Part shown: positions 1 through 64,000 of the stretch, in pieces
How the letters are laid out: each line of letters starts with the position of its first letter
Position numbering within the stretch: the first letter of the stretch is position 1
Source of the DNA: Thermoprotei archaeon
GTDB taxonomy: Archaea; Thermoproteota; Thermoprotei; QMSL01
Length of the DNA stretch: 64,000 nt
Reading direction: 5' to 3'
Assembly (NCBI GenBank): GCA_003650925.1
Contig: QMSP01000007.1
Coordinates: 18,800 to 82,799, forward strand
Program-made: the position numbers and the translations under genes
The notes under the pieces: model-generated
What the model was told of the DNA's origin: nothing
Databases searched by the model: none
What the model saw: only the letters and a program-made list of their open reading frames with translations

Positions 1-583
1 CAGGAGTGTTTTCTATCAATGGTGGGGTTATGTCGAGGTATTCTTCGATAATTCTCCTCCTCATCCCTATGATGCCTATCATAGCCCTATTAGCTGCAAA
101 CTCCCAAGGCCTTGGCTGATACATGAGCTTCTCTACGTAGCCATCCTTGACTATAGCAGCTGGATACCTGCCGTAGTCCTTAACTTCCACCGTCGCTACC
201 ACTAGCTCCTCCTTCTGCATCTCCTCCTTGACTTTTCCTAGTATCTCTCCTCTCTCCAGAAGCAGGTCTCCATAGACTATCAGGACGTCATCTTTGACCT
301 TCTCAAAGGCCTTAATGACAGCATCTGCGGTTCCTAGAGGTCTACTCTGCTCGACGTACTCTATTCTCATGCCTAATCTCCTGCCATCCTTTAAGTATGC
401 CTTAATCCTAGACCCCAGAGGGCCTACAACTATTATGGCCTCATCAAAGCCTGCTTCCTTAGCTCGTCTAAGAACCCACTCCAAGATGGGCTTGCTTAAT
501 ACCTGCATCATGGGCTTAGGTCTGGTTAAGGAGAATGGATAGAATCTCTCTCCCTTACCAGCTGCCAGCACTACTAGCTTCAA
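1..583 (-). CDS. Sugar-phosphate nucleotidyltransferase (3' end outside window)
   Basis: Likely transfers a nucleotidyl group to a sugar 1-phosphate, making an NDP-sugar. Reading from a TTG at 583 gives the family signature GKGERFYPFSLTRPKPM at residues 9-25, QSRPLGTADA at 79-88 and the metal-binding YGD at 104-106, all typical of the GT-A/RmlA-type nucleotidyltransferase fold. The TTG start is preceded by a purine-rich GAGGGGG about 8 nt upstream. About 194 codons are visible and the C-terminal part lies beyond position 1. The gene sits 37 nt downstream of a small zinc-ribbon gene on the same strand and may be co-transcribed with it. The exact sugar cannot be told; a bifunctional acyltransferase tail is possible beyond the edge. 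Confidence 0.85.
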   Translation of the reverse strand, partial: MKLVVLAAGKGERFYPFSLTRPKPMMQVLSKPILEWVLRRAKEAGFDEAIIVVGPLGSRIKAYLKDGRRLGMRIEYVEQSRPLGTADAVIKAFEKVKDDVLIVYGDLLLERGEILGKVKEEMQKEELVVATVEVKDYGRYPAAIVKDGYVEKLMYQPRPWEFAANRAMIGIIGMRRRIIEEYLDITPPLIENTP

Positions 584-620
584 GCTCTTGAACCCCCTCT
601 ATGATCTCTAAAGCTTGTTC

Positions 621-767
621 CTATTTTAGACTTAAGCTCGTGCCTCTCTGGCTACGTTGTGGAAACATAGAATTGCACTTGGGACACCAGTACCATCCTG
701 AGGAGCTCTTAGCTCTGAAATCTAGTATTAATGGCTTAGCTCTTGCTCCGCAGTAGGGGCATTTCAT
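621..767 (-). CDS. Small zinc-ribbon protein (48 aa)
   Basis: A 48-residue reading frame beginning with ATG at 767. It has one CPYC pair at residues 3-6 and a second CPKC pair at 28-31, the spacing of a single zinc ribbon that would bind one zinc ion. The middle is basic and hydrophilic, so nucleic acid or protein binding is possible, but no specific function can be assigned. It precedes the nucleotidyltransferase on the same strand. Confidence 0.6.
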   Translation of the reverse strand: MKCPYCGARAKPLILDFRAKSSSGWYWCPKCNSMFPQRSQRGTSLSLK

Positions 768-850
768 GTGCTCACTCAAGAGAGTCTCCCCTAGGATTAA
801 AATCTGGAGAGGCGATATAAAGACTGGGTAAGCGTTTGGCTAAGGCAGGT

Positions 851-1207
851 ATGTGCCTCCTAATGACGTGTATTGGAGCCTCTCTAGTACTAGGGGAGGC
901 TACTTTCATCTTCATAGCAAGCCTTATGTGGAATGATATAATGTTATTGTTCTCGTCCAGTCTAGGCATGGTGGCAGGTTTTCTCACCTTTGCTATATCA
1001 GTCAATATGTCCAAGGATGTGAAGGAGGTTAAAAGGCTTGCTCCTCTCCTCTTGATGATGGCTTTCTTGGCTATAGCGTCAGGCGGAGGCCTATTTGCCG
1101 GCTCGATTCTAATAGGCTCCTCAGCTCTCATTTCCATGAAGAGGCCTGAGCTGATGCTTAGGGAGGGAAGGATTCTTGAAAGAGAGAGTGAAGCACCTAG
1201 TGGATGA
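851..1207 (+). CDS. Small integral membrane protein, unknown function
   Basis: A 118-residue protein with three long hydrophobic stretches (about residues 3-25, 31-53 and 63-94) and a short charged loop KDVKEVKR between the second and third, so it should span the membrane three or four times. Its size and glycine/alanine-rich helices recall small archaeal DUF4064-type membrane proteins, but this is only a resemblance. A TATA-like gatataaag at 814-822 puts the transcript start near 843, which favours the ATG at 851 over the in-frame TTG at 836. The 3' end overlaps the next gene by 32 nt in another frame, suggesting translational coupling. Confidence 0.6.
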   Translation: MCLLMTCIGASLVLGEATFIFIASLMWNDIMLLFSSSLGMVAGFLTFAISVNMSKDVKEVKRLAPLLLMMAFLAIASGGGLFAGSILIGSSALISMKRPELMLREGRILERESEAPSG

Positions 1208-1874
1208 GCTGCATAGGATATCGAAGAATAACCTTATGGTCTCTTTGAGCTACACAGGTCTTGTTGAGAGGATAGCTTTAGCCTATGAGCTTATGGAGAT
1301 GTCAGTGAATATGCTATCCTCGACCAGCTATCCTTACTTCTACATAAGAGTTAAAGCCTTTGCTCTCAATGAGATAAAGCTCGCTATCTTCCACCTGCTC
1401 TCCGGCTTCTACATTGAGTACTATAGAACTCTAAGACATATCCTTGAGACGTTTATACAAGCCTATTTCCTGGAGACCACCGTAGAGGAAGAACCTCAGA
1501 GGAAGATGAAGGCGATTCTGAAAGAGCTCTCTAGAATGAGAAGAAGAGGGAGAAGCTTTGATCTTAAAATGATATCAAGCCTCTCTGCCCTAAGTAAGCC
1601 CGAGAGAAGGAGAGTTCTGAGGCTCTACAGGAGGTTGACTGAGTATCAACATCCCTCAATAGCTCAAATGGTTAATGAGCGGATTCATACTCTAGCATCA
1701 TTTAGTTTCAGCCTTGAGCAGTATAGCAAAGGTGTTGATCTGCTCCTTGAAGTGCTTGACGTTGGGCTATCTCTTCTCTGTTCCTTGGACGATACGATAA
1801 GGAAGGCTCTTTGCTCATATGAAGAGCTGCTGAAAGCTCTAGATATGAAGTTCACTCTTAGAAAGTTATCCTGA
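1176..1874 (+). CDS. Alpha-helical protein, unknown function
   Basis: I do not recognise this 232-residue protein. It is rich in Leu, Glu and Arg and is predicted to be almost entirely helical, with aromatic-rich helices around residues 55-100 and a very basic segment RMRRRGR near 120-127. There is no signal peptide and no obvious catalytic motif. It starts with TTG inside the 3' end of the upstream membrane protein gene and ends 11 nt before the TIM-barrel gene, so it belongs to a run of + strand genes from about 840 to 3529. A sensory or regulatory helical bundle is possible but unproven. Confidence 0.55.
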   Translation: MKERVKHLVDELHRISKNNLMVSLSYTGLVERIALAYELMEMSVNMLSSTSYPYFYIRVKAFALNEIKLAIFHLLSGFYIEYYRTLRHILETFIQAYFLETTVEEEPQRKMKAILKELSRMRRRGRSFDLKMISSLSALSKPERRRVLRLYRRLTEYQHPSIAQMVNERIHTLASFSFSLEQYSKGVDLLLEVLDVGLSLLCSLDDTIRKALCSYEELLKALDMKFTLRKLS

Positions 1875-1885
1875 GGAGAGCACTC

Positions 1886-2686
1886 ATGAGGCTGGCTGTG
1901 TCTACATGGTCACTATCATATATGAGCCTGGATGAGGCCATAAGAACCATCAAGCGCTTAGGAGTGGACGTTGTTGAAATTCTCTTGGATGAACCTCATC
2001 TAAGGCCCGCTGACATGAGCAGCAAGATGCTCCTCAGAGTCAAGGAACTTGTCAATAGCACGGGTCTAGAGGTGATAATCCATGCCCCCTTCCTAAACCT
2101 TAATATTGCTTCAGCTGATGAAACAAAGAGATCCTATTCAAGTAATCTATACAAGAGAGCCCTAGAGGTCGCCTACACTCTAGAGGCTGAGCTCATCACC
2201 TTTCACCCAGGCTATCCTGACTTTCCTGGCATATATGAGCAGAGCTTGCTCCTCTCCATAAATACTATGACCAAAATACTGGACATGGCCTCTCAACTTG
2301 GAGTGAATGTGGCCATAGAGAACATGATAGATACCAAAAGAGAGATCCTCTGTGTTACAGCTGAGGACACGTTGATGTATTTGAACTCCTTAGGAGATAG
2401 AGTCCTTTTAACCCTTGACCTTGGTCATGCTCACATAGCTAGAGAGCTATACAACTTCATACGAAAGCTCTCTGACGTCATAGTCAATGTCCATATCCAC
2501 GATAACGATGGAGCATACGACCAGCATCTACCTCTTGGCATGGGCACATTAAACTACAGTGCAGCCTTGAGCTCTCTTCTGAAACATGCTAAAGGTCTTA
2601 GGTACCTCACCATAGAGACCACGCCTAGGATAGGTGAGGAAGGCGTGGTGATGACTATTAAGAGGCTGGAGGAATTGATATACTGA
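1886..2686 (+). CDS. Xylose isomerase-like TIM-barrel protein (sugar phosphate isomerase/epimerase family)
   Basis: A 266-residue protein of the AP endonuclease 2/xylose isomerase-like superfamily. The expected metal-site landmarks are visible: IHAPF near residue 69, FHPGY near 108, AIENM near 150, LDLGH near 178, HIHDND near 205 and the final IET near 249. Members bind two or three divalent metals and either isomerise or epimerise sugars or cleave DNA at abasic sites. The closing IHDNDG and IET pattern is more usual in the sugar epimerase branch. The ATG at 1886 follows a GAGGAGAG ribosome-binding site. It is the middle gene of a compact + strand run. Confidence 0.75.
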   Translation: MRLAVSTWSLSYMSLDEAIRTIKRLGVDVVEILLDEPHLRPADMSSKMLLRVKELVNSTGLEVIIHAPFLNLNIASADETKRSYSSNLYKRALEVAYTLEAELITFHPGYPDFPGIYEQSLLLSINTMTKILDMASQLGVNVAIENMIDTKREILCVTAEDTLMYLNSLGDRVLLTLDLGHAHIARELYNFIRKLSDVIVNVHIHDNDGAYDQHLPLGMGTLNYSAALSSLLKHAKGLRYLTIETTPRIGEEGVVMTIKRLEELIY

Positions 2687-2695
2687 GGGGCCATT

Positions 2696-3529
2696 ATGTC
2701 GTCTAAAGAATTCGTGCCTGAAGTGCCAATGATAGCCATACTGGGCAGGAAGGCATCAGGGAAAACTAGGCTAATAGAGCTGTTGACAAAGGAGCTATCA
2801 AGGCAGGGCTTTAAGGTCATGTCCTGCAAACACATAGCATGTAGTGATTTTGACTTTGATAGACAAGGCACTGACACTTGGAGACTATACTCAAGTGGCT
2901 CTTATGCCGTACTGGCCTACTACGATGAGAAGCTTGTCATGTTCATGAAGATGAGCTCTAGCCCTCTTGAAGTAATATCATCTCTAGCGAGCTTTATTCA
3001 AGCCGATGTAGTATTCCTCGAGGGATTCTCCAGGTACATAGCAGAGAATGAACTAGTCCCTAAGCTCATCTGTATCAAAGAGCTTGAAGATATAGCTGTC
3101 TATAAAGACGTGAAGAAGATCATGGCCTTTTGCTACATGGGGATGAAGTCCATAAAGCATGAGCTCTCATCTGACATATGCATTCTCCATATACCTGTCC
3201 AGATGAGGGCGTTATTGAGCATGGTGCAGGGATATATAAGAGAATGGAAGGAGGTTATTAGGCTCTTTTCACAGCTACCTCAGGCTAACTGTGGCCAATG
3301 TAGCCCTGGTCTCTGTATAGAGCTTGCTAAAATGATAGTAAAAGGCAGAGCTTCTCTTAAGGACTGTAGAATGCTGCATCAGGATAGGCTAGTCTTGGTT
3401 CACAGAGGTAGAAGAGTTCCTTTAAATAAGTTCGTTGAAGAGCTAATGTTTGATACCGTCACTGCCATGCTTAGAAACCTTAAATACGTTGGTAAGGAGA
3501 TCAATAGGATAAGGATCGAGTCATGGTAA
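2696..3529 (+). CDS. MobB-like P-loop GTPase with C-terminal Fe-S domain
   Basis: The N-terminal 170 residues resemble MobB, the GTPase that assists molybdopterin guanine dinucleotide formation: P-loop GRKASGKT at 17-24, KHIACSDFDFD with GTDTWR just after, and a Walker B-like VVFLEGF near 104. The C-terminal part adds a cysteine cluster NCGQCSPGLC near 197-206 followed by KDCR about 15 residues later, the pattern of the 4Fe-4S domain found in corrinoid/acetyl-CoA synthase subunits (PF04060-like). The protein thus joins a MobB-like nucleotide-binding unit to an Fe-S cluster. No other molybdenum cofactor gene is adjacent, so the partner is unknown. It starts with ATG 9 nt after the previous stop. 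Confidence 0.75.
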   Translation: MSSKEFVPEVPMIAILGRKASGKTRLIELLTKELSRQGFKVMSCKHIACSDFDFDRQGTDTWRLYSSGSYAVLAYYDEKLVMFMKMSSSPLEVISSLASFIQADVVFLEGFSRYIAENELVPKLICIKELEDIAVYKDVKKIMAFCYMGMKSIKHELSSDICILHIPVQMRALLSMVQGYIREWKEVIRLFSQLPQANCGQCSPGLCIELAKMIVKGRASLKDCRMLHQDRLVLVHRGRRVPLNKFVEELMFDTVTAMLRNLKYVGKEINRIRIESW

Positions 3530-3598
3530 TATGAGCTAGGTATTTTACATGTAAGCTTCTTATATTACATTCATCTCAGTCTCTCCGAGGGTGTTTGA

Positions 3599-4297
3599 TT
3601 GAAGTCAAACTCTGCCATCAACGCCCTCCTCAGGCCTAAGATCAACCTGGTAAGCCTAATGGTCGTGATCACAACATGGGCCCTACTAGCCCTAAGCCTA
3701 TGTCTTCCCTGGTATGTAGTGAGGTCTATCAATGGCCTATACCTGCTATTTCCATGGGGATACGCAAAGGTTCGAAGATTATCAGTATTTCCGCTACTCA
3801 ATGGCAACATAGTTGAGATGGCGTTCATTCTTGATAGCCTCTCAGCAAAAGTACTCCTAAGCACCATCAGCATCATAGTCTCAACCATGGCCAGGATAGC
3901 GTCCAAATCAGAATCCAAGATGGCAAAGCTACTGATAGCCTTGACCTTAGGCTCGTCTGGAATCCTCTTGTTGGCATCAGCCATAGCCTTTCAGTATGAA
4001 GTCATCCTCAGATACTACTTCATATCATCAAGTGTTGACCTATACTACGGGCTTGTACTAGCATATGCTCTCGCCATAGCGCTTCTCCTTCAGGCTCTCA
4101 AGATACCTGAGAACATGATCATATACGAGCTAGTGCCCATTGAAGAAGTTGCACGCAGTGACATTGTCAGGCCTAAGCTGATGACTTATCTAAAGGCAGT
4201 CGCCACAGCCTTGGTGATAATTTATAATATCCTGTATAGAATATTATCCCCTGGTGTACCAATCCATGATAGAGCTCATGACTGGACGAAGACCTGA
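3599..4297 (+). CDS. Multi-pass membrane protein, unknown function
   Basis: A 232-residue protein with about five predicted membrane helices (roughly residues 18-42, 80-97, 104-128, 140-165 and 196-213). There is no recognisable transport or enzymatic motif. A TATA-like ttcttatatt around 3555-3565 lies upstream and the frame opens with TTG at 3599. The 3' end overlaps the next small frame. Not recognised; a transporter or sensor accessory protein is possible. Confidence 0.5.
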   Translation: MKSNSAINALLRPKINLVSLMVVITTWALLALSLCLPWYVVRSINGLYLLFPWGYAKVRRLSVFPLLNGNIVEMAFILDSLSAKVLLSTISIIVSTMARIASKSESKMAKLLIALTLGSSGILLLASAIAFQYEVILRYYFISSSVDLYYGLVLAYALAIALLLQALKIPENMIIYELVPIEEVARSDIVRPKLMTYLKAVATALVIIYNILYRILSPGVPIHDRAHDWTKT

Positions 4298-4499
4298 CCC
4301 CCAGGGCTACTACATGGTTCTCATGCCTAAGGAAGGTCTAGGAGAGCTCTATGAGCTGATAAGGAGATATGAAGGCCTGGGCGTTATAGTGGAGGACTGG
4401 GGTGAGCATGTAGTTCTCAAGAGTAGGTCAAGGAGTATCCTCAAGAAGTTCCTCAAGGAGGCTAAGATGAGAGGCGCTGTGATTAAGGGCGAGATATGA
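4254..4499 (+). CDS. Small hypothetical protein (up to 81 aa)
   Basis: A short frame that overlaps the 3' end of the membrane protein gene by 44 nt when started at GTG 4254; ATG codons at 4266 and 4278 are alternatives that reduce the overlap. The product is charged, with alternating beta-like and helical stretches (YYMVLMPKEGLGELYELI, then a basic SRSRSILKKFLKEAK). It ends just inside the convergent DUF89 gene (overlap 17 nt). No function can be assigned and the reading frame is not certain to be expressed. Confidence 0.4.
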   Translation: MYQSMIELMTGRRPDPQGYYMVLMPKEGLGELYELIRRYEGLGVIVEDWGEHVVLKSRSRSILKKFLKEAKMRGAVIKGEI

Positions 4500-5376
4500 C
4501 TAGCTTGGCCACGAGGTCTCCTTTCTTGACTCCTAGACTTTCAGCTACTGGATTACACTTAGCTATTAGAAGGAAGGCTACAGGCTTTGAGATCTTCTTT
4601 TCAGCTATATATTCCGATAACATCTCGTAGTTGCCTAGACCTTTTGCTATTATGAGGTCACACCTGGCTATCTCCTCTAGCACCTCATCAGGAGCCCATT
4701 CCAGCACAAGACCTGAAGCTCCTGAGCCTGAGCCTAAGACTCTATCTGCTACTTCACTCAACCCTATCTCGGTAGCATCCTTAAGCGTTACATCATTTTG
4801 AAAGGGATAGCTCTTCACTATAGCCGTAATCTCAGGCCCTAACTCCCTTATCTCGCTCATGAGCAGTTTGTCAAATATCACTTCTCCAGCATTATCACAC
4901 AAGTAGACAATTCTTCTACTCCTCTTAATCAAGTCTACTATGAGGCTTCTATCATCCTTCGAGAGTTGTGCCTCCTTCAAATATGTGAGCCAGTTTCTAG
5001 GGTCGAAGTCGTAGTCAGCTATCCCTACGTCCACAGCATTTCCAGCAATGGCTATTCTTATCAATTCCTTAATCCTCTCCACTACCTCCTTGCTCTCAAG
5101 CTTCCTCTCTATAGTCCTGCTCAGTCTCATAGCTACTTCATTACTCAACTTCTTGTATTCCTCGTACGGATCATCAACTCCAGTCACTTCTCTTATGTAC
5201 TTGAAGGTGTGAGCAGCTACAACTGGACCCAACAAACCCTCTTCTAGCCCTCTTCTAACTATATCGACTACCTTCAGCATCGCTCTCATCATTGCTTTCT
5301 CATCCTTCATAAGCATGTTTAGATCTCTTAGCCTCACCTCTATCAAGCATGGTATACACTCTGGTTTAGGCTTCAT
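4483..5376 (-). CDS. DUF89/ARMT1-like damage-control phosphatase
   Basis: A 297-residue protein of the DUF89 family, metal-dependent phosphatases thought to remove damaged or side-product sugar phosphates. The archaeal subfamily I hallmark CIPC at residues 7-10 is present, followed by a helical domain, then VYLCDNAGEVIFDKLLM near 158-175 and the metal/phosphate loop IIAKGLGNYEML near 245-256. Length is normal for the archaeal group (about 280-300). It shares its 5' gap, with opposing TATA boxes, with the divergently transcribed gene at 5429. Substrate is not predictable from the sequence. Confidence 0.85.
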   Translation of the reverse strand: MKPKPECIPCLIEVRLRDLNMLMKDEKAMMRAMLKVVDIVRRGLEEGLLGPVVAAHTFKYIREVTGVDDPYEEYKKLSNEVAMRLSRTIERKLESKEVVERIKELIRIAIAGNAVDVGIADYDFDPRNWLTYLKEAQLSKDDRSLIVDLIKRSRRIVYLCDNAGEVIFDKLLMSEIRELGPEITAIVKSYPFQNDVTLKDATEIGLSEVADRVLGSGSGASGLVLEWAPDEVLEEIARCDLIIAKGLGNYEMLSEYIAEKKISKPVAFLLIAKCNPVAESLGVKKGDLVAKLVISRP

Positions 5377-5428
5377 CAGGAAGCCCTTAATAGAAATTCA
5401 AGTTTATATTGCTAACGGTAGATGAGGC

Positions 5429-5956
5429 TTGCCCTTTAGGTCATGTAGGATTGTGCTCATGGCTCACTGCATCCTCAACTCAAATACTCGCGCACAAGGC
5501 CTTGTCGTAGACAGCAAGCTCAGAGGGGGGGCCTATATGCTTGTATCTGAGGTCCTTCGCCTAGGATATGGGATAGAACAGCTTCCATGTCCAGAGCTAG
5601 CCTTAGAAGGCCTTTTTAGAAGGCCTATGACGAAGAAAGACTATGAGCTAAGAGGCCTAAGAGAAGTTTGCACTAAGCTCTTAAGAGGTCTCGTAGATAA
5701 CAGCTTAAAGCCTCTAGTCAGAGACAGCATTAAGGTCACTGCCTTCATAGGTGTAGCGGGCTCACCAAGTTGTGGCGTGAGATATACTCACATAGATAAT
5801 CCTTTGTCGAGGCAAAAAGGTATGGGGATCTTCACAGAGGAGCTAGTCAAGGCTCTCCAAAGGCTAGGGATAAAGCCTTTGCTTCTAGAATGGGACTTCA
5901 GAAGGCCTTATGAAAGCACTGAGGAGGTGATACAGGTCCTTGAAAGAGTTTTATAG
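5429..5956 (+). CDS. DUF523/CD3072-like protein
   Basis: A 175-residue protein with conserved-looking cysteine motifs: AHCILNSNTRAQG near residues 12-24, LPCPE near 52-56 and GVAGSPSCGV near 109-118. These fit the DUF523-like (CD3072) group, to which the Fe-S thiouracil desulfurase TudS is related, so a desulfurase or Fe-S role is a reasonable inference. Translation opens with TTG at 5429, though internal GTG 5453 or ATG 5459 are possible. The 3' end overlaps the HAD gene by 17 nt, suggesting coupling. Only family-level confidence. Confidence 0.6.
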   Translation: MPFRSCRIVLMAHCILNSNTRAQGLVVDSKLRGGAYMLVSEVLRLGYGIEQLPCPELALEGLFRRPMTKKDYELRGLREVCTKLLRGLVDNSLKPLVRDSIKVTAFIGVAGSPSCGVRYTHIDNPLSRQKGMGIFTEELVKALQRLGIKPLLLEWDFRRPYESTEEVIQVLERVL

Positions 5957-6557
5957 GAGAAGAGCTGTAGTATTTGATGTTGATGGTACTCTTGTGGACC
6001 TTAAGGTTGACAAGAACGCCTACAACAGAGTAGTATCTGAGATGATAAACTATGCCATAAATCTAGAAATGCCAATACATGTAATACCCGAGAAGGCGAG
6101 TATCTCGAGTCTGTGGAGATCCATACTAAGCTGGTGTTGGCTCCATAGGAGAGACTCTATACTAACTATCATGAAGTCCTTAAACGCCATAATACTAAAG
6201 GCTGAGCAGAAATGGGCTACTAATGTAAAACCCATAGACAAGACCATAGCCCTTCTCAAGAAGCTCATTGAGAGAGAGTCATCTATTCTAGGCATATTTA
6301 CCATAGGCAGTCATAAAGCAACTGCACTAAAGCTAAGGAGAGTTGGTCTGAATCACAGTATCTTCAAGGCGATAGTCTCAAGAGAGCTTGTGCTATTTAG
6401 AATAAAGCCTGATCCTTATCATCTAGCGGTAACTCTTAGAATGATGAACATCAAGCCTGAGGAGGCCATTGTAGTAGGCGACTCCAAAGCAGATATGTTC
6501 AGCGCAGAAAGTCTAGGATGCGAGTACATTGATGTGTCCTCACTCATCCAGAGATAG
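5940..6557 (+). CDS. HAD-superfamily phosphatase
   Basis: A haloacid dehalogenase-type hydrolase of 205 residues. Motif I FDVDGTLVDL near residues 12-21 supplies the aspartate nucleophile, motif II is in GIFTIGSH near 118-125, motif III is the Lys of KPDPYH near 155, and motif IV VVGDSKADMFSAESLG near 176-191 supplies the metal aspartates. The helical cap between motifs I and II is that of phosphoglycolate phosphatase-like subfamily members. It starts with TTG inside the previous gene and its last 18 nt overlap the convergent isopentenyl phosphate kinase gene. Substrate unknown. Confidence 0.8.
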   Translation: MKEFYRRRAVVFDVDGTLVDLKVDKNAYNRVVSEMINYAINLEMPIHVIPEKASISSLWRSILSWCWLHRRDSILTIMKSLNAIILKAEQKWATNVKPIDKTIALLKKLIERESSILGIFTIGSHKATALKLRRVGLNHSIFKAIVSRELVLFRIKPDPYHLAVTLRMMNIKPEEAIVVGDSKADMFSAESLGCEYIDVSSLIQR

Positions 6558-7376
6558 TCTTGTACAAATCTCAGGCGTCTCTCCAATCAGAGCCCTATAG
6601 ACGTAGTCCTCTCTAAGGCCATTGATAAAGAGTACTTCAATCCCCTTTTCCACAGCTCTGAAAGCCTCCATAGCCTTGCCTAGTATTCCCTTGGTGACAT
6701 CAGGATATTGACATCTAAGCTTTATCCTCCTTAGATCATGGGGTTTCACTACGCTCAAAAGCCTTGCCTCAGGATCTAGTAATGGATCACTAGTGAAGAT
6801 GCCATCAACCTCCATGGCAAATATCAACCTCTTAGCCTTTAATTTTATGGCAAGCTCAGTGGCTATGTAGTCTCCTGAGACTATCCTAAAGCCTCTATCA
6901 GAGTCGAGGACTACATCACCGTGAAGTAGAGGTACCAGACCCAGGTCTAGAGCCTTCACTACTAAGTCAAGAGGTACTGGCAGACCCTCGCTAGATGCTA
7001 GAGCAAAGGACATCGGATGTAGGGGTATAGCCTTGGTGCCAGAGCTCTTCAACTCCTTTAGTAGCTCTATAGTGAGGGTCTCTACAGCTATCTTAGTTAC
7101 AGTAACTCCTTCAAGCTGATGAGGCTCCTTAAAGCCCTCATCGAGCCTATACATTTTCGCCTGAGGATGCCCAAAGGAACCAGCGCCATGCACCAGAATC
7201 AGCCTAACCTCATTGATAGCTCTTGATATCTCCTTACACAACCTCCTCACTACATCTCTTCTCATAACCATGGGCTTGCTTTTATCAGTAATTAGAGAAC
7301 CACCCAGCTTAAGGACTACTAGAGGCCGTTCTCTGGAGCTTTTAAGGTTTCTACTCTTCCTATCATCAAGGCTCAA
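6540..7376 (-). CDS. Isopentenyl phosphate kinase
   Basis: Phosphorylates isopentenyl phosphate to isopentenyl diphosphate in the archaeal alternative mevalonate pathway that feeds membrane lipid synthesis. The 278-residue protein belongs to the amino acid kinase fold: KLGGSLITDKSKP near 23-35, the catalytic loop VHGAGSFGH near 63-71 with its histidine, HGDVVLD near 152-158, SGDYIA near 168 and DGIFTSDP near 195-202. This histidine-containing GAGSFGH loop separates the family from acetylglutamate and uridylate kinases. It lies downstream of, and overlaps by 11 nt, a small hypothetical gene on the same strand. HMG-CoA reductase of the same pathway is encoded at 41897-43141. Confidence 0.9.
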   Translation of the reverse strand: MSLDDRKSRNLKSSRERPLVVLKLGGSLITDKSKPMVMRRDVVRRLCKEISRAINEVRLILVHGAGSFGHPQAKMYRLDEGFKEPHQLEGVTVTKIAVETLTIELLKELKSSGTKAIPLHPMSFALASSEGLPVPLDLVVKALDLGLVPLLHGDVVLDSDRGFRIVSGDYIATELAIKLKAKRLIFAMEVDGIFTSDPLLDPEARLLSVVKPHDLRRIKLRCQYPDVTKGILGKAMEAFRAVEKGIEVLFINGLREDYVYRALIGETPEICTRLSLDE

Positions 7377-7629
7377 TACAGACCCTCCTGATCATGATTT
7401 TGACAGAAGGTTCTATGCTCTTTATGGTATCAGCTATTCTCTCTATGTTCTCATCTAGAGCATAGAGGTATGCTTTGTTTAGTCTAGGCTCCAGAAGCAC
7501 TATAGCAAGGAGTTTCCTTCCATCACCTACAAGATACTCATAGGCATGCATCCTGACGTAGAAGCCCTTTTCTCGTAAAGCCTTCGCTAGCTTCCATCTG
7601 CCATGATGATTTAATAGGAGATTCCACAC
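7366..7629 (-). CDS. Small hypothetical protein upstream of isopentenyl phosphate kinase
   Basis: An 87-residue frame starting with GTG at 7629 and ending 11 nt inside the kinase gene, so the two are probably translated together. The sequence alternates basic helices and beta-like stretches (GFYVRMHAYEYLVG, LLAIVLLEPRL) and ends VKIMIRRVCIEP. No motif is recognised. The start codon sits within a perfect palindrome CACACGTGTG at 7625-7634, which might be a regulatory site or chance. Confidence 0.5.
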   Translation of the reverse strand: MWNLLLNHHGRWKLAKALREKGFYVRMHAYEYLVGDGRKLLAIVLLEPRLNKAYLYALDENIERIADTIKSIEPSVKIMIRRVCIEP

Positions 7630-7676
7630 GTGTGTAATAAATCGAACTCAGCTTATTATCCTAGCGGGGAGAGAAC

Positions 7677-8465
7677 TTGACCATAGTATCGCCTGACCTA
7701 GTCGAAAAGCATGTAGCGAAAGATGAACTGCTTGAGCAGGCCTATTACATGCTTGAGGGTGATGAGGAGGTGCAGTCCCTCCTCAGAATGGCTAATGTCA
7801 TGGCTGTGGGAAGGCTTAGGTATAATGATCATGGCGTTGTACACTCAAGAATAGTAGCTGGTAGTGCTCTTGAGATGTTCGATATACTCTCGCGTTATGT
7901 CACTCCTTCAATCGTGAAAGATAGGGTAGGTACAAGACGTGAAGCCAAGCTAGTTGTGCTGCTTGGTGCTTACCTCCACGATATAGGTAATGCAATTCAC
8001 AGGCAAGACCATCACATACATGGATATTACATAGCTGATCAGATTCTGCGAAGACTACTGCCAAGGATCTTTGGATACGAAGGGAGGAGAGTTCACATGA
8101 TAAGAATGGAGGTTCTGCACTGCATATACTCTCACCATGAAGAGGTACACTGCCTTAGTCTTGAGGCTGGCATTGTAAAAGTTGCAGACGGCACTGACAT
8201 GGCCAAGGGCAGGGCAAGAGTGCCCTATGAGTTGGGCAAGGTTGATATTCACTCTCTATCAGCTCTAGCCATAGATAAAGTTGAGATTGAGAGAGGAACC
8301 TCTAAGCCTGTAAGAATAGTTGTGGGAATGAGCAATGAGGCTGGAGTTTTTCAAGTTGAGGAGATCCTCGGCAGGAAGATAAAAACGTCAGGAATAGGGA
8401 GATATATAGAGGTCTTCGCCATAGGTAAGGACGGCAGATTGAGAGTTACCTATAGCTTCCAGTAG
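7677..8465 (+). CDS. HD-domain phosphohydrolase
   Basis: A 262-residue protein with a full HD metal-site set: NDHGVVHSRIVAG near residues 50-62, the signature HDIGN near 101-105, HHIHG near 110-114, and SHHEEVHCLSLEAGIVKVADGTD (residues about 148-170) supplying the last aspartate. HD proteins hydrolyse phosphoester or nucleotide substrates. The C-terminal 80 residues, with FQVEEILGRK, form an extra archaeal domain of unknown role. Translation opens with TTG at 7677 after a GGGGAGAG ribosome-binding site. The LysRS gene follows 31 nt downstream with its own TATA box. Confidence 0.8.
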   Translation: MTIVSPDLVEKHVAKDELLEQAYYMLEGDEEVQSLLRMANVMAVGRLRYNDHGVVHSRIVAGSALEMFDILSRYVTPSIVKDRVGTRREAKLVVLLGAYLHDIGNAIHRQDHHIHGYYIADQILRRLLPRIFGYEGRRVHMIRMEVLHCIYSHHEEVHCLSLEAGIVKVADGTDMAKGRARVPYELGKVDIHSLSALAIDKVEIERGTSKPVRIVVGMSNEAGVFQVEEILGRKIKTSGIGRYIEVFAIGKDGRLRVTYSFQ

Positions 8466-8496
8466 TTAGCTTTAAGCATATGTGAGGGTGGAAGAT

Positions 8497-10191
8497 ATGA
8501 GCCCTGCTGTTCACTTCGTCAAACAAGCTGTGGAGCACATACTCAGGAGATTTCCATCCCTGGAGGTATACACTTGTGAGTCCGGAGTTACTCCATCAGG
8601 GAAGATACACCTAGGCAACTTCTTTGACATGTGTATTGCTGATGCCATTCGAAGAGCGCTTAAGGACGAGGGATTTAAGGCTCGCCACATACTGGTGATA
8701 GACTCAAGAGATCCATTTAGAAGAGCGCCTGAGTTCGCTCCTGAGGACTTCAAAAAAGAGGAGGAGGCCTATAGAGGGCTTCCCTTTGAGCTAGTGCCTG
8801 ATCCTTGGGGCTGTCATCGTAATTATGTTGAACACTTCGTAAGGCCTCTTCTCTCCTCGCTGAAGGAATATGAAATCATCGCAGAGGTCAAATATGCCTC
8901 TGAAATACACAGAGACCCTACCTTCGTAAAGTTGGTTCTTGACATAATTAGAAGACGTGAAGAAGCGCGTAAAGTGTTGAATGAGGTAAGGAGAAGAGCA
9001 GGCCATACAAGGCTCTATCCAGAGGGCTGGATACCTTATAGGCCTCTATGTAAAGGCTGTGGACGCATAAGTGAGGACGTTGAAGTGACAGAGCTCATAG
9101 ATGACCATAGCATAGGATATAAGTGCAGAGTCTGTGGCTATGAAGGAGTAGCTGACGTTAGAAGAGGGGAAGGTAAGCCACCTTGGAGGATAGACTGGCC
9201 ATTGAGATGGATCTTGTTCAACGTTAACTTCGAACCCCTTGGAAAAGACCACATGGCCAGTGGTAGTAGTTATGACACTGCTCGAGCTCTGCTAAGGGAG
9301 CTCTATGGAAGAGAGCCTCCCGTATCCATCTTCTATGATTTCGTATTGCTCAGGACAAAGGAAGGTAAGCTTGAGAAGTTCTCAAAGAGAAAGGGCATAG
9401 GCCTTGGAGTTGACGAGTGGCTCAACTACGCCCCTCCTGAGGTATTGAAGTTCATGATATTGAGGAGAGATGTGAAGGACATTGAGAAGGAGGCTCTTCC
9501 ACACTGGGAGTTTGACCCTAAGCAGATACCCAGCTATGTAGAGGAGTTTGATAAGCTTGAGGAGGCATATTTTAACCTGGAGGCCCAGCCTCCCAGACTG
9601 AGGGATAGGATAAAACTAACTTATGAGCTTGTCATGGGTAGTCGCATTCCTCTGAAAAGGCCATCAAGGCTCTCATACTATACAGCCATCATAATATCGC
9701 AGAGGGCAACAAGCCTAGAGGAGGGCATCGAGATTCTGAGGAAGATGAAGATATTACCAGCTGATGCAAGCAGCTATGAAGTTGAAGATGCCATGAGGAG
9801 ATTGAAGATGGCGAAAAGATGGGTCGATGACTTCGCTCCTGAGTATAAGTTCATAGTCCCTGAAGTACCTGAGGAAGCTCTAACCCTCCTTGATGAAAAG
9901 GATGCTGAAGCCCTAAAGAGGCTCTCTGATGGTCTGCTTAAAGGGGTCATAGACAAGAACACTCTAAGGGAGGCTGTATGGAACATAGCCATAGAGGTCT
10001 ATGGCGACAAGAGGCTTTCCAAAAGAGTGTATAGAGCAGCATATATAGCGTTATCAGGCAAAACCTCCGGGCCTCCCCTCGTTAAGCTCATATTCGAGCT
10101 ATCGAATCCCGACTTCGCTGCAGATAGGTTTAGAAAGATAAGTGAAAGAGTGCTAAAGAGGTTACATCTGAATCGTTTAAGGGAGGGGTAG
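8497..10191 (+). CDS. lysS: Lysyl-tRNA synthetase, class I
   Basis: Charges tRNA-Lys; the class I form is the usual one in archaea. The HIGH-equivalent is PSGKIHLGN (about residues 33-41) and the KMSKS-equivalent is KFSKRKG near 293. A zinc finger with CKGC and CRVC pairs lies at about 186-212, and the C-terminal 200 residues are helical as in anticodon-binding class I LysRS. I prefer ATG at 8497 (564 aa) over GTG 8482 because a TATA-like gctttaagc at 8467-8475 places the transcript start at about 8498 and GAGGGTG precedes the ATG. The length is slightly above the usual 500-540. Confidence 0.93.
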   Translation: MSPAVHFVKQAVEHILRRFPSLEVYTCESGVTPSGKIHLGNFFDMCIADAIRRALKDEGFKARHILVIDSRDPFRRAPEFAPEDFKKEEEAYRGLPFELVPDPWGCHRNYVEHFVRPLLSSLKEYEIIAEVKYASEIHRDPTFVKLVLDIIRRREEARKVLNEVRRRAGHTRLYPEGWIPYRPLCKGCGRISEDVEVTELIDDHSIGYKCRVCGYEGVADVRRGEGKPPWRIDWPLRWILFNVNFEPLGKDHMASGSSYDTARALLRELYGREPPVSIFYDFVLLRTKEGKLEKFSKRKGIGLGVDEWLNYAPPEVLKFMILRRDVKDIEKEALPHWEFDPKQIPSYVEEFDKLEEAYFNLEAQPPRLRDRIKLTYELVMGSRIPLKRPSRLSYYTAIIISQRATSLEEGIEILRKMKILPADASSYEVEDAMRRLKMAKRWVDDFAPEYKFIVPEVPEEALTLLDEKDAEALKRLSDGLLKGVIDKNTLREAVWNIAIEVYGDKRLSKRVYRAAYIALSGKTSGPPLVKLIFELSNPDFAADRFRKISERVLKRLHLNRLREG

Positions 10192-10230
10192 AGAGAAAAG
10201 ATTTTAATACCCTAGTATACTTCGTTTACG

Positions 10231-10668
10231 GTGTTAAACGTGGGCAGGAGAAGTTTAAGAGGAATATACCATGAGAGACTTACCAAGGAGATGAAAGCTT
10301 CAAGACCCAAAATGCTCTACGTGGTATCATATGACCTGGAGGGAAGCACGCCTGCTATGAGAATGAAGCTCTCAAGACATGTACAAGCTCTGATGGAGGT
10401 TAGTCATGAACTAGGACTAGTGTTTGAAAGAAGAAGCTGGAGCTGTTTCCTATGTGATGAGAGGACGATGCCTATATTTGTTGAGACCCTCAAGAGCCTT
10501 GGTTGTAAACCTGACGTTTTCCCTATAGCTCTAAACCTCACTGTGGTTGAGAGACATCTGATGGAGGCATTAAGAAGCATAAGGTCAGGCGAACTAGGAA
10601 GAGCTGAGAGACACATTGAAGCAGCGCTTAGAGAGCTTAGAGGTGAGCCATGCATAATAGAGAAGTAG
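10231..10668 (+). CDS. Hypothetical protein (145 aa)
   Basis: Not recognised. The N-terminus is basic, then KMLYVVSYDLEGSTPAMRMKL suggests a beta-alpha start, and RSWSCFLCDE contains a CxxC pair. The last 40 residues form a charged helix. A TATA box gattttaata at 10200-10209 puts the transcript start at about 10231, so the GTG at 10231 would be leaderless. The stop overlaps the M28 peptidase start by 19 nt. The YDLEG strand looked slightly like Cas2, but there is no CRISPR context and the fold match is weak. Confidence 0.5.
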   Translation: MLNVGRRSLRGIYHERLTKEMKASRPKMLYVVSYDLEGSTPAMRMKLSRHVQALMEVSHELGLVFERRSWSCFLCDERTMPIFVETLKSLGCKPDVFPIALNLTVVERHLMEALRSIRSGELGRAERHIEAALRELRGEPCIIEK

Positions 10669-12410
10669 AGAGGATAATAGAGACAGCTGAAAGGATTTGC
10701 AGATTAGGTGAAGTTGTCGCTGGTGATGATAAAGAAGAGAAAGTCCTTGAGATAATAAGAGCTACAGCCGAGCGCTCTGACTTCTCTCTTGAGCTCAAAC
10801 CTGTTCACGTTATGAGCTGGAGGGAGAAGTTCTCTAGCCTTGAAGTATGGTATGATTCACACAAGTTAGACATACCCTGCCTTGCCCTTCCCTATTCTCC
10901 TTCTGGAGTAGTTGAAGCGCCCCTCATCTTCGTAGGCACAGGGACTGAAAAAGACTATGAAAAAGTAGTGGTAGAGGACAAGATCGCGTTGGTAGAGTGG
11001 TATAAGGAAGAGCTGGATGATGTCAAGATTCAGTACTTGAAGGCGTGTGAACATGGTGCAGCAGCTGTAGTAGTCTATGACGCATACGAGGGTGGAAAGC
11101 TGAGGAGAATTGTAGTCACTGGAGTCTATGACTATAGGTTTACACAAGCTCTTCCACCTCCAGTTCCCATAGTCTCCATAGCTAGAGAGGATGGTCTTCG
11201 CCTTGTAGATATGTTGCGCAAAGGGATAGAGCTCAAAGCTAGGCTCGAAGTTCATACTGAGGTTAGACATGATGCTGTAGGCTATAATGCTATTATGAGA
11301 ATTGGGGATGGAGAGGAGAAAGTCATAGTGTCTGCTCACCACGATCATTGGCTTGAAGGAGCTGTGGACAACTGCCTAGGGCTTGCTCTTCTACTATGGC
11401 TTATGAGAGAGAAGTGGCATGATCTTCGTAGAGAACTATGGCTGGTAAGCTTCACTGCCGAGGAGTCAGGTGCTCCTAACTATGCTCCTTGGTATTGGGC
11501 ATATGGGTCTAGAATGTTTCTTAAGGACCTCAAGGAATTGATAGACGAGATACTGGTCAATATCAATGTAGACGTAGTCTATGGTCATCGGGTAGGCATT
11601 GATGCTGCAGGGCCTGAGCTCGTTAAAGCTGTGGAGAGAATACTTGGAATGAGGAACTTGAGCCACATAGTGTACTATTGTGAGCCTATGTTGCACTACT
11701 ATGACAGTTTTTCATTCCTCAGAGAGGGCATCTCCACTATTACCTTGACAGGTCTTCCTCACTTCATGTCCCTATACCATACTAATCAAGATAAGATAGG
11801 CGTTGTGAATTATGACATGGTGAGAGCCTATGCTTCTGTACTTAAGGTACTTGTCAAGTCCTTCTGTAGCGCAGATGCTGACCTGTGCTATGAATGGTTA
11901 ATGAAAACTCTTCGAGCCATGGCACTGAATATGGGCCATGACAAGCTCCTCAAGAGGATCCTGAGCATCAACCATCCTTCACGCTATAGCCTAGAGTCCT
12001 TGAGAAGGTTTAGGAGAAGAGTCAACACTCAGCTCATAAGGCTTGTATGCGAAGGTGATTATAGCAGCTTCGACTCAGAATTCAAGCTCTGCATGGTACC
12101 TCTATACCTGATCGTCAAGGACTATAGGAAACTTCTTAGAGCTCTAAGGTCTCTGGAAATGGAAGCTAAGGACAAAGCTTTGAAGATCCTAGAGAGCATA
12201 CCTCCAGCAAGGACATTTCCAGGAGAAGAGGTCCCCTATATAGCGTTCAATGTCAAAGGAATCAGAGATATGATAGTTAAGGGCAGAATCCATGAGGCTA
12301 AAGAGGAGCTTAAGAGAGTAGTTGATAAGGCTAAGGGGGTCATCCATAGTGAGCTTCAAAAACTAGACGAGCAGATGTATATCATCATAAGGGAAACGCT
12401 TAGTGAATAG
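10650..12410 (+). CDS. M28-family metallopeptidase
   Basis: A 586-residue zinc aminopeptidase-like protein. Ligands of the two-zinc centre are visible: AHHDHW near 229-234, the bridging aspartate in AVDNCLG near 237-243, AEESG near 269-273, the aspartate of NINVDVVYG near 302-310, and the last histidine in YHTNQD near 375-380. The stretch at about 85-205 between the N-terminus and the first ligand resembles a protease-associated domain (IALVEW, AAAVVVYD). A 180-residue helical C-terminal extension follows the catalytic domain. There is no signal peptide, so it is probably cytoplasmic. It overlaps the upstream gene and converges on AspRS. Confidence 0.87.
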   Translation: MHNREVERIIETAERICRLGEVVAGDDKEEKVLEIIRATAERSDFSLELKPVHVMSWREKFSSLEVWYDSHKLDIPCLALPYSPSGVVEAPLIFVGTGTEKDYEKVVVEDKIALVEWYKEELDDVKIQYLKACEHGAAAVVVYDAYEGGKLRRIVVTGVYDYRFTQALPPPVPIVSIAREDGLRLVDMLRKGIELKARLEVHTEVRHDAVGYNAIMRIGDGEEKVIVSAHHDHWLEGAVDNCLGLALLLWLMREKWHDLRRELWLVSFTAEESGAPNYAPWYWAYGSRMFLKDLKELIDEILVNINVDVVYGHRVGIDAAGPELVKAVERILGMRNLSHIVYYCEPMLHYYDSFSFLREGISTITLTGLPHFMSLYHTNQDKIGVVNYDMVRAYASVLKVLVKSFCSADADLCYEWLMKTLRAMALNMGHDKLLKRILSINHPSRYSLESLRRFRRRVNTQLIRLVCEGDYSSFDSEFKLCMVPLYLIVKDYRKLLRALRSLEMEAKDKALKILESIPPARTFPGEEVPYIAFNVKGIRDMIVKGRIHEAKEELKRVVDKAKGVIHSELQKLDEQMYIIIRETLSE

Positions 12411-12422
12411 CCTGTATAGTAC

Positions 12423-13730
12423 TTAGGGCTCAAGCCTATATCTATCCCTTGGGAAGAGTGAGGCTTCTCTTATGTTGCACAGGCCTAATAGCTTCATGGT
12501 CATCCTCTCTGCTCCTATGGCAAATCCTCCATGAGGAGGAGCTCCTTGCTTAAAAGCTTCGAGGTAGTATTTGAAATCATCTGGATTCAGCCCCTTCTTG
12601 ATCATCATCTGCCGAAGCAGCTCATACTGATGAATCCTTTGACTGCCTGTTGAGACTTCAAGACCTCTGAATATGAGGTCAAAGGACCTCCCATAGACCT
12701 CATCATAGGGCATTGTGTAGAAGGGCCTTGATGAGAGAGGGAACAAGTCCACGAATACCATGTCGACACCATAGTTCTCTTGGACATATTTAGTGATTAG
12801 TTCTTCCCCTCTAGTATCTAAGTCCTCAGCATCTTCATACTCCTTGAGATTGTAATATTCCACCAATATCTCCTTAACCTCAGGGAACCTGAGCTTGGGT
12901 ATTCTATCAGGGATGGTAACCTCTGCACCTAGTAGCTTAAGCTCTCTACTGCAGTTCTCCTCAACACTCTGAAGCATGTACTTTATAAGGTCTTCTTCGA
13001 AATTGATAAGGTCATTTTCGTCCTCTATGAATCCCATCTCTATGTCTAGGCTCACATACTCGTTTAAATGCCTGACCGTGCTGTGCTTCTCGGCTCTATA
13101 GGCATGCCCTATTTCGAATACTCGCTCGAAGCCAGCTATGACTAACATCTGCTTGTATATCTGAGGACTTTGAGCAAGATACGCGATATTCTCAAAGTAT
13201 TTAACTTCAAAGAGCTCAGCTCCTCCTTCAGTAGCATATACTACAATCTTTGGAGTATGTACCTCAATGAAGCGTCTCTCCTTTAGATATCTCCTAAAGG
13301 CGTCTACAAGCTCTGCTTGCACTCTAAAGATGGCCAGGTTCCTTGGCCTCTTCAAATCAGCCACCCTATAGCGAAGCCTTGTCCCTAAATCGGCTTCTAT
13401 AGCTCCAGTAACATCAAGAGGTACACCGCCTATGACTCTATTCAGCACGCTTATGGACTCAGCCACTACTTCAACAGGAAACTGCCTTGACCTGCTTCTC
13501 TGAACTATTCCCTTTACTTCAATAACGTCCTCCATGTTTAGGCTTCTAGCAAGCTTTACTAGGTCAGGATTACCCTTGACGACTACTTGGCATAGGCCTG
13601 TACAATCCCTCAGAATGATGAACACCAATCCACCAAGCGCCCTCACTTTATGTACCCATCCAGCTATCTTCACCTGCCGTCCTAGCAGAGAGGGCAAGTC
13701 CTCCATGAAGGTTTTCTTCAAGCAAAGCAC
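12423..13730 (-). CDS. aspS: Aspartyl-tRNA synthetase, probably non-discriminating type
   Basis: Class II synthetase of 435 residues with an N-terminal OB fold (VKIAGWVHKVRALGG near 20-34) and a catalytic core with FIEVHTPKIV (motif 1), FRAEK-type motif 2 (YRAEKHSTVRHLNEY) and the C-terminal motif 3 GAERMTMKLLG. Archaeal AspRS enzymes that also charge tRNA-Asn carry His and Pro at two anticodon-recognition positions where strict enzymes have Trp and Lys; here GWVH and QFPVEV match the relaxed type. This is an inference by alignment by eye. It starts with GTG at 13730 after GAGAGG. Confidence 0.92.
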   Translation of the reverse strand: MLCLKKTFMEDLPSLLGRQVKIAGWVHKVRALGGLVFIILRDCTGLCQVVVKGNPDLVKLARSLNMEDVIEVKGIVQRSRSRQFPVEVVAESISVLNRVIGGVPLDVTGAIEADLGTRLRYRVADLKRPRNLAIFRVQAELVDAFRRYLKERRFIEVHTPKIVVYATEGGAELFEVKYFENIAYLAQSPQIYKQMLVIAGFERVFEIGHAYRAEKHSTVRHLNEYVSLDIEMGFIEDENDLINFEEDLIKYMLQSVEENCSRELKLLGAEVTIPDRIPKLRFPEVKEILVEYYNLKEYEDAEDLDTRGEELITKYVQENYGVDMVFVDLFPLSSRPFYTMPYDEVYGRSFDLIFRGLEVSTGSQRIHQYELLRQMMIKKGLNPDDFKYYLEAFKQGAPPHGGFAIGAERMTMKLLGLCNIREASLFPRDRYRLEP

Positions 13731-13784
13731 CTCTCAGGATATCCTAGAGTGTATAGCCTGAATTTAAACTCAATGTGCAATTAC

Positions 13785-14552
13785 TCAGTACATAGAATTC
13801 TCGATTGTTCTGCGCAGGAAGTCTTGGCCCTCCTTAGCGAAAAGAGGCAGATCCCAGCAAACGTCCACTCTATGCCTTAAGGCCTTCACTTGGATGCGCT
13901 TCATAGGGTCATAGCCCGTTTTCTCATACCTTCTTCTAAATATCAATACTCCTCTTGACTGCCATGAAGGCAACTTCTCGATATCTACTCCAGACCTCTT
14001 GATGACCTTAATTAGCTCCTTCGCCTTAAGGCCTTTAAGAGCTTCTGCCACCCTCCTGGGGCTTAATCCTCTTTTCCTCATGGCATGATATGCGTAGCTG
14101 TTGAGAAAATTCCTGTAGGCCTCCATCTGCCTCCATGCAAAGTAGTCTAGGATATCATCTAAGTTATCGAGTGTAACTATCCTAGCATCAAAGGAGACAA
14201 CCTCCAGAACTCTGAGCTTGCTATACAGAGAGCATGTAAATGCGCTGCTCAACAAGCTTGCAAAAATGGAGTCAAGCTTCTCAACTCTTCCATTGAAGGG
14301 ATAGGGCTTGGCTAGAAGAAAACTCACCTCATCTGAGAAGGCGAAGGCCACTTTTACACATGGGAATTCCTTGAATATAGTGATTGATGACTCGATTAGG
14401 GCTTCAATCAACCTCCTATCATAGGGTTTCTTGAAGCCAACTCTTTCAGTGAGAGCATGAAAGTTCCTACCATCACACCTTATGACGCAGAAGGGTTTCT
14501 CATCTATCCTGATGCCGCTATAGGCCTCTTTATCCTTCATCCCTCTTATCAA
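13785..14552 (-). CDS. tRNA-His guanylyltransferase (Thg1 family)
   Basis: Adds guanosine to the 5' end of tRNA in a 3'-5' direction, or in archaea repairs truncated tRNA 5' ends. The 255-residue protein has the palm-domain signatures RCDGRNFHALT near 24-34, AFSDEVSFLL near 71-80 with the metal-binding acidic pair, PFNGRVEKLDSIFASLLSS near 84-102, and YEKTGYDPMKR near 209. These match the Thg1 family closely. It lies 6 nt upstream of... the pyruvate kinase gene in map order is immediately before it in transcription (stop at 14559), so the two likely form one operon. HisRS is encoded divergently 1.4 kb away. Confidence 0.88.
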   Translation of the reverse strand: MIRGMKDKEAYSGIRIDEKPFCVIRCDGRNFHALTERVGFKKPYDRRLIEALIESSITIFKEFPCVKVAFAFSDEVSFLLAKPYPFNGRVEKLDSIFASLLSSAFTCSLYSKLRVLEVVSFDARIVTLDNLDDILDYFAWRQMEAYRNFLNSYAYHAMRKRGLSPRRVAEALKGLKAKELIKVIKRSGVDIEKLPSWQSRGVLIFRRRYEKTGYDPMKRIQVKALRHRVDVCWDLPLFAKEGQDFLRRTIENSMY

Positions 14553-14558
14553 GGGATT

Positions 14559-15941
14559 TCACCTTACGATCTCTATTCTAACCATGTCAGTTGAGCCTTC
14601 CACTAGTCCCGTAGTATAGACCAGAATATCTCCATATGATATCTCTCCCGCTCTCTTGAGCTCCTCTATAGCCTTAGCCCAAGCCTCCTGGTAGTCCTTT
14701 GCCTCAACAAATAGAGGCCTTATTCCCCATAGGAGGTTTATCTGTCGAGCTACTTTCAGATTGCTGGTGACAGCATACATAGGCACCTTTATTCTATACC
14801 TAGCTAATCTCCTGGGGGTGGTTCCTCCTCTGGTGTAGGCTATTACCTTTCCCCTTATCGACGAAGCGAGAAAGGCTACTCCTTTGGCGAATTTATCATA
14901 TATTGTCTCCTCGGGATTCTCCATCTCGACGTCTAGGTCCTTCTCGGCTTCCTCAATTACCTTCCTCAGCCATCTGACGCTATCAACTGGATATCTCCCT
15001 ATGGAAGTCTCATCAGCCAACATTAGTGCATCAACACCTTGCTTGACAGCATTCATCACATCAACTACTTCCGCTCTCGTAGGCATAGGGCTATTCACCA
15101 TGGATTCAAGGAGCTGAGTTGCTAGGATGACAGGCTTGCCCTTCTTGATGCAGCACTCTATAACAGTCTCCTGAATTTTCGGTATCTCAGCAAGGTCGAA
15201 GTACATTCCAAGATCTCCCCTTGCGACAAGCACAACATCACTTGCATCAACTATCTCTTCAAGATGACTAACAGCTGACCTGGTCTCTATCTTAGCTATC
15301 ACTCTTATGTCATCCCCTCCTTTATCCTCAAGTATGTCCTTCAGTAGCCTTATATCGTAGCTGCTTCTAACAAAAGACAAGGCTATGTACTCCAGGCCAT
15401 GTTCAATGGCAAATTCTATGTCCCTCACGTCCTTGTCAGTTATGGGAGGCACCTTGGGCTCCTTGCCATATATTGTTATGGTTCTTCTGCTCTTTATACA
15501 TCCGTCGTTCAGTACTGTACATCTTATTCTATCATCAAGCACTCTGTCAACTCTAAGCTTAATTCTCCCTCCCTCAAGAAGTATGAGGTCTCCCTCCTCA
15601 ATCATAAAATACATTCTAGCGCTTGGAAGAGGTATGACCTTATCCTCAGCGCTTCCCTTGCTCGAGTTCACGAGAAATACTGTATCACCATGCTTCACAT
15701 CAAAGGGGTCAACATCACCTATTCTGAATGTAGGGCCTTGCAGGTCCCCTATTATTGGAACATAGCCTCTCATTATCCTCTCAGCTTCTCTTATAGCCTT
15801 AACGTACTCCTCCTTCTCCTCAAGAGTGCCATGAGAGAAATTGATCCTCATGACGTCAGCTCCCTCCCTAATCATCTTGATTAATGTTGATGTAGAGCAT
15901 GATGCAGGCCCTACAGTGACTATTATCTTTGTCATTCTCAT
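14559..15941 (-). CDS. pyk: Pyruvate kinase
   Basis: Last step of glycolysis, phosphoenolpyruvate plus ADP to pyruvate plus ATP. The 460-residue protein shows IIVTVGPAS near 5-13, MRINFSHG near 31-38, DLQGPTFRIGD near 65-75 where most enzymes have DLKGP, IAKIETRSAV near 218-227 with the catalytic lysine and metal glutamate, and VARGDLGMY near 242-250, then VILATQLLESM and PTRAEVVDV. The K-to-Q change in the GP loop is notable but this position is not catalytic. It starts with ATG at 15941 after GGTGATC and shares a divergent promoter gap with HisRS. Confidence 0.93.
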   Translation of the reverse strand: MRMTKIIVTVGPASCSTSTLIKMIREGADVMRINFSHGTLEEKEEYVKAIREAERIMRGYVPIIGDLQGPTFRIGDVDPFDVKHGDTVFLVNSSKGSAEDKVIPLPSARMYFMIEEGDLILLEGGRIKLRVDRVLDDRIRCTVLNDGCIKSRRTITIYGKEPKVPPITDKDVRDIEFAIEHGLEYIALSFVRSSYDIRLLKDILEDKGGDDIRVIAKIETRSAVSHLEEIVDASDVVLVARGDLGMYFDLAEIPKIQETVIECCIKKGKPVILATQLLESMVNSPMPTRAEVVDVMNAVKQGVDALMLADETSIGRYPVDSVRWLRKVIEEAEKDLDVEMENPEETIYDKFAKGVAFLASSIRGKVIAYTRGGTTPRRLARYRIKVPMYAVTSNLKVARQINLLWGIRPLFVEAKDYQEAWAKAIEELKRAGEISYGDILVYTTGLVEGSTDMVRIEIVR

Positions 15942-16007
15942 ATGATCACCTTTTTTAGAACTAGCACCACACTTATTAAACTTAGGTGAAGTCTTAGGAC
16001 TGATACT

Positions 16008-17585
16008 ATGCCGATTAGGTTCAAAACTCCAAGGGGCACTAGAGACCTCCTTCCTCAGGAGATGCGAATCTTTAGATATCTTGAGTCCATCCTCAGAGAG
16101 ACTTTTGAGAGCTTCGGTTATAGTGAAGTGCAGACTCCTATCTTTGAGCTTTTCGATCTCTTTGCTCTAAGATCAGGTGATGAGATTCGGAACACCATGT
16201 TCGTATTCGAGACAGGCGAAGGTGAGATGGCTTTAAGACCTGAGATGACGGCTCCTATATGCAGGATGATAGTTGAAGGCAAGCTTGATGTCTCAAGGAA
16301 ACCCATCAAGGTATACTACATAGCCAGGTGCTTCAGATACGAGGAGCCTCAAGCTGGAAGATATCGAGAGTTCTGGCAGGCAGGCTGCGAATTAATGGGC
16401 TCTCCCTATCCTGAAGCTGATGTTGAAGTGATTGAATTAGCCGATAGGGTTTTGAAGAAGCTTGGTGTAAAGGACTATGTAATAAGGCTTGGAGATGTAG
16501 CTCTTCTCAGGACCTACATGGAGAGCTTAGGCGTGAACTACGAAGTACAGAATAAAGTCCTCTCGACACTGGATCATGTACAGAGCTCAATAAACAAACT
16601 TGAAGTCTATATCAACAAGTTAAAGGATGATGGAATGTTGGACAAGACCGAGATCATAGACCTAAGCGAGAGGGCATATAACATTGAACGACTTAAGCGA
16701 AGATTAAGGAGATATGAGGTTCCAGCCCCATTTAGGCAATATCTTGAGCTTGACTTAGAGGTCTATAAAGTCGAAGATCTGTCAAGAGATGAGCTTATAA
16801 AATTCATAGAGAGAAAGATAGAGGAGCTGATGATACTTATCCCTCTTGCTCTGGCATACGAAGGACTACTCATAGCAGGTCAGAGAGTAAGACTGCCATT
16901 GAGAGTAGCTGAAGTTCTATCCAGAGCTCTTCGAGCTAAAGGTCATGACATAACAGAAGTCATTGAGAGAGCAGAGGATCTCTTCGGTCATGTAGATAAG
17001 GCCAAGGAGGAAATAAGCAGGCTGGAGGAGATAATTGAACTCCTCAAGGAACTTGAGGTATCTAATGTCCTACTAGACCTTGGCCTTGCACGTGGCCTAG
17101 AGTACTACACGGGCATAGTGTTTGAAGTCCATGTTCCATTCCTAGGCGCACAAAGCCAGGTTTGTGGCGGTGGGAGATATGATAAATTAGTGGCTGAATT
17201 TGGTGGACCAAACATACCTGCTGTAGGCCTTGCCTTTGGCATGGACAGACTTATGCTAGTGTTAGAGAAGACCATGCAGGTAAAGCTTAGCGAGCAACCT
17301 CTAGTCATGGTCGTCCCTGTCTCCACTAAAGAGATCCCAGCTGCCATCAGGATATCCAGTCAGCTTAGACAAAGAGGCGTAAGAGTCTTCTCTGAGCTTA
17401 TGAGAAGATCCCTCAAGAGAAGCCTATCCATGGCTGATAAGCTGGGAGCATCAGTCGTGATCATAGTTGGCGAGAAGGAGCTTAGAGAAGGAAAAGTAGT
17501 GGTCAGATACATGAAGGAGAGAAGACAGGATATTGTTAAGATTGAAGATCTTGGGAAGGTGGTCGCTTGCTACTTGAAGAGCTAG
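16008..17585 (+). CDS. hisS: Histidyl-tRNA synthetase
   Basis: Class II synthetase of 525 residues. Motif 1 region QTPIFELFDLF near 42-52, motif 2 CFRYEEPQAGRYREFWQ near 109-125, the histidine-A motif LARGLEYYTG near 362-371 and motif 3 AVGLAFGMDRL near 404-414 are all present, followed by the anticodon-binding domain (MVVPVSTKE onward). It is about 90 residues longer than bacterial enzymes, owing to a charged insertion around 190-340, which is usual for some archaeal HisRS. A TATA-like cttattaaac at 15973-15982 precedes the ATG. The last 19 nt overlap the GTPase gene. Confidence 0.93.
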   Translation: MPIRFKTPRGTRDLLPQEMRIFRYLESILRETFESFGYSEVQTPIFELFDLFALRSGDEIRNTMFVFETGEGEMALRPEMTAPICRMIVEGKLDVSRKPIKVYYIARCFRYEEPQAGRYREFWQAGCELMGSPYPEADVEVIELADRVLKKLGVKDYVIRLGDVALLRTYMESLGVNYEVQNKVLSTLDHVQSSINKLEVYINKLKDDGMLDKTEIIDLSERAYNIERLKRRLRRYEVPAPFRQYLELDLEVYKVEDLSRDELIKFIERKIEELMILIPLALAYEGLLIAGQRVRLPLRVAEVLSRALRAKGHDITEVIERAEDLFGHVDKAKEEISRLEEIIELLKELEVSNVLLDLGLARGLEYYTGIVFEVHVPFLGAQSQVCGGGRYDKLVAEFGGPNIPAVGLAFGMDRLMLVLEKTMQVKLSEQPLVMVVPVSTKEIPAAIRISSQLRQRGVRVFSELMRRSLKRSLSMADKLGASVVIIVGEKELREGKVVVRYMKERRQDIVKIEDLGKVVACYLKS

Positions 17586-18652
17586 GTCCCATAGTGGTCT
17601 TCGTAGGGCCTAAAGGCTCAGGTAAGTCGAGCCTGATAGGCAGGATACTCCTTGAAGCAAACATTGTAAGCAGAGAGGATGAGGAGGAAGCTAGAGCTGT
17701 AGCTAAGCTCCTGAATAGAGATTCTTACTACTCTCTTCTGGTAGATGAGACCCTTTCTGAGAGAAAGCACGGTTTCACCCAAGTCATGAAGCTCATAGGG
17801 CCTATCAAGCTATTCGATAGAAGTATTAGGCTGGTTGATACTCCTGGCGACTTCAAGTACTTTCGTGACATCATGGCTGCTCTATGCATAGCTGATAAGC
17901 TGTTCATCACGCTTCAGCCTGGTGCACGTGATGAAATAGAGCCTTTTCTACATATTGCAAAGGCTCTGGAGGTAGAGGATGTAGTAATAGTCCTCAATAA
18001 GCAAGATCTATCAACTATACCCACCAATGGGCTGCTCCATGACTTGACCATAATACCTGCATCAGCTCTAAAAGGCTTCAACATAGACTGTATATTAGAT
18101 GAAATAGCTAAGGCCAAGTTCAAGAGGAGAAGTACAGAGCCCACTAGAATGCCCATTATCAAGGTCATAGGTGACCTAGGCATTGCCATAGGAGTTATCA
18201 CCCAAGGTAGCATGAGGATCCACGAGCAAGTCCTCATAGCCCCAGAGTATAAGGTAGGCGAGATCGAAGTCATAGAGGTTCATGGTAGGAAAGTAGAGAT
18301 TGCTCATGCTGGATACGATATAGGATTGAGCATGAAGGGTGTTGGAAGGCAGTACATTAAGAGAGGCTATCTAATAGGCGATCTAAAGAAGCCTCCTATA
18401 AGGGCCTCCACTATGAGGTGTAGCCTTCTATGGAGTCGTGAGCTGAGGGAGGGAATGAATGTTATAGTTAATGTTCATGCCTCTCAGGCACAATGCAAGA
18501 TAGCCAGAGTACTTGCAGATATGGTCGAGCTGAAGGTGTTAAGCCCTCCATACCTACCAGTGGATGAAAGACTTCGAGAAACCTCCGTACTTGTGCTCAG
18601 AACGAATAAGAACATAGTAGGAGTGGGTATTTGTGAAGAGGTCAACCCCTAA
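17567..18652 (+). CDS. EF-1A/SelB-like translational GTPase, degenerate
   Basis: A 361-residue paralogue of elongation factor 1A/SelB. The G1 loop is GPKGSGKSS at 14-22 instead of the usual GHVDHGKST, the G2 element is GFT at 69-71, G3 is DTPGD at 91-95 where the catalytic histidine of DTPGH is replaced by aspartate, G4 NKQD is at 144-147 and G5 SAL follows near 164. Two beta-barrel domains follow. The set fits the archaeal SelB-like (aSelBL) group, known for altered GTPase motifs, but identity is inferred. It starts with TTG at 17567 inside hisS, so it is coupled to it. Confidence 0.75.
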   Translation: MLLEELGPIVVFVGPKGSGKSSLIGRILLEANIVSREDEEEARAVAKLLNRDSYYSLLVDETLSERKHGFTQVMKLIGPIKLFDRSIRLVDTPGDFKYFRDIMAALCIADKLFITLQPGARDEIEPFLHIAKALEVEDVVIVLNKQDLSTIPTNGLLHDLTIIPASALKGFNIDCILDEIAKAKFKRRSTEPTRMPIIKVIGDLGIAIGVITQGSMRIHEQVLIAPEYKVGEIEVIEVHGRKVEIAHAGYDIGLSMKGVGRQYIKRGYLIGDLKKPPIRASTMRCSLLWSRELREGMNVIVNVHASQAQCKIARVLADMVELKVLSPPYLPVDERLRETSVLVLRTNKNIVGVGICEEVNP

Positions 18653-19974
18653 GCCAATTCAAGATATCTATCGATCTCCCACTCGGTTATACAGTATCTG
18701 CTCTTCTCCCAGCCTCCATGCGCCTCTATGTAGTCCTCCCACTCCTTCCTCCTCAACTTTATGTACTTCTCCATAAGGCTCCTGCCCAACCCCTCTACAA
18801 GAAGCTCATCTTTGAGAAGCTCCTGTAGTGCCTCCTCCAAGGTCTCTGGAAGACAAGGTAGCCCTTCATGCCTATGATATACGTTGTAGTCGACATGATC
18901 CTCAGGCCTTAGCCCTCTCTCCACACCATCAATTCCAGCCAGCGCTACCGAAGCGAAGGCTAGATATGGGTTAAAGGATGGATCTGGATGTCTGTACTCA
19001 ATCTTAGCCTTTCCCGTTCTATAGACAGGCACTCTTATTAAAGTTGACCTATTTCCATAGCCCCAGGAGATATAGACTGGCGCCTCATGCCCTGGCACAA
19101 GCCTCTTATAGGAGTTAACAGTAGGTGAGACTATCGCTGAAAGAGCACGAGCATGTGACAGAACTCCTGCTATGAAGCTTAAGGCTATGCTAGATAGCCT
19201 ATAGGGACTCCTCCTCTCAAGCATGAATAGGTTCTCTCCATCAATGGAGTGTAGTGATAGATGAAGATGTGCTCCACTTCCATTTATTCCCCAAAACGGC
19301 TTAGGCATGAATGTTGCTATGAGACCCATCTTTTTAGCTACACACTTGGCCGCTAGCTTGAATAATATCACTCTGTCAGCTGTACTTAGAAGATCATCAT
19401 ACATGAAGTCCATCTCATACTGTCCTGGAGCTACCTCGTGATGAAGCTTCTCAAACCTAAACCCTAGGCTCTCAAGCATCTCCATAAGCCTTACCTTGAA
19501 GTGAACTCCTTCGTTTAGAGGCTCATAGTCAAAATATTCCCCTCGATCATAAGGCACTATCTCCTTACCTATTCGCTTTACAAGGAAGAATTCAAGCTCA
19601 ACTCCAACTCCAACCTTGTATCCGAGCTTTTGTATCTTATCCATAACCCCTCTGAGGACGAACCTGGGGTCATGTGGGTGAGGCCTCTCATCCTTGTAGA
19701 CGTGGCAGAACATGAGTGCTGTCCTATCCCACCATGGTGTAATGATGAATGTATCCATATCAGGAATCATGACCAGATCACTATCCTCTATGTCTGCATA
19801 GCCTGGTACTGATGAACCATCAAAACCTACGCCATCCGTCAGGTAATCCTTAAGTGTATACTTTCTCACTATGACACCTTTTGGTCTTCCGAAGACATCA
19901 ACTATTACAAAACGTATGTATTTTATGTTCTTTCGCTCGACTTCCTTTATTATTTCTGTAGGCTCTCTCGGCAT
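18649..19974 (-). CDS. glnA: Glutamine synthetase type I
   Basis: Makes glutamine from glutamate, ammonia and ATP. The 441-residue form has DGVGFDGSSVPGY near 46-58, VGVELEFFL near 119-127, the ATP-binding FMPKPFWGINGSGAHLHLSL near 215-234, and KIEYRHPDPSFNPYLAFA near 311-328. The upstream in-frame GTG at 20037 was set aside: a TATA-like gtttataag at 20016-20024 puts the transcript start near 19995, making ATG 19974 the sensible start and giving the normal family length. No Tyr-adenylylation region could be confirmed. Converges with the GTPase gene (4 nt overlap). Confidence 0.94.
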   Translation of the reverse strand: MPREPTEIIKEVERKNIKYIRFVIVDVFGRPKGVIVRKYTLKDYLTDGVGFDGSSVPGYADIEDSDLVMIPDMDTFIITPWWDRTALMFCHVYKDERPHPHDPRFVLRGVMDKIQKLGYKVGVGVELEFFLVKRIGKEIVPYDRGEYFDYEPLNEGVHFKVRLMEMLESLGFRFEKLHHEVAPGQYEMDFMYDDLLSTADRVILFKLAAKCVAKKMGLIATFMPKPFWGINGSGAHLHLSLHSIDGENLFMLERRSPYRLSSIALSFIAGVLSHARALSAIVSPTVNSYKRLVPGHEAPVYISWGYGNRSTLIRVPVYRTGKAKIEYRHPDPSFNPYLAFASVALAGIDGVERGLRPEDHVDYNVYHRHEGLPCLPETLEEALQELLKDELLVEGLGRSLMEKYIKLRRKEWEDYIEAHGGWEKSRYCITEWEIDRYLELA

Positions 19975-20059
19975 GTAATACCAAGATTCGTAGTGGAACT
20001 TATCCCTTACGCTTATAAACAGTAAAGCTATATTCACTCAGGTCATCAGAGGTGTTGAC

Positions 20060-20368
20060 TTGAACTCGAAGAGGCTGGAGCCTGAGGTGTATGAAGGCAG
20101 GCTGATAAAGGTTCACCTAATGCCTGGATGTATCTTAATAGAGGTCAGGTCATCTGAAGAGGCCTATCATGGATTGAGCATGGAGGCCACAGGCCTTTAT
20201 ATGCTGGAGTATGATGACATATTGAATGTGAAGATAGAGAATGAAGAAGTAGTGCTTTTACTCAGAGATGGATCATCGCTTAGGCTTGAAGTGGACAGGC
20301 CCATAGAGCTATACAGCAGGATAAAGCATATATTGGCTAGTATTGAAACCTTTAGAGGTAGAGGCTAG
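20060..20368 (+). CDS. Hypothetical protein (102 aa)
   Basis: Unrecognised acidic protein with mostly beta-strand pattern (RLIKVHLMPGCILIEVRS, EEVVLLLRDGSSLRLEVD) ending in a helix, possibly a pleckstrin-like or small barrel fold. The TTG start at 20060 is supported by GAGGTG 7 nt upstream. It is divergent from glutamine synthetase and overlaps the following transporter gene by 26 nt. Confidence 0.5.
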   Translation: MNSKRLEPEVYEGRLIKVHLMPGCILIEVRSSEEAYHGLSMEATGLYMLEYDDILNVKIENEEVVLLLRDGSSLRLEVDRPIELYSRIKHILASIETFRGRG

Positions 20369-20957
20369 GAGCTTGCAAGAGGTTAGCAAGCTGGTGGCTG
20401 GGGCCGCTATAATGGGCTCTCTAGCCGTAGTACTCACCTTTGCGGGTCTAGAAATCCCTTATCCTCCACTGCCATACCTCAAGTTCGATCTAGCCGAAAT
20501 ACCCTCAATAGTGGCTCTAGTCATGTATGGTCTAAGATGCTCCTTTCTAGTAGCCTCAATACACTTCCTAACCTTAGCCTCGCTTAAAGGGCTTCTTGGT
20601 CCCTTCATGAAGTTCCTTGCAGTGATTTCCACCATAATCGGCTTCTATGTTGGAGAAAGGGCCTTGGGCTCCTTAGCACCTAAGGCACTCGTACTCCTTA
20701 GCATGCTCATAGCCATGATTGTAAGAACTCTTGTCATGACAGTTGCAAACTATGTGCTCCTCATATGGGTGAGTCCAGGATATCTCACGTTTGCCATGGA
20801 ATGTCTTTCAAATGTCCTAGGCCTGAACATACAAGGCGAGGTTCATGGCCTGATCTTAGTTCTTCTATTCACAGGCATATACAATGCTATCCACACAATA
20901 ATGAGCATAGTACCTGTACTTCCTCTCATGAGGATCCTAAGGAGAGTTAGGCTGTAA
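20343..20957 (+). CDS. ECF transporter S component, RibU-like
   Basis: A 204-residue membrane protein with about six helices. LPYLKFDLAEIPSIVALVM near residues 42-60, followed by a glycine-rich turn, matches the substrate-binding segment of energy-coupling factor S components, in particular the riboflavin group (KxDxSxIP-like pattern). S components bind a vitamin and work with a separate ATPase/T-component module; none is encoded in this window, so it must share one from elsewhere. Riboflavin is the best guess, not proven. TTG/ATT ambiguity at the start: the frame opens at the TTG at 20343 within the upstream gene. Confidence 0.7.
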   Translation: MKPLEVEARSLQEVSKLVAGAAIMGSLAVVLTFAGLEIPYPPLPYLKFDLAEIPSIVALVMYGLRCSFLVASIHFLTLASLKGLLGPFMKFLAVISTIIGFYVGERALGSLAPKALVLLSMLIAMIVRTLVMTVANYVLLIWVSPGYLTFAMECLSNVLGLNIQGEVHGLILVLLFTGIYNAIHTIMSIVPVLPLMRILRRVRL

Positions 20958-20967
20958 AAGAGGCTGA

Positions 20968-21032
20968 GGAGGTCAGATACGCCCGAGCTCGATCACTACC
21001 TCTCTCACCGTGGGTTCGCCTCATCATCCTCA
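20968..21032 (-). ncRNA. C/D-box guide sRNA
   Basis: On the minus strand, in order: C box ATGATGA (21021-21027), a 12-nt guide GGCGAACCCACG (21009-21020), D' box GTGA (21005-21008), a C'-like GTGATCGA (20989-20996), a guide GCTCGGGCGTAT (20977-20988) and D box CTGA (20973-20976). Spacings are those of archaeal 2'-O-methylation guides. The D' and C' boxes are degenerate. A weak TATA-like ccttttgta lies at about 21050-21058. The guides would pair with targets CGUGGGUUCGCC and AUACGCCCGAGC, presumably in rRNA or tRNA. Confidence 0.75.
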
Positions 21033-21128
21033 CTTGATCTTAGCGGTAGTAGTACAAAAGGTTTCACTAGGGCTAAAATTCAAAGTCTATATCCAAAATC
21101 TATCTAACTTTGATATAGGTGCCTTGGA

Positions 21129-22346
21129 TTGCTAGCCGAAAGCCTTGAAGTAATCATAAGACAGCAAGATGAGATAATTCCCTGTACCATTGGTGATCTA
21201 GAGCACCTACTCAATAGAGGAGATATAGAAGTATTGACTGGCTCAGGCTATTCTAAGCTCATAAGGCTAAAAAAGTGCCTTCAAGACCACTACATCGAAG
21301 TGCTTCTGGAGAATGGCATCAGAATACGAGGCTCAGATTCACTAGCAGTTGAAACACTTGAGGGTCCAGTCAGCATAGGTAATCTTAGAAGAGGAGACAT
21401 GCTTCTCCTCAAGATCCCTCACATGACAGGTGACTTCAAAGCGTTAAATCTCCTCATGGTCATTGATAAAATCCCTCCTTGGCTTACTAGATACTTGTAT
21501 GTGGATGGACTTTCATCTACCTTGGATAAAGCGCTTAAGGTCATGAATTGGAGGAGCATAGCTCTCCTCCTAGGAATGAGGATCTCTAGGACTACATATG
21601 AGTGGTTAACTAGCGGCTATCTTCCTCTAGCCATGTTCAAAGGTCTTTTGTCAGAGTTAGGAGTTGAGGTTGACAGTCTTGAGGAACTAACTCTTAAACT
21701 AAGAAGAGGTAGAACTCAGATACCTCTATTAATAAAGCCTGATGACGACTACATGAGGCTGATATCATACTATGTAAACTGTGGAGCCTACTCTGAACTA
21801 CAGCTGGATAAAGGTAAACTCACCTTTATTGTACACGATAGAGAGTCCCTCGATAGGATAATAGATACCATGGACTCCCTCAGAGTATCTCATCGCATAG
21901 TGAGGATGCCCAAGGGCAGATTTAGAGTTAAGCTGAACAACAAGACCCTCTACATATTGTTCAGGTGGATTCTTAGGATACCTCTGGTTCCTACTAGGAG
22001 AAGGATACTACATCCGCCTCTCTCAAGCCTCTCCGAGAGAGCACTAGCTCGCATAATGAATCAGATCCTGGAAGTAAATGGCCTAGTCACATCTAGGATA
22101 GGTAGTGAGCAAGTCTTTGAAGTAAGAGCAAAGGGTATGGCCCTTGACATCATGAGACTGAAGTGGTATGAAGGAATTAAGACTAGGCTATCTAAGCTTG
22201 ATGGCCGCATGATATTGAATATACTGCCTGAGAAGGAGGATTTCCTATTGACCGTGGAGAATGTAAGGGTTGTCAAGGATAAGAGCATTTTGCTTTATGA
22301 GCTGCTGGTTGACTCCTCTGAAGGCGTACTAGCGGTCGACATCTGA
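21129..22346 (+). CDS. Stand-alone degenerate intein-like Hint/LAGLIDADG protein
   Basis: A 405-residue protein laid out like a large intein without a host protein. Residues 1-95 resemble the N-terminal Hint splicing domain: PCTIGDL at 18-24, ENGIRIRGSDSLAV at 61-74 and LRRGDMLLL at 86-94. The middle (about 130-190) looks helix-turn-helix-like. Two LAGLIDADG-like helices follow, RLISYYVNCGA at 210-220 and LARIMNQILEVNG at 306-318, but the catalytic acids are Cys218 and Asn317. The end YELLVDSSEGVLAVD resembles the intein C-terminal strand without the final His-Asn. Splicing and cutting are therefore probably lost; a DNA-binding role is possible. It overlaps the convergent coiled-coil gene by 52 nt. 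Confidence 0.65.
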   Translation: MLAESLEVIIRQQDEIIPCTIGDLEHLLNRGDIEVLTGSGYSKLIRLKKCLQDHYIEVLLENGIRIRGSDSLAVETLEGPVSIGNLRRGDMLLLKIPHMTGDFKALNLLMVIDKIPPWLTRYLYVDGLSSTLDKALKVMNWRSIALLLGMRISRTTYEWLTSGYLPLAMFKGLLSELGVEVDSLEELTLKLRRGRTQIPLLIKPDDDYMRLISYYVNCGAYSELQLDKGKLTFIVHDRESLDRIIDTMDSLRVSHRIVRMPKGRFRVKLNNKTLYILFRWILRIPLVPTRRRILHPPLSSLSERALARIMNQILEVNGLVTSRIGSEQVFEVRAKGMALDIMRLKWYEGIKTRLSKLDGRMILNILPEKEDFLLTVENVRVVKDKSILLYELLVDSSEGVLAVDI

Positions 22347-22852
22347 ACTTCCTCGCCTAGCGCTCTTAGCTGCTCCTCAAGCTCCTGTCTAAGCTTCTCA
22401 TAGACCTCTTCGCTTACCTTACCCTCCTCCTTAAGTTTTTCAAGCTTAGCTAATCTCTCCTTTATTTCCTTCACTGTGGTGCTGACAAAGGGTAGTTTTG
22501 CCTGGAGAGCGTGTCTCATGTAATTCTTATCCAGTTCTTCCAACCTGCTCTTGATGTTGTTGAGTATTCTCTCAACCTCAGATATCTTATTCTTCAAGTC
22601 CTCAACCATTTCAGTAAGCTCCTTCTCCTCTATGAGCCCTATGTTATGCCTTATGGCAAGCTCTTTTATCTCATCATTGTACTTCTCCACTAAGCCTGTG
22701 TATTCTGAGATCTTCCTCATGACCTTTGTCCTATCTGAGATCCATGAATTTAAGGATCTTCTGACGGCCTCCTGATATTCCCTCCACATCCTTTCAAGAC
22801 GTTGTATCTCAGCTTCATACCTATTTAGAAGGACTTCAAGCTCTTCACTCAA
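22295..22852 (-). CDS. Coiled-coil protein with SHOCT-like C-terminal segment
   Basis: A 185-residue, highly charged protein, almost all heptad-like helix from residue 3 to 170, with a Ser/Thr-rich tail. The stretch KLEKLKEEGKVSEEVYEKL near 138-156 resembles the short SHOCT-type oligomerisation helix. The upstream neighbour (22861-23562) has the same layout, including WREYQEAV/WHKYRQEL and the same KLEELYKAGKIEKEVYEKL segment, so the two are tandem paralogues, 8 nt apart and surely co-transcribed. A structural or division role (a CdvA-like coiled coil) was considered but the PRC-barrel is absent. Confidence 0.65.
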   Translation of the reverse strand: MSEELEVLLNRYEAEIQRLERMWREYQEAVRRSLNSWISDRTKVMRKISEYTGLVEKYNDEIKELAIRHNIGLIEEKELTEMVEDLKNKISEVERILNNIKSRLEELDKNYMRHALQAKLPFVSTTVKEIKERLAKLEKLKEEGKVSEEVYEKLRQELEEQLRALGEEVQMSTASTPSEESTSSS

Positions 22853-22860
22853 GCTCTCAC

Positions 22861-23562
22861 CTAGCCCATTATTATGGCATAGTCTTCCTCAAGCTCCTTC
22901 TTGAGCTTCTCATATACCTCTTTCTCTATCTTACCTGCCTTGTACAGCTCCTCTAGTTTAAGAAGGCCGAGCTTTATCTTGCTGGGAGATGGTCTAGCGA
23001 AGGAGGGCCTAACTCTTCTATAATGAGGTTCAAGCATGGTATCTATTCGCCTTATGATATTATCAAGCTCATCTCTATCCTTCCTAAGCTCCTCAAGTGT
23101 TCTATTCAGATCATCAATTAGCCTTTCATAGATATCACCATCGATCATGCCCAGCTCTCTCCTGGCCTCAACTTCATTGAGCTCAGTCTCATAATCCTTT
23201 ATAACTCTATTCATGCTGGACAGCTTGCGCAAAAGCTCCTGTCTATACTTGTGCCATTCCTCTATGACCTTTATCGCCTCCTTCTCATATCTCCTCCACA
23301 TATTGTCCAGGCTACTTATCCAGTTTTCTATCTCCTCTACCCTCGTATAGGGCTTCTCCTCTTTAACCACCACTTCCTCCTTCTCCTCTACCTCCTCCTT
23401 TACCTCCTCCTCTTTTCTCTCTTCCACGATCTCCAGTTTGAAGTAGGGGCACTCACTATATGTCGCAAGACAGGGAGCTATGAACGGATTCACATCAGAG
23501 CCAGTCTTTAGGCACTCATAGCTACCATCAGTTCTTGACCTTAAGTAGGGGCACACGCTCAT
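22861..23562 (-). CDS. Cysteine-rich N-terminus plus coiled-coil protein
   Basis: A 233-residue protein. The first 42 residues hold four or five cysteines (SVCPYLR, YECLKTG, IAPCLATYSECPYF) that could bind zinc or an Fe-S cluster; then a glutamate/lysine/valine-rich linker (about 45-75), a long coiled coil (80-190) and a SHOCT-like segment GLLKLEELYKAGKIEKEVYE near 203-222. It is the first gene of a two-gene unit with its paralogue. A TATA-like cttaaataag at about 23595-23604 (minus) sits upstream. Function unknown; a scaffold or filament role is only an idea. Confidence 0.65.
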   Translation of the reverse strand: MSVCPYLRSRTDGSYECLKTGSDVNPFIAPCLATYSECPYFKLEIVEERKEEEVKEEVEEKEEVVVKEEKPYTRVEEIENWISSLDNMWRRYEKEAIKVIEEWHKYRQELLRKLSSMNRVIKDYETELNEVEARRELGMIDGDIYERLIDDLNRTLEELRKDRDELDNIIRRIDTMLEPHYRRVRPSFARPSPSKIKLGLLKLEELYKAGKIEKEVYEKLKKELEEDYAIIMG

Positions 23563-23679
23563 CTAGTACACCATCATTCACTTATGTCTGAGTTTCTTAT
23601 TTAAGCCTAGTCTCTCAGCTCACCTTAGACATTGAGGAAAACGCTATCTTCTCTTGGATAATCCTATTCAATTCACGAC

Positions 23680-24135
23680 CTAGATGCCTGCAAAGTCTCT
23701 CCAGTTAGCTACTATCCTCGATACTATTAACTTCACAGGATATCCTGAACCTACGCCCTTACAGAGAAGGTCTATGTACACGTAGAGCTTAAGGCCATCC
23801 TCACAAAGGTACTCGGCTTTTCTCTCAGATACTCCTGGAAGAGGCTTCAATCTTATGTAGAAGGGGTACATCCTACAAACATGTGGTCTCTCAGGATATA
23901 TAGTGCAATAAGCTACTCCATTGTTCCACTCTAGAAATATGCAATCACCATTTGGCTTACAAGCCAATACTAATTTATGATCCTTCTTAATCACTACTGG
24001 TCCATACTTCCTCATCAAGTTCATAGCTTCACCAAGAGTGAGTGGAACAAGATATTCTCTACAACATCTACCACATCTAATGCAACGCCAGTACTCGACT
24101 TCACGCCAGGGAACATAGTTGTGCCCTTTCCCCAT
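23680..24135 (-). CDS. YkgJ-type zinc/iron-chelating cysteine-cluster protein
   Basis: A 151-residue protein with WRCIRCGRCCREY near residues 13-25, ACKPNGDCIFLE near 58-69 and YCTIYPERPHVCRMYPF near 75-92, the arrangement of the CxxCxxCC family (YkgJ/Fe-S oxidoreductase-like) that binds zinc or iron. No catalytic partner is adjacent. It follows, 37 nt downstream, a zinc-ribbon gene with which it likely forms one transcript from the divergent promoter at 24359-24495. Confidence 0.8.
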   Translation of the reverse strand: MGKGHNYVPWREVEYWRCIRCGRCCREYLVPLTLGEAMNLMRKYGPVVIKKDHKLVLACKPNGDCIFLEWNNGVAYCTIYPERPHVCRMYPFYIRLKPLPGVSERKAEYLCEDGLKLYVYIDLLCKGVGSGYPVKLIVSRIVANWRDFAGI

Positions 24136-24172
24136 CTCCCCCTCCGCCTCCAGTGCTGAAGCAGTTGATCGC

Positions 24173-24358
24173 CTACATGAGTGCTCCTTTGCCAGGAGTT
24201 AACTTAAACTCATAGCCACATCTAGGGCATTTAACGTAGTCACAGCCTGACACTGAAAGAGGACATCCACTACAGGCCATGGTCCTGGCATACGATAGGC
24301 TGAATTGATATCCACAGTTAGGACACCTGATGATCCTTCCTCCTATGCGAAACTTCAA
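24173..24358 (-). CDS. Zinc-ribbon protein (61 aa)
   Basis: A 61-residue protein with four cysteine pairs: CPNC near 12-15, CSGCP near 29-33, SGCDYVKCPRC covering 37-46. This suggests two zinc sites or one Fe-S plus one zinc site. Similar small proteins occur near Fe2+ transport genes in archaea, but no feoA or feoB is here. A TATA box gatata at 24403-24408 (minus) with an inverted-repeat half site on its flank lies upstream, shared with the divergent radical SAM gene. Confidence 0.65.
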   Translation of the reverse strand: MKFRIGGRIIRCPNCGYQFSLSYARTMACSGCPLSVSGCDYVKCPRCGYEFKLTPGKGALM

Positions 24359-24402
24359 GCTATCACCCAGCTATGCACCTAAATGTCAGAGACTTCCATA
24401 GA

Positions 24403-24463
24403 GATATAACACTATCGTCTTAATTAAGCCGTACGCTCAAGAGGGCAGATAGTGTGTTTATAT
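24403..24463. promoter_or_regulatory. Divergent promoters with paired inverted operator sites
   Basis: The 137-nt gap between the zinc-ribbon gene (minus) and the radical SAM gene (plus) has a TATA for each direction, gatata at 24403-24408 and gtttatatc at 24456-24464. Each TATA is flanked on its inner side by one arm of a perfect 8-bp inverted repeat, ACACTATC (24409-24416) and GATAGTGT (24448-24455). Both TATA boxes sit about 26 nt before a plausible transcript start. The symmetry suggests one regulator controls both genes. Confidence 0.5.
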
Positions 24464-24495
24464 CACTCCTAAGCTCTTTATAGAATAGGATTGTC

Positions 24496-25248
24496 ATGTC
24501 TAGGCTCTTTGACCCGCTTAGGAAGGCTAGAGAAGTGGAGAGCATAGTTACTAGGCAAGGTGAGGAAGGGCAGGAAAGGAAGTATTACAGATTTCGAGGT
24601 GGAAGCTGGTATGGGGGAATAGCTACTGCTGACTGCGTAGGATGCTGTCTTCGTTGTGTATTCTGTTGGAGCTATTATCCTCGTGAGCATCCTGATACAT
24701 GCGGCACATTCTACAGTCCAAGTGAAGTGGCGCGGAGATTGTTGGCTATAGCCAAGAGAAGAGGGTACAATAAGGTTAGAATAAGCGGGTCAGAGCCCAC
24801 CATAGGGAAGGAGCATCTACTTAAAGTTTTTGAGTATGTCAGTGTAGAGAAAGTGCTCTTCATCCTAGAGACCAATGGTATTCTAATAGGCTATGATAGA
24901 GACTATGCAAGGGCATTGTCCAGATTCGATAATATACATGTCAGAGTATCGATCAAGGGATGTACTCCTGATGAGTTTAGTCGCCTAACTGGTGCTGTCC
25001 CTGAGGCATTTGAGCTTCAGCTCAAAGCCCTTGAGAATTTATTGGATGCTGGGGTTTCATGTCATCCAGCTGTCATGCTAAGTTTTAGCGATAGAGACAG
25101 CATAGCCTATCTGGTTCAAAAGTTGAGCGAGATAGAGCCCACCTTAGTGAACAATATTGAGGAGGAGTACGTCATTCTCTATCCTCATGTTGCTCGTAGG
25201 CTGAAACAGGCTGGGATATGGCCTAGAACTTATTGCAGTCTTAGGTGA
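24496..25248 (+). CDS. Radical SAM protein
   Basis: A 250-residue enzyme of the radical SAM superfamily. The cluster motif appears as CCLRCVFCW near residues 50-58 (CX3CX2C counted on the first, fourth-spaced and last cysteines), followed by the SAM-binding VRISGSEPT near 95-103 in place of GGEP and FILETNG near 121-127. It resembles pyruvate formate-lyase-activating-type archaeal proteins that modify unknown targets. The extra cysteines around the motif may be chance. Translation starts at ATG 24496 about 11 nt after the predicted transcript start, and the 3' end overlaps the next gene by 4 nt. Confidence 0.82.
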   Translation: MSRLFDPLRKAREVESIVTRQGEEGQERKYYRFRGGSWYGGIATADCVGCCLRCVFCWSYYPREHPDTCGTFYSPSEVARRLLAIAKRRGYNKVRISGSEPTIGKEHLLKVFEYVSVEKVLFILETNGILIGYDRDYARALSRFDNIHVRVSIKGCTPDEFSRLTGAVPEAFELQLKALENLLDAGVSCHPAVMLSFSDRDSIAYLVQKLSEIEPTLVNNIEEEYVILYPHVARRLKQAGIWPRTYCSLR

Positions 25249-26060
25249 GCATCATGCCTATCCTTGAGGAGATAGCTAAGAGGCTTGAAGTTCCCTATGA
25301 AGTTTCAGTGGAGGTAATGAGTTCGGAGGGTCCTCTCTACTTCGACCTAGCAATACCATCCTCAAGAAGACCATTAGTTCTTGTGCTGTTAGTTCAGGTT
25401 GAGGACTATGGTAGATTGAGCTTATTCCCTGCTATAAGAGGTGATATAAGGCTAGCTGAGGCATTGACCAACATGGATAATAGATTTCAGCTCATCAAAG
25501 CACGAGGAGTGCCATTCGCTGCTATAGGAGCTATCAGCCTGTTTGAGCCCAACATCAGCAGCAATGTAGCATACACAGATGAGGTACTTCCACTATCGGA
25601 GGTAGATGAAATAGCGAGGATGATAAAACTCATAGTGAGAAACCCTTGGTACCCTGTGTTCTCCATTAGACGATGGGCTCGACGAACCTTGTTATCCATT
25701 GAGCCTCTCTCCTACTACTTAGAGCCTAGCGGCAAGATAGCTAGGTGTAGAGAGGCCAGAGCTCTCATAGGGTTTGATATAGAGGAGGACGAAGTAGTGA
25801 TAAAGAATCCGCTGGGTGTAATCAGGATGAGCATAGAAGCTCTGCGGATGTCCAAGAATAATGTCAAGATCAATGAACTCAGGAACGTACTTCTAAGCAA
25901 CTATGAAGTGGACGATACAGCCCTTAGAGATGTAGTAGGAGGTAGAATCACCATGAAGGAGCTAACAGAGCTTCTAATGAAAAATGAAGACCTCGCTGAA
26001 GAGCTTCTAGGAGCCAAAAATGCCTCACAGCTTCTCAGGAGGCTCGTCAACTTTGACTAG
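25245..26060 (+). CDS. Hypothetical protein (271 aa)
   Basis: Unrecognised soluble protein. The N-terminal half alternates strands and helices (FDLAIPSSRRPLVLVLLVQV, GVPFAAIGAISLF) like a Rossmann-type or nuclease-like fold; the C-terminal half is helical and charged. It overlaps the radical SAM gene by 4 nt (ATGA-type junction) and the methyltransferase frame by 41 nt, so all three are probably one operon. It may serve as substrate or partner of the radical SAM enzyme, but that is only inferred from position. Confidence 0.5.
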   Translation: MSIMPILEEIAKRLEVPYEVSVEVMSSEGPLYFDLAIPSSRRPLVLVLLVQVEDYGRLSLFPAIRGDIRLAEALTNMDNRFQLIKARGVPFAAIGAISLFEPNISSNVAYTDEVLPLSEVDEIARMIKLIVRNPWYPVFSIRRWARRTLLSIEPLSYYLEPSGKIARCREARALIGFDIEEDEVVIKNPLGVIRMSIEALRMSKNNVKINELRNVLLSNYEVDDTALRDVVGGRITMKELTELLMKNEDLAEELLGAKNASQLLRRLVNFD

Positions 26061-26727
26061 GATCTCGAAGCTAATAATGGTTCATGTCTCCGCCCTGTTA
26101 TTGGAGCTTATACATCGGCTGATATGGAGGATAGGCTGGATAAACTATAGAGGCTTGAGGCTAGCCGTAGTGAGAGGCGTATTTTCGCCCAAGTACACGA
26201 TCACGACAGATCTCCTAGCTGACGTGATTCAGCAGATGATCAAAAGCTCCTACGAGGTGCTTGATGTTGGAACAGGAACTGGCGCCTTAGCCATAATAGC
26301 TTCCAGAAAAGCTCGAAAAGTAGTGGCTATAGATATAGATAGGAGAGCTGTGCTATGTGCTAAACTAAACGCTATATTAAATGGTTCTTCAATCATAGTC
26401 AAACAAGGTAACCTGTTCTCTCCTCTCAAGGACGAGAGATTCGACGTGATAATATTCAATCCTCCATACTTGCCTCTTCGTCCTCGTCCTCCTCTCGGCT
26501 TGAGTGTGTTCTTTGCCGAGGGAGCTCTACTAGAATCTTTCTTATCTCAAGCTAGATACTATCTCAAGAAAGGAGGCTTTCTGCTCATGACTTACTCTAC
26601 TCTTTCAATAAAAGGCTACTTGGAATTTCTTCTGCGTAAATATAAGTGGAAATATGTGAAAATTAGAAGCTTTAGAATGCCTCTTGAGGAGATATATGTG
26701 ATAATGGCTATTCCTCATGGTCAGTGA
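26020..26727 (+). CDS. HemK/Mtq2-like class I SAM methyltransferase
   Basis: A 235-residue methyltransferase with motif I VLDVGTGTGALA near 76-87, AIDIDRRAV near 100-108 and motif IV FNPPYLPL near 144-151. NPPY is the mark of N-methyltransferases acting on glutamine of release factors (PrmC/HemK, archaeal Mtq2) or on adenine. The archaeal neighbours make the release-factor glutamine enzyme the most likely identity. The frame overlaps the previous gene by 41 nt; a later start is possible, since the first 35 residues are not conserved-looking. Its stop codon lies inside a C/D-box RNA gene on the other strand. Confidence 0.75.
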   Translation: MPHSFSGGSSTLTRISKLIMVHVSALLLELIHRLIWRIGWINYRGLRLAVVRGVFSPKYTITTDLLADVIQQMIKSSYEVLDVGTGTGALAIIASRKARKVVAIDIDRRAVLCAKLNAILNGSSIIVKQGNLFSPLKDERFDVIIFNPPYLPLRPRPPLGLSVFFAEGALLESFLSQARYYLKKGGFLLMTYSTLSIKGYLEFLLRKYKWKYVKIRSFRMPLEEIYVIMAIPHGQ

Positions 26728-26777
26728 GGATAGGGGCTTCTTCATCTATCAGAGGAGGACACACCTCATCATACCAA
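26716..26777 (-). ncRNA. C/D-box guide sRNA
   Basis: On the minus strand: C box ATGATGA (26766-26772), guide GGTGTGTCCTCCT (26753-26765), D' box CTGA (26749-26752), C'-like TAGATGA (26742-26748), guide AGAAGCCCCTATCCTCA (26725-26741) and D box CTGA (26721-26724). A TATA box cattataag-like sequence at 26799-26807 is centred 26 nt from the predicted 5' end at 26777, so it is an independent gene. Its 3' end overlaps the 3' end of the methyltransferase gene on the opposite strand. The second guide is long (17 nt). Confidence 0.75.
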
Positions 26778-26819
26778 TTGATCTTCACTATTCTGTAACT
26801 TATAAATGTGTTTATCATA

Positions 26820-28136
26820 TTACTGTATAATGCTATACTCCATGTCGTATAAGCGAGCTATCTCTCTCCAATCCCTCCTTCTATCGCTTAGCATCAACGC
26901 TACCTCTCCATCAGGTATTTCGCTTAATAATGCGCCAAGGTCACCGTCTAGTTTCACAAATGCATGAGGCCATACCTCAACGTCTTCTCTAAACCTTTCC
27001 TTAGGCACCATTATTGAGCTTCCCGATGCTATCACTATTTTCATGCCCTTATCAATCCTATAGAGCTTGACTATGTTTACGCGGCCATGTCTACAACAAA
27101 ACCTCATTGAGACACCTTCTCTCACTACCTCAGTTCGTTGTCTACATAGGTCAATATCTCTCAAGTCATAGGCCATGCTTAGAGGCATATACCCACAGTT
27201 GATAAGCTTCAGTATCTTCTCCTCCCTCTCAACGCCAGCAATGATTGCACGCGCTATGCTCATGTCTAGCATGGCTTTTACTAAACACCCTACCACGAGA
27301 ATACCTAGGCTACCACATGTAGCTAGATAACCTTCTTCATCCAGTAGAGCTAGAGCTATGCAGAAAGAGGCATGACCACACGCCTCGGCTAATACATGAA
27401 TTCCATCGAGACTCCTTGCCTTAATGATGTTCTTCAACGCCATGTACAGCTTGGCCTCCTCATGTATGAGCTGTAAAGGAACTTCAATAACGCCCATCCT
27501 ATCTACAATTCTCTCCTTGACTAGGGTATTGACTTTATCTATCTCTTTAACATACTCCTCCAGGAGGTCAGTCTCTATAGGGATGAGCTCCATTGCGAAG
27601 GTTGATGCTACATCACCGAAACGTAGATCGTGAGTAACAAGTCCTCCTCTAACCACTACACCAATTCTCATCTTGGAGGTCCTATTCATGGCTCTGCAGG
27701 CCCTTATGAATGATAGTGCCTGCGATATGACTCTTGTTTCCTCAGGTGAGCCTACTAGCATGTTGCATTTAATTCCTCTCCTTGACATAAGAGCTCCTAG
27801 CTCGAGGGCACTGGCTATTGATAAGGTGGCCGACTCATATGGGCTCCATATTAACACAGGCACTTTTGGCCTAGGCTCGATGAAGTTCATGGACTTCACA
27901 AAAGCTCCTGGAACTATTATTATGCAGTCTACTGCCTGCTCTTCAGCTCTATGTACAGCCTCAGCATACTCTCCTCTAGTAGTTATGGACTTAGCTTGCT
28001 CAACTATGTCGACACCTTGTCTTCTGAGACTATATGCTATACGTTGTGTATATTCTTCAAGATGTTTTTGACCAATGCCGATCCCCTTCAATACTATCAG
28101 TGCCACTCTAGCTATGCGCCTCTCTTCATAGCTCAC
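26820..28136 (-). CDS. L-fucose/arabinose isomerase-fold protein
   Basis: A 438-residue protein with the layout of the L-fucose isomerase-related group (COG2407-like): an N-terminal flavodoxin-like half with VDCIIIVPGAFVKS near 67-80, and a middle with RIGVVVRGGLVTHDLRFGDV near 155-174 and the metal-region ALLDEEGYLATCGSLGILV near 265-283. Such proteins isomerise aldoses and ketoses; the metal-binding Glu and Asp of the family would be in the DEEGYLAT segment. The start is GTG at 28136. A sugar catabolic role is plausible. No sugar transporter is adjacent; an orphan MalK-type ATPase lies at 39 kb. Confidence 0.65.
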   Translation of the reverse strand: MSYEERRIARVALIVLKGIGIGQKHLEEYTQRIAYSLRRQGVDIVEQAKSITTRGEYAEAVHRAEEQAVDCIIIVPGAFVKSMNFIEPRPKVPVLIWSPYESATLSIASALELGALMSRRGIKCNMLVGSPEETRVISQALSFIRACRAMNRTSKMRIGVVVRGGLVTHDLRFGDVASTFAMELIPIETDLLEEYVKEIDKVNTLVKERIVDRMGVIEVPLQLIHEEAKLYMALKNIIKARSLDGIHVLAEACGHASFCIALALLDEEGYLATCGSLGILVVGCLVKAMLDMSIARAIIAGVEREEKILKLINCGYMPLSMAYDLRDIDLCRQRTEVVREGVSMRFCCRHGRVNIVKLYRIDKGMKIVIASGSSIMVPKERFREDVEVWPHAFVKLDGDLGALLSEIPDGEVALMLSDRRRDWREIARLYDMEYSIIQ

Positions 28137-28216
28137 GATCGGAGATGATCCTGCTTTTGTCTCTTAATTCTACCGCTCAGCTTTTAGCTATCCCTTAGCT
28201 CATTGATCATTGAAAG

Positions 28217-28705
28217 GTGAGGTATTTGAAGACAATCCTTCAGCCCTTGCTCATAGGTGTGCTCCTCATGGTAATCCTAGCTCTCCTCACGAGCTATGCG
28301 CTTCAAGTACTATCTCCTGTAAGCCTTGAAGTTACTGGCACTTTATTTCCTCTTCAAAGCAATGTAGTGTACATATTCAAGGGTAGGATAAGCCCGGAGA
28401 GCCCTATAGTGGAGGTTAGGGCGAGGCTTATTGAGAGTGGTAGGATATGGTCAGGTGTCAACGTCACTATAGAGAACTTCATACAGGAGGACTTCAAGGG
28501 TACTCTTGAAATCATCATAATGGGAAGGGGTGGAAGGATCATAGCTAATGGGAGCATATGCCTAGAGATAGGCTATGGTGAGAAGAAGCAGTTCATCGTA
28601 CAGCTGAACTGGCTTCCGAATTATACCATGGAGCAGGCTCTGTGGGGACGACTGGTGTTGAAACTGAGATCACGAAGAGGCTTGTTCTTGGCTCCATGGA
28701 GTTAA
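28217..28705 (+). CDS. Membrane-anchored protein with extracellular beta domain
   Basis: A 162-residue protein with an N-terminal membrane segment (about 10-31, LLIGVLLMVILALLTSYAL) followed by a beta-rich domain of about 130 residues rich in V, I, T and N with potential N-glycosylation sites. No cysteine pair or catalytic motif. It likely faces outside the cell, anchored by its N-terminus. The GTG at 28217 is preceded by GAAAGGTGAG. Unknown function. Confidence 0.55.
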   Translation: MRYLKTILQPLLIGVLLMVILALLTSYALQVLSPVSLEVTGTLFPLQSNVVYIFKGRISPESPIVEVRARLIESGRIWSGVNVTIENFIQEDFKGTLEIIIMGRGGRIIANGSICLEIGYGEKKQFIVQLNWLPNYTMEQALWGRLVLKLRSRRGLFLAPWS

Positions 28706-28738
28706 GCTTAAGTTTACTGAGTATACCATAGATTAATG

Positions 28739-28800
28739 GCGTGCGCAACACTCCCGCTGGGAGTAGGATGAGCGCACGCGGGACGTATTCACCGCGCACA
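28739..28800 (+). ncRNA. Candidate structured RNA with nested perfect stems
   Basis: A GC-rich island in an AT-rich gap between convergent genes. A TATA-like ttaagtttac at 28709-28718 places the transcript start at 28739, exactly at the first base of stem 1: GCGTGCGC (28739-28746) with GCGCACGC (28772-28779). Inside is a second perfect stem ACTCCC (28750-28755)/GGGAGT (28759-28764). An alternative hairpin CGCGG (28777-28781)/CCGCG (28792-28796) overlaps the first, so a switch is possible. It ends near a CACA. Class unknown; a terminator for either gene is the alternative. Confidence 0.45.
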
Positions 28801-28817
28801 TTTCATCTAATTCCCTA

Positions 28818-29849
28818 CTAGTATTCCCCTAGGATGTGCTCAGCAGGAGTGAACAGATATCCCTTATTGTGAGCCTCTTCAATTCTCCTAAGAACTTCCT
28901 TGTTCTCTGTGAGAATCATAGCACAACCTCCTTTAACTACTTTAATTCCAGATAATTTCAGAGCTTCTGAGAGTATATGGCTTGAGGAAGGAGCTACTAT
29001 AAGAGGTAGGCCATGGTTCTTTGCCTTATGGATAAGATACAGGATTAGAGAGGCTAGGCTTGACGCCTTCATGTCTTCAGAGAATACGACATCAGATATT
29101 AGGCCAACGTGAAATACCTGCCCTTTAATGTTGTGATAGTCTCTCAGAGATAAAGTTGCTGTACATTGTATTCCTTCCGCTATAGCATGTTTTCTCCTGA
29201 GTCGTTTTTCAGAGAGGCTACTATAGAGAGATAGTGTGGGCCCTAAGTCTGCATAGTTTCTAATAGCATCATCAACAGATATGAGCTTGCCATGCTCCTC
29301 TACTCTAGGCTTAAAGCTTACAAACCTTACAAGGACTCTATCTAGCCAACGAGGTAACAGGCCTAGGAACGCGGTCTTATCAGCTATGAATATGCCAATG
29401 CCGACGTCGAATATATCTTTAAAGCCTCTTCTTCTGTACATGTTCCAAGCTATGCTCCCACGAGCTGTATATAGCATTGTGAAGTCCACCTTCTCCTCCT
29501 CTACCCTCTTCAAGGCTCTATCGAAGACAAGTCTTCCATAGCCCCTTCCCTGATGGTGAGGTAGAACAGCCACATCATCTATGAAGCATGAGCTGAAATG
29601 GTCTCCCTCAACCACTACATCTTTAAATGTAAGAACGGTTGTAGCAACTACTCTGCCTTCAACCTTCAAAAGTGCAACCTCCACTCTTGGCTCTGACCCA
29701 TATCTTTCAAGCCATTCCTCAGGCCTTCTATATAGCGCAATACCAGCCTTACTAGCCCTTATAAAAGCTTCATTAAAGACTACGCATATATCATTGACCT
29801 CGTCTAGGCTAAGCTCTTCAAACCACCTAACTGTGACGACCTCCTGCAC
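28818..29849 (-). CDS. GNAT-family N-acetyltransferase, two-domain
   Basis: A 343-residue protein. The first 155 residues are a GNAT domain with the acetyl-CoA binding loop VAVLPHHQGRGYGRLVF near 87-103 (R/QxxGxG/A) and AWNMYRRRGF near 130-139. The remaining part has no cysteine cluster or known motif and may be a second degenerate GNAT half (IVAPSSSHILSEALKLSG). Similar two-domain archaeal acetyltransferases exist. It starts with GTG at 29849 after GGAGGG. The 360-nt gap upstream is filled with guide RNA genes on the same strand. Substrate is unknown. Confidence 0.75.
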   Translation of the reverse strand: MQEVVTVRWFEELSLDEVNDICVVFNEAFIRASKAGIALYRRPEEWLERYGSEPRVEVALLKVEGRVVATTVLTFKDVVVEGDHFSSCFIDDVAVLPHHQGRGYGRLVFDRALKRVEEEKVDFTMLYTARGSIAWNMYRRRGFKDIFDVGIGIFIADKTAFLGLLPRWLDRVLVRFVSFKPRVEEHGKLISVDDAIRNYADLGPTLSLYSSLSEKRLRRKHAIAEGIQCTATLSLRDYHNIKGQVFHVGLISDVVFSEDMKASSLASLILYLIHKAKNHGLPLIVAPSSSHILSEALKLSGIKVVKGGCAMILTENKEVLRRIEEAHNKGYLFTPAEHILGEY

Positions 29850-29877
29850 ATGGCCTCCCTCCTCAATAGACCTCAGC

Positions 29878-29932
29878 TTGATCAGTGAGGTCGGTGTTCA
29901 TCACTATTCAGTCCACCCTAGCCTATCATCCT
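29878..29932 (-). ncRNA. C/D-box guide sRNA, downstream member of tandem pair
   Basis: On the minus strand: C box AGGATGA (29926-29932), guide TAGGCTAGGGTGGA (29912-29925), D' box CTGA (29908-29911), 3-nt spacer, C' box GTGATGA (29898-29904), guide ACACCGACCTCA (29886-29897) and D box CTGA (29882-29885). D', C' and D are perfect. Its C box is only one nucleotide from the D box of the preceding RNA (29934-29937), so the two units may be cotranscribed or joined. The second guide would pair with UGAGGUCGGUGU. No target can be confirmed here. Confidence 0.8.
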
Positions 29933-29933
29933 C

Positions 29934-29990
29934 TCAGCCCAGACTATTCTTCATCTCCAAACATCCGCCCTCACACGGCTCATCATCAGC
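29934..29990 (-). ncRNA. C/D-box guide sRNA, upstream member of tandem pair
   Basis: On the minus strand: C box ATGATGA (29980-29986), guide GCCGTGTGAGGG (29968-29979), D'-like CGGA (29964-29967), 6-nt spacer, C' box GAGATGA (29951-29957), guide AGAATAGTCTGGG (29938-29950) and D box CTGA (29934-29937). Both guide lengths are normal. A TATA-like sequence around 30001-30014 lies upstream but its distance is slightly short. One base separates its D box from the next unit's C box, leaving no room for separate terminal stems. Confidence 0.78.
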
Positions 29991-30067
29991 TAGCTCCAGA
30001 ATATACTATTTCCAGCCTGAGCTTAATGTCTTACTGACACCTCGCCTACTCATGATAAGCAAGCCAC

Positions 30068-30130
30068 TGGTATCAGCTCGTGGGTTCCTAATCATCGTCT
30101 TCCTCATAGGTGCGAGTCTTCATCACCTCA
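30068..30130 (-). ncRNA. C/D-box guide sRNA
   Basis: On the minus strand: C box GTGATGA (30120-30126), guide AGACTCGCACCT (30108-30119), D'-like ATGA (30104-30107), 5-nt spacer, C' box ACGATGA (30092-30098), guide TTAGGAACCCACGAG (30077-30091) and D box CTGA (30073-30076). A TATA-like gtgtttaatgg at about 30150-30160 gives the correct spacing for a start near 30130. The second guide shares nine nucleotides, GAACCCACG, with a guide of the RNA at 20968-21032. Confidence 0.8.
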
Positions 30131-30210
30131 AAAGTCAACTAGTGTGAAAGCCCATTAAACACTTTCGCTGCTTGTTCAGGGCTAGAATTCATGAATAAAG
30201 TCAAAAAGAT

Positions 30211-30531
30211 TCACTTCCTAAGCTTAGCGCCTACTAGATATATCCCCTTGAGTCTCCATCCATCTCTCTCCATCTTGCACTTAACTTCATTGAGCTTACT
30301 CTCCTCAACCTCCTCTACAGTATAGACTGTAAGACTTCCTGGCCTCTCGAACGTTAGAGCATAGACTAGCTCTATATCCTCTGACATCTTGGCAAGGTCC
30401 TGAAGCGCACGTTTTGCATCTTCTATGCTAGGCAGGTTAAGCCATCTCCTAGCTGACCTTACGCTTATGTATCCCATACTCCTTATTATGTCCCTCATCA
30501 GTAGCAACTTATGAACTCCTATACGCGCCAC
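30211..30531 (-). CDS. Hypothetical protein (106 aa)
   Basis: An unrecognised protein of 106 residues starting with GTG at 30531. Residues 10-55 are helical with SVRSARRWLNLPSIEDAKRAL, which might be a helix-turn-helix-like segment; the remainder alternates strands. It is divergent from the corrinoid protein gene and followed by the sRNA cluster. No function assigned. Confidence 0.5.
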   Translation of the reverse strand: MARIGVHKLLLMRDIIRSMGYISVRSARRWLNLPSIEDAKRALQDLAKMSEDIELVYALTFERPGSLTVYTVEEVEESKLNEVKCKMERDGWRLKGIYLVGAKLRK

Positions 30532-30600
30532 GAGTAGCTCACCGTCAGTAATCAGTTAGTGTTAAATTTGTTAAAACATTAATCCCTTGGGGGTGCTAGC

Positions 30601-31281
30601 TTGAGCTCATGTGCTGAGGAGTTGATAAAGGAGCTAAAGGAGGCAATAGTGAATCTCGATCCTGACAAGGCTAGGGAAGTGGCTGAAAAAGCTCTTAAAC
30701 AGGGAATAGACATCAAGCTGCTCATAAACGAGGGAATAGGCAAGGCTATGCAGAGAGTAGGTGAACTATATGAGCAGGGAGAGTATTTCCTCCCAGAACT
30801 TCTTCTGGCTGGAGAGGCAGCTACAGAGGTTCTCAAAGCTCTCGAGCCTAAGCTAAAGGCCGAAGTTATCAAGCCCAAGGGAGTCATAGTGATAGGGACT
30901 GTAGAAGGTGACCTTCATGATATAGGCAAGAACCTTGTGGCTATGGTGCTTCGTGCCAATGGATTTGAAGTGCATGACCTAGGCAGAGATGTGCCCGTTA
31001 AGGAGTTTGTTAAGAAGGCCATTGAAGTAGATGCTGACATAGTGGCTATGTCAGCTCTCCTAACTACGACCATGATAAAGATGAGAGATGTCATAGAAGA
31101 GCTCAAGAAAGCGGGCATAAGGGACAAGGTTAAGGTCCTCGTAGGAGGAGCTCCTGTCACAGCTGATTTTGCTCGTGAAATAGGTGCTGATGGATATGCC
31201 GAGGATGCTATTGAGGCTGTAAGAGTAGCTGAAGAGCTCGTAAGAGCTAAGTATGGAGGTAAGCTGAGGAGTGAGTTCTAG
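30601..31281 (+). CDS. Cobalamin-binding corrinoid protein
   Basis: A 226-residue protein with a helical N-terminal cap (residues 1-90) and a Rossmann-like cobalamin domain. The cobalt-ligand histidine is His106 in VEGDLHDIGKN (DxHxxG, residues 102-111), followed by SALLTTTM near 151 and GGAPVTA near 186, the full B12 signature. It belongs to the methyltransferase-associated corrinoid proteins (MtbC/MttC/MtvC group) that carry methyl groups between a substrate-specific methyltransferase and a second one. No such methyltransferase or activating RACo protein is adjacent. It starts with TTG at 30601. Confidence 0.88.
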   Translation: MSSCAEELIKELKEAIVNLDPDKAREVAEKALKQGIDIKLLINEGIGKAMQRVGELYEQGEYFLPELLLAGEAATEVLKALEPKLKAEVIKPKGVIVIGTVEGDLHDIGKNLVAMVLRANGFEVHDLGRDVPVKEFVKKAIEVDADIVAMSALLTTTMIKMRDVIEELKKAGIRDKVKVLVGGAPVTADFAREIGADGYAEDAIEAVRVAEELVRAKYGGKLRSEF

Positions 31282-31697
31282 AGAACCTCTACAGGCACTC
31301 TGATGATGGCTGAGGATGATGTAGGAGCTACATATGCCGCATAACTCGCAAGTCCTTTCTCCACAGCCACTATAAGCCATATCTCCCCAGGGCACTCAAG
31401 CATTCTATGCATATCAACGCTCGAGGGCATTGGAGAGCCATTGGGGTGTGAATGATACATGCCAATATATGAGAGGCCCTGCTTTCTTGCCCTCATGATA
31501 CATCCCATCCACTCATTAAGATCCATTAGGAAGTAGCCTTCCTCTCCTCTGCCCTGCATAAGCTTCTCTGCAAGGTTTACTCTATAGAGCATGCCATCAG
31601 TGTTACCAAGCAGAACTCCACATATCTCCCTTGGATAAGACCTCATGGCATCCTTGAGTATATCGTCAAGAATGTATTCAGGTATTAGTAGCTTCAT
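31278..31697 (-). CDS. JAMM/MPN-domain metalloprotease-like protein
   Basis: A 139-residue MPN+ protein. The zinc ligands and catalytic glutamate are Glu24, His82 and His84 in YHSHP, with PSSVD at 91-95 closing the JAMM motif, so it should be an active isopeptidase like archaeal SAMP-deconjugating enzymes or PAD1/Rad23-like proteins. It overlaps the AMMECR1 gene by 4 nt (start 31697, upstream stop 31694), so the two are coupled. The 3' end touches the convergent corrinoid gene. Confidence 0.85.
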   Translation of the reverse strand: MKLLIPEYILDDILKDAMRSYPREICGVLLGNTDGMLYRVNLAEKLMQGRGEEGYFLMDLNEWMGCIMRARKQGLSYIGMYHSHPNGSPMPSSVDMHRMLECPGEIWLIVAVEKGLASYAAYVAPTSSSAIIRVPVEVL

Positions 31698-32389
31698 TGC
31701 CTCCTCTCCTTGAGCTCTTTCATGAGGTCTCTCCTTATGATTCTGCCTTTAGGCTCTACCTCACAGAATATCACAGCTTGAAATCTATAGACAAGAGTAT
31801 CTTCATCTAGCCATGCATCAGGAGGAAGACCAGCTTTGATGCAGCACTCTGCAAGGAAAGTCTCAGCATCCCATCCATATTCGACAGCCACCTGAGGCAG
31901 TAGTAGTCCGCCATAGAAAGGAGGCCTTCTGACCATTAGTCCATCCCTTCCCACAACCACCTCCTCGACCCTATCCTTCGGCTTTTCAGTCCTTATAAGC
32001 TCAGGCTTAGATAGAACGCTAACCTCGAATATCACCTCATCTAGCTCACTGGGGATCATGGGCATGAACCTGGGGTCTCCAATGGCAGCCTCTATAGCCA
32101 CATCCATCATAGCCTTGACAAGTGGATGTATTGGTTCGGGATAGCCAATACATCCTCTCAGCATCTTCGCCAGCTCAGTTCCTCTTCTGACAACCCTCTC
32201 TATGGTAACGAATACGCCTGCTTTCTTCCATAGCCTCTTCGGAACTTCCGAAGGAGGCTTGAGTCTCTCCCCTCTTACCAAGTAATGTTCCACAGTCCTC
32301 CTAGCTAGCTTTACCAGAAGTACACCATCATCATCTGTTAACTCCTCAAGCCTTAAGTACTCCTCCAACTTAAACCCCGCTACTAACAT
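31694..32389 (-). CDS. AMMECR1-domain protein
   Basis: A 231-residue AMMECR1 family protein with the signature LRGCIGYPEPIHPL near residues 76-89 and characteristic FEVSVLS near 118. The family is universal in archaea and eukaryotes and is linked elsewhere to MEMO and a radical SAM protein; molecular function is unsettled. Here it precedes the JAMM protease in a two-gene unit. A strong TATA-like attatattta at about 32405-32416 (minus) lies upstream of ATG 32389. It is slightly longer than the common 200-220 residues. Confidence 0.9.
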   Translation of the reverse strand: MLVAGFKLEEYLRLEELTDDDGVLLVKLARRTVEHYLVRGERLKPPSEVPKRLWKKAGVFVTIERVVRRGTELAKMLRGCIGYPEPIHPLVKAMMDVAIEAAIGDPRFMPMIPSELDEVIFEVSVLSKPELIRTEKPKDRVEEVVVGRDGLMVRRPPFYGGLLLPQVAVEYGWDAETFLAECCIKAGLPPDAWLDEDTLVYRFQAVIFCEVEPKGRIIRRDLMKELKERRQ

Positions 32390-32460
32390 GCCAAGTACCC
32401 AATTTAAATATAATTGCCTTATTCTAGCACGTAGAGATGTCGATTCGGCCTAGCCATTGC

Positions 32461-32880
32461 TCAACATCCAAAGCCGTGCTCGACTACTATGTGTATGAGA
32501 ACGTCAGCATATCTCCTGGACTTAAATCCACATCTCAGACATACGTATCGCTTGACTCTATGCCAGCTGCCAGGTTGATATGGCTCTCTTACCTCCTTTA
32601 TCCACTCCCTTCGGAAGTCCTCTCCATGCCTCAACTCCATGTGATTCTTGAAGTCAGAATCCATCTGAATAAGGGAAGGCCCACCTGGAGTGTCATGTCT
32701 TGCTATGCTCAACTCAAGCACCTCTCCACAGTAAGGACACTTGAGTCTTCCAACAATGAACTTCCTCTTAGTCTCGCGCTGTGAAAACACAACGAGCTCT
32801 CCTCTTCTGGTCACCTCGACTAGTCTGAAGAACTCAAGAACATTCTTTTCCTTGTCTAAGGTATTCAGCCTTATGGCCAT
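32461..32880 (-). CDS. Two-zinc-finger protein, probable DNA- or RNA-binding
   Basis: A 139-residue protein with two C2H2-type candidate zinc sites. The first has CPYC near 47-50 with HMELRH near 79-84; the second is CLRCGF near 115-120 followed by IHIVVEH near 129-135. The N-terminal 45 residues form a beta-rich basic region. I chose ATG 32880, which follows GGAGGG by 6 nt, over the GTG at 32904. A TATA-like sequence cttaaaaac lies at about 32920-32930 on the minus strand. No function is known. Confidence 0.6.
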   Translation of the reverse strand: MAIRLNTLDKEKNVLEFFRLVEVTRRGELVVFSQRETKRKFIVGRLKCPYCGEVLELSIARHDTPGGPSLIQMDSDFKNHMELRHGEDFRREWIKEVREPYQPGSWHRVKRYVCLRCGFKSRRYADVLIHIVVEHGFGC

Positions 32881-32960
32881 GCTAAACCCTCCTTGACTGA
32901 CCACATCCTATCTAGTGAATGTGTTTTTAAGTTTGCCTATATGAATGCCCATGAATGACG

Positions 32961-33020
32961 GAAGGTCAGCTCGGAAGTTCCTCATCACTGCTCAGACCTG
33001 GCAGACTCCTCATTCCTCAT
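32961..33020 (-). ncRNA. C/D-box guide sRNA
   Basis: On the minus strand: C-like GGAATGA (33010-33016), guide GGAGTCTGCCAGGT (32996-33009), D' box CTGA (32992-32995), spacer GCA, perfect C' GTGATGA (32982-32988), guide GGAACTTCCGAG (32970-32981) and D box CTGA (32966-32969). A TATA box gcttatatgg at 33041-33050 is centred 26 nt from the predicted start at 33020. It lies alone in the gap between the zinc-finger and TrpB genes. Confidence 0.82.
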
Positions 33021-33166
33021 GATATCAGTAGCCTACACGACCATATAAGCATAGTCGAGCATGCAGAATAACTATTTGATGAATTCAAGGAGAGTTCCAT
33101 GCTCCTCTCATTATAGCTTATATACCTGGTAGTGCATATAGGAGCGATCGGTGCCACTATGCGCCA

Positions 33167-34510
33167 ATGGGCTTGAAGCATAGAGTTCGACTGCCCATTG
33201 ACGAGATCCCAAGGAAGTGGTATAACATAGTTCCAGACCTTCCAGAGAAGCTTCCTCCTATGTTAGATCCCCTGACTAAGAGGCCCATACCTAGAGAAGC
33301 TCTTGAAAGAATTTTCGTAAGAGAGCTTGTAAGACAAGAGTTTAGTGAGGAGCGCTTCATATCCATCCCTGACGAGGTTCTCGAGGCCTATATAAGAATG
33401 GGACGTCCAACTCCTCTCATTAGAGCAAGAAGGCTTGAGGAATATCTTAGAACCCCTGCCAAGATCTACTACAAATTCGAGGGCGTCAGCCCTACTGGCA
33501 GTCATAAGGTTAATACTGCTATAGCTCAGGCATACTATGCGCATAAGGAAGGTGTGGAGAGGCTGGTTACGGAGACTAGTGCTGGTCAGTGGGGATCAGC
33601 TCTAGCTCTAGCATGTGCTGTCTTCAACCTAAAGCTCACTGTATACATGACAAGGGCTAGCTACTATCAGAAGCCGTACAGGAGAGTTCTCATGCAATTA
33701 TATGGAGCTGAGGTGTTACCCTCTCCAAGCAATAGGACCAAGTTTGGCAGATCAATACTCGAGAGGCATCCAGAGCATCCAGGCTCACTTGGAATAGCCA
33801 TAAGCGAAGCCATAGAAGATGTAATGGAGAGCACGAATAGCCGATACAGCCTAGGCAGTGTTCTAAATCATGTACTTCTCCATCAGACAATAATAGGGCT
33901 TGAGGCTAAGAAGCAAATGGAGCTTATTGATGAGAAACCAGATGTCATCATCGCATGTGTAGGAGGAGGAAGCAACTTTGCCGGGCTGGCATATCCATTC
34001 ATGAAAGATAGACTAGTACATGGGGAGTATATAGAGTTCATAGCTGCTGAACCCAAGGCTTGTCCAAGCCTGACCAAGGGAGAGTACAGATATGACTTTG
34101 GTGATACAGCTGGCTTAACCCCTCTCATCAAGATGTTCACCGTCGGACATAAATATCAGGTACCGCCTATACATGCCGCGGGCCTAAGATATCATGGAGC
34201 AGCTCCAACCTTAAGCCTCCTCCTCAAGAGAGGCTACATCAAGGCCATTGCCTATTATCAGAATGAAGTATTCCAAGCAGCATCTCTATTCACAAGAGTA
34301 GAAGGCATAGTTCCTGCTCCTGAGTCTGCTCATGCAGTGAAAGCCGCCATAGATATAGCACTCAAGGCCAAGGAGAAAGGTGAGGAGAAGGTCATTCTGT
34401 TCAACTTAAGCGGTCATGGGCTATTAGACCTCAAAGGATACGAGGAATTCCTTGAAGGCAAGCTTCCTGACTATGAGCCTGTGACAATAGACCTAAGCTA
34501 TTTGCCTTAA
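33167..34510 (+). CDS. trpB: Tryptophan synthase beta chain, TrpB2 type
   Basis: A 447-residue pyridoxal phosphate enzyme. The PLP lysine is in GSHKVNTA near residues 110-117; phosphate-binding GGGSNFAG near 266-273; HAAGLRYHG near 337-345 is typical. The N-terminal extension ([15 protein letters not shown]) and the length match the TrpB2 group of archaea, which is used either as an orphan serine/indole enzyme or with a distant alpha chain. No trpA or other trp gene is in the window. A TATA box gcttatatac at 33117-33126 precedes it; the ATG at 33167 gives a 20-nt leader. Confidence 0.92.
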
Positions 34511-34570
34511 TCAGTAGTCCTGAATATGCTCTCTTTACTTTTTCACTATTCTGAACTCGTCATGTTAATC

Positions 34571-34650
34571 ACTTGAAGAATATGGCCGGGAGTAGACACC
34601 GCTACTCACAGTGCCCACTTCGGGGCTCTCGTAGCGGCGAGGAGCTATTT
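34571..34650 (-). ncRNA. Candidate structured RNA, possibly H/ACA-like
   Basis: A GC-rich island of about 80 nt between trpB and guaA. A strong TATA tatatata-like core at 34668-34680 is placed for a minus-strand start near 34648. Perfect 7-bp stem CCGCTAC (34599-34605)/GTAGCGG (34631-34637) encloses GCCC/GGGC and a GA-containing internal loop resembling a kink-turn. On the minus strand, 15 nt after the stem there is an ATA trinucleotide, as in H/ACA guides lacking a basal stem. A competing stem GAGTAG (34590-34595)/CTACTC (34602-34607) overlaps it. The palindromic TATA could instead serve guaA. Confidence 0.35.
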
Positions 34651-34741
34651 ATGAAAACGAAATAAGTATATATAAGTCTAACCTCAGTTCATGAACGCTT
34701 GTAATATTAAGCAGAAACTATACTCTACAAATTGAGGGATA

Positions 34742-36283
34742 ATGAGAGGGAAAGAGCTAGTAGTAGTGATTGACTTCGGGAGTCAATATACTCATCTTAT
34801 AGCCAGGAGGGTTCGTGAACTCGGCGTATACTCAGAGGTGCTGCCATATCACGTAGATATCGAATACTTAGAGAAGCTGAAACCCAGAGGTATCATACTA
34901 TCAGGAGGGCCCAGAAGTGTGTTTGAGGAAGGAGCTCCAAGAGTAGATTCAAGGATCCTTGAGCTCAATATCCCTGTACTAGGCATATGCTATGGACATC
35001 AACTCCTAGCACTCATGCTAGGAGGTGAAGTTAGGAAAGGGGAGCGAGGCGAGTACGGAAAGGCTCTTCTAAGGATTCTTAAAAAGGATATAATATTCAG
35101 AGGACTTGATGAAGAGGAGATAGTATGGATGAGTCATAGAGACCTTGTAGTTAAGCTACCCTCTAATGTCGAGGTGTTAGCTTCCACTGAAGTAACTAGG
35201 ATAGCTGCCTTTAGGCATAAAGAGAAGCCCATCTATGGCCTACAGTTCCATCCTGAGGTATCACACACGCCTAGGGGCAAGCTAGTGCTTAGAAACTTCC
35301 TCTATGAGATCTGTAGATGTAAAGGGACTTGGAATCCCGTCTCACTAATTGATGACATTGTGAATGATATAAAGGAGAAGGTCAAGCCTGATGAAAAGGT
35401 GTTATGCGCAGTCAGCGGGGGCGTTGACTCCGTAACCACTGCTATTCTAGTCCACAAGGCTGTAGGAGATAGGCTCATAGTCGTGTTCGTCAATCATGGA
35501 TTTCTAAGAAAGAATGAGCCTGAACAGGTCTTGAAATTCCTTAAGGGGATGGGCATTAACGTGATATATGTGGATGCCAGCGAGAGGTTCATGAGACGAC
35601 TTAGAGGAGTTAAGGACCCTGAAGAGAAAAGGAAGATTATTGGTGAAGAGTTCATCAAGATATTCGAGGAAATAGCTGATAAGCTGAAGGGCGTCAAGTG
35701 GCTAGCTCAGGGCACAATATACCCAGATAGAATTGAAAGTGGTGCTGTAGGAGCTAGACCTGCTAGGATAAAGAGTCACCACAATGTTGCTGGTCTCCCC
35801 CAGAGGATGAAGCTTAAACTCCTGGAGCCACTTAGGGACTTCTACAAGGATGAGGTAAGAGCTATAGCTAGAAGGCTGGGAGTGCCTGAGGAGATCGTGA
35901 CTCGTCATCCCTTCCCAGGTCCTGGTCTTGCAATACGAATAATAGGTGAAATAACGCCTGAGAAGCTAAGGATAGTGAGAGAGGCAAGCGCTATAGTGGA
36001 GGAGGAGCTTCGCAAAGCAAACCTCTATGATAAGGTATGGCAAGCCTTCGCTGTGGTGGGCGATGATAAGTGGGTAGGAGTGATGGGTGATGAGAGAAAA
36101 CTAGGCTATATAGTCACTGTGAGAATAGTTGAAAGCATAGAGGCCATGACAGCTGACTGGGTCAGGATCCCATATGAGGTCCTAGAGAGAATAAGCAATA
36201 GGATAACCAGTGAAGTTGATGGTGTAACCATGGTGACCTATGCTATAACTTCCAAGCCTCCAAGCACCATAGAACCATGCTGA
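34742..36283 (+). CDS. guaA: GMP synthase (glutamine-hydrolysing), single polypeptide
   Basis: Converts XMP to GMP using glutamine and ATP. The 513-residue protein unites the class I glutaminase domain (VIDFGSQYTHLIARRVRE near 9-26, nucleophile in GICYGHQ near 82-88, LQFHPEV with the catalytic His) with the ATP pyrophosphatase domain (AVSGGVDSVT near 222-231) and the C-terminal dimerisation domain (GDDKWVGVMGDERKLGY). Many archaea split these into two genes; here they are fused. The ATG at 34742 follows an A-T rich leader of about 40 nt from the TATA at 34668-34680. Confidence 0.94.
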   Translation: MRGKELVVVIDFGSQYTHLIARRVRELGVYSEVLPYHVDIEYLEKLKPRGIILSGGPRSVFEEGAPRVDSRILELNIPVLGICYGHQLLALMLGGEVRKGERGEYGKALLRILKKDIIFRGLDEEEIVWMSHRDLVVKLPSNVEVLASTEVTRIAAFRHKEKPIYGLQFHPEVSHTPRGKLVLRNFLYEICRCKGTWNPVSLIDDIVNDIKEKVKPDEKVLCAVSGGVDSVTTAILVHKAVGDRLIVVFVNHGFLRKNEPEQVLKFLKGMGINVIYVDASERFMRRLRGVKDPEEKRKIIGEEFIKIFEEIADKLKGVKWLAQGTIYPDRIESGAVGARPARIKSHHNVAGLPQRMKLKLLEPLRDFYKDEVRAIARRLGVPEEIVTRHPFPGPGLAIRIIGEITPEKLRIVREASAIVEEELRKANLYDKVWQAFAVVGDDKWVGVMGDERKLGYIVTVRIVESIEAMTADWVRIPYEVLERISNRITSEVDGVTMVTYAITSKPPSTIEPC

Positions 36284-36329
36284 CCTCAAGAGGTAAAGCC
36301 TATATATCACCTAACATTCGAGATGAATG

Positions 36330-36400
36330 AGCCCCGCGCCTCGCCGACAGGGCCGTATGGCCTTGGAGGAAGCGAGGGTTCCTCGCTCCCCCACAAAGCT
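36330..36400 (+). ncRNA. Candidate H/ACA-like guide RNA
   Basis: A GC-rich island between convergent guaA and AsnRS genes. TATA cctatatatc at 36299-36308 puts the transcript start at about 36330. Stem CCTCGC (36339-36344)/GCGAGG (36372-36377) encloses a GA-rich internal loop (CGAC and GGAGGAA), then an apical hairpin AGGGCC-GTAT-GGCCTT (36349-36364). Exactly 15 nt downstream of the stem is ACA (36393-36395), the distance used by archaeal H/ACA pseudouridylation guides. A basal stem is not found, as in H/ACA-like RNAs described from Pyrobaculum. An alternative hairpin GCGAGG-GTT-CCTCGC competes. Confidence 0.5.
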
Positions 36401-36413
36401 CCTTCTTGACGAT

Positions 36414-37715
36414 CTATGGATAGATGCGCCTGATATCCCTTGGGAAGGGCACTGCTTCCCTTATATGACTAAGGCCACATATCCACATGACCAGCCTGTC
36501 TACACCTAGTCCAAAGCCACTATGAGGCACGCTTCCATACCTTCTCAGGTCTATATACCACTCGTAATCCTTTGGGTCAAGACCAAACCTCCTTATCTTT
36601 TCTATGAGCTCATCAGCCTTCTCTATCCTCTCTCCTCCTCCTATTATCTCTCCATATCCCTCAGGCGCTAGGAGGTCGGCTGAGAGTGTAATTTCTGGCC
36701 TTTTTGGATCATTTTTATGGTAGAAGGCCTTGCATTGTTCAGGAAAGCCTATTATGAAGACCGGCTTATCAAACTCCATGGTTAGAGCTCGCTCCTCATC
36801 AGCTCCAAGATCCTCTCCCCACTTGAGGTAAAAGCCTTTGTCGTGAAGTATCTCAAGAGCTTCATCGTAGGTAAGCCTATAGAATGGTGCTCTTATGTTC
36901 TCAAGCCTTGAGATGTCCCTTTTCAGCACCTTCAGCTCATCCACTCTCTCCTCAAGTACTCTGTTGACTATGTATGATATGAGCTCCTCCTCAACGTGCA
37001 ATATATCATTCAGGTGTGTCCATGCTTCCTCAGCTTCTGCGTGCCAGAACTCAGTCAGATGCCTTCTTGTTCGGGACTTCTCAGCTCTGAAGGAGGGAGC
37101 TATGGTGTAGACCTTCTCTAGAGAGTATATCAGAGCCTCTAGATAGAACTGAGAGGACTGCGTTAGGTAGACATCCCTCCTTCCGAAATAGTCGACTGTA
37201 AACAGAGTAGCTCCTCCCTCTACGGCTGCTGTTATGAACATCGGACATTGTACCTCGTAGTATCCTTTGCTTCTGAAGAACTCATGAATGGATTTGAAGA
37301 CTGTATCCCTTACCTTGAGTACTGCCTGCATTCTCCTACTCCTTAGCCATAAATGCCTAACGTCAAGAAGATACTCTGAGTCAACGGCCACTGCTGACTC
37401 CCTTATAGGGAAGGGCTCTGCCAGCCCTACGATCTTTAGCTCATCTACGTGAATCTCAATACCCTCAGGTGCTCTTGGATCCTTCTTAACCACGCCTGTA
37501 AGCTCAAGGGAGGACTCAAGAGTTATCTCCTCAGCTTTCTTTAGATGAGGCTTGGACAGGTCCACTACACACTGAATAATCCCTGAGGAGTCCCTTAGGA
37601 CCAAGAACACTTTGCCTTTCAGAAATCTTATTCTATGAACCCATCCTCTCAGCCTAACCTTAGATCCCTCTTCTATCTTTCCTCTCAGGACATCCTTTAT
37701 GTGAAGGAATTCAAT
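36414..37715 (-). CDS. asnS: Asparaginyl-tRNA synthetase, apparent ATT start
   Basis: Class II synthetase of about 433 residues. Motif 2 FRAEKSRTRRHLTEFWH, and motif 3 GFGLGVDRLVMWICGL are clear. The first GTG in frame (37610) would remove half of the OB-fold anticodon domain; upstream in the same frame the sequence reads EFLHIKDVLRGK, then VRLRGWVHRI, which is the expected AsnRS N-terminus. The frame is closed by TAG at 37725-37727, leaving ATT at 37713-37715 as the best start, behind TAGGGGTC as a ribosome-binding site. It is either a rare ATT start or a sequencing error. A full AsnRS alongside a relaxed-type AspRS is unusual. Confidence 0.85.
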   Translation of the reverse strand: MEFLHIKDVLRGKIEEGSKVRLRGWVHRIRFLKGKVFLVLRDSSGIIQCVVDLSKPHLKKAEEITLESSLELTGVVKKDPRAPEGIEIHVDELKIVGLAEPFPIRESAVAVDSEYLLDVRHLWLRSRRMQAVLKVRDTVFKSIHEFFRSKGYYEVQCPMFITAAVEGGATLFTVDYFGRRDVYLTQSSQFYLEALIYSLEKVYTIAPSFRAEKSRTRRHLTEFWHAEAEEAWTHLNDILHVEEELISYIVNRVLEERVDELKVLKRDISRLENIRAPFYRLTYDEALEILHDKGFYLKWGEDLGADEERALTMEFDKPVFIIGFPEQCKAFYHKNDPKRPEITLSADLLAPEGYGEIIGGGERIEKADELIEKIRRFGLDPKDYEWYIDLRRYGSVPHSGFGLGVDRLVMWICGLSHIREAVPFPRDIRRIYP

Positions 37716-37774
37716 CGCAGACCCCTATCATTACACTAATAGTGGAGATTATAAGCCTTATCCAAAAGAACGAA

Positions 37775-38956
37775 CTACATGGGATAGAGTAGTCTAGATA
37801 CGAATAATCCAAGGACCATACAGAGCGTGGCTACAACGTCTGCAATAGAGCTCTCAAGAGGATTCACGAAGTTATCAGGGTCAAGGCCGTGCTTGAAGGT
37901 CAGTATAGCTATAGAGTATGAGATTATGGCCATTACTGGAAATCCTGCTAGAGCTGCGACAATGGGTGAAAGTAGAAGGCTCACTCCCTTCCTATGGCTT
38001 GTCGTGATAATGGTTATTAGGCCAAGTATTAAGTGAAGAAGCAAAAAGGCCAGGTACATAGCTAGCCCCTCGAGTTTAAGTCTGGTGAGCTCGCTAAGGC
38101 TGGGCTCTATGGTGCCCAAGGTAAGTCTTGTTGTGGCCATAGATCCAAAGGCTGAGCCTACGTCACCTAGGGCATCAATTAGGACTGGATAGATCATCAA
38201 CATGCCACTGCGAATTACACGCTCCTTAAAGTGAACTAGAGCTGAGCCTGCCATGCTCTCTAGAGATATGGCCATGAGTACTGCAATGAACATCTCCTTC
38301 AATTCGCTTAGGTAGTTTCTCACAAGGTCTTTCAGCCTATGTAGAGCAAACAGAGAGGCCATGATTCCTAAGGTCATCACAACCAAGGGGCTAGCAAGGT
38401 ATAGGGCTATGACCACTATGTAAAGCGCCGTCGCGAAGATGTCAGAGAGCGTTGACATTATGGGATAAAGAACAGCATCGGGATCATGGCCCCTCCTGAA
38501 TAGAAATGAGCCCAAGGCTATGCTCAAAGGAGCGAGTACGCTTGTGGCCAAAAACATCACTGATATTGCTAAGGTTAGAGAATCAGCTAGTAGGCTTAAA
38601 GCTGACCCTGTCACAAGCCACCCCACCAAGCCTATTATCATGCCACCAGTGACTGACAGAAGGAGGGCTGCCTCTATGATAACCCTCCTTAGAAAGATGC
38701 CTTCTTGCCCCTCCAGAATTCCTAAGTGAAGGGAAGTGCTTATCTTACCACATATCATTCCATTTATGGCTCCTCTAACGCCTAAAATGGCAGGGTATAT
38801 ACACATAATCCAAGGATATCTTGTGAAAGCTTCTTCTCCCCTTATCAGTATTATGCCGGCTACTATGCCAATCAGATCAATGGTAAGGGCCGTGAATATA
38901 TCTCTAAAGACATCATGAAAGGTACCCCTCTTTATCACTTTAGCACCTATGTGCAA
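37775..38956 (-). CDS. SLC41/MgtE-type divalent cation transporter
   Basis: A 393-residue integral membrane protein made of two similar halves, each with a DPD motif followed by a conserved serine/threonine-rich helix: HDPDAVLYPIMSTLSDIFAT (residues about 155-174) and LDPDNFVNPLESSIADVVAT (residues about 361-380). These are the two MgtE-like transport modules characteristic of SLC41 transporters for Mg2+. There is no N-terminal cytoplasmic CBS domain, as usual for the SLC41/archaeal form. It lies between AsnRS and the MalK-type ATPase on the same strand with gaps of about 60 and 43 nt. Confidence 0.82.
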   Translation of the reverse strand: MHIGAKVIKRGTFHDVFRDIFTALTIDLIGIVAGIILIRGEEAFTRYPWIMCIYPAILGVRGAINGMICGKISTSLHLGILEGQEGIFLRRVIIEAALLLSVTGGMIIGLVGWLVTGSALSLLADSLTLAISVMFLATSVLAPLSIALGSFLFRRGHDPDAVLYPIMSTLSDIFATALYIVVIALYLASPLVVMTLGIMASLFALHRLKDLVRNYLSELKEMFIAVLMAISLESMAGSALVHFKERVIRSGMLMIYPVLIDALGDVGSAFGSMATTRLTLGTIEPSLSELTRLKLEGLAMYLAFLLLHLILGLITIITTSHRKGVSLLLSPIVAALAGFPVMAIISYSIAILTFKHGLDPDNFVNPLESSIADVVATLCMVLGLFVSRLLYPM

Positions 38957-38999
38957 TGTAGCAGAGGGGTATAAGAGCTATCTTGAAGCTCTTGGCTCT

Positions 39000-40106
39000 T
39001 TAGAGTATGGCTTTCTCTGTCTTCTTATCGAAGAAGTGTATTCTGTTATAGTCGAGAGTTAGCCATATCTCTTGCCCTATTCTAAGGTCTACTTCCCTAG
39101 GACCTTCAACCTTCACTATGAGCTCAGGCCCAAGCTCTACGTTGACTATGGTTCTTGTGCCTAGAGGCTCTAGAACGTATATTCTCCCCCTTATGCCCTC
39201 TGGTACCTTCTCCAAGCTTATCCTCATGTCCTCAGGCCTTACGCCTAGTATTACCTCTTCGCTAGGGGCTTGTCCTCTTAATATCTCCTCTATGTCTGAG
39301 GGCAGTGGGATCTTGAAGTATTTTGCATCAAAGAATAGCTTGCCCTCGATCTCTCTCAAAACACCCTCTACGAAGTTCATGGGTGGACTGCCTATGAAGC
39401 CAGCTACGAAGAGATTAGCTGGCTTGTTGTATAGCTCATTTGGAGTACCTACCTGTTGAAGCCTGCCAATATTCATAACAGCTATTCTATCGGCCATGGT
39501 CATGGCCTCTACTTGGTCATGTGTTACATAAATGGTAGTGACCTCCAGTTCTCTTTGTAGTCTTTTCAGATATGCCCTTGCCATGACCCTTAACTTGGCA
39601 TCTAGGTTGCTTAGGGGCTCATCCATGAGGAACACTTTGGGCCTTCTCACTATAGCTCTAGCTAGAGCTACTCGCTGCCTCTCACCACCTGAGAGCTCTG
39701 CTGGCTTTCTGTCTAATAGATGCTCTATGTGAAGCATCTTCGCTACTTCCTTAACTCTCCTCTCTATTTCACGTTTCGGCATCTTCCTCAACTTAAGTGG
39801 GAAGGCTATATTGTCGAACACTTTCATGTGTGGATAGAGAGCATAGCTCTGAAATACCATGGCTACATCTCTGTCCTTTGGAGGTATGTCATTAACTAGC
39901 TCCCCACCTATGTAGATCTCTCCCTTGGTGGGGACTTCAAGGCCTGCTATAAGCCTAAGCGTAGTAGTCTTTCCACATCCTGAAGGGCCTAAGAGAACGA
40001 AGAACTCCTTATCCTTTATGTCTAGAGTGAGATCATCAACGGCAACAACTGCTCTTTTACCACTTCTGAAGACCTTAGTCACGTGGACTAGTCTAACATC
40101 AGCCAT
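39000..40106 (-). CDS. ABC transporter ATPase, MalK/UgpC type
   Basis: A 368-residue ATPase of sugar importers. Walker A GPSGCGKTT near 38-46, Q-loop MVFQSYALYPHMKV near 83-96, signature LSGGERQRVALARA near 138-151, Walker B VFLMDEP near 158-164, and the C-terminal TOBE/OB regulatory domain (VILGVRPEDMRIS near 288) are present. No permease or binding protein gene adjoins it, so it may energise several importers encoded elsewhere, as is known for MsmK-like subunits. A TATA-like ggtttataag at about 40144-40153 lies upstream of ATG 40106. Confidence 0.9.
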   Translation of the reverse strand: MADVRLVHVTKVFRSGKRAVVAVDDLTLDIKDKEFFVLLGPSGCGKTTTLRLIAGLEVPTKGEIYIGGELVNDIPPKDRDVAMVFQSYALYPHMKVFDNIAFPLKLRKMPKREIERRVKEVAKMLHIEHLLDRKPAELSGGERQRVALARAIVRRPKVFLMDEPLSNLDAKLRVMARAYLKRLQRELEVTTIYVTHDQVEAMTMADRIAVMNIGRLQQVGTPNELYNKPANLFVAGFIGSPPMNFVEGVLREIEGKLFFDAKYFKIPLPSDIEEILRGQAPSEEVILGVRPEDMRISLEKVPEGIRGRIYVLEPLGTRTIVNVELGPELIVKVEGPREVDLRIGQEIWLTLDYNRIHFFDKKTEKAIL

Positions 40107-40297
40107 ATTCTAGGCCTCCACTCTATGATGATTTCCTTCAATAGCGCTTATAAACCTTGTCTCTGATGTTACTTCGTGGGCTCTGCTCATGGGAGATAAA
40201 GGTCTCTCTCCTCCATGAACTCTATTGCTGGCCTGGATTAGTCGTCTGCTGAATCGTTATAAGGCCAAGCACTATAATAGAGACTGTGGTGAACAGC

Positions 40298-41620
40298 ATG
40301 TCTGAGGAAATAGTCTATCGTCGTTACAAGCCAGGGGATGAGAGTGGAATAGTCGAGGTGATGAATGCCTGCTTTGACACCTTCAGAGGCTATGGACTTA
40401 ATACCGAGGTATGGCTTGACTATGATAGGAGAGACCCTGGATTCAAGAAGGAAGAAGCTCTGGTGGCTGAGCATAAGGGGCGAATAGTGGGCCATGTGCA
40501 ATTAGTGTTCAGGGAGATTAAGTTAGGCAGGAAGACCTTCATCACGACAGGTGGAATAGCTAATGTATCAACACATCCTGACTATAGAGGCAAAGGCATA
40601 GCTACCAAGCTCATGAAAATGGCTCTTGATAGATGTAAGGAGCTCAAGATACCTTTGTCCAGCCTCTTCACAGGTTATGGATATGTTGCTCATAGAATAT
40701 ATCGCAGACTAGGCTACGCTGACACATTGTTCATGACCAGGTATTTGGCTGAGGATGAAGAAGTTGAAAGGACGCTAGAGATGCTGCCTGAAGACCCTAG
40801 TGTTAGAGTCAGAGAGTACAGAGAAGGCGATGAGGAGGGGATGCTAAAGGTCTATGAGCAGCACATAGAAGAGTACACAGGAGCCATTAGAAGAGACCTG
40901 ACCTACTGGAAGAACAAACTGATAGACATAGTTTGTTATCATGGATTCTTTGCTGAGAACCTTGGAGAGGCTGCCAGGGTACTGATAGCTGAAAAGAATG
41001 GAAAAGTGACTGGCTATGCATACTTCTTCATATGGTCAAAGGCTAGAAAGCCCATAATATTCTCAAAGGAAATGGGAATCTTGACCGAACTCGTAGCCTC
41101 CGACATAAAAACGCTGGCCTCACTAGCTAAGGAGGCCTTAAAGCGGATGAGAGAGGAGAAGGTAAAGACCTTCGCGAGCCTAGTTCCGCCATATCCTCCC
41201 TACAGCGACCTCTTCCGCGAGTTTCAGCTATTTCGAGAAACTGGAATCTACATGGACGCAGTAGTAGACCAATCTCTCCTCTTCGACATGCTATGCAAGG
41301 AGTTCTCCGCCAGACTAGAGGAAGCAGGCATAAGGTCTGAATTTAGATTCCTTGTAGAGAGTCCCTATGGTAGAACACTCCTTGAAGTCAAGGAACATGA
41401 AGTGAGGGTGAGTGAAGGAAAAGCTGATGTGGAGCTAAGGTTTGTCGACATGCACTCTTTCGTTAGAATGCTCTATGGCATAGAGGGCTTTGCAGACCTT
41501 CTCCTCAAAGGGAAAATCGATGTAAGACGCTCAGATGTCAAATTCCAGACGCTATTAAACACCATGAACGCGCTCTTCCCAAGGATGAAGTGGTTCATAT
41601 GGCCTGCCGACCACTGGTGA
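40298..41620 (+). CDS. Eis-like N-acetyltransferase
   Basis: A 440-residue protein with an N-terminal GNAT domain (VSTHPDYRGKGIATKLMK near 90-107; YGYVAHRIYRRLGY near 128-141), a second GNAT-like half, and a C-terminal segment (about 330-438, GRTLLEVKEHEVRV) resembling the sterol-carrier-like domain of Eis aminoglycoside acetyltransferases. The TATA box cgttataagg at 40256-40265 gives a start near 40287, so ATG 40298 is preferred over GTG 40286. Substrate unknown; polyamine or protein lysine are both possible. Confidence 0.78.
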   Translation: MSEEIVYRRYKPGDESGIVEVMNACFDTFRGYGLNTEVWLDYDRRDPGFKKEEALVAEHKGRIVGHVQLVFREIKLGRKTFITTGGIANVSTHPDYRGKGIATKLMKMALDRCKELKIPLSSLFTGYGYVAHRIYRRLGYADTLFMTRYLAEDEEVERTLEMLPEDPSVRVREYREGDEEGMLKVYEQHIEEYTGAIRRDLTYWKNKLIDIVCYHGFFAENLGEAARVLIAEKNGKVTGYAYFFIWSKARKPIIFSKEMGILTELVASDIKTLASLAKEALKRMREEKVKTFASLVPPYPPYSDLFREFQLFRETGIYMDAVVDQSLLFDMLCKEFSARLEEAGIRSEFRFLVESPYGRTLLEVKEHEVRVSEGKADVELRFVDMHSFVRMLYGIEGFADLLLKGKIDVRRSDVKFQTLLNTMNALFPRMKWFIWPADHW

Positions 41621-41754
41621 TGTCAGCAGCTTAGCCGCCCTTCTTAACACAATTCTAAAATCTTTATACTAAGTGGTAAACAGGCTTTTTCCTTTGAAAA
41701 AGTAGGTTTAAAATAAGTGAAAAGCTTTTTATTCCCTCTGGACATAATTTCAAA

Positions 41755-41845
41755 TGGCTGAGGCACCCGTCCACAAGGGTGAAGAACTCCCCTGAGGAGT
41801 CCAGGACTAGGCGTGGACGGGTTAACCGATGAGGCCGCTTATAAA
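41755..41845 (+). ncRNA. Candidate structured RNA with 10-bp stem
   Basis: A GC-rich element in an AT-rich convergent gap. TATA agctttttatt at 41723-41733 is 26 nt before the predicted 5' end near 41754. Stem 1 is perfect and 10 bp long: ACCCGTCCAC (41765-41774) with GTGGACGGGT (41813-41822). Inside is ACTCC (41787-41791)/GGAGT (41796-41800). A T-rich stretch after 41837 could end transcription. A GGC near 41757 can pair with GCC near 41834. It matches no RNA family that I can name. Confidence 0.5.
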
Positions 41846-41896
41846 CTTTTCTCAGCTTCTGACAAAAAGAAGAGAACAGGTGTGATTAGGTTTGGC

Positions 41897-43141
41897 TCAC
41901 TTCTTGAGAGCCTTACCCCATCCAAGTCTTTCATGAGCTTCTGCAAGATGTCCTGCTGCTAAAGCTGCGAGTAACGAGAGCTCACCTGCTAGGCAGGCCG
42001 CTGCTACAATCTCAGCAAACTTCTTGCAGTTTGTCCCTGGAGGATCTCCAGGGCCAGCACAGCCCATGATGGCTAAGGCTTCTCTTTGAGTGGGAAGGCC
42101 TGTTCCCCCTCCTACAGTAGCTACTTCCAGTGATGGAAGGGTTACGCTTATGTACAAGTCTCCCTCTGGAGTGACTTCGGCCATGGTTATGCCCATGGAG
42201 GATTCAACCACTTGGGCTACATCCTGGCCTGTTGCTATGAATATGGCTGCCACTATGTTGGCTATATGGGCATTTAGGCCATATGCTGAAGCAAGCCCAC
42301 TGCCTAACAGATTCTTTCTCACGTTAACCTCAACTATGGCCTCAGGCGTCGTCTTTAGCTTCTCTTCCACTATCTTTCTCTTAACCACAGCTTCGCTGAC
42401 TACAGTCTTGCCCCTGCCAAGCAGCCAATTGACTGCATTAGGCTTCTTATCTACGCATAAATTACCGCTAAGGCTTACTAGCTTGGCATATCCTGTATTC
42501 TTCTCTATGAGCTTGCAGGCTCGATCACAGCCTATGGTAACCATGTTCATGCCCATAGCATCATAGGTGTAGGCCTCAAACCTTAGCCATACGTTCCTTC
42601 CAACAATCCATGGCCTTATGTCAAGGAGCTTTAGGTAGGGACTCACAGATTCAAACTCCTTCCTAATCTCCTCTATATGCTCTCTAACCCATTCAACAAG
42701 CTCTACAGCTTTCTCCACGCTGGGAACTACAAATAGTGGAGCTCGTGTCATGTGATCTCTTATTATCTTGCTTCTGGCTCCTCCTGAAGCTGTTATGGCA
42801 CTACACCCTCTATTCACGCTAGCAACAAGCGCACCCTCTGTAGTACAGAGAGGTATGAAATACTCTCCATCAGCATAATCCCCCTTTACCTTCAGAGGGC
42901 CCGCGACTGCCATGGGGATCTGTGCACAGCCTATGGCAACCTCTATGTTCCTTCCCTTAGTAAGGTCCAAGTCGATACTGTAAGAGCCTATGTGCTCAAG
43001 CTTAGCTCCAGTCAGCTTCTCAAGAGCTTTTCTCCTTATGCTTGCAGCCCTGTCCACATCCCATTCAACATAGCCTTCAACCTTGTAGAACTTGAGTTCC
43101 TTTCTGACTAGCTTCTCAACAAGTTCATCGTCGATACTCAT
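41897..43141 (-). CDS. HMG-CoA reductase, class I
   Basis: Reduces HMG-CoA to mevalonate, the committed step of archaeal isoprenoid lipid synthesis. In the 414-residue protein TTEGALVASVNRGCSAI (residues about 100-116) holds the catalytic glutamate, DAMGMNMVTIG near 199-209 the substrate loop, GQDVAQVVESS near 298-308 the aspartate, and the closing AGHLAEAHERLGWGK near 396-410 the catalytic histidine. I prefer ATG 43141, preceded by GGTG, over ATG 43156: a TATA-like gaatatatta at 43171-43180 gives a start near 43151. It is the class I (NADPH) type by the catalytic motif set. Confidence 0.93.
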   Translation of the reverse strand: MSIDDELVEKLVRKELKFYKVEGYVEWDVDRAASIRRKALEKLTGAKLEHIGSYSIDLDLTKGRNIEVAIGCAQIPMAVAGPLKVKGDYADGEYFIPLCTTEGALVASVNRGCSAITASGGARSKIIRDHMTRAPLFVVPSVEKAVELVEWVREHIEEIRKEFESVSPYLKLLDIRPWIVGRNVWLRFEAYTYDAMGMNMVTIGCDRACKLIEKNTGYAKLVSLSGNLCVDKKPNAVNWLLGRGKTVVSEAVVKRKIVEEKLKTTPEAIVEVNVRKNLLGSGLASAYGLNAHIANIVAAIFIATGQDVAQVVESSMGITMAEVTPEGDLYISVTLPSLEVATVGGGTGLPTQREALAIMGCAGPGDPPGTNCKKFAEIVAAACLAGELSLLAALAAGHLAEAHERLGWGKALKK

Positions 43142-43259
43142 TTCGACACCTGTCATCTCTTAATACTTGAGAATATATTAAAGTCTTAGGATACATTGAG
43201 GAGGAGTTGAGCTTAAATAATAATTCATCAGCTACATAGAACTGAGAATCGGTGATACT

Positions 43260-43820
43260 ATGAGCTATCCAGATAAAGTCAGGGTTCTCATCAAGGTCTG
43301 TAAGGTCTTATCAGATAGAGGCGTGAGATATGTAGTAATAGGAGACTCAGTTCTCAACCTACTCTACCCAGGGAAGTGGACCAAGGAACCTCGTGACCTG
43401 ACGATCCTTGCCACAGAGCCTGATCTGATATTTGAGACCGAGTTCTATGAGAAGCTTGGTCAGGAAGAGGGATGGGATGTAGGTTACTCTCAAGTAGGCA
43501 CCATATACTATGAAGTCGAAGGTGAAGTCATAGAGCTGTACTCCAACATTGGAGACATATATTATCCACCACCAATGATTGATGAAGCAGCTATAGTCGA
43601 GGTTGATGATGCAAAGGTAAGAGTTCTAAGAATAGAGGATTATCTAGTCTCAAAGGCTAGAGAATGGAGGAGAGAAGAAAGAGTGACTTTAAGTGAGGTG
43701 GCCAGCTTCATAGGAAGAGAAGGTATCAAGATTGATAAGAAGCGTCTTAGGGAGATGGCTGAATACTTCGACGAGAAGGACGATATTCTTAGGAAGCTCA
43801 AGCTCGTTGGTTTACTATGA
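43260..43820 (+). CDS. Nucleotidyltransferase-fold protein (hypothetical)
   Basis: A 186-residue protein with a minimal nucleotidyltransferase-like start, RYVVIGDSVLNLLY near 21-34 and KEPRDLTILA near 41-50 with the metal aspartate in RDLT, similar to AbiEii/DUF6036-like toxin or kinase-fold proteins. The remaining acidic residues of the pol-beta motif cannot be confirmed, so it may be inactive. The C-terminal 60 residues are helical. It starts with ATG at 43260 directly after a GGTGATACT leader and has no antitoxin-like partner adjacent. Confidence 0.5.
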   Translation: MSYPDKVRVLIKVCKVLSDRGVRYVVIGDSVLNLLYPGKWTKEPRDLTILATEPDLIFETEFYEKLGQEEGWDVGYSQVGTIYYEVEGEVIELYSNIGDIYYPPPMIDEAAIVEVDDAKVRVLRIEDYLVSKAREWRREERVTLSEVASFIGREGIKIDKKRLREMAEYFDEKDDILRKLKLVGLL

Positions 43821-43854
43821 TAACTTCTTGAACCTCATTTCCTCAGGCTAATGA

Positions 43855-43912
43855 TTTCTCAGCAATGGGACCTCTCATCACGTTTCAGAGTGAGGAAAAA
43901 TCATCATCTAAC
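43855..43912 (-). ncRNA. C/D-box guide sRNA
   Basis: The most regular of the set. On the minus strand: C box ATGATGA (43901-43907), guide TTTTTCCTCACT (43889-43900), D' box CTGA (43885-43888), spacer AAC, C' box GTGATGA (43875-43881), guide GAGGTCCCATTG (43863-43874) and D box CTGA (43859-43862). All four boxes are consensus and both guides are 12 nt. A TATA aaatatttaagg (43932-43943) is centred 26 nt upstream of the start at 43912. The gap lies between convergent genes. Confidence 0.88.
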
Positions 43913-43943
43913 TACATAGATAGCCAGCGGTCCTTAAATATTT

Positions 43944-44789
43944 CTAACAGTCCACGCATTCAGCATAGTATTGCATGAGCTCTTCCCAGGTATATTTCGC
44001 TCCTCCCACTACAAGGCCCATCCATGTAATCACCACCTTGTACCTTAGGTCTCTTATCGGTCCATCTATGTGTAGCTTGACGCCTGGGATGAAGGTTGCA
44101 GATGCATATTTCCATGAGAAGTTAAACCATCTTGTGAATCCATTCATATCAACTTCATCTCTCCACAGAATGAGCTCCTTATCCTCTATGATGGACTTGA
44201 TAACCACTATAGCTCCTCTCCCTCTGTAATGAAGAGGCTCTCCATCCTCAGTCAGTACTCTGAACTTGACAGCACCTTGCCATACCTCTACATAACTATT
44301 GTTCAGAGCACATAGATCGTTCCAACTAAGTCTGTCTAGAACCACTAGTGGATGATAGACCTTCACCCCTTCATACTCCCTTGCCAAGATTATGGTCAAG
44401 TTAAATAGCCCACGTGCCTTAGCAGGATAGAGTGGGTTCCACAACCTCAACTTGACCCATCCCATTCTATCCGTAGTAGTCTCCTCTACGACAAGCGGAA
44501 ACTCGCCTATCTCAATCCCTGGAAGAGTTCTGTTGTATATTGCAACTATGATTCTCTCGTTGCTAACCCATCCTACTACTTTATTATTTACCATAGGAGT
44601 TATGAGTCTAACCAGCAGAGTTACATATCTTGCCTTATGCTCAAGCTTGTCCACATCAATATCCATTAGCTCCTCTGCTGCTCCTGCATTAGCTTCATCT
44701 AAGGCCTCAAGAACTGTATAGAACACGTCTGGAGCGAAGCTGATACTGGACACTATCAGCATCAACATCATGAGGCTCAAGGGCCACAT
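43944..44789 (-). CDS. Exported protein, unknown function
   Basis: A 281-residue protein with an N-terminal hydrophobic segment (about 3-19, PLSLMMLMLIVSSISFA) that is either a signal peptide or membrane anchor, followed by a beta-rich domain with aromatic residues and a final CVDC pair at the very C-terminus. No homologue is recognised. The TATA of the neighbouring sRNA at 43932-43943 overlaps its 3' end. It may be a surface protein. Confidence 0.5.
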   Translation of the reverse strand: MWPLSLMMLMLIVSSISFAPDVFYTVLEALDEANAGAAEELMDIDVDKLEHKARYVTLLVRLITPMVNNKVVGWVSNERIIVAIYNRTLPGIEIGEFPLVVEETTTDRMGWVKLRLWNPLYPAKARGLFNLTIILAREYEGVKVYHPLVVLDRLSWNDLCALNNSYVEVWQGAVKFRVLTEDGEPLHYRGRGAIVVIKSIIEDKELILWRDEVDMNGFTRWFNFSWKYASATFIPGVKLHIDGPIRDLRYKVVITWMGLVVGGAKYTWEELMQYYAECVDC

Positions 44790-44955
44790 ACTCTCAAGTT
44801 ATCATAAGACTCAAACAGGTATAATAACTAATCTACTTGTCTCCCCTCGCCCTTACAAGGCTCAACCTCAACCTCCTTGGCTAGAATTGCTAGAAGTGGA
44901 AGGGTTTAAATTAGCCTATAGAGCCTAGAAACTGAGGGATGGTGAAAGCTTGATC

Positions 44956-45648
44956 ATGGTCTATCACGGATCTCTATCCTTCTACATCAATTATAAGGGT
45001 GACGCTGTCGCTGTCAACATACAGCGATACCCTACCAAGGTTCTGGCTCACATAAAGTTCACTGGATCACGTATGGAACCCCAGATGGTCAAGGCTGGAA
45101 AAATCGAAATGGTCTGGGCTGGAAAAGGTATGCTGCTTAGAGGAGATAGAGAAGTGTACATAACAACAGAGAGAGGACCTGTGAGGAAAGGAGCTGACTA
45201 CTTAGTAGTTCTTCATCCAAGGAAGGACAAGGTGAAGATCTTCTTCAATGATCAGCGTACACTTATCGTAAGAGGAGAGGCCTTTGATTTCACTCATTGC
45301 AGAATAGTCACAAAACTTCACAGCATGAACATTGAAGAGGAGTTCCTCAGATTAATGATAGATGGTAAGAAGAAGGTTGAGGGAAGGCTTTATGATGAGA
45401 AGAGGAGACAGATCAGGGCTGGAGATTACTTAAGGTTCATAGCTCAGAGCGGCCTCGAGGCCTACTTTCTTGTAACTGATGTCAAGGTGTATCCTGGCTT
45501 CATGGAGATGCTTGAGAGTGAAGGCCTTCACAACGTCCTTCCCAAGGCAAGGTCTCTTGCCAATGGAATTCGAGTGTATAGAAGATTTTATAGAGAAAGA
45601 GAGGAACTTGAGTATGGAGTATGTGCTATTCACATAGTGCCTTTGTGA
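44956..45648 (+). CDS. ASCH-domain protein with N-terminal beta domain
   Basis: A 230-residue protein. The C-terminal part (about 120-228) has the ASCH features KKVEGRLYDEKRRQIRAGDY near 138-157 and YPGFMEMLESEGLHNVLP near 173-190, ending ELEYGVCAIHIVPL. ASCH domains bind RNA and related family members modify RNA or nucleotides. The N-terminal 110 residues form a beta-rich domain of unknown identity. I use ATG 44956, though the TTG at 44950 is possible; TATA gtttaaatta lies at 44904-44913. Confidence 0.8.
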   Translation: MVYHGSLSFYINYKGDAVAVNIQRYPTKVLAHIKFTGSRMEPQMVKAGKIEMVWAGKGMLLRGDREVYITTERGPVRKGADYLVVLHPRKDKVKIFFNDQRTLIVRGEAFDFTHCRIVTKLHSMNIEEEFLRLMIDGKKKVEGRLYDEKRRQIRAGDYLRFIAQSGLEAYFLVTDVKVYPGFMEMLESEGLHNVLPKARSLANGIRVYRRFYREREELEYGVCAIHIVPL

Positions 45649-45651
45649 GTC

Positions 45652-46752
45652 CTATATAGTGACTATCTCATACTTCCTAGAGCCAAGTCCTAGCCTCTCC
45701 GCCTCCTCTAGTATAACCCACCAGTTAAGCTCTGGATAGTATAGCTTTGCCTTATCCTCCCCTGGTTTAACAAACTCATATCTGCCCTCCTTGAAGAGAT
45801 ATCCAGGCATGGCGTTTATCAAGTCCATGGAGGCCTGGTCTATGGCAACAGGGTCATAAGAGCCGAGAATTCCTATGTCTGGTATCACAGGAGACTCAAG
45901 GAAGGTTCCACAGTCACAATACCTCGTGACCTCCATGAGGAGATTTATGTAGAATACCTTATTCTTCTCAAAGGTCATTAGAACTCCCTTGGCAGCTTGA
46001 GCTGCTAGTCTTTGGATTCTATCAGTTCTATCCCACGGTATTGTTATGGCTCCACTTCTACATATGGCCAAGCAGTCACCGCAGCCTACGCATTTCTCAT
46101 AGTCTATCCTAGCCTTGCCCTCTATCACTCTGATGGCCTCCCATCTACAGTGTCTTTCGCAAAGCCTACATCCTGTGCACCTATCAACATCTACTGTAGG
46201 CTTTGAGGTTGAGTGCATGGCAAACTTAGTAGCCCTCGCGGTACATCCCATGGCTAGATTCTTGAGTGCTCCTCCAAAGCCAAATGATAGATGAAACTTC
46301 ACATGTGAGATTACTATCATAGCATCTGCTTCAGCTATTGCCGCTGCAACGTCTACTTTACCAAGCTCTCCACCCACTTTCACCTCCACGGCATCTCTTC
46401 CTCTTAGACCATCAGCTATTATTACTGGAGCATTTATAGTGCCCATTGTGAATCCATTCATAGCAGCAGTCTCTAAATAGTCTACAGCATCTCCTCTATA
46501 GCCTGCATAAAGCGTAGTGGTATCGGTCACAAAGGGTTTTCCACCATGCTTCTTAACGTAGTCTACTACTGAGCGAATTATCTGAGGACGTGGGTGTCTG
46601 AAGTTTCCCCTCTCGCCTAAGTGAACTTTTATGGCTATAATCTCGCCTTCTCCTATCATCTCATTAACTTTAGCAGCATTGAGCAAGTCTTGGATTCTCC
46701 TCATTATGTTAGTGGCTTTCCAGTCGAACTTAACCATGTATACCTTCGACAT
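45652..46752 (-). CDS. DUF362 family protein with two 4Fe-4S ferredoxin sites
   Basis: A 366-residue protein of the DUF362 type, in which an N-terminal Rossmann-like domain (ISHVKFHLSFGFGGALKNLAMG, residues about 149-170) is joined to an eight-cysteine ferredoxin segment, CTGCRLCERHC near 192-202 and CVGCGDCLAIC near 221-231. Role is unknown; an electron carrier or Fe-S maturation factor is commonly suggested. It starts with ATG at 46752. Confidence 0.85.
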   Translation of the reverse strand: MSKVYMVKFDWKATNIMRRIQDLLNAAKVNEMIGEGEIIAIKVHLGERGNFRHPRPQIIRSVVDYVKKHGGKPFVTDTTTLYAGYRGDAVDYLETAAMNGFTMGTINAPVIIADGLRGRDAVEVKVGGELGKVDVAAAIAEADAMIVISHVKFHLSFGFGGALKNLAMGCTARATKFAMHSTSKPTVDVDRCTGCRLCERHCRWEAIRVIEGKARIDYEKCVGCGDCLAICRSGAITIPWDRTDRIQRLAAQAAKGVLMTFEKNKVFYINLLMEVTRYCDCGTFLESPVIPDIGILGSYDPVAIDQASMDLINAMPGYLFKEGRYEFVKPGEDKAKLYYPELNWWVILEEAERLGLGSRKYEIVTI

Positions 46753-46934
46753 GTGAATGACCCCTCTTAAGAGATCAGTTGAGGCCCATATTTTATCTCA
46801 TCTTCGAATATGCCATATTGTCGGCAAAGCACTTAGGGACCATGACCGAAGGCCATAAACAAATTTCTTGTTGATTGAAAAGCTTGAAATATACCCCTTA
46901 GCTTATATAGTAAGAGCTGACAGGCGGTGTAAGT

Positions 46935-48998
46935 TTGAGAAGAACCCTAGTCTTCCCCTTCACCGCAATAGTAGGACAGGAGAGAGCGAAGCTTGCCCTC
47001 ATACTTAATGCTATAAATCCCCTTATAGGAGGAGTTCTCCTTCGTGGTGATAGAGGGACTGGCAAGTCCACTATGGTTAGAGCTTTTGCTCAAGTGCTTC
47101 CAGAGATAGAGGTGGTAGCTGATTGTCCCTTTAACTGTAATCCCTATAACGTCAATGAGATGTGTGATAGCTGCTATGAGAGATACATGAGAGGAGAGAA
47201 GCTCCCTATTGAAAAGCGAAGAATGAAAGTCGTTGAGCTCCCTCTTAACGCTACCATAGATAGAGTTGTGGGCACTCTTGATATAAGAAGGGCCATAAAA
47301 GAAGGCATAAAGGCGCTTGAGCCAGGAATATTGGCTGAGGCTAATCGCAACATCCTATACATAGATGAGGTAAATCTGCTTGACGATTATATAGTTGATG
47401 TACTTCTCGATGCAGCTGCCTTTGGATGGAATATCGTGGAAAGAGAAGGCATCTCAGTCAAGCATCCTTCACGCTTCATCCTTGTCGGTAGCATGAATCC
47501 TGAGGAAGGTGAACTAAGGCCGCAAATACTTGACCGCTTTGGGCTGGTTGTTGAAGTTGAGGCTATAACAGACCCTGACCTTCGATGTGAAATAGTCAAG
47601 AGAGTTGAGGAGTTCCACTGTGATCCAGAGTCCTTTGTTAAAAAATATGAACACGAGGAGGTAAGACTGAGGGAAAGAATAAGAAGAGCAAGAGAAATAG
47701 TGAGCAAGGTGGCAATGGAGGATGAGCTGGTAAAACTTGTGGCTAAGGTCTGTGTTGAGCTCCATGTATCTACACACAGAGCTGAGATAATAACTGTTAA
47801 GTGCGCTAAAGCGCTTGCAGCCTTTGATGGCAGAACGAGAGTTGAGCTTTCTGATGTGAAGAAGGCTCTAGAGCTTGTCCTACCGCACAGGCTTAAGAAA
47901 AGCCCCTTTGACGAATCACAAGAGGTAAGAGAGCTCTTGGAAAGTCTTGATATCAAATTTCGTAAGAACCAGTACCGAGGGCAATACGAGAAATTTCGTG
48001 TAGACAGACAGAGTACTTCTCATCACTCGCAGGGTAGGGGAGAGTGGAGCGTTAGCTTGGGAGAACTATTGAGGCAGCATCACCCAGTCATGGTGATCAC
48101 TACCATGCCTTTTTACAGAGATATTCCTACGCCTCCTCAATATCATGCTCCTTTAGACAGGATCTTCAAAGTCAGAAAGGACTTCGACATAACCTCCAAT
48201 ATCTATCCTAGGATAAAGCAACAACGTGTAGGGTCAAGAGTAGGGCATAGAGCCTCTAGAAGGAGTTACATAAAGAAAGTTGGCGGCAAGATGGGAGTGT
48301 ACATAACCTATATGGTTCCCAAGGATGTCAAGAAAGTTGATGACATCGCTGTTGATGCTACTATAAGAGCTGCTGTGCTGAGGATGATAGGCTGGAAAGT
48401 AAAAGCTCCTCCCATCAAAGTATCAGACGAGGACATAAGGGAGAGGGTTAGGAGAAGACCTGTAAGCCACCTGATAATACTAATCCTTGACTCAAGTGGC
48501 TCTATGGCTGCTCTCAGGAGAATAGAATTAGCAAAAGGTATACTATGGAACCTAGCCAAGAGAGCCTACATAGACAAGGACTACGTGTCCCTTATAGTGT
48601 TCAGAAGAAATCACGCAAAGATCCTCGTAGAACCCACGAGAAACTATAAGAGAGTTATGTTAGAGCTTGAACGAGTACCTACAGGAGGAAAGACCCCTCT
48701 TTCACATGCCCTCCTCGAGGCTTATAGGCTGATAAAGAGAGAAAAGATTAAGAATAAAGACCTTCAGGTAAGTCTCATCATAGTTACTGATGGCAAGGCA
48801 AATGTTCCACTCAATCCATCAGGATCTATTGAGGAGGAGATAAGAAGATTGGGAACCGCCATAAGAAAGCTTGGCGTGAGATCTCTCATAGTTGATACAA
48901 GACTTCCCTTTGAAGTCAATCTGGCCCTGGACTACATGAACGAATTAGTTGAAGCTCTAAATGCAAGATGTGTGAGAGTTCCAGTAATAGGAGCCTAG
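46935..48998 (+). CDS. Mg/Co-chelatase-like AAA+ protein fused to VWA domain
   Basis: A 687-residue fusion corresponding to ChlI/BchI (AAA+) plus ChlD/BchD (VWA) of metal chelatases. AAA+: [14 protein letters not shown] near 35-48, [12 protein letters not shown] near 139-150, and a cysteine loop [17 protein letters not shown] near 64-80 seen in chelatase ATPases. [17 protein letters not shown] near 520-528, with T and D later (VTDG near 617). The large subunit (CobN/ChlH) is not in the window. Whether it makes cobalamin, F430-like or another corrin is unknown. TATA gcttatatag at 46901-46910 precedes TTG 46935, nearly leaderless. Confidence 0.87.
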
Positions 48999-49056
48999 GG
49001 AATATTGGAAGAAAACACAGGGATGTTTTTAGTTGTCCTCAGCGTGCTTTGTGCCT

Positions 49057-49209
49057 CTACTCAGTCTTTACACCCTTTCTGAAGAAGGTTCCACAGTTGG
49101 GGCACTTAAATAGACCTATTGTGACGGGTTTTCTCCCTTTGGGAGCAAGCTGCCATGTCTTTATTGGCTTCTCCACTTCAGTACCACATTTGGGACACTT
49201 GGGCATCAT
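49057..49209 (-). CDS. Small zinc-ribbon protein (50 aa), conserved archaeal type
   Basis: A 50-residue protein starting with ATG at 49209 after GGGGTGA. It has [14 protein letters not shown] near 2-15 and [13 protein letters not shown] near 34-46, a single zinc ribbon of a type common in Thermoproteota. The middle is basic. A TATA-like tatataatgg at about 49258-49267 lies upstream. Function unknown; nucleic acid or translation role is often assumed. Confidence 0.7.
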
Positions 49210-49245
49210 GCTCACCCCTACTTGTCTCCTCTTCAAGATTAACAA

Positions 49246-49599
49246 GGAGCCAGACCATTATATATGTATCGTCCACATAAAGTCACATCTTTATCCTTTT
49301 CTTTGAGACTCTGAGAAAGAAGCTAAGGACTTTTCAAGATATTTCAAGAGCTTTCAGAGCTCTAGGGAAGAAAAGAAGACAAAATCTTGCTTTATTTCGG
49401 AAAAGAAGCTCAATTCCCTCTATAAAACATAAAATCTTAGCAATTCTCTCCATTTTTCCTAAAATCAGCTGAGATCAGCCTTATTTCTTTTATTTTAAGA
49501 AATTTCCTTTCTTCCTTTGGCATAAACAGCTCTCTTCTGTTTTCTTTAGGTCAGAGTTAGTGAAAAATAGGGCTTCATAGTATTGACCCTGGGGATTAA
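49246..49599. other. Long AT-rich intergenic gap, nothing identified
   Basis: About 350 nt without a convincing reading frame, strongly rich in A/T with pyrimidine tracts on the plus strand. It contains the TATA for the small zinc-ribbon gene at its left end and the start region of the gene at 49600 at its right. I saw no C/D boxes, GC-rich stem or repeat. An atcagctgagatcagcc segment near 49465-49481 is a small imperfect palindrome. Confidence 0.6.
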
Positions 49600-50016
49600 G
49601 TGACAGGTCCAGGTCCTGGCAAGATACCTCTTGAAGCCTCAGTGTATCTTGAGCCAGCCCATATGAAGTTAGACGCTGAGGTGTATCTTCATGTCAAGGG
49701 ATACTCTAATGCTAGGGTCACGCACCTAGACATAGAGTATCCAGGCCTAGAGAGAGTAGTAGGTGAGAGTCGCTTCCTCAAGCTGATAGGGCTAACCAAT
49801 GGCTTTGAGGTGAAGCTTATACCCCCTGTTAAAGTTGAGGGAAGGTACATAACTAGACTTGTTGTTAGGTTCAAGGATCTTAGGATCATTGAGCCTGGTG
49901 TGAGTACCATAGCATGGGTTGGAGTAAAACGTGGAGGGATATACATAGGCTTCAGAAAGGAATATGTGAAAGTTCTTGAAGCTGAAGCCATCCGAAGGGG
50001 AATATCCCCCCTCTAG
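49600..50016 (+). CDS. Hypothetical beta-rich protein (138 aa)
   Basis: An unrecognised protein with strong alternating strand pattern (EVYLHVKGYSNARVTHLDI, RYITRLVVRFKDLRIIEPG), possibly an immunoglobulin-like or archaellum-related fold. There is no signal peptide. GTG at 49600 opens the frame after GGGGATTAA. It converges with, and overlaps by 4 nt, the AAA ATPase gene. Confidence 0.5.
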   Translation: MTGPGPGKIPLEASVYLEPAHMKLDAEVYLHVKGYSNARVTHLDIEYPGLERVVGESRFLKLIGLTNGFEVKLIPPVKVEGRYITRLVVRFKDLRIIEPGVSTIAWVGVKRGGIYIGFRKEYVKVLEAEAIRRGISPL

Positions 50017-51104
50017 ACAACGGTCAGGGCAAACTTTAGGTTTAGCCATTCACGATACAGCCTATCCTTAAGTGCTAAGCCTTGAGCAGTATCCTCGATA
50101 ACCTCTATGTTCTGTAGCCTCTTAACATAGCTAGCTATGTAGTGATAAGGCTTTCCGATAACATTGGATAACTCCATGATTCCCTTAGGACCCTTAGCAA
50201 GCTCCACTAGAATCCTTGCCAGAACTCTACCATGGCCTGCCTTAGATAACAGTATCTGATGATAGTGTTCAAAATGTCTATGCAGAAGGCCCCAAGGCTC
50301 CCTTAAGGACATGTACACAGCTCTACTAACAACCTCTGAGTCTACAGTCTCCTTGGCTATACCTCTGTATCTTCTTAGGATTTCCATGACTATGATGTGT
50401 ACGTATAGGGGCAGACCTTCGGAAACTTTATGTATCTCATCAAGTGCATCCCTTGAGAATTCCATTTCCTTAGCCATGTTGTTAACGAGTTCAAATACTT
50501 CATCTCTAGTAAGCTTCATCACCCTCTTCATCGTAAAACTGTCCATGGCCGTCCCGTATATACTCCTTACTAATCTAGGGGATAAAGTAGAACACACCAA
50601 GGATATTGACGAAGAGTTAGTTATTAGGTCAAGGAATTCCATGGGAGTTATCCTTACATCGGAATATCTGAAGAGAGGTCTCAATTCCTCAACGTCATCC
50701 AGCAGCATGATGCAGCATCTATCCATATGTTCAAAGGCCTTATCTGCATGCTCCAACACTTCCTCTATGTTCTGCGCCCTCATCAGAGGTGTTATGTAGC
50801 CCGTCCTGGCCTGTAGCTCTTCTAAGCACTTGACAAAGGCCTCTCTAAGCAAATTTAAGAGGTCTCCTGGCATGAATACTCTATCGCATGGTATGTATAT
50901 CACCTTGATTCCTCTCCTTCTCAATCTTCTCATCAGTGATAGTAATATACTTGTCTTACCTATTCCTATAGGGCCGTAGATTACGTAGTTACACTTGACA
51001 TTCTCCATTACTCCCATTACTCCTTTACCGACTTCTTCAAGTAGCTCAGACCTAAAGGGGAGCTCTTCGGCTATGATAGGAACCCAAGGTGATGGAGTAG
51101 ACAT
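50013..51104 (-). CDS. Archaeal AAA+/STAND-type ATPase with winged-helix C-terminus
   Basis: A 363-residue ATPase of the archaeal ATPase group (COG1672-like). Walker A YGPIGIGKTSIL near 44-55, Walker B CIMLLDDVEEL near 130-140, sensor region LVCSTLSPRL, then a C-terminal winged-helix segment (GPKGIMELSNVIGKPYHYIA, residues about 305-324). Such proteins occur as stand-alone regulators and in defence or mobile contexts; no partner is visible. ATG 51104 is preferred over GTG 51116 because the TATA is expected in the palindromic gap just upstream. Its own promoter carries two palindromes, suggesting autoregulation. Confidence 0.78.
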   Translation of the reverse strand: MSTPSPWVPIIAEELPFRSELLEEVGKGVMGVMENVKCNYVIYGPIGIGKTSILLSLMRRLRRRGIKVIYIPCDRVFMPGDLLNLLREAFVKCLEELQARTGYITPLMRAQNIEEVLEHADKAFEHMDRCCIMLLDDVEELRPLFRYSDVRITPMEFLDLITNSSSISLVCSTLSPRLVRSIYGTAMDSFTMKRVMKLTRDEVFELVNNMAKEMEFSRDALDEIHKVSEGLPLYVHIIVMEILRRYRGIAKETVDSEVVSRAVYMSLREPWGLLHRHFEHYHQILLSKAGHGRVLARILVELAKGPKGIMELSNVIGKPYHYIASYVKRLQNIEVIEDTAQGLALKDRLYREWLNLKFALTVV

Positions 51105-51108
51105 CGGA

Positions 51109-51185
51109 TCTAACACTTATAATGTTAGATTTTAAATCTAGCATTTTATCTTTAACAGTAATATTTAAACGCAGACGTAGTCTGC
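51109..51185. promoter_or_regulatory. Divergent promoter gap with three palindromes
   Basis: Between the AAA ATPase (minus) and the HD gene (plus). Perfect inverted repeats: TCTAACA (51109-51115)/TGTTAGA (51123-51129), TAGATTTTAAATCTA (51126-51140) overlapping the first, and GCAGACGTAGTCTGC (51171-51185). The third lies between the plus-strand TATA aatatttaaac (51160-51170) and the predicted transcript start at about 51189. The first two cover the minus-strand promoter core. They look like binding sites of dimeric regulators. Confidence 0.5.
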
Positions 51186-51229
51186 ATCATCATAGGCTAG
51201 AGATACATGATGATAGGTGGTGAACATAT

Positions 51230-51817
51230 ATGAGCTTGGAGCTCCAGGTAATGGATTATGTTAAGAAGGCCTTAAAGGGCATGGAGCCTCATGGATTTGA
51301 ACACACCATGAGGGTCTACAAGCTCACCATGAAGTTGGCTCAGGCATATCAAGGCAAGGTTGACCTTGAGGTACTGAAGCTTGCAGCTCTACTTCACGAT
51401 ATAGGCAGACCTCTTGAGGAGACTGTGAAGGAGCACCATGCCATAATAAGCTCTAGGATTGCTAGAGAAGTACTGAGGGAGTATGGAGCTAGAGATGAGA
51501 TCATAGAGAGGATAGTTGAGGCCATAATATCACACAGCTATAGCTTGAAGATCAGGCCACGCACATTAGAGGCCATGATACTCTCTGATGCTGATAAACT
51601 GGATGCCATGGGGGCCATAGGCATAGCTCGCTGCTTCATGGAGTCAGGCAAGAGAGGAAGGAGCCTAGAGGAGAGCCTTAAACACTTCTATGAAAAGCTC
51701 CTAAGGCTCAAAGACATGATGTACACTGAGGAGGCCAAGTCTCTTGCTGAGAAACGCCATAAGTTCATGGTCGAATTCCTGAAACAGCTAAGGGAAGAGA
51801 TTGAGGCTTTAAGCTAA
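51230..51817 (+). CDS. HD-domain phosphohydrolase (195 aa)
   Basis: A compact HD-family hydrolase. The metal ligands are in HGFEHTMRVYKL near 21-32, LLHDIGRP near 54-61, HHAII near 69, and ILSDADKLDAMG near 117-128. This matches small stand-alone HD nucleotidases or phosphohydrolases. The gene has its own TATA and a palindrome-bearing promoter upstream, and its 3' end is followed by a C/D-box RNA gene 30 nt later. Substrate unknown. Confidence 0.83.
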   Translation: MSLELQVMDYVKKALKGMEPHGFEHTMRVYKLTMKLAQAYQGKVDLEVLKLAALLHDIGRPLEETVKEHHAIISSRIAREVLREYGARDEIIERIVEAIISHSYSLKIRPRTLEAMILSDADKLDAMGAIGIARCFMESGKRGRSLEESLKHFYEKLLRLKDMMYTEEAKSLAEKRHKFMVEFLKQLREEIEALS

Positions 51818-51846
51818 GCTTTATAGGTCTCCACGACTCATCAGTA
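51818..51846 (+). promoter_or_regulatory. TATA box for the sRNA at 51847
   Basis: The sequence gctttatagg at 51818-51827 is centred 26 nt upstream of position 51848, the predicted 5' end of the C/D RNA that begins with its C box at 51851. It begins at the end of the HD gene's 3' region. Confidence 0.5.
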
Positions 51847-51907
51847 TATGGCGATGAAGAGACCTCACGGTAGCTGAAGGATGACGAAACGCGCCTCCTA
51901 TGAGCCG
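51847..51907 (+). ncRNA. C/D-box guide sRNA
   Basis: On the plus strand: C box GCGATGA (51851-51857), guide AGAGACCTCACGGTAG (51858-51873), D' box CTGA (51874-51877), C' box AGGATGA (51878-51884), guide CGAAACGCGCCTCCT (51885-51899) and D-like ATGA (51900-51903). The start matches the TATA. C', adjacent to D' without spacer, and the D-like ATGA are the weak points; guides are 16 and 15 nt. From 51908 to 52151 the rest of the gap has no gene I can support, apart from a 7-bp hairpin CGTGAAA/TTTCACG near 52124-52143. Confidence 0.6.
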
Positions 51908-52151
51908 CAATTAGCTCTCTCAAGTATCATAATTCTCAAAGCTGGAGTACTCTGGCTATCCCAACCAGCAGCAGGGAGAGACATTAGATCTGCCTTCCAC
52001 CCTCCCCCCATCATAAAACATGTCATGGGTATTATCAACCTTTCATGGTATAATGAATTGGTGTTGCCCTGTCTCAGCACCTGATTTCTCAACTACCTCT
52101 AGGCTTCTCTCAGAACATCAGGGCGTGAAACATATCTTTCACGACACCAAG

Positions 52152-52970
52152 TCAAGGCCCTCTAGACCTCCTCAGACCTGCAATTCTCAGCTTAAATATA
52201 ATCTCAACTAGGACTATTATTACTATGACTATGGCAAGGTATAGAGTTGTAGCCACGCCTTCAGCCTTTCTTGCATAGTAGAGGTTTATGAAAGTCTTAT
52301 TGGCGTTAGTGAGGTAGGAAATGAATCCATACATGGTAGCCAGTCCATTTACACGACTCATGTACTCGTGAAAAAGCTGTGGGCTTCTTGGATCAGCATA
52401 TGCCAGGATGAGTACGCTGATGTTGTATTTGAGGGCCATCTCCTTAATACTCTCAGCGAAGCGTATGAGTCTATTCATCTCGTCCTCATCAAACATGAAG
52501 TACCCTTTCTTGGACGGATCATAAAAGCTTCCGAACTCATCTATCAGCACAAAGTCAAGGTGTGGTATAACCTCTTCAATGACATCTGGGGGATAATCCC
52601 TCGACCTAACCATAACCCCTATTAGCATGGGCTCAGCTTGTAGCTCCTGAATGATGCTGATTGCTTGTAAATATCTCATGTTATCGTCGTAGATGAGAAT
52701 ACCATCGTAGTGTTCCCGAATAATGTGCTTCAGATACTGCGAAATCCCATCTAGGTCTAGATGACTGAGGTCAGCATAAGCTATGACCTTGCATCCTCTC
52801 TGCTTAAGGGAGCTGACTAAGCTCATGTTCCAGATGGGCTTAAGTATAACAACGTCGAACCTAGCCAGAAGCTCTTCATTCCAACTATCCCCTAGGTATA
52901 TTACATAGTTTGCTGTGCTGTTACTGAGCAGCACTAGTGTGACCATGAGGAGAAGCCATGCTGACCTCAT
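52152..52970 (-). CDS. TM1410-like (GH114-type) TIM-barrel exported protein
   Basis: A 272-residue protein with an N-terminal signal/anchor (residues 3-18), a catalytic-looking barrel with YVIYLGDSWNEELLARFDVVILK near 22-44 (shown here in parts: VIYLGDSW, FDVVILK), GCKVIAYADLSHLD near 59-72, and FVLIDEFGSFYD near 140-151, and a C-terminal membrane helix near 240-262. The pattern fits the TM1410/endo-alpha-1,4-polygalactosaminidase-like family that may trim surface polysaccharides. It is anchored in the membrane at both ends. Function is inferred. Confidence 0.7.
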   Translation of the reverse strand: MRSAWLLLMVTLVLLSNSTANYVIYLGDSWNEELLARFDVVILKPIWNMSLVSSLKQRGCKVIAYADLSHLDLDGISQYLKHIIREHYDGILIYDDNMRYLQAISIIQELQAEPMLIGVMVRSRDYPPDVIEEVIPHLDFVLIDEFGSFYDPSKKGYFMFDEDEMNRLIRFAESIKEMALKYNISVLILAYADPRSPQLFHEYMSRVNGLATMYGFISYLTNANKTFINLYYARKAEGVATTLYLAIVIVIIVLVEIIFKLRIAGLRRSRGP

Positions 52971-52998
52971 GAATATACTCCACTCTCCTCCTCACTAC

Positions 52999-53853
52999 TC
53001 ATGGCAAAGGTGTGCTCTTCCTAATCTTAAGGCCTAGAACCTTTGAGCTGGGGTCTATGCTGAGATTGCTCGCATAGTATATACCTCTTCTTACTTCACA
53101 CTCTGGTCCAATTATGACCTCATCTCCTATGACCTCATCACAGACGGTGTACTCTATGTAGACTCTCCTTCCCTCAATTCTCTTAGCCTCAAGCACTACT
53201 CTCTCACCTCTTCTACTTATCCCTATGAGCTCTATCCCTAGAACTCGGATGCTGAGGCTCTTCTCCTTCTCTCTTCTTATATCAACCTCGCTTCTCCCTC
53301 TTATTGTCCCTCCTACACGAGATGCACCTATCATTCTAAGGATGAATCTATCACATTCTACGTCCTCTTCAGTCCTTAAGCTGCCTTTTATCTCTACATA
53401 GCCTGCACTGATGCTTCTAGCTCTTACGTTTCCAGCCACCCTCACATTATGGCCTCTTATGTTCCCCACCACTATCAGGCTTCCATGTGACTTCAAGTCA
53501 CTAACCTCCATGTCTCCTGAGAATCTAGCTGAGCCAGAGGTCTTGATGGTATGAGCTGATATGTTGTCACCTAGAAACCTTCCTGAAACACTGAGAGCTC
53601 TTAGCCTCAAATGGCCTCTTGCCTTACCAGAGCCTGATATGCGTAGCTCTCCTGCCTCATAGCTACCTGCTCCTGATATGGTAACCCTCATCTCCCCTAT
53701 GGATATGTTGCCTGAGCCGCTGATCCTAAAGCTTGTTTTTTCAAGCATATGCCTAATGGCTTCGCTCCTCTTTCTACTCTCTATATTTCCCAGCCTCCTC
53801 TCTCCATCATTGGTATTATGTGAGACAGGAGATAAACATTTCTCCGCAAGCAT
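52999..53853 (-). CDS. Bactofilin-like beta-helix protein
   Basis: A 284-residue protein whose centre (about 40-190) is a run of short repeats with alternating Ser/Gly and hydrophobic residues (ISGSGNISIGEMRVTISGAGS; LIVVGNIRGHNVRVAGNV), the signature of the polymer-forming bactofilin-type right-handed beta-helix. The C-terminal 90 residues contain additional strands. Bactofilins form filaments that support cell shape or organise proteins at the membrane; archaeal members are rarer. The true start may be ATG 53748, since the first 35 residues are not repeat-like. It is divergent from the NrdD-like gene. Confidence 0.7.
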   Translation of the reverse strand: MLAEKCLSPVSHNTNDGERRLGNIESRKRSEAIRHMLEKTSFRISGSGNISIGEMRVTISGAGSYEAGELRISGSGKARGHLRLRALSVSGRFLGDNISAHTIKTSGSARFSGDMEVSDLKSHGSLIVVGNIRGHNVRVAGNVRARSISAGYVEIKGSLRTEEDVECDRFILRMIGASRVGGTIRGRSEVDIRREKEKSLSIRVLGIELIGISRRGERVVLEAKRIEGRRVYIEYTVCDEVIGDEVIIGPECEVRRGIYYASNLSIDPSSKVLGLKIRKSTPLP

Positions 53854-53881
53854 TGATAGCAGTACTTGGTCACGTAGTCAA

Positions 53882-53907
53882 CAATATATATTCAAGTATC
53901 TGAATAT
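53882..53907. promoter_or_regulatory. TATA box with inverted repeat upstream of nrdD-like gene
   Basis: An A/T-rich run caatatata around 53882-53890 serves as TATA for transcription starting near 53913. Immediately after it lies a perfect 7-bp inverted repeat ATATTCA (53888-53894)/TGAATAT (53901-53907). It could be an operator for control of ribonucleotide reductase. Confidence 0.4.
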
Positions 53908-53923
53908 TATGATGCGAGTAGAT

Positions 53924-55942
53924 ATGGGGAAAGCTGAGAGGCTGTTAAGAAGAACTGGCAAGCATAGAGCCGGGGGAATGCCACAAGTCAGGACCAGTGA
54001 TGGTCATATGGTGACTTGGAGGCGCAAGTTCATAGTCGAGCAACTATTAAGAGAAACCAAGCTTACGGAGGAATTCTTCAAGGTTCAGGCCATAACAAAG
54101 GGAGAGGCTGAGAAGGTAGCTAAGACAGTCGAGGATAAGATAAGAAGCCTAGGCTTGAAGTTTGTCAGTGCTCCTCTGATAAGAGAGATGGTCAACAATG
54201 TCCTCTTAGAGCTCTCCGAGGAGGATCCTAGGTTTGCACTATATAGAAATGTCTGTACTCGATGTGGAGCTCCAGTGTATGATGTCTATCAAATATTCAC
54301 CGGAAGATCCAAGTATGTTGGGGATGACTATCAGAAAATAAGTCCTGAACTATCTCATAGGAGACTAGCTGATTTAACAGCCAAGGAAGCAACTCTTCTC
54401 CTTCTCCCTCCTAGTGTAGCTGACTCTCACCTTAGAGGCGATATTCACATTCATCAGCTTGAGTACTTCTGTACACGTCCTGCCTGTCAAGCACTTGACC
54501 TGAGGTACTTCCTATACTATGGGCTTACAACAGGAGGAGAAGGGCAACTGATAAGCGGTATAGGCCCTCCTAAGAGCCCCTACTCAGCATGTATGGTAGC
54601 AGTTTATGCACTGCTCATGGGCTGTGCCTATCATTCGCTTGGTGTCAGCCTTCTAGACCTCCTCATCATGCTGGCACCCTACATGGCCAAGTTAAGTCAG
54701 GAGCAGGCTGAAGAGCTTTTAAGACTCCTCCTGATGGGCCTCTCTCAGTCCCTTCCTCTCCAAGGAAGGCGACTACTTAACTCAAGCATTCAACTTTCCC
54801 CCATCGTTACTAATCCTTGGCATAGAGCTCCTGTAGTAATGGCTGGAAGCGTGTGTGATGATGTATATGGCAATTATGAGGAGGTGGTTAGAAAGCTCTT
54901 CCTCAGCTTCATGAGGATCCTTTTCAAGAGCCTTCATGAAGGAGGGTACATCAGAGTTCCAAGAGTGGACCTCGTCTTGAATAGCAAGGTCCTGAATGAA
55001 GTAGATGACGACATTGCGAGAATTTTGTTGAAAGCTGTACGCCATGGAGTCCCTCTCTTTGTGAACAATCTATCTGCCTTGGAGAGAGCTATTGAGTGCT
55101 ACTGCTGCTTCTATCACTTCCAAGAGAGCTCCTCCACCACAGACTTTGAAGACTGCGTGGAATTCAAAGGAGGAAAACACTTCAGCTTAGGCGCCAAGCA
55201 GGTGGTCTCAATAAACATGCCCAGGTTGGCATATAAAGCTAAGGGAGATGATGATAAACTTCTGGAGTATGCTCGTAGAGCTGTAGACCTATGTATTAAT
55301 GTGTTCAAGACCAAGGAGGAGTGGCTTCGCAGAATGATGAGGGCAGGCCGCCTCTTCTTCCTCCAAAATAGACCTCCTGATCCTCGTGATGAAAGACGAA
55401 GAGGAGAGCCTCTTACTTACTTCGAGAAGCTCGACTATGTCGTCGCTCTGATAGGTTTTGAGGAGATGCTCAAGTTCCATACTGGCCATTCTCCCTTTGA
55501 GGATAGGTCTTGTCTAGTTTTTGCCATCAAGCTCCTTGATGAACTAAGAAGATATGCTGAGCTATGGCAGGCCAAGGGCATTAGAATAAGGTTTGCAATG
55601 CCTCCCCATGGGGAAGGCAATCAAAGGCTAGCCGTCTGTGATCTTGTAATTCCAAGCTATAGGTATTCAGCAAAAAAGGCTGTTAAGGGAAGAATTGATG
55701 AAGCAAGCAAAATGCTGAGAAGAGGCGTTAGAGACCTTCCTGTATATTACACCTCGGAGATTAAGGTCAGAATTAGTGAGAGGAGAAGACTGGAGCATGT
55801 GGCACATGTAACATCTAGGCTAGATGGAGGAGCCCAGATAGGCATTGTTATAGACCATGATGTAGATGAGGATTTGCTAAGAAGATATTTAGCGTATTTA
55901 ATAGACAAACTTAACCTTGAACACTTTTATATTCAGATGTAG
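53924..55942 (+). CDS. NrdD-like anaerobic ribonucleotide reductase lacking the glycyl radical domain
   Basis: A 672-residue homologue of class III ribonucleotide reductase. An ATP-cone regulatory domain lies at residues about 12-105 (VTWRRKFIVEQLL). The barrel shows GDIHIHQLEY near 168-177 with the active-site Cys region CTRPACQALDLRYFL near 180-194, and RLLNSSIQLSP near 277. Full-length enzymes continue with a zinc site of two CxxC pairs and the RVxGY-type glycyl radical loop near the C-terminus. This protein stops at the preceding strand (GGAQIGIVIDHDV) with no such tail, and none follows in the next 50 nt. It may be inactive, regulatory or completed by a separate small protein. ATG 53924 fits a TATA-determined start. 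Confidence 0.8.
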   Translation: MGKAERLLRRTGKHRAGGMPQVRTSDGHMVTWRRKFIVEQLLRETKLTEEFFKVQAITKGEAEKVAKTVEDKIRSLGLKFVSAPLIREMVNNVLLELSEEDPRFALYRNVCTRCGAPVYDVYQIFTGRSKYVGDDYQKISPELSHRRLADLTAKEATLLLLPPSVADSHLRGDIHIHQLEYFCTRPACQALDLRYFLYYGLTTGGEGQLISGIGPPKSPYSACMVAVYALLMGCAYHSLGVSLLDLLIMLAPYMAKLSQEQAEELLRLLLMGLSQSLPLQGRRLLNSSIQLSPIVTNPWHRAPVVMAGSVCDDVYGNYEEVVRKLFLSFMRILFKSLHEGGYIRVPRVDLVLNSKVLNEVDDDIARILLKAVRHGVPLFVNNLSALERAIECYCCFYHFQESSSTTDFEDCVEFKGGKHFSLGAKQVVSINMPRLAYKAKGDDDKLLEYARRAVDLCINVFKTKEEWLRRMMRAGRLFFLQNRPPDPRDERRRGEPLTYFEKLDYVVALIGFEEMLKFHTGHSPFEDRSCLVFAIKLLDELRRYAELWQAKGIRIRFAMPPHGEGNQRLAVCDLVIPSYRYSAKKAVKGRIDEASKMLRRGVRDLPVYYTSEIKVRISERRRLEHVAHVTSRLDGGAQIGIVIDHDVDEDLLRRYLAYLIDKLNLEHFYIQM

Positions 55943-55991
55943 CATTCCATTAAGGCTTATTTGGGTGATAACTTAGTGTTAATGTCGAGGT

Positions 55992-56849
55992 GTGGGTTTG
56001 CTACTAGTAGTGATGATATTGCTAACCTTAGCACAGCCCGCACTCACTCAATGGACCATCAAGAGCTTGACTATAGAGCTATACCCTGATGGCGCAGCCA
56101 TGGTCAGTTACCTGATAGAAGTCTACGATGGGGTAGGTATGCTTAACATAACTCTTCTAGGCGTGCCTGAGTTCCTCATTGTATCTGATGATGAAGGCAA
56201 CCCTTTACACTATGAGCTCTACGATGATATGATCTCGATCCTTCTGATGGGCTCAAGATATGTGAATGTGACATATTACACCATGTCGCTAACCTTCAAA
56301 GAAGGAGAAGTATGGAAGCTAAGTGTAAGCGAGGTGCCCACTGAGCACATCGTGGTATTGCCTGAAGGAGCGAAGGTAGTTGGACTAACAGAGATACCTC
56401 TGAGCATTGAAATAGTAGATGGTAGAACAAGGCTCATAATGCCAAAGGGCACTTATGAGATAGAGTACGTAGTCCCCATAACTCCTCCTATAAAGCCTCC
56501 TGAGGAGAAGCCTCCAGAGACGCCTCCTAAAGAAGCTCCACCCCCTTCGCAAGAAAGGCCTGCTCTTGACATGTGGCTGCTGATTTTAGCTATAGTAGTG
56601 GCCATAGTCGTCATACTCACCATAATCGCCATAGAGAGGAGGAGAAGGTTAAGCTCTGAAATAAGTGAAGAGGAGAGGGAGATCTTGAATGCTTTGAAGA
56701 GGTTGGGCGGAGAAGCTTATCAGTATGAGGTTGCCAGGATGGTCAATCTACCCAAGACCACGCTGTGGCGTCATGTAAGAAGACTTGCCGATAAGGGCTT
56801 AATAGAGATAGAGAAGCGTGGTAGGCAGAACTACCTTAAGCTAAGGTAA
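55992..56849 (+). CDS. Membrane-bound winged-helix protein
   Basis: A 285-residue protein with signal sequence (about 2-18), an extracellular beta domain, a proline/glutamate-rich linker (KPPEEKPPETPPKEAPPPS near 166-184), one membrane helix (about 194-214) and a cytoplasmic winged-helix domain (about 225-285, EREILNALKRLGG, then LPKTTLWRHVRRLADKGLIE). Similar archaeal proteins are considered sensors that regulate DNA at the membrane. GTG 55992 opens the frame. It overlaps the convergent regulator gene by 9 nt. Confidence 0.75.
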   Translation: MGLLLVVMILLTLAQPALTQWTIKSLTIELYPDGAAMVSYLIEVYDGVGMLNITLLGVPEFLIVSDDEGNPLHYELYDDMISILLMGSRYVNVTYYTMSLTFKEGEVWKLSVSEVPTEHIVVLPEGAKVVGLTEIPLSIEIVDGRTRLIMPKGTYEIEYVVPITPPIKPPEEKPPETPPKEAPPPSQERPALDMWLLILAIVVAIVVILTIIAIERRRRLSSEISEEEREILNALKRLGGEAYQYEVARMVNLPKTTLWRHVRRLADKGLIEIEKRGRQNYLKLR

Positions 56850-57413
56850 AGTGCCTCTATAATACTCCTTTATGGTCTTCTTGATCTCCTCAAGGCTTCT
56901 TATAACATTTCTAGCCTTCTCAATCTCCTTATCAATAAGGGCTTCAAGAGCCTTCAGCCCTTTCAGCGTTATGTAGATTCTTCCCTTCTCGATCATAACG
57001 AAGCCCTTGTTCATCAACTTCTTTATGCAATTCTCCGCTTCGAGAGGGCTTACCTTCAGGAGCTTAGCCTCCTCAAGTGCAGTATCTATGCTGATTGGCA
57101 TTCTAAGCCTTACTATAGATATGAGGATCGCCTTGGAGAAGTTGTCTGAGATCGCCCTTAGGTCGCTTGAGCTTATGGCTCTCACTTCTCGCCCTGGCCT
57201 AACGAATCCATATAGCGCTCGCTCCTTAAGCTTGAGATATTCTGTATACAGAAGACAGGCTGGATACACCGTGATGTAGAAGATAAGCCTTTTATGAGGA
57301 GGCAGCTCAAGGGCAGCCTTCCTAAGATAGGAGAGAGCCTCTTTTGCTTCAGCATAGGTGTCGGCATCTAGAATACCTTTTATCAGCCTTCTGATCCTAC
57401 TATAGACCTCCAA
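56841..57413 (-). CDS. Winged-helix-type regulatory protein
   Basis: A 190-residue helical protein. Residues about 110-150 contain DTALEEAKLLKVSPLEAENCIKKLMNKGFV-type helix-turn-helix (recognition around SPLEAENCIKKL), then the beta wing KGRIYITLKG, and a long C-terminal helix. The first 95 residues are helical, perhaps a sensing or dimerisation domain. It is divergent from the Lon-like protease gene, and an inverted repeat AACCTC/GAGGTT (57428-57443) lies just upstream in the shared gap. Confidence 0.55.
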   Translation of the reverse strand: MEVYSRIRRLIKGILDADTYAEAKEALSYLRKAALELPPHKRLIFYITVYPACLLYTEYLKLKERALYGFVRPGREVRAISSSDLRAISDNFSKAILISIVRLRMPISIDTALEEAKLLKVSPLEAENCIKKLMNKGFVMIEKGRIYITLKGLKALEALIDKEIEKARNVIRSLEEIKKTIKEYYRGTLP

Positions 57414-57427
57414 GCAAGCCCCTTATG

Positions 57428-57443
57428 AACCTCACTAGAGGTT
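57428..57443. promoter_or_regulatory. Inverted repeat in divergent gap, possible operator
   Basis: The 84-nt gap between the winged-helix regulator (minus) and the Lon-like protease gene (plus) has a perfect 6-bp inverted repeat AACCTC-ACTA-GAGGTT. Its size and position suit a dimeric winged-helix protein, so the regulator may control this gap. Confidence 0.4.
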
Positions 57444-57497
57444 AGTATTAAGCTTACCTTTGGGGATAAACTAATAGTACTGGGGGCTTGACCAGAA

Positions 57498-59513
57498 ATG
57501 GATCGCAGGGCTCATATAGTCATAGGTGTGCTAATCCTACTAACGGCTCTAGAGCTGGCTCTTCCCATGGCCTACTCCATGGACAGCATAGTATGGATCA
57601 AGGTATACGCACCTGCAGTTACCAGGACTGAGAAAGGGTTTGAAGGCGTGGTCACCGAGATCTTTATTGGAATAGGCCCTGGCTCAGGCGAAGTATACAT
57701 ATCAACCTTGCCCTTGACTGAGATAGACATGCAAGCATCAGCAAGAGTAGCAGCCATGGTAGCGTGTGAACTAGCTGGTGAGAACTTCTACAGGTACAAC
57801 TTCTATGTAAAGGTAAGAGCTCCAGCGCCTATAATGGGAGGACCTTCAGCTGGTGCTGTGATGACAGTAGCCATGGTTGCTCTCCTCAAGAACCTTGAGC
57901 TAAGGAAAGATATCATGATGACTGGTATGATAAACCCTGATGGTACGATAGGACCTGTTGGGGGAATATATGAGAAAGCGGAGGCTGCACATAAGCTAGG
58001 AGTTAAAGTCTTCCTTATACCTTATGGTCAAGAGGTTGTAACTCGCCAGGAGATAGTTAGGAGGAGGATAGGCCCCTTTATAATAGAGGAGACCAAGACC
58101 ATTTCATTAAACATCACGGAGTACGCTATGAAGCATTGGGGAATGAGGATTATAGAAGTGTTCGACATCCGAGAGGCTATGTACTACTTTACAGGTTTGA
58201 GAATAACATCTCCCCCCGTTGAGGAGTTTGAATCTCCGAAAGTATACTTGGAGGTAACCAGCTGGCTTTTCAATAGGCTTCTACAAAACTACACAAGCCT
58301 GCTGACAGAGGTTGAGAAGGCTAGGAATCAGGCGGAGGGCTTCATGAGGAAGGAGCTTGATAGAATATTGAACAGAGCAGAGGCTCTTATAGAAGAAGCT
58401 AAGGCTAGAGCCGATGAGATGAAGTTTTATGTAGCAGCTTCAAAGGCTTTCCAAGCCATAATACTCTGCCAATACGCTAAGTACTACGTTGAGCTCATAA
58501 GCCATGGCGAAGAAGCCCTAGCTGATGTGGTGGAGGAGGTAAGGTACCTCCTAGACATGGCACGTAATGTAGTGAACTCCTCAACAGTCATCACTATAAA
58601 TGCCCTTGAGCTGCTGTTAGCTGCCAAGATAAGATTGAGAGAGGCTGAAGAGATATATGATGAAGCCATAAGGGCTTATCGCAAGGGGGATTACGCAGGG
58701 TCAATGTATAGGCTTGCGTTCTCTAAGTGGAGAGCTGTGACCGCAATTGAATGGTTCAAAGTTGCCGTGAGGTTCGGAGCTGGAGCAATGGTCAACCTAA
58801 CTTCGCTCAAGACTCTTATTGAGAACTATTTATACGAGGCCTTAACCGTATCCTCTTATGCTTATACAGTGCTTAGCCAAGCTGGGGCTATGAGCGAGGC
58901 ATTACAGCTAGCAGAAGAGGCTATGGAATTTGTAGATAAGGCCAAAGAGTCCTTCTTCAAGGGAGATCTCCTCCTCTCCTTAGCTGAATCCATAGAGGCT
59001 CTTTCAAGAGCTAGCGTAGCTATGAATCTCCTAAACATCAATCCTCAAGCACTCAGACTACACATAGAGCTTCTATCACGCTTATCGCTTATCAGCATAC
59101 ATGAATGCCTCAATGCCAACATACTCCCCTTCATGGCACTATGCTATCAGGAATATGCCCTTGAAATAAGAGATCCTGCCGTTTCAATGATCTTCTACAG
59201 GAGCTCTGCCATCTATGCTAAGATCTTACTTTCGCTTCTAGGAGTGCATGCAAGGCCCGCAGAGATCGTTGAAAAACCATCTGTAAGTCCGAGTAGGAAG
59301 CCCTCTTCTGAAGGTAGTTCTCATGTTAGAGAAGGCTCTGAAGGATATCTGTCTGAAGTAGAGGAGCTAATCAACGAACTGCTGAGGCTGTTCAACCTAT
59401 TCACTAAATATCTATACATGTATAGAGAGGTTGTTCTGACATGCATCATCATAGTGCTCCTAGTAGTAGTAACCGTGCTAGTCCTTGCTGCTCCTAGGAG
59501 GACTAACAGATGA
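57498..59513 (+). CDS. Archaeal Lon-like (S16) membrane protease
   Basis: A 671-residue serine protease of the S16 group without the AAA+ ATPase. The catalytic dyad is Ser117 in MGGPSAGAVMT (residues 113-123) and Lys160 in GGIYEKAEAA (155-164); their 43-residue separation equals that of bacterial Lon. A signal/anchor lies near 8-27 and a C-terminal membrane helix near 646-667. The region 250-600 is long and helical. It likely acts at or outside the membrane. The ATG at 57498 follows GGGGGCTTGACC, and its last 4 nt overlap the PAP2-like gene. Confidence 0.85.
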   Translation: MDRRAHIVIGVLILLTALELALPMAYSMDSIVWIKVYAPAVTRTEKGFEGVVTEIFIGIGPGSGEVYISTLPLTEIDMQASARVAAMVACELAGENFYRYNFYVKVRAPAPIMGGPSAGAVMTVAMVALLKNLELRKDIMMTGMINPDGTIGPVGGIYEKAEAAHKLGVKVFLIPYGQEVVTRQEIVRRRIGPFIIEETKTISLNITEYAMKHWGMRIIEVFDIREAMYYFTGLRITSPPVEEFESPKVYLEVTSWLFNRLLQNYTSLLTEVEKARNQAEGFMRKELDRILNRAEALIEEAKARADEMKFYVAASKAFQAIILCQYAKYYVELISHGEEALADVVEEVRYLLDMARNVVNSSTVITINALELLLAAKIRLREAEEIYDEAIRAYRKGDYAGSMYRLAFSKWRAVTAIEWFKVAVRFGAGAMVNLTSLKTLIENYLYEALTVSSYAYTVLSQAGAMSEALQLAEEAMEFVDKAKESFFKGDLLLSLAESIEALSRASVAMNLLNINPQALRLHIELLSRLSLISIHECLNANILPFMALCYQEYALEIRDPAVSMIFYRSSAIYAKILLSLLGVHARPAEIVEKPSVSPSRKPSSEGSSHVREGSEGYLSEVEELINELLRLFNLFTKYLYMYREVVLTCIIIVLLVVVTVLVLAAPRRTNR

Positions 59514-60121
59514 AGTCCACACGGCATAAAGTGCTAAACACGTTGGCATACATTATATCATACGTATTCTGTGCTCCATTGTTCTCTCTCTACATAGCTC
59601 TACTCATAATTTTCAAGGAGCCTTTAGATATGAAATGGCATATCCGCTTGCTAGTCTCTCTCCTCACGTTAGTAGTAGCGCCTACAATACATATAGCCTA
59701 TGCTCGTGTCAAGGGAGAAGTAGACTTCTTTGTAAGTGATAAAAGGAAGAGGCCTAAATTCTTCATCGCTCCTATCATAGGATATATCTTTGGTGCAGCT
59801 CTTTTTCACATATGGGGAGATGTGCTTCTTGCACTATACCATTTCTGCTACTTAGTCATAAGCACAACCACGGCATTCTTCACTATCGTATATGCTAAAG
59901 TGAGCGTACACATGGCTGGCATTACAGGCCCCATAACTTTCGTAGTCCTCACCATAGACCACAGATTAGCTCCTCTATACCTGATATCAATTCCAGTAGC
60001 ATGGGCTAGAATTTCCACTAGAGCGCACAGCCCAAGGGAAGTGATGCTGGGTGCTCTGGTAGCTCCCCTGATGGTGCTCATAGTGCTGATGATGGCTAAG
60101 GCCCTAGGTGTCCTATCCTAG
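59510..60121 (+). CDS. PAP2-like membrane phosphatase
   Basis: A 203-residue protein with about five membrane segments. Loosely conserved acid phosphatase motifs are visible: KRKRPKFF near 78-85, SVHMAGITG near 131-139 and ISTRAHSPREV near 167-177, in the order of the PAP2 superfamily (lipid or polyprenyl phosphatases). The His/Ser of the second motif and Arg-His of the third are present. It overlaps the Lon-like protease gene by 4 nt and so is translationally coupled. A role in recycling lipid carriers is possible. Confidence 0.6.
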   Translation: MKSTRHKVLNTLAYIISYVFCAPLFSLYIALLIIFKEPLDMKWHIRLLVSLLTLVVAPTIHIAYARVKGEVDFFVSDKRKRPKFFIAPIIGYIFGAALFHIWGDVLLALYHFCYLVISTTTAFFTIVYAKVSVHMAGITGPITFVVLTIDHRLAPLYLISIPVAWARISTRAHSPREVMLGALVAPLMVLIVLMMAKALGVLS

Positions 60122-61319
60122 TCTGTACAATGACGCATTTAAGCCCTGCATCATTCAAGATCTTTTTAACACGCAACATCTCATCCACACTAGGCCTTAC
60201 CAAATCTCTTCTCCTGAAGGCGGGGAAATAATCCAGAACACATACTTGAACATCTGAATCTATAGAGGCCAGCTTCTCTCCTATTTTAGCTACCTCCTCC
60301 CAGCTCATGAACTCCTTGTTGTAGGGTATTCCAACGCCGAGATAAACCTCCTCCTTATAGTGATCTATCACGTATTTGATCGCATTCCAAGCTGTTTTTA
60401 GATACCTCTCGGCCAGCTCTTTATCGCTTATACCAGTTATCTTCATGAATGTTTCCACGTAGAGGCCTTTAGGCTCTATGCCTATATTGTTGCAACCTGC
60501 ACTTACGAGCTCGTCTATATAGTCTGGAGTTAACAAAGTACCGTTGCTGTCCAGATGCAGTCTAGCTTCCTTATCTGGATTTAGCTTTCTTAGCTCCTTA
60601 AAGTATTCAATGAGCCATCTCTTGTTAAGCGTGGGCTCTCCACCGCTTATGGCAAGTCCTTTCACTCTATACCTTCTCCTGTAGTATGTGAGGATCTTGG
60701 CAGCCTCCTTTGGAGTCATAGGAGTAGAGGTGTTATCATATGTAACAGCATAGTTCTGACACTGCGGACACCTTAGGTTACATCCAGCAACCCAGATAGC
60801 CACCTCTATGTATCTCCCTAGCTTCTTCTCTCTCCATGGAGTTGCTTTCCCTCCCACGGGATGTGGTTCAGGCCCATGGACTATTCTGAGAGGCTCTCTT
60901 CCTGACGTGTTAGTATCTATCTTCATGCCTTCCTCTACAGGCGTGATACATGACCTCACTAATTCGCCATTGACCACAACAGCGCATGTCCAACATCCTC
61001 CAGTTCCACATGGAGCTTGAAGATCTCCTTCGCCTGGATATATACCTACTCTGAATCCTATCATCTCAAGGGCTTTCCTTACCGTTATTCTCTCAGGGAC
61101 GTAGTAATCCTCATCATTGATATTAACCCTGACAAGCCTTCGCTTTTCCTTAACCCTTCTGATGACTCTAGCCTCATAGGGACATGCCCAATAGCAGCTT
61201 AGACATCCTGCACATCCTCTAGAGCTATAACACATAGCTACCATAGTGCAGAATCCACATCCTCTGCATTTGTTAGGGTCTATTTCGCATATTGTAGTTT
61301 CAACCTCTCCCTCTTGCAA
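60096..61319 (-). CDS. Radical SAM protein with two ferredoxin-type N-terminal domains
   Basis: A 407-residue protein that links three iron-sulfur modules. First, an eight-cysteine 4Fe-4S ferredoxin: Cys18, 21, 24, 30 and Cys36, 39, 42, 46. Second, a plant-type 2Fe-2S ferredoxin domain, CGTGGCWTC at 104-112 plus Cys124. Third, a radical SAM domain, CNLRCPQC at 180-187 with GGEPT near 214. It resembles pyruvate formate-lyase-activating enzymes with built-in electron donors. The NrdD homologue 4 kb away might be its target, but that has lost its glycine radical loop. It converges on the PAP2-like gene, with a 26-nt overlap. Confidence 0.85.
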   Translation of the reverse strand: MQEGEVETTICEIDPNKCRGCGFCTMVAMCYSSRGCAGCLSCYWACPYEARVIRRVKEKRRLVRVNINDEDYYVPERITVRKALEMIGFRVGIYPGEGDLQAPCGTGGCWTCAVVVNGELVRSCITPVEEGMKIDTNTSGREPLRIVHGPEPHPVGGKATPWREKKLGRYIEVAIWVAGCNLRCPQCQNYAVTYDNTSTPMTPKEAAKILTYYRRRYRVKGLAISGGEPTLNKRWLIEYFKELRKLNPDKEARLHLDSNGTLLTPDYIDELVSAGCNNIGIEPKGLYVETFMKITGISDKELAERYLKTAWNAIKYVIDHYKEEVYLGVGIPYNKEFMSWEEVAKIGEKLASIDSDVQVCVLDYFPAFRRRDLVRPSVDEMLRVKKILNDAGLKCVIVQTRIGHLGP

Positions 61320-61407
61320 TGTTAACCACTCCTCTTGATAACTAAACTCTTAGGGAACTAATCTAAATTAACCCCTACGTCTAACAATAGTCATGAGGTG
61401 AAACTCA

Positions 61408-62091
61408 TTGAGGCTTATCATACCACGATGGATATTCTTCATAGGAGCAGCTATAGTGATTGCCTTTGTACTCCTATACTACATAGTGGGGATTCCTTAT
61501 CTACCAACAGGTCCCACCTACAGGCTGGAGAATGTCAAGGTCATGATAGTCCTCTTTGAGAACTATCAGCCTAGAGAACTGCATCCAGTGCTTAAGGCAC
61601 TTGATAGGGAAGGTGCTACAATATACATACTAGCTGTAAATAAGAGTGTAGGAGCTAGTATTGAGTATCACATGTACATCATGGACATCGTAGACAAGTT
61701 TGAGCTCTATGCTGATACATGTGACGCCATAGTGATCATTGGAGGCAAGGGCGTATATGATAGAGTTGTAGGCATCATAGAGGATCCTGGAGTAGAGCTT
61801 GTTGGCAGGCTGTGCTCTAAGTTCAGAGAGAAGGGAAAGCTAGTAGCAGCCATATGTGCTGCACCTGCTATATTGGCCAAGGCTGGGATACTGAAAGGAG
61901 TCAGGGCTACGTGTTTCCCTTCCAGTGAGCTAGTGGAAATACTTAGAGCTCATGGCGCTATATATGTTGATATGAATGCTGATGTAGTCATAGATGATGG
62001 AATAATGACTGCAGTAGGCCCTGATGTAGCTGATAAATTCGCTGAGGCCATAGTAGAATACTTGGTAGAGCAGAAGACTAAGACTGGCTAA
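61408..62091 (+). CDS. Membrane-anchored DJ-1/PfpI-family protein
   Basis: A 227-residue protein with an N-terminal membrane helix (about 8-29) followed by the DJ-1/PfpI domain. The nucleophile cysteine is about residue 150 in AAICAAPAIL, preceded by VIIGG near 110-114. Members act as glyoxalase III, deglycase, chaperone or peptidase. The anchor is unusual for this family. It opens with TTG at 61408 behind GAGGTGA. A guide RNA gene follows at about 62120. Confidence 0.8.
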   Translation: MRLIIPRWIFFIGAAIVIAFVLLYYIVGIPYLPTGPTYRLENVKVMIVLFENYQPRELHPVLKALDREGATIYILAVNKSVGASIEYHMYIMDIVDKFELYADTCDAIVIIGGKGVYDRVVGIIEDPGVELVGRLCSKFREKGKLVAAICAAPAILAKAGILKGVRATCFPSSELVEILRAHGAIYVDMNADVVIDDGIMTAVGPDVADKFAEAIVEYLVEQKTKTG

Positions 62092-62092
62092 G

Positions 62093-62102
62093 CTTTTTAT
62101 AT
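62093..62102 (+). promoter_or_regulatory. TATA box for sRNA
   Basis: The run ctttttatat at 62093-62102 is centred about 26 nt before 62123, the predicted start of the guide RNA. It begins just after the DJ-1 stop codon. Confidence 0.5.
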
Positions 62103-62119
62103 CAGCAGCTAGGACAAGA

Positions 62120-62176
62120 GTACTCTGAGAGGCGGGGCTGGCCTGAGAAGTGATGAACCGTTGGGCGCTTGACCGA
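62120..62176 (+). ncRNA. Probable C/D-box guide sRNA
   Basis: On the plus strand: C-like TCTGAGA (62124-62130), guide GGCGGGGCTGGC (62131-62142), D' box CTGA (62143-62146), spacer GAA, perfect C' GTGATGA (62150-62156), guide ACCGTTGGGCGC (62157-62168), D-like TTGA (62169-62172). The architecture equals the well-formed RNAs at 29878 and 32961, both with a weak C and perfect C'. A second reading uses GTGATGA as the C box and continues to GGGATGA (62179-62185) and TTGA (62200-62203). The RNA may thus be longer. Confidence 0.55.
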
Positions 62177-62196
62177 AGGGGATGACGAGATTAACT

Positions 62197-63429
62197 CTAT
62201 TGAGCATATACATGAGGCTCATCGCATATTATGAATAGCTCGCCCACTCTGAGCTTTGTCTCCTCACATATATCCTCCATTAAGCGTGAGAGAGCATAGA
62301 TGTTGAACTTTGAGGCGTGTACTATATCCCATGATCTAAAGCTAGCCCTGAGGTTTAGGACGTTTCGTCTTATCTGTAGATGTATTTCAGTTAGACAAGG
62401 GACTTCATCAGCTCTATGATCTATTGCTGGATTGAAGAATGCCACATGAGCTCTTGTGGTAAAGCCCCCTATTGCGTTCTTCAACTTCTCAATAGCTACC
62501 TCTAGCTGATTTAGTCCGAAGTGTCTGAATATCCTCTCACCATACGTATATGACTCATTATCGCCCAGCTCTGCCCTCATGAACTCGTGTTTATAATATG
62601 TCTCCAAGGGCTCCAAGTCTTCATCTCCCCATTCACTAGGCTTTTCTATTATGAGAGCTAGGAATGGCAGGACTATCCTCCTCGTATTCCTATCCCTTTC
62701 GTGAAGCTCTTCACCATACCTGCTCATGACATCATTTAAGGCATAATAGGCTTTCCAAGCCTCATCCACTCTGACTACTATGGCATCTCCAAGCACGACT
62801 AAGTCATAGCTAAGGCTTCTTATCACTGCTTCCTCAAAAGCTCCTCTATCATATAGCGTATAGGTCTTGCCCTTGAGAGTAATTGTCCTTGCATTCTCCG
62901 GCTCCTGAAGGCAACAGCTTATAATGTATTTCACTAAATCTCTTACATCATCATCCTCTACATCCATTTCTGTCATATCAATTATGCTCACCTGCTTAAG
63001 CAATCGTTCAAGGCGTCTTCTTCCTATGACCTCTAGCCTTGGATCACTCAATCTGCGCTGAGCTAGTAATCTATATATCTCACCTACTCTATGCCCTTTT
63101 GACTTACCAACCACTATGAGCCACCTTATGTTGGGATTATATAAAAGAGTCTCACACACGAAGTAAGTTCCAAACTCTGTGTTCTGAAGACCAGCTATGG
63201 CAGCACCATAGGCCACAAATTCCTTACAGTATCTCATGTACTCCTCATACTTCTCCAGATCCTCCTTTGTAACATCATAGCCCTTCATTGGATAGGCATA
63301 CGGATATATGACGAGAACAGCTACTGGACTAAGTGGATTTCCATATACAACATGTGGAAACTTTACTCTATAGACTATACCAACTACCTTGTGCACATTT
63401 TGACTTCTGAGCAAGATTAAGGAATTCAA
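62197..63429 (-). CDS. Fused MtrA-like domain and thymidylate synthase domain
   Basis: A 410-residue protein. The C-terminal part is thymidylate synthase-like: catalytic Cys345 in VPCLTEI, RSWD at 365-368 (phosphate-binding Arg and Asp), FN at 375-376 and HVY at 406-408, in the order and spacing of ThyA. The N-terminal half has FGTYFVCETLLYNPNIRWLI and VVGKSKGHRVGEIYR near 86-121, resembling subunit A of the tetrahydromethanopterin methyltransferase. It should therefore make dTMP with a C1 donor bound by the N-terminal domain. Start TTG at 63429; TATA ggttaaaata lies 80-90 nt upstream, leaving a long leader. Confidence 0.78.
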   Translation of the reverse strand: MNSLILLRSQNVHKVVGIVYRVKFPHVVYGNPLSPVAVLVIYPYAYPMKGYDVTKEDLEKYEEYMRYCKEFVAYGAAIAGLQNTEFGTYFVCETLLYNPNIRWLIVVGKSKGHRVGEIYRLLAQRRLSDPRLEVIGRRRLERLLKQVSIIDMTEMDVEDDDVRDLVKYIISCCLQEPENARTITLKGKTYTLYDRGAFEEAVIRSLSYDLVVLGDAIVVRVDEAWKAYYALNDVMSRYGEELHERDRNTRRIVLPFLALIIEKPSEWGDEDLEPLETYYKHEFMRAELGDNESYTYGERIFRHFGLNQLEVAIEKLKNAIGGFTTRAHVAFFNPAIDHRADEVPCLTEIHLQIRRNVLNLRASFRSWDIVHASKFNIYALSRLMEDICEETKLRVGELFIICDEPHVYAQ

Positions 63430-63545
63430 CCTAGCTCTCTTTCCTTGGGCATGTCTATCAGACGAATATCCGAGTCTACTCTCTAGTATTATGCCCCCTC
63501 TAGGCTAGGAGTCGAGGAATAGTATTTTAACCCCTTGCACTAGCT

Positions 63546-64000
63546 CTACACTTCTCTTCTAAGCCCTTCGTCTATTTTAACAACCCATCCTCGTCTAGCG
63601 CCTGCCTTGATCCCTGCCCTTAACACCTTATCCCCAGCCTTCTCTGAGGGGACTAGAGCTATCAAGGATCCTCCCAGCCCAGCTCCAGATATTTTAACGC
63701 CTAGTGCGCCTGCTTGTAGGGCTGCGTCTCTGATCCTCTCGAGCTCTGGAAGGCTCACTTCATATAGATCTCTCAACATCTCATGCTGATAATTCATCAC
63801 CAGACCTATGATCGCTAGTTCACTGCCCCACTTCTTTTCAGCATTCTTTGCTAACTCAATAGCATCCTTGCTTACTCCCCTCATGAACTGATGAGCTTCC
63901 TCAATGGTATAGATCTCCCCTTTAAGCATGCTAAGAGCCATCATCGTGGACTCATGGACTCTTAGTGTGAACAATATCCTGTCCCTTGATTTTGGAGGTA
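63546..64000 (-). CDS. GHMP kinase, galactokinase-like (5' part outside window)
   Basis: The last about 150 codons of a GHMP kinase. RDRILFTLRVHE, then NYQHEMLRDLYEVSLPEL near 62-79 and the nucleotide/phosphate motif GALGVKISGAGLGGSLIAL (residues about 90-108) match the galactokinase branch better than mevalonate kinase, because LRDLYEVS is typical of GalK. The frame runs past position 64000 without a start codon being needed inside. Substrate may be galactose or an aminosugar. It lies 117 nt from the next gene. Confidence 0.8.
   Translation of the reverse strand, partial: PPKSRDRILFTLRVHESTMMALSMLKGEIYTIEEAHQFMRGVSKDAIELAKNAEKKWGSELAIIGLVMNYQHEMLRDLYEVSLPELERIRDAALQAGALGVKISGAGLGGSLIALVPSEKAGDKVLRAGIKAGARRGWVVKIDEGLRREV

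Follow-up and report, generated by a model that had tools for sequence, protein, structure and literature searches.

A box C/D sRNA cluster of three same-strand units, which we name sR-A, sR-B, and sR-C, occupies an intergenic region of the Thermoprotei archaeon DNA examined here, with a single base separating sR-B from sR-C. We put at about 78% the probability that this cluster gives rise to a di- or tricistronic precursor from which ordinary two-guide sRNAs are processed. The evidence is drawn from the DNA itself, namely from the anatomy of the units, their clustering, their complementarity to tRNAs, and the occurrence of an sR-B guide elsewhere. The window, as used below, is the whole 64-kb stretch of DNA that was analyzed.

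The locus lies between a gene for a 106-aa protein upstream and a GNAT acetyltransferase gene downstream, with all elements on the minus strand and the three C/D units contained within 245 nt. The first of these units, sR-A, went unmentioned in an earlier note on this DNA, though it shares both the strand and the intergenic region with the other two. The features of the locus, with the two units of the pair parsed by sequence reading and by script, are as follows.

30211-30531, minus strand, gene for a 106-aa protein without a Pfam family, upstream of the cluster
30126-30073, minus strand, sR-A, first C/D sRNA at the locus, 86 nt ahead of sR-B
29934-29986, minus strand, sR-B, upstream C/D sRNA of the pair
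29986-29980, minus strand, sR-B C box, ATGATGA
29979-29968, minus strand, sR-B D' guide, GCCGTGTGAGGG
29967-29964, minus strand, sR-B D' box, CGGA, followed by a D'-C' spacer of 6 nt
29957-29951, minus strand, sR-B C' box, GAGATGA
29950-29938, minus strand, sR-B D guide, AGAATAGTCTGGG
29937-29934, minus strand, sR-B D box, CTGA
29933, minus strand, junction base G, the sole base between the sR-B D box and the sR-C C box
29882-29932, minus strand, sR-C, downstream C/D sRNA of the pair
29932-29926, minus strand, sR-C C box, AGGATGA
29925-29912, minus strand, sR-C D' guide, TAGGCTAGGGTGGA
29911-29908, minus strand, sR-C D' box, CTGA, followed by the D'-C' spacer ATA
29904-29898, minus strand, sR-C C' box, GTGATGA
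29897-29886, minus strand, sR-C D guide, ACACCGACCTCA
29885-29882, minus strand, sR-C D box, CTGA
28818-29849, minus strand, GNAT acetyltransferase gene, start codon 32 nt past the sR-C D box

The earlier note had described two C/D guide RNAs lying head to tail with a one-nucleotide gap, each with readable C, D', C', and D boxes and guides of 12-14 nt; both parts of this description stand, the first through G 29933 between the boxes and the second through reading of the minus strand at 29800-30080 and script alike. The guides measure 12 and 13 nt in sR-B and 14 and 12 nt in sR-C, and the D'-C' spacers are 6 and 3 nt, respectively. When scored against RUGAUGA and CUGA, the boxes of sR-C mismatch at 1 of 22 positions (in its C box) and those of sR-B at 2 of 22 (one base each in D' and C'), and in both units the boxes follow the order C, D', C', D. 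Boxes, guide lengths, spacer, and a D+5-paired target together mark sR-B and sR-C as predicted archaeal box C/D sRNAs. An origin of the pair by tandem duplication was considered and rejected, as the two units share no guide stretch longer than 7 nt with each other or with other sRNAs of the host. A guide that is common to two loci, GCTCAGGCGAC, was seen in L176 (255-304, plus strand) and L139 (281-234, minus strand), where it was probably duplicated.

To judge these units against chance, we scanned both strands of the window for C/D boxes, with composition-matched Markov shuffles of the whole window as the control. The window contains four C/D units with at most one box mismatch and six with at most two, whereas the shuffled windows averaged 0 and 0.1, respectively. 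All six units are on the minus strand, and they include sR-A, sR-B, sR-C, and the following three.

43907-43859, minus strand, further C/D sRNA from the box scan
33013-32966, minus strand, further C/D sRNA from the box scan
26772-26721, minus strand, further C/D sRNA from the box scan

These three units are strong, and one of them has four perfect boxes. The host assembly (2.14 Mb in 81 contigs) has Thermoprotei relatives and was compared with three other genomes of the same order; with twelve C/D units as the basis of a sequence model, 69 matches were found in it. Curation yielded 61 non-redundant units, in which most guides are 12 nt long and the D'-C' spacer is 3 nt in 52. The host thus uses a large, standard set of C/D guides, and this abundance, along with the nature of its relatives, suggests a heat-loving organism. 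Because the number of units in the window is far above that in the shuffles, and because the genome holds 69 model matches, we judge sR-B and sR-C to be real. Rfam models at their own thresholds gave zero matches in the window, which was expected since the guides differ. With an open threshold (E<=1) applied to 29850-30210, all 20 of 20 matches were to archaeal C/D sRNA families, each of them sub-threshold, and the best outlined three separate units (29879-29933, 29932-29990, and 30070-30129). The sR30 model also matched a shifted register at 29906-29958, again below threshold, where the sequence can be read directly as one more unit.

29957-29908, minus strand, register-shifted C/D-like unit, from the C' box of sR-B to the D' box of sR-C

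This shifted unit contains the two guides for which no target was found (see below) and is a by-product of the 1-nt junction.

A search of the 39 tRNAs of the host showed that the sR-B D' guide is a 12/12 Watson-Crick complement of the tRNA-Val(CAC) anticodon arm (CCCUCACACGGC), with its D+5 nucleotide at the wobble base, C34. The chance of such a match is 2.7e-4 per guide for random guides of the same composition and 4.2e-4 for the shuffled guide, and the sR-B D' guide ranks best of the 122 guides of the host against its own tRNAs. From this pairing, the guide is predicted to direct 2'-O-methylation of C34 in tRNA-Val(CAC). The sR-C D guide forms 10 contiguous Watson-Crick pairs with initiator tRNA-Met, with G46 at D+5 (chance ∼0.005 per guide); this suggestive match makes initiator tRNA-Met its probable target. 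Since the assembly is without a 16S gene and has only 104 nt of 23S, we took rRNAs from genomes of the same class as proxies (15 LSU and 15 SSU genes), in which the sR-B and sR-C guides found no convincing position conserved across species. For the sR-B D guide and the sR-C D' guide, neither the 39 tRNAs nor the proxy rRNAs offered a convincing target, and an SSU helix-44 match of the latter (TCCACCCGAG) was set aside because of its central mismatch. According to Lui et al. (2018), as cited in PMC7994747, tRNA-targeting sRNAs combine a guide for a tRNA with one that lacks a target, and position 34 is typical. Two other sRNAs, at L164 (307-259, minus strand) and L142 (314-266, minus strand), have guides whose D+5 falls on a wobble base, U34 of tRNA-Val(UAC) and U34 of tRNA-Ala(UGC), respectively. 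A further C/D sRNA, at L081 (1366-1418, plus strand), is located just upstream of a tRNA gene, and its D' guide pairs contiguously over 11 nt with the initiator tRNA-Met T arm, at a site that overlaps the one predicted for sR-C.

The C34 guide was also sought in other genomes, by means of a pattern consisting of a C or C' box, the guide, and a D box. This pattern occurs in 14 of 101 genomes, the host included, compared with one for the reversed control pattern. In f7, a family other than that of the host, the C34 guide is the D guide of a single sRNA type in one genus (GTGATGA ccagcgatta CTGA tttaacc GTGATGA tgcgtgtgaggg CTGA). Another genus carries it as the D' guide in a second kind of single sRNA, which lies upstream of a ribosomal-protein-like gene. 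Since the guide is present in these free-standing two-guide sRNAs, the function of the sR-B guide is not tied to the fused form. A pattern for the tRNA-Val(CAC) anticodon arm, used to look for covariation with the guide, had no match in the f7 genomes. The locus thereby adds a predicted guide for tRNA-Val(CAC) C34, one that recurs across two or more families within the class.

Among the genomes searched, conservation was seen only for the first unit of the cluster. In each of G001, G002, and G003, the other genomes of the order, sR-A is kept downstream of the 106-aa gene, and its guides there read GGAACCCACG(G/A) in 3/3 and (A/G)GACTCGC in 2/3. The D guide of sR-A, GGAACCCACG, has a 10-base pairing with the T arms of both tRNA-Asn(GUU) and tRNA-Arg(UCU), with U50 at D+5. 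Among the genomes searched, the 106-aa gene itself is confined to the four genomes of this order; the GTDB contigs that carry it belong only to the "Thermoprotei archaeon" MAGs AUK080, B3_G16, and AUK163, and the search of GTDB contigs returned no relatives beyond G001-G003. Downstream of the gene in these three genomes, sR-B and sR-C are absent, and a DNA search of 40 relatives matched sR-A alone. The earlier note had proposed a comparison of synteny in related genomes; none of the other genomes searched was seen to hold sR-B and sR-C side by side. One match in G031 overlaps the sR-B D guide, and being isolated, weak, and without boxes, it was taken as chance.

Closely spaced same-strand units do occur elsewhere in the host genome. 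A pair at G000:C5 (L134, 309-204, minus strand) has a 6-nt gap, and a second at G000:C22 (L157, 250-∼360, plus strand) has a gap of ∼10 nt and a degenerate C box in its second unit; random placement of 70 genes would yield 0.015 such tight pairs. Looser same-strand sRNA pairs, with gaps of 68-86 nt, are found in the genome as well. The one-base gap of sR-B and sR-C is therefore not a unique arrangement, but it is the tight extreme. In G005 (L177, 250-351), two C/D sRNAs on opposite strands converge, their tails 4 nt apart, and their D boxes form CTGAATTTTCAG.

So small a gap bears directly on the ends of the two RNAs, and in the earlier note two separate terminal stems were said not to fit. 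By the strict k-turn register, sR-B could build an external stem of 1 bp, and sR-C one of 3 bp, from UGA 29936-29934 with UCA 29881-29879.

29879-29881, minus strand, UCA, possible 3' half of the sR-C external stem, with the 5' half inside the sR-B D box

As the sole stem of sR-C uses the UGA of the sR-B D box, the two terminal k-turns compete for shared bases on one molecule, and to this extent the argument holds. It does not carry further, because in the k-turn register 37 of the 61 host units have an external stem of 0-1 bp (>=2 bp in 24, compared with ∼10 in shuffles); with most sRNAs of the host lacking a strong stem, missing room for one does not alone imply a fused RNA. RNA-seq studies describe sRNA ends that are unpaired or very short in N. 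equitans (PMC3491384) and in M. kandleri (PMC3695527), and end pairing is present in the circular sRNAs of T. kodakarensis (PMC9014305). What the one-base gap does entail is that a single precursor molecule cannot supply sR-B and sR-C with their normal flanks at the same time.

Promoter signals were compared at -35 to -26 relative to the C box, the position at which AT content peaks upstream of the host's sRNAs. TATA scores in this place are 2.7 for sR-B, 1.1 for sR-C, and 3.8 for sR-A, compared with 6-11 for 20+ other sRNAs of the host. A TATA-like AATAGTATATT before sR-B was rejected, since it is ∼10-15 nt too near the C box by the standard of the other sRNAs. The low scores for sR-B and sR-C make cotranscription on a longer precursor likely, and adjacent same-strand units without promoters of their own for all are what a putative polycistronic C/D cluster comprises.

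From these features, we infer transcription, processing, RNP assembly, and methylation as follows. sR-B and sR-C would be transcribed together, probably on a precursor common with sR-A or with the flanking genes; each unit would fold on its own boxes, bind L7Ae, Nop5, and fibrillarin, and be trimmed to a two-guide sRNA of ∼55 nt. Maturation could (i) yield both sRNAs with almost no flank or (ii) yield either one alone from each precursor. Archaeal C/D genes are reported to be grouped in twos or threes, which points to polycistronic transcription; most are promoterless, and the maturation of C/D sRNAs depends on internal boxes (PMC7994747). In the other tight pairs of the host, whose units are 6 and ∼10 nt apart, separate processing is easier to imagine. 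Some points count against it, namely that the gap, being tighter than in the other pairs, provides no flanking sequence from which two independent terminal k-turns could form, that D' and C' of sR-B are off consensus, and that the pair was found in one genome only. The earlier note had left the choice between a processed precursor and a single four-guide RNA; the former is now favored, whereas the latter went unsupported in view of the single sRNAs with C34 guides and the pairs with 6- and ∼10-nt gaps.

A single ∼110-nt RNA with four guides, which as one RNP or a chain of RNPs would methylate up to four sites, strikes us as quite improbable. Its terminal k-turn would be built from the sR-B C box and the sR-C D box, and the D-G-C junction would become an internal k-loop between the D'/C' k-loops. 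Such a fold has some appeal, given that the 1-nt D-C junction resembles a D'/C' motif, that D'-C' spacers down to 0 nt are possible readings of three other sRNAs of the host, that the shifted register (29906-29958) is picked up by an Rfam C/D model, and that both terminal k-turns contest the same bases. However, the sR-B guide is found in single two-guide sRNAs elsewhere, the other pairs of the host show gaps of 6-10 nt, and the fused fold is unremarkable (z -1.3) and would pair the sR-B D' region with the sR-C D guide, hiding both; in addition, 489/489 sRNAs from seven archaea carry two guides (PMC4644070). We would likewise be surprised by a composite guide RNA in the wider sense, that is, either the four-guide ∼110-nt RNP or an alternative-register precursor (for sR-B, sR-C, or 29957-29908) in which the junction serves as a switch between mutually exclusive sRNAs.

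That only one unit is functional, beside a decaying or silent neighbor, is unlikely; sR-B would be the likeliest survivor by its perfect tRNA guide, or sR-C by its better boxes. While two internal boxes of sR-B are off consensus, the searches gave no target for two of the guides, archaea often have orphan guides (PMC7994747), and the pair is known from a single genome, four boxes and normal guide lengths are intact in both units, and one guide in each has a significant tRNA match. Action in cis, whereby the C/D units in the GNAT 5' leader would bind L7Ae as k-turns and control translation or mRNA stability, seems far-fetched. A distance of 32 nt does separate the end of sR-C from the start codon of GNAT, which shares its strand, and L7Ae of Sulfolobus regulates mRNAs through 5'-UTR k-turns (PMC5539422), but a regulatory k-turn would make the four-box, two-guide anatomy and the tRNA complementarity superfluous, and among 60 relatives no homolog of this GNAT with the same upstream context was found.

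The sR-B/sR-C pair shows how tightly C/D guide genes can pack, and it offers a clean test of box-only maturation, in that processing which relies on flanks could not release the two RNAs together from a single precursor. Should both ∼55-nt RNAs exist, neither a flank nor an external stem is needed; should there be only one sRNA, or a 110-nt RNA, the arrangement would be informative in its own right.

Among known systems, archaeal box C/D sRNAs (Rfam snoPyro_CD and sR families) resemble sR-B and sR-C in their boxes, 12-14 nt guides, 3-6 nt spacer, D+5 position at a tRNA wobble base, and large number per genome, whereas sR-B and sR-C differ by their one-base separation and by reaching no Rfam gathering score. 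C/D sRNAs that target the anticodon include those for position 34 of tRNA-Leu, -Met, and -Trp in Pyrococcus, and wobble-targeting sRNAs are found in Pyrobaculum. sR-B is like them in having one guide on the wobble base and the other without a target, and it differs in its predicted tRNA, Val(CAC). Clustered or dicistronic C/D genes and tRNA-sRNA dicistrons (Tripp et al. 2017, as cited in PMC7994747; N. equitans, PMC3491384) are similarly adjacent on the same strand, with a promoterless second gene and with maturation attributed to internal boxes (PMC7994747, as far as this account goes); the one-base gap sets sR-B and sR-C apart. No published gap this tight was found in the literature searched, in which Tripp et al. 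(2017) and Lui et al. (2018) were represented through PMC7994747 and not by the originals. TIGR arrays (TIGR-Tas, PMC12045711) are also made of head-to-tail dual-guide units with C/D-like motifs, whereas sR-B and sR-C have no edge or loop repeats, comprise two units only, and possess consensus k-turn boxes and predicted tRNA targets. We rejected a TIGR array on the grounds that there are no repeats beyond the boxes and that a Pfam scan of the eight neighboring proteins revealed no Nop or nuclease domain. Set beside these systems, the pair represents a known gene arrangement at unusually close spacing and probably does not amount to a novel type of RNA.
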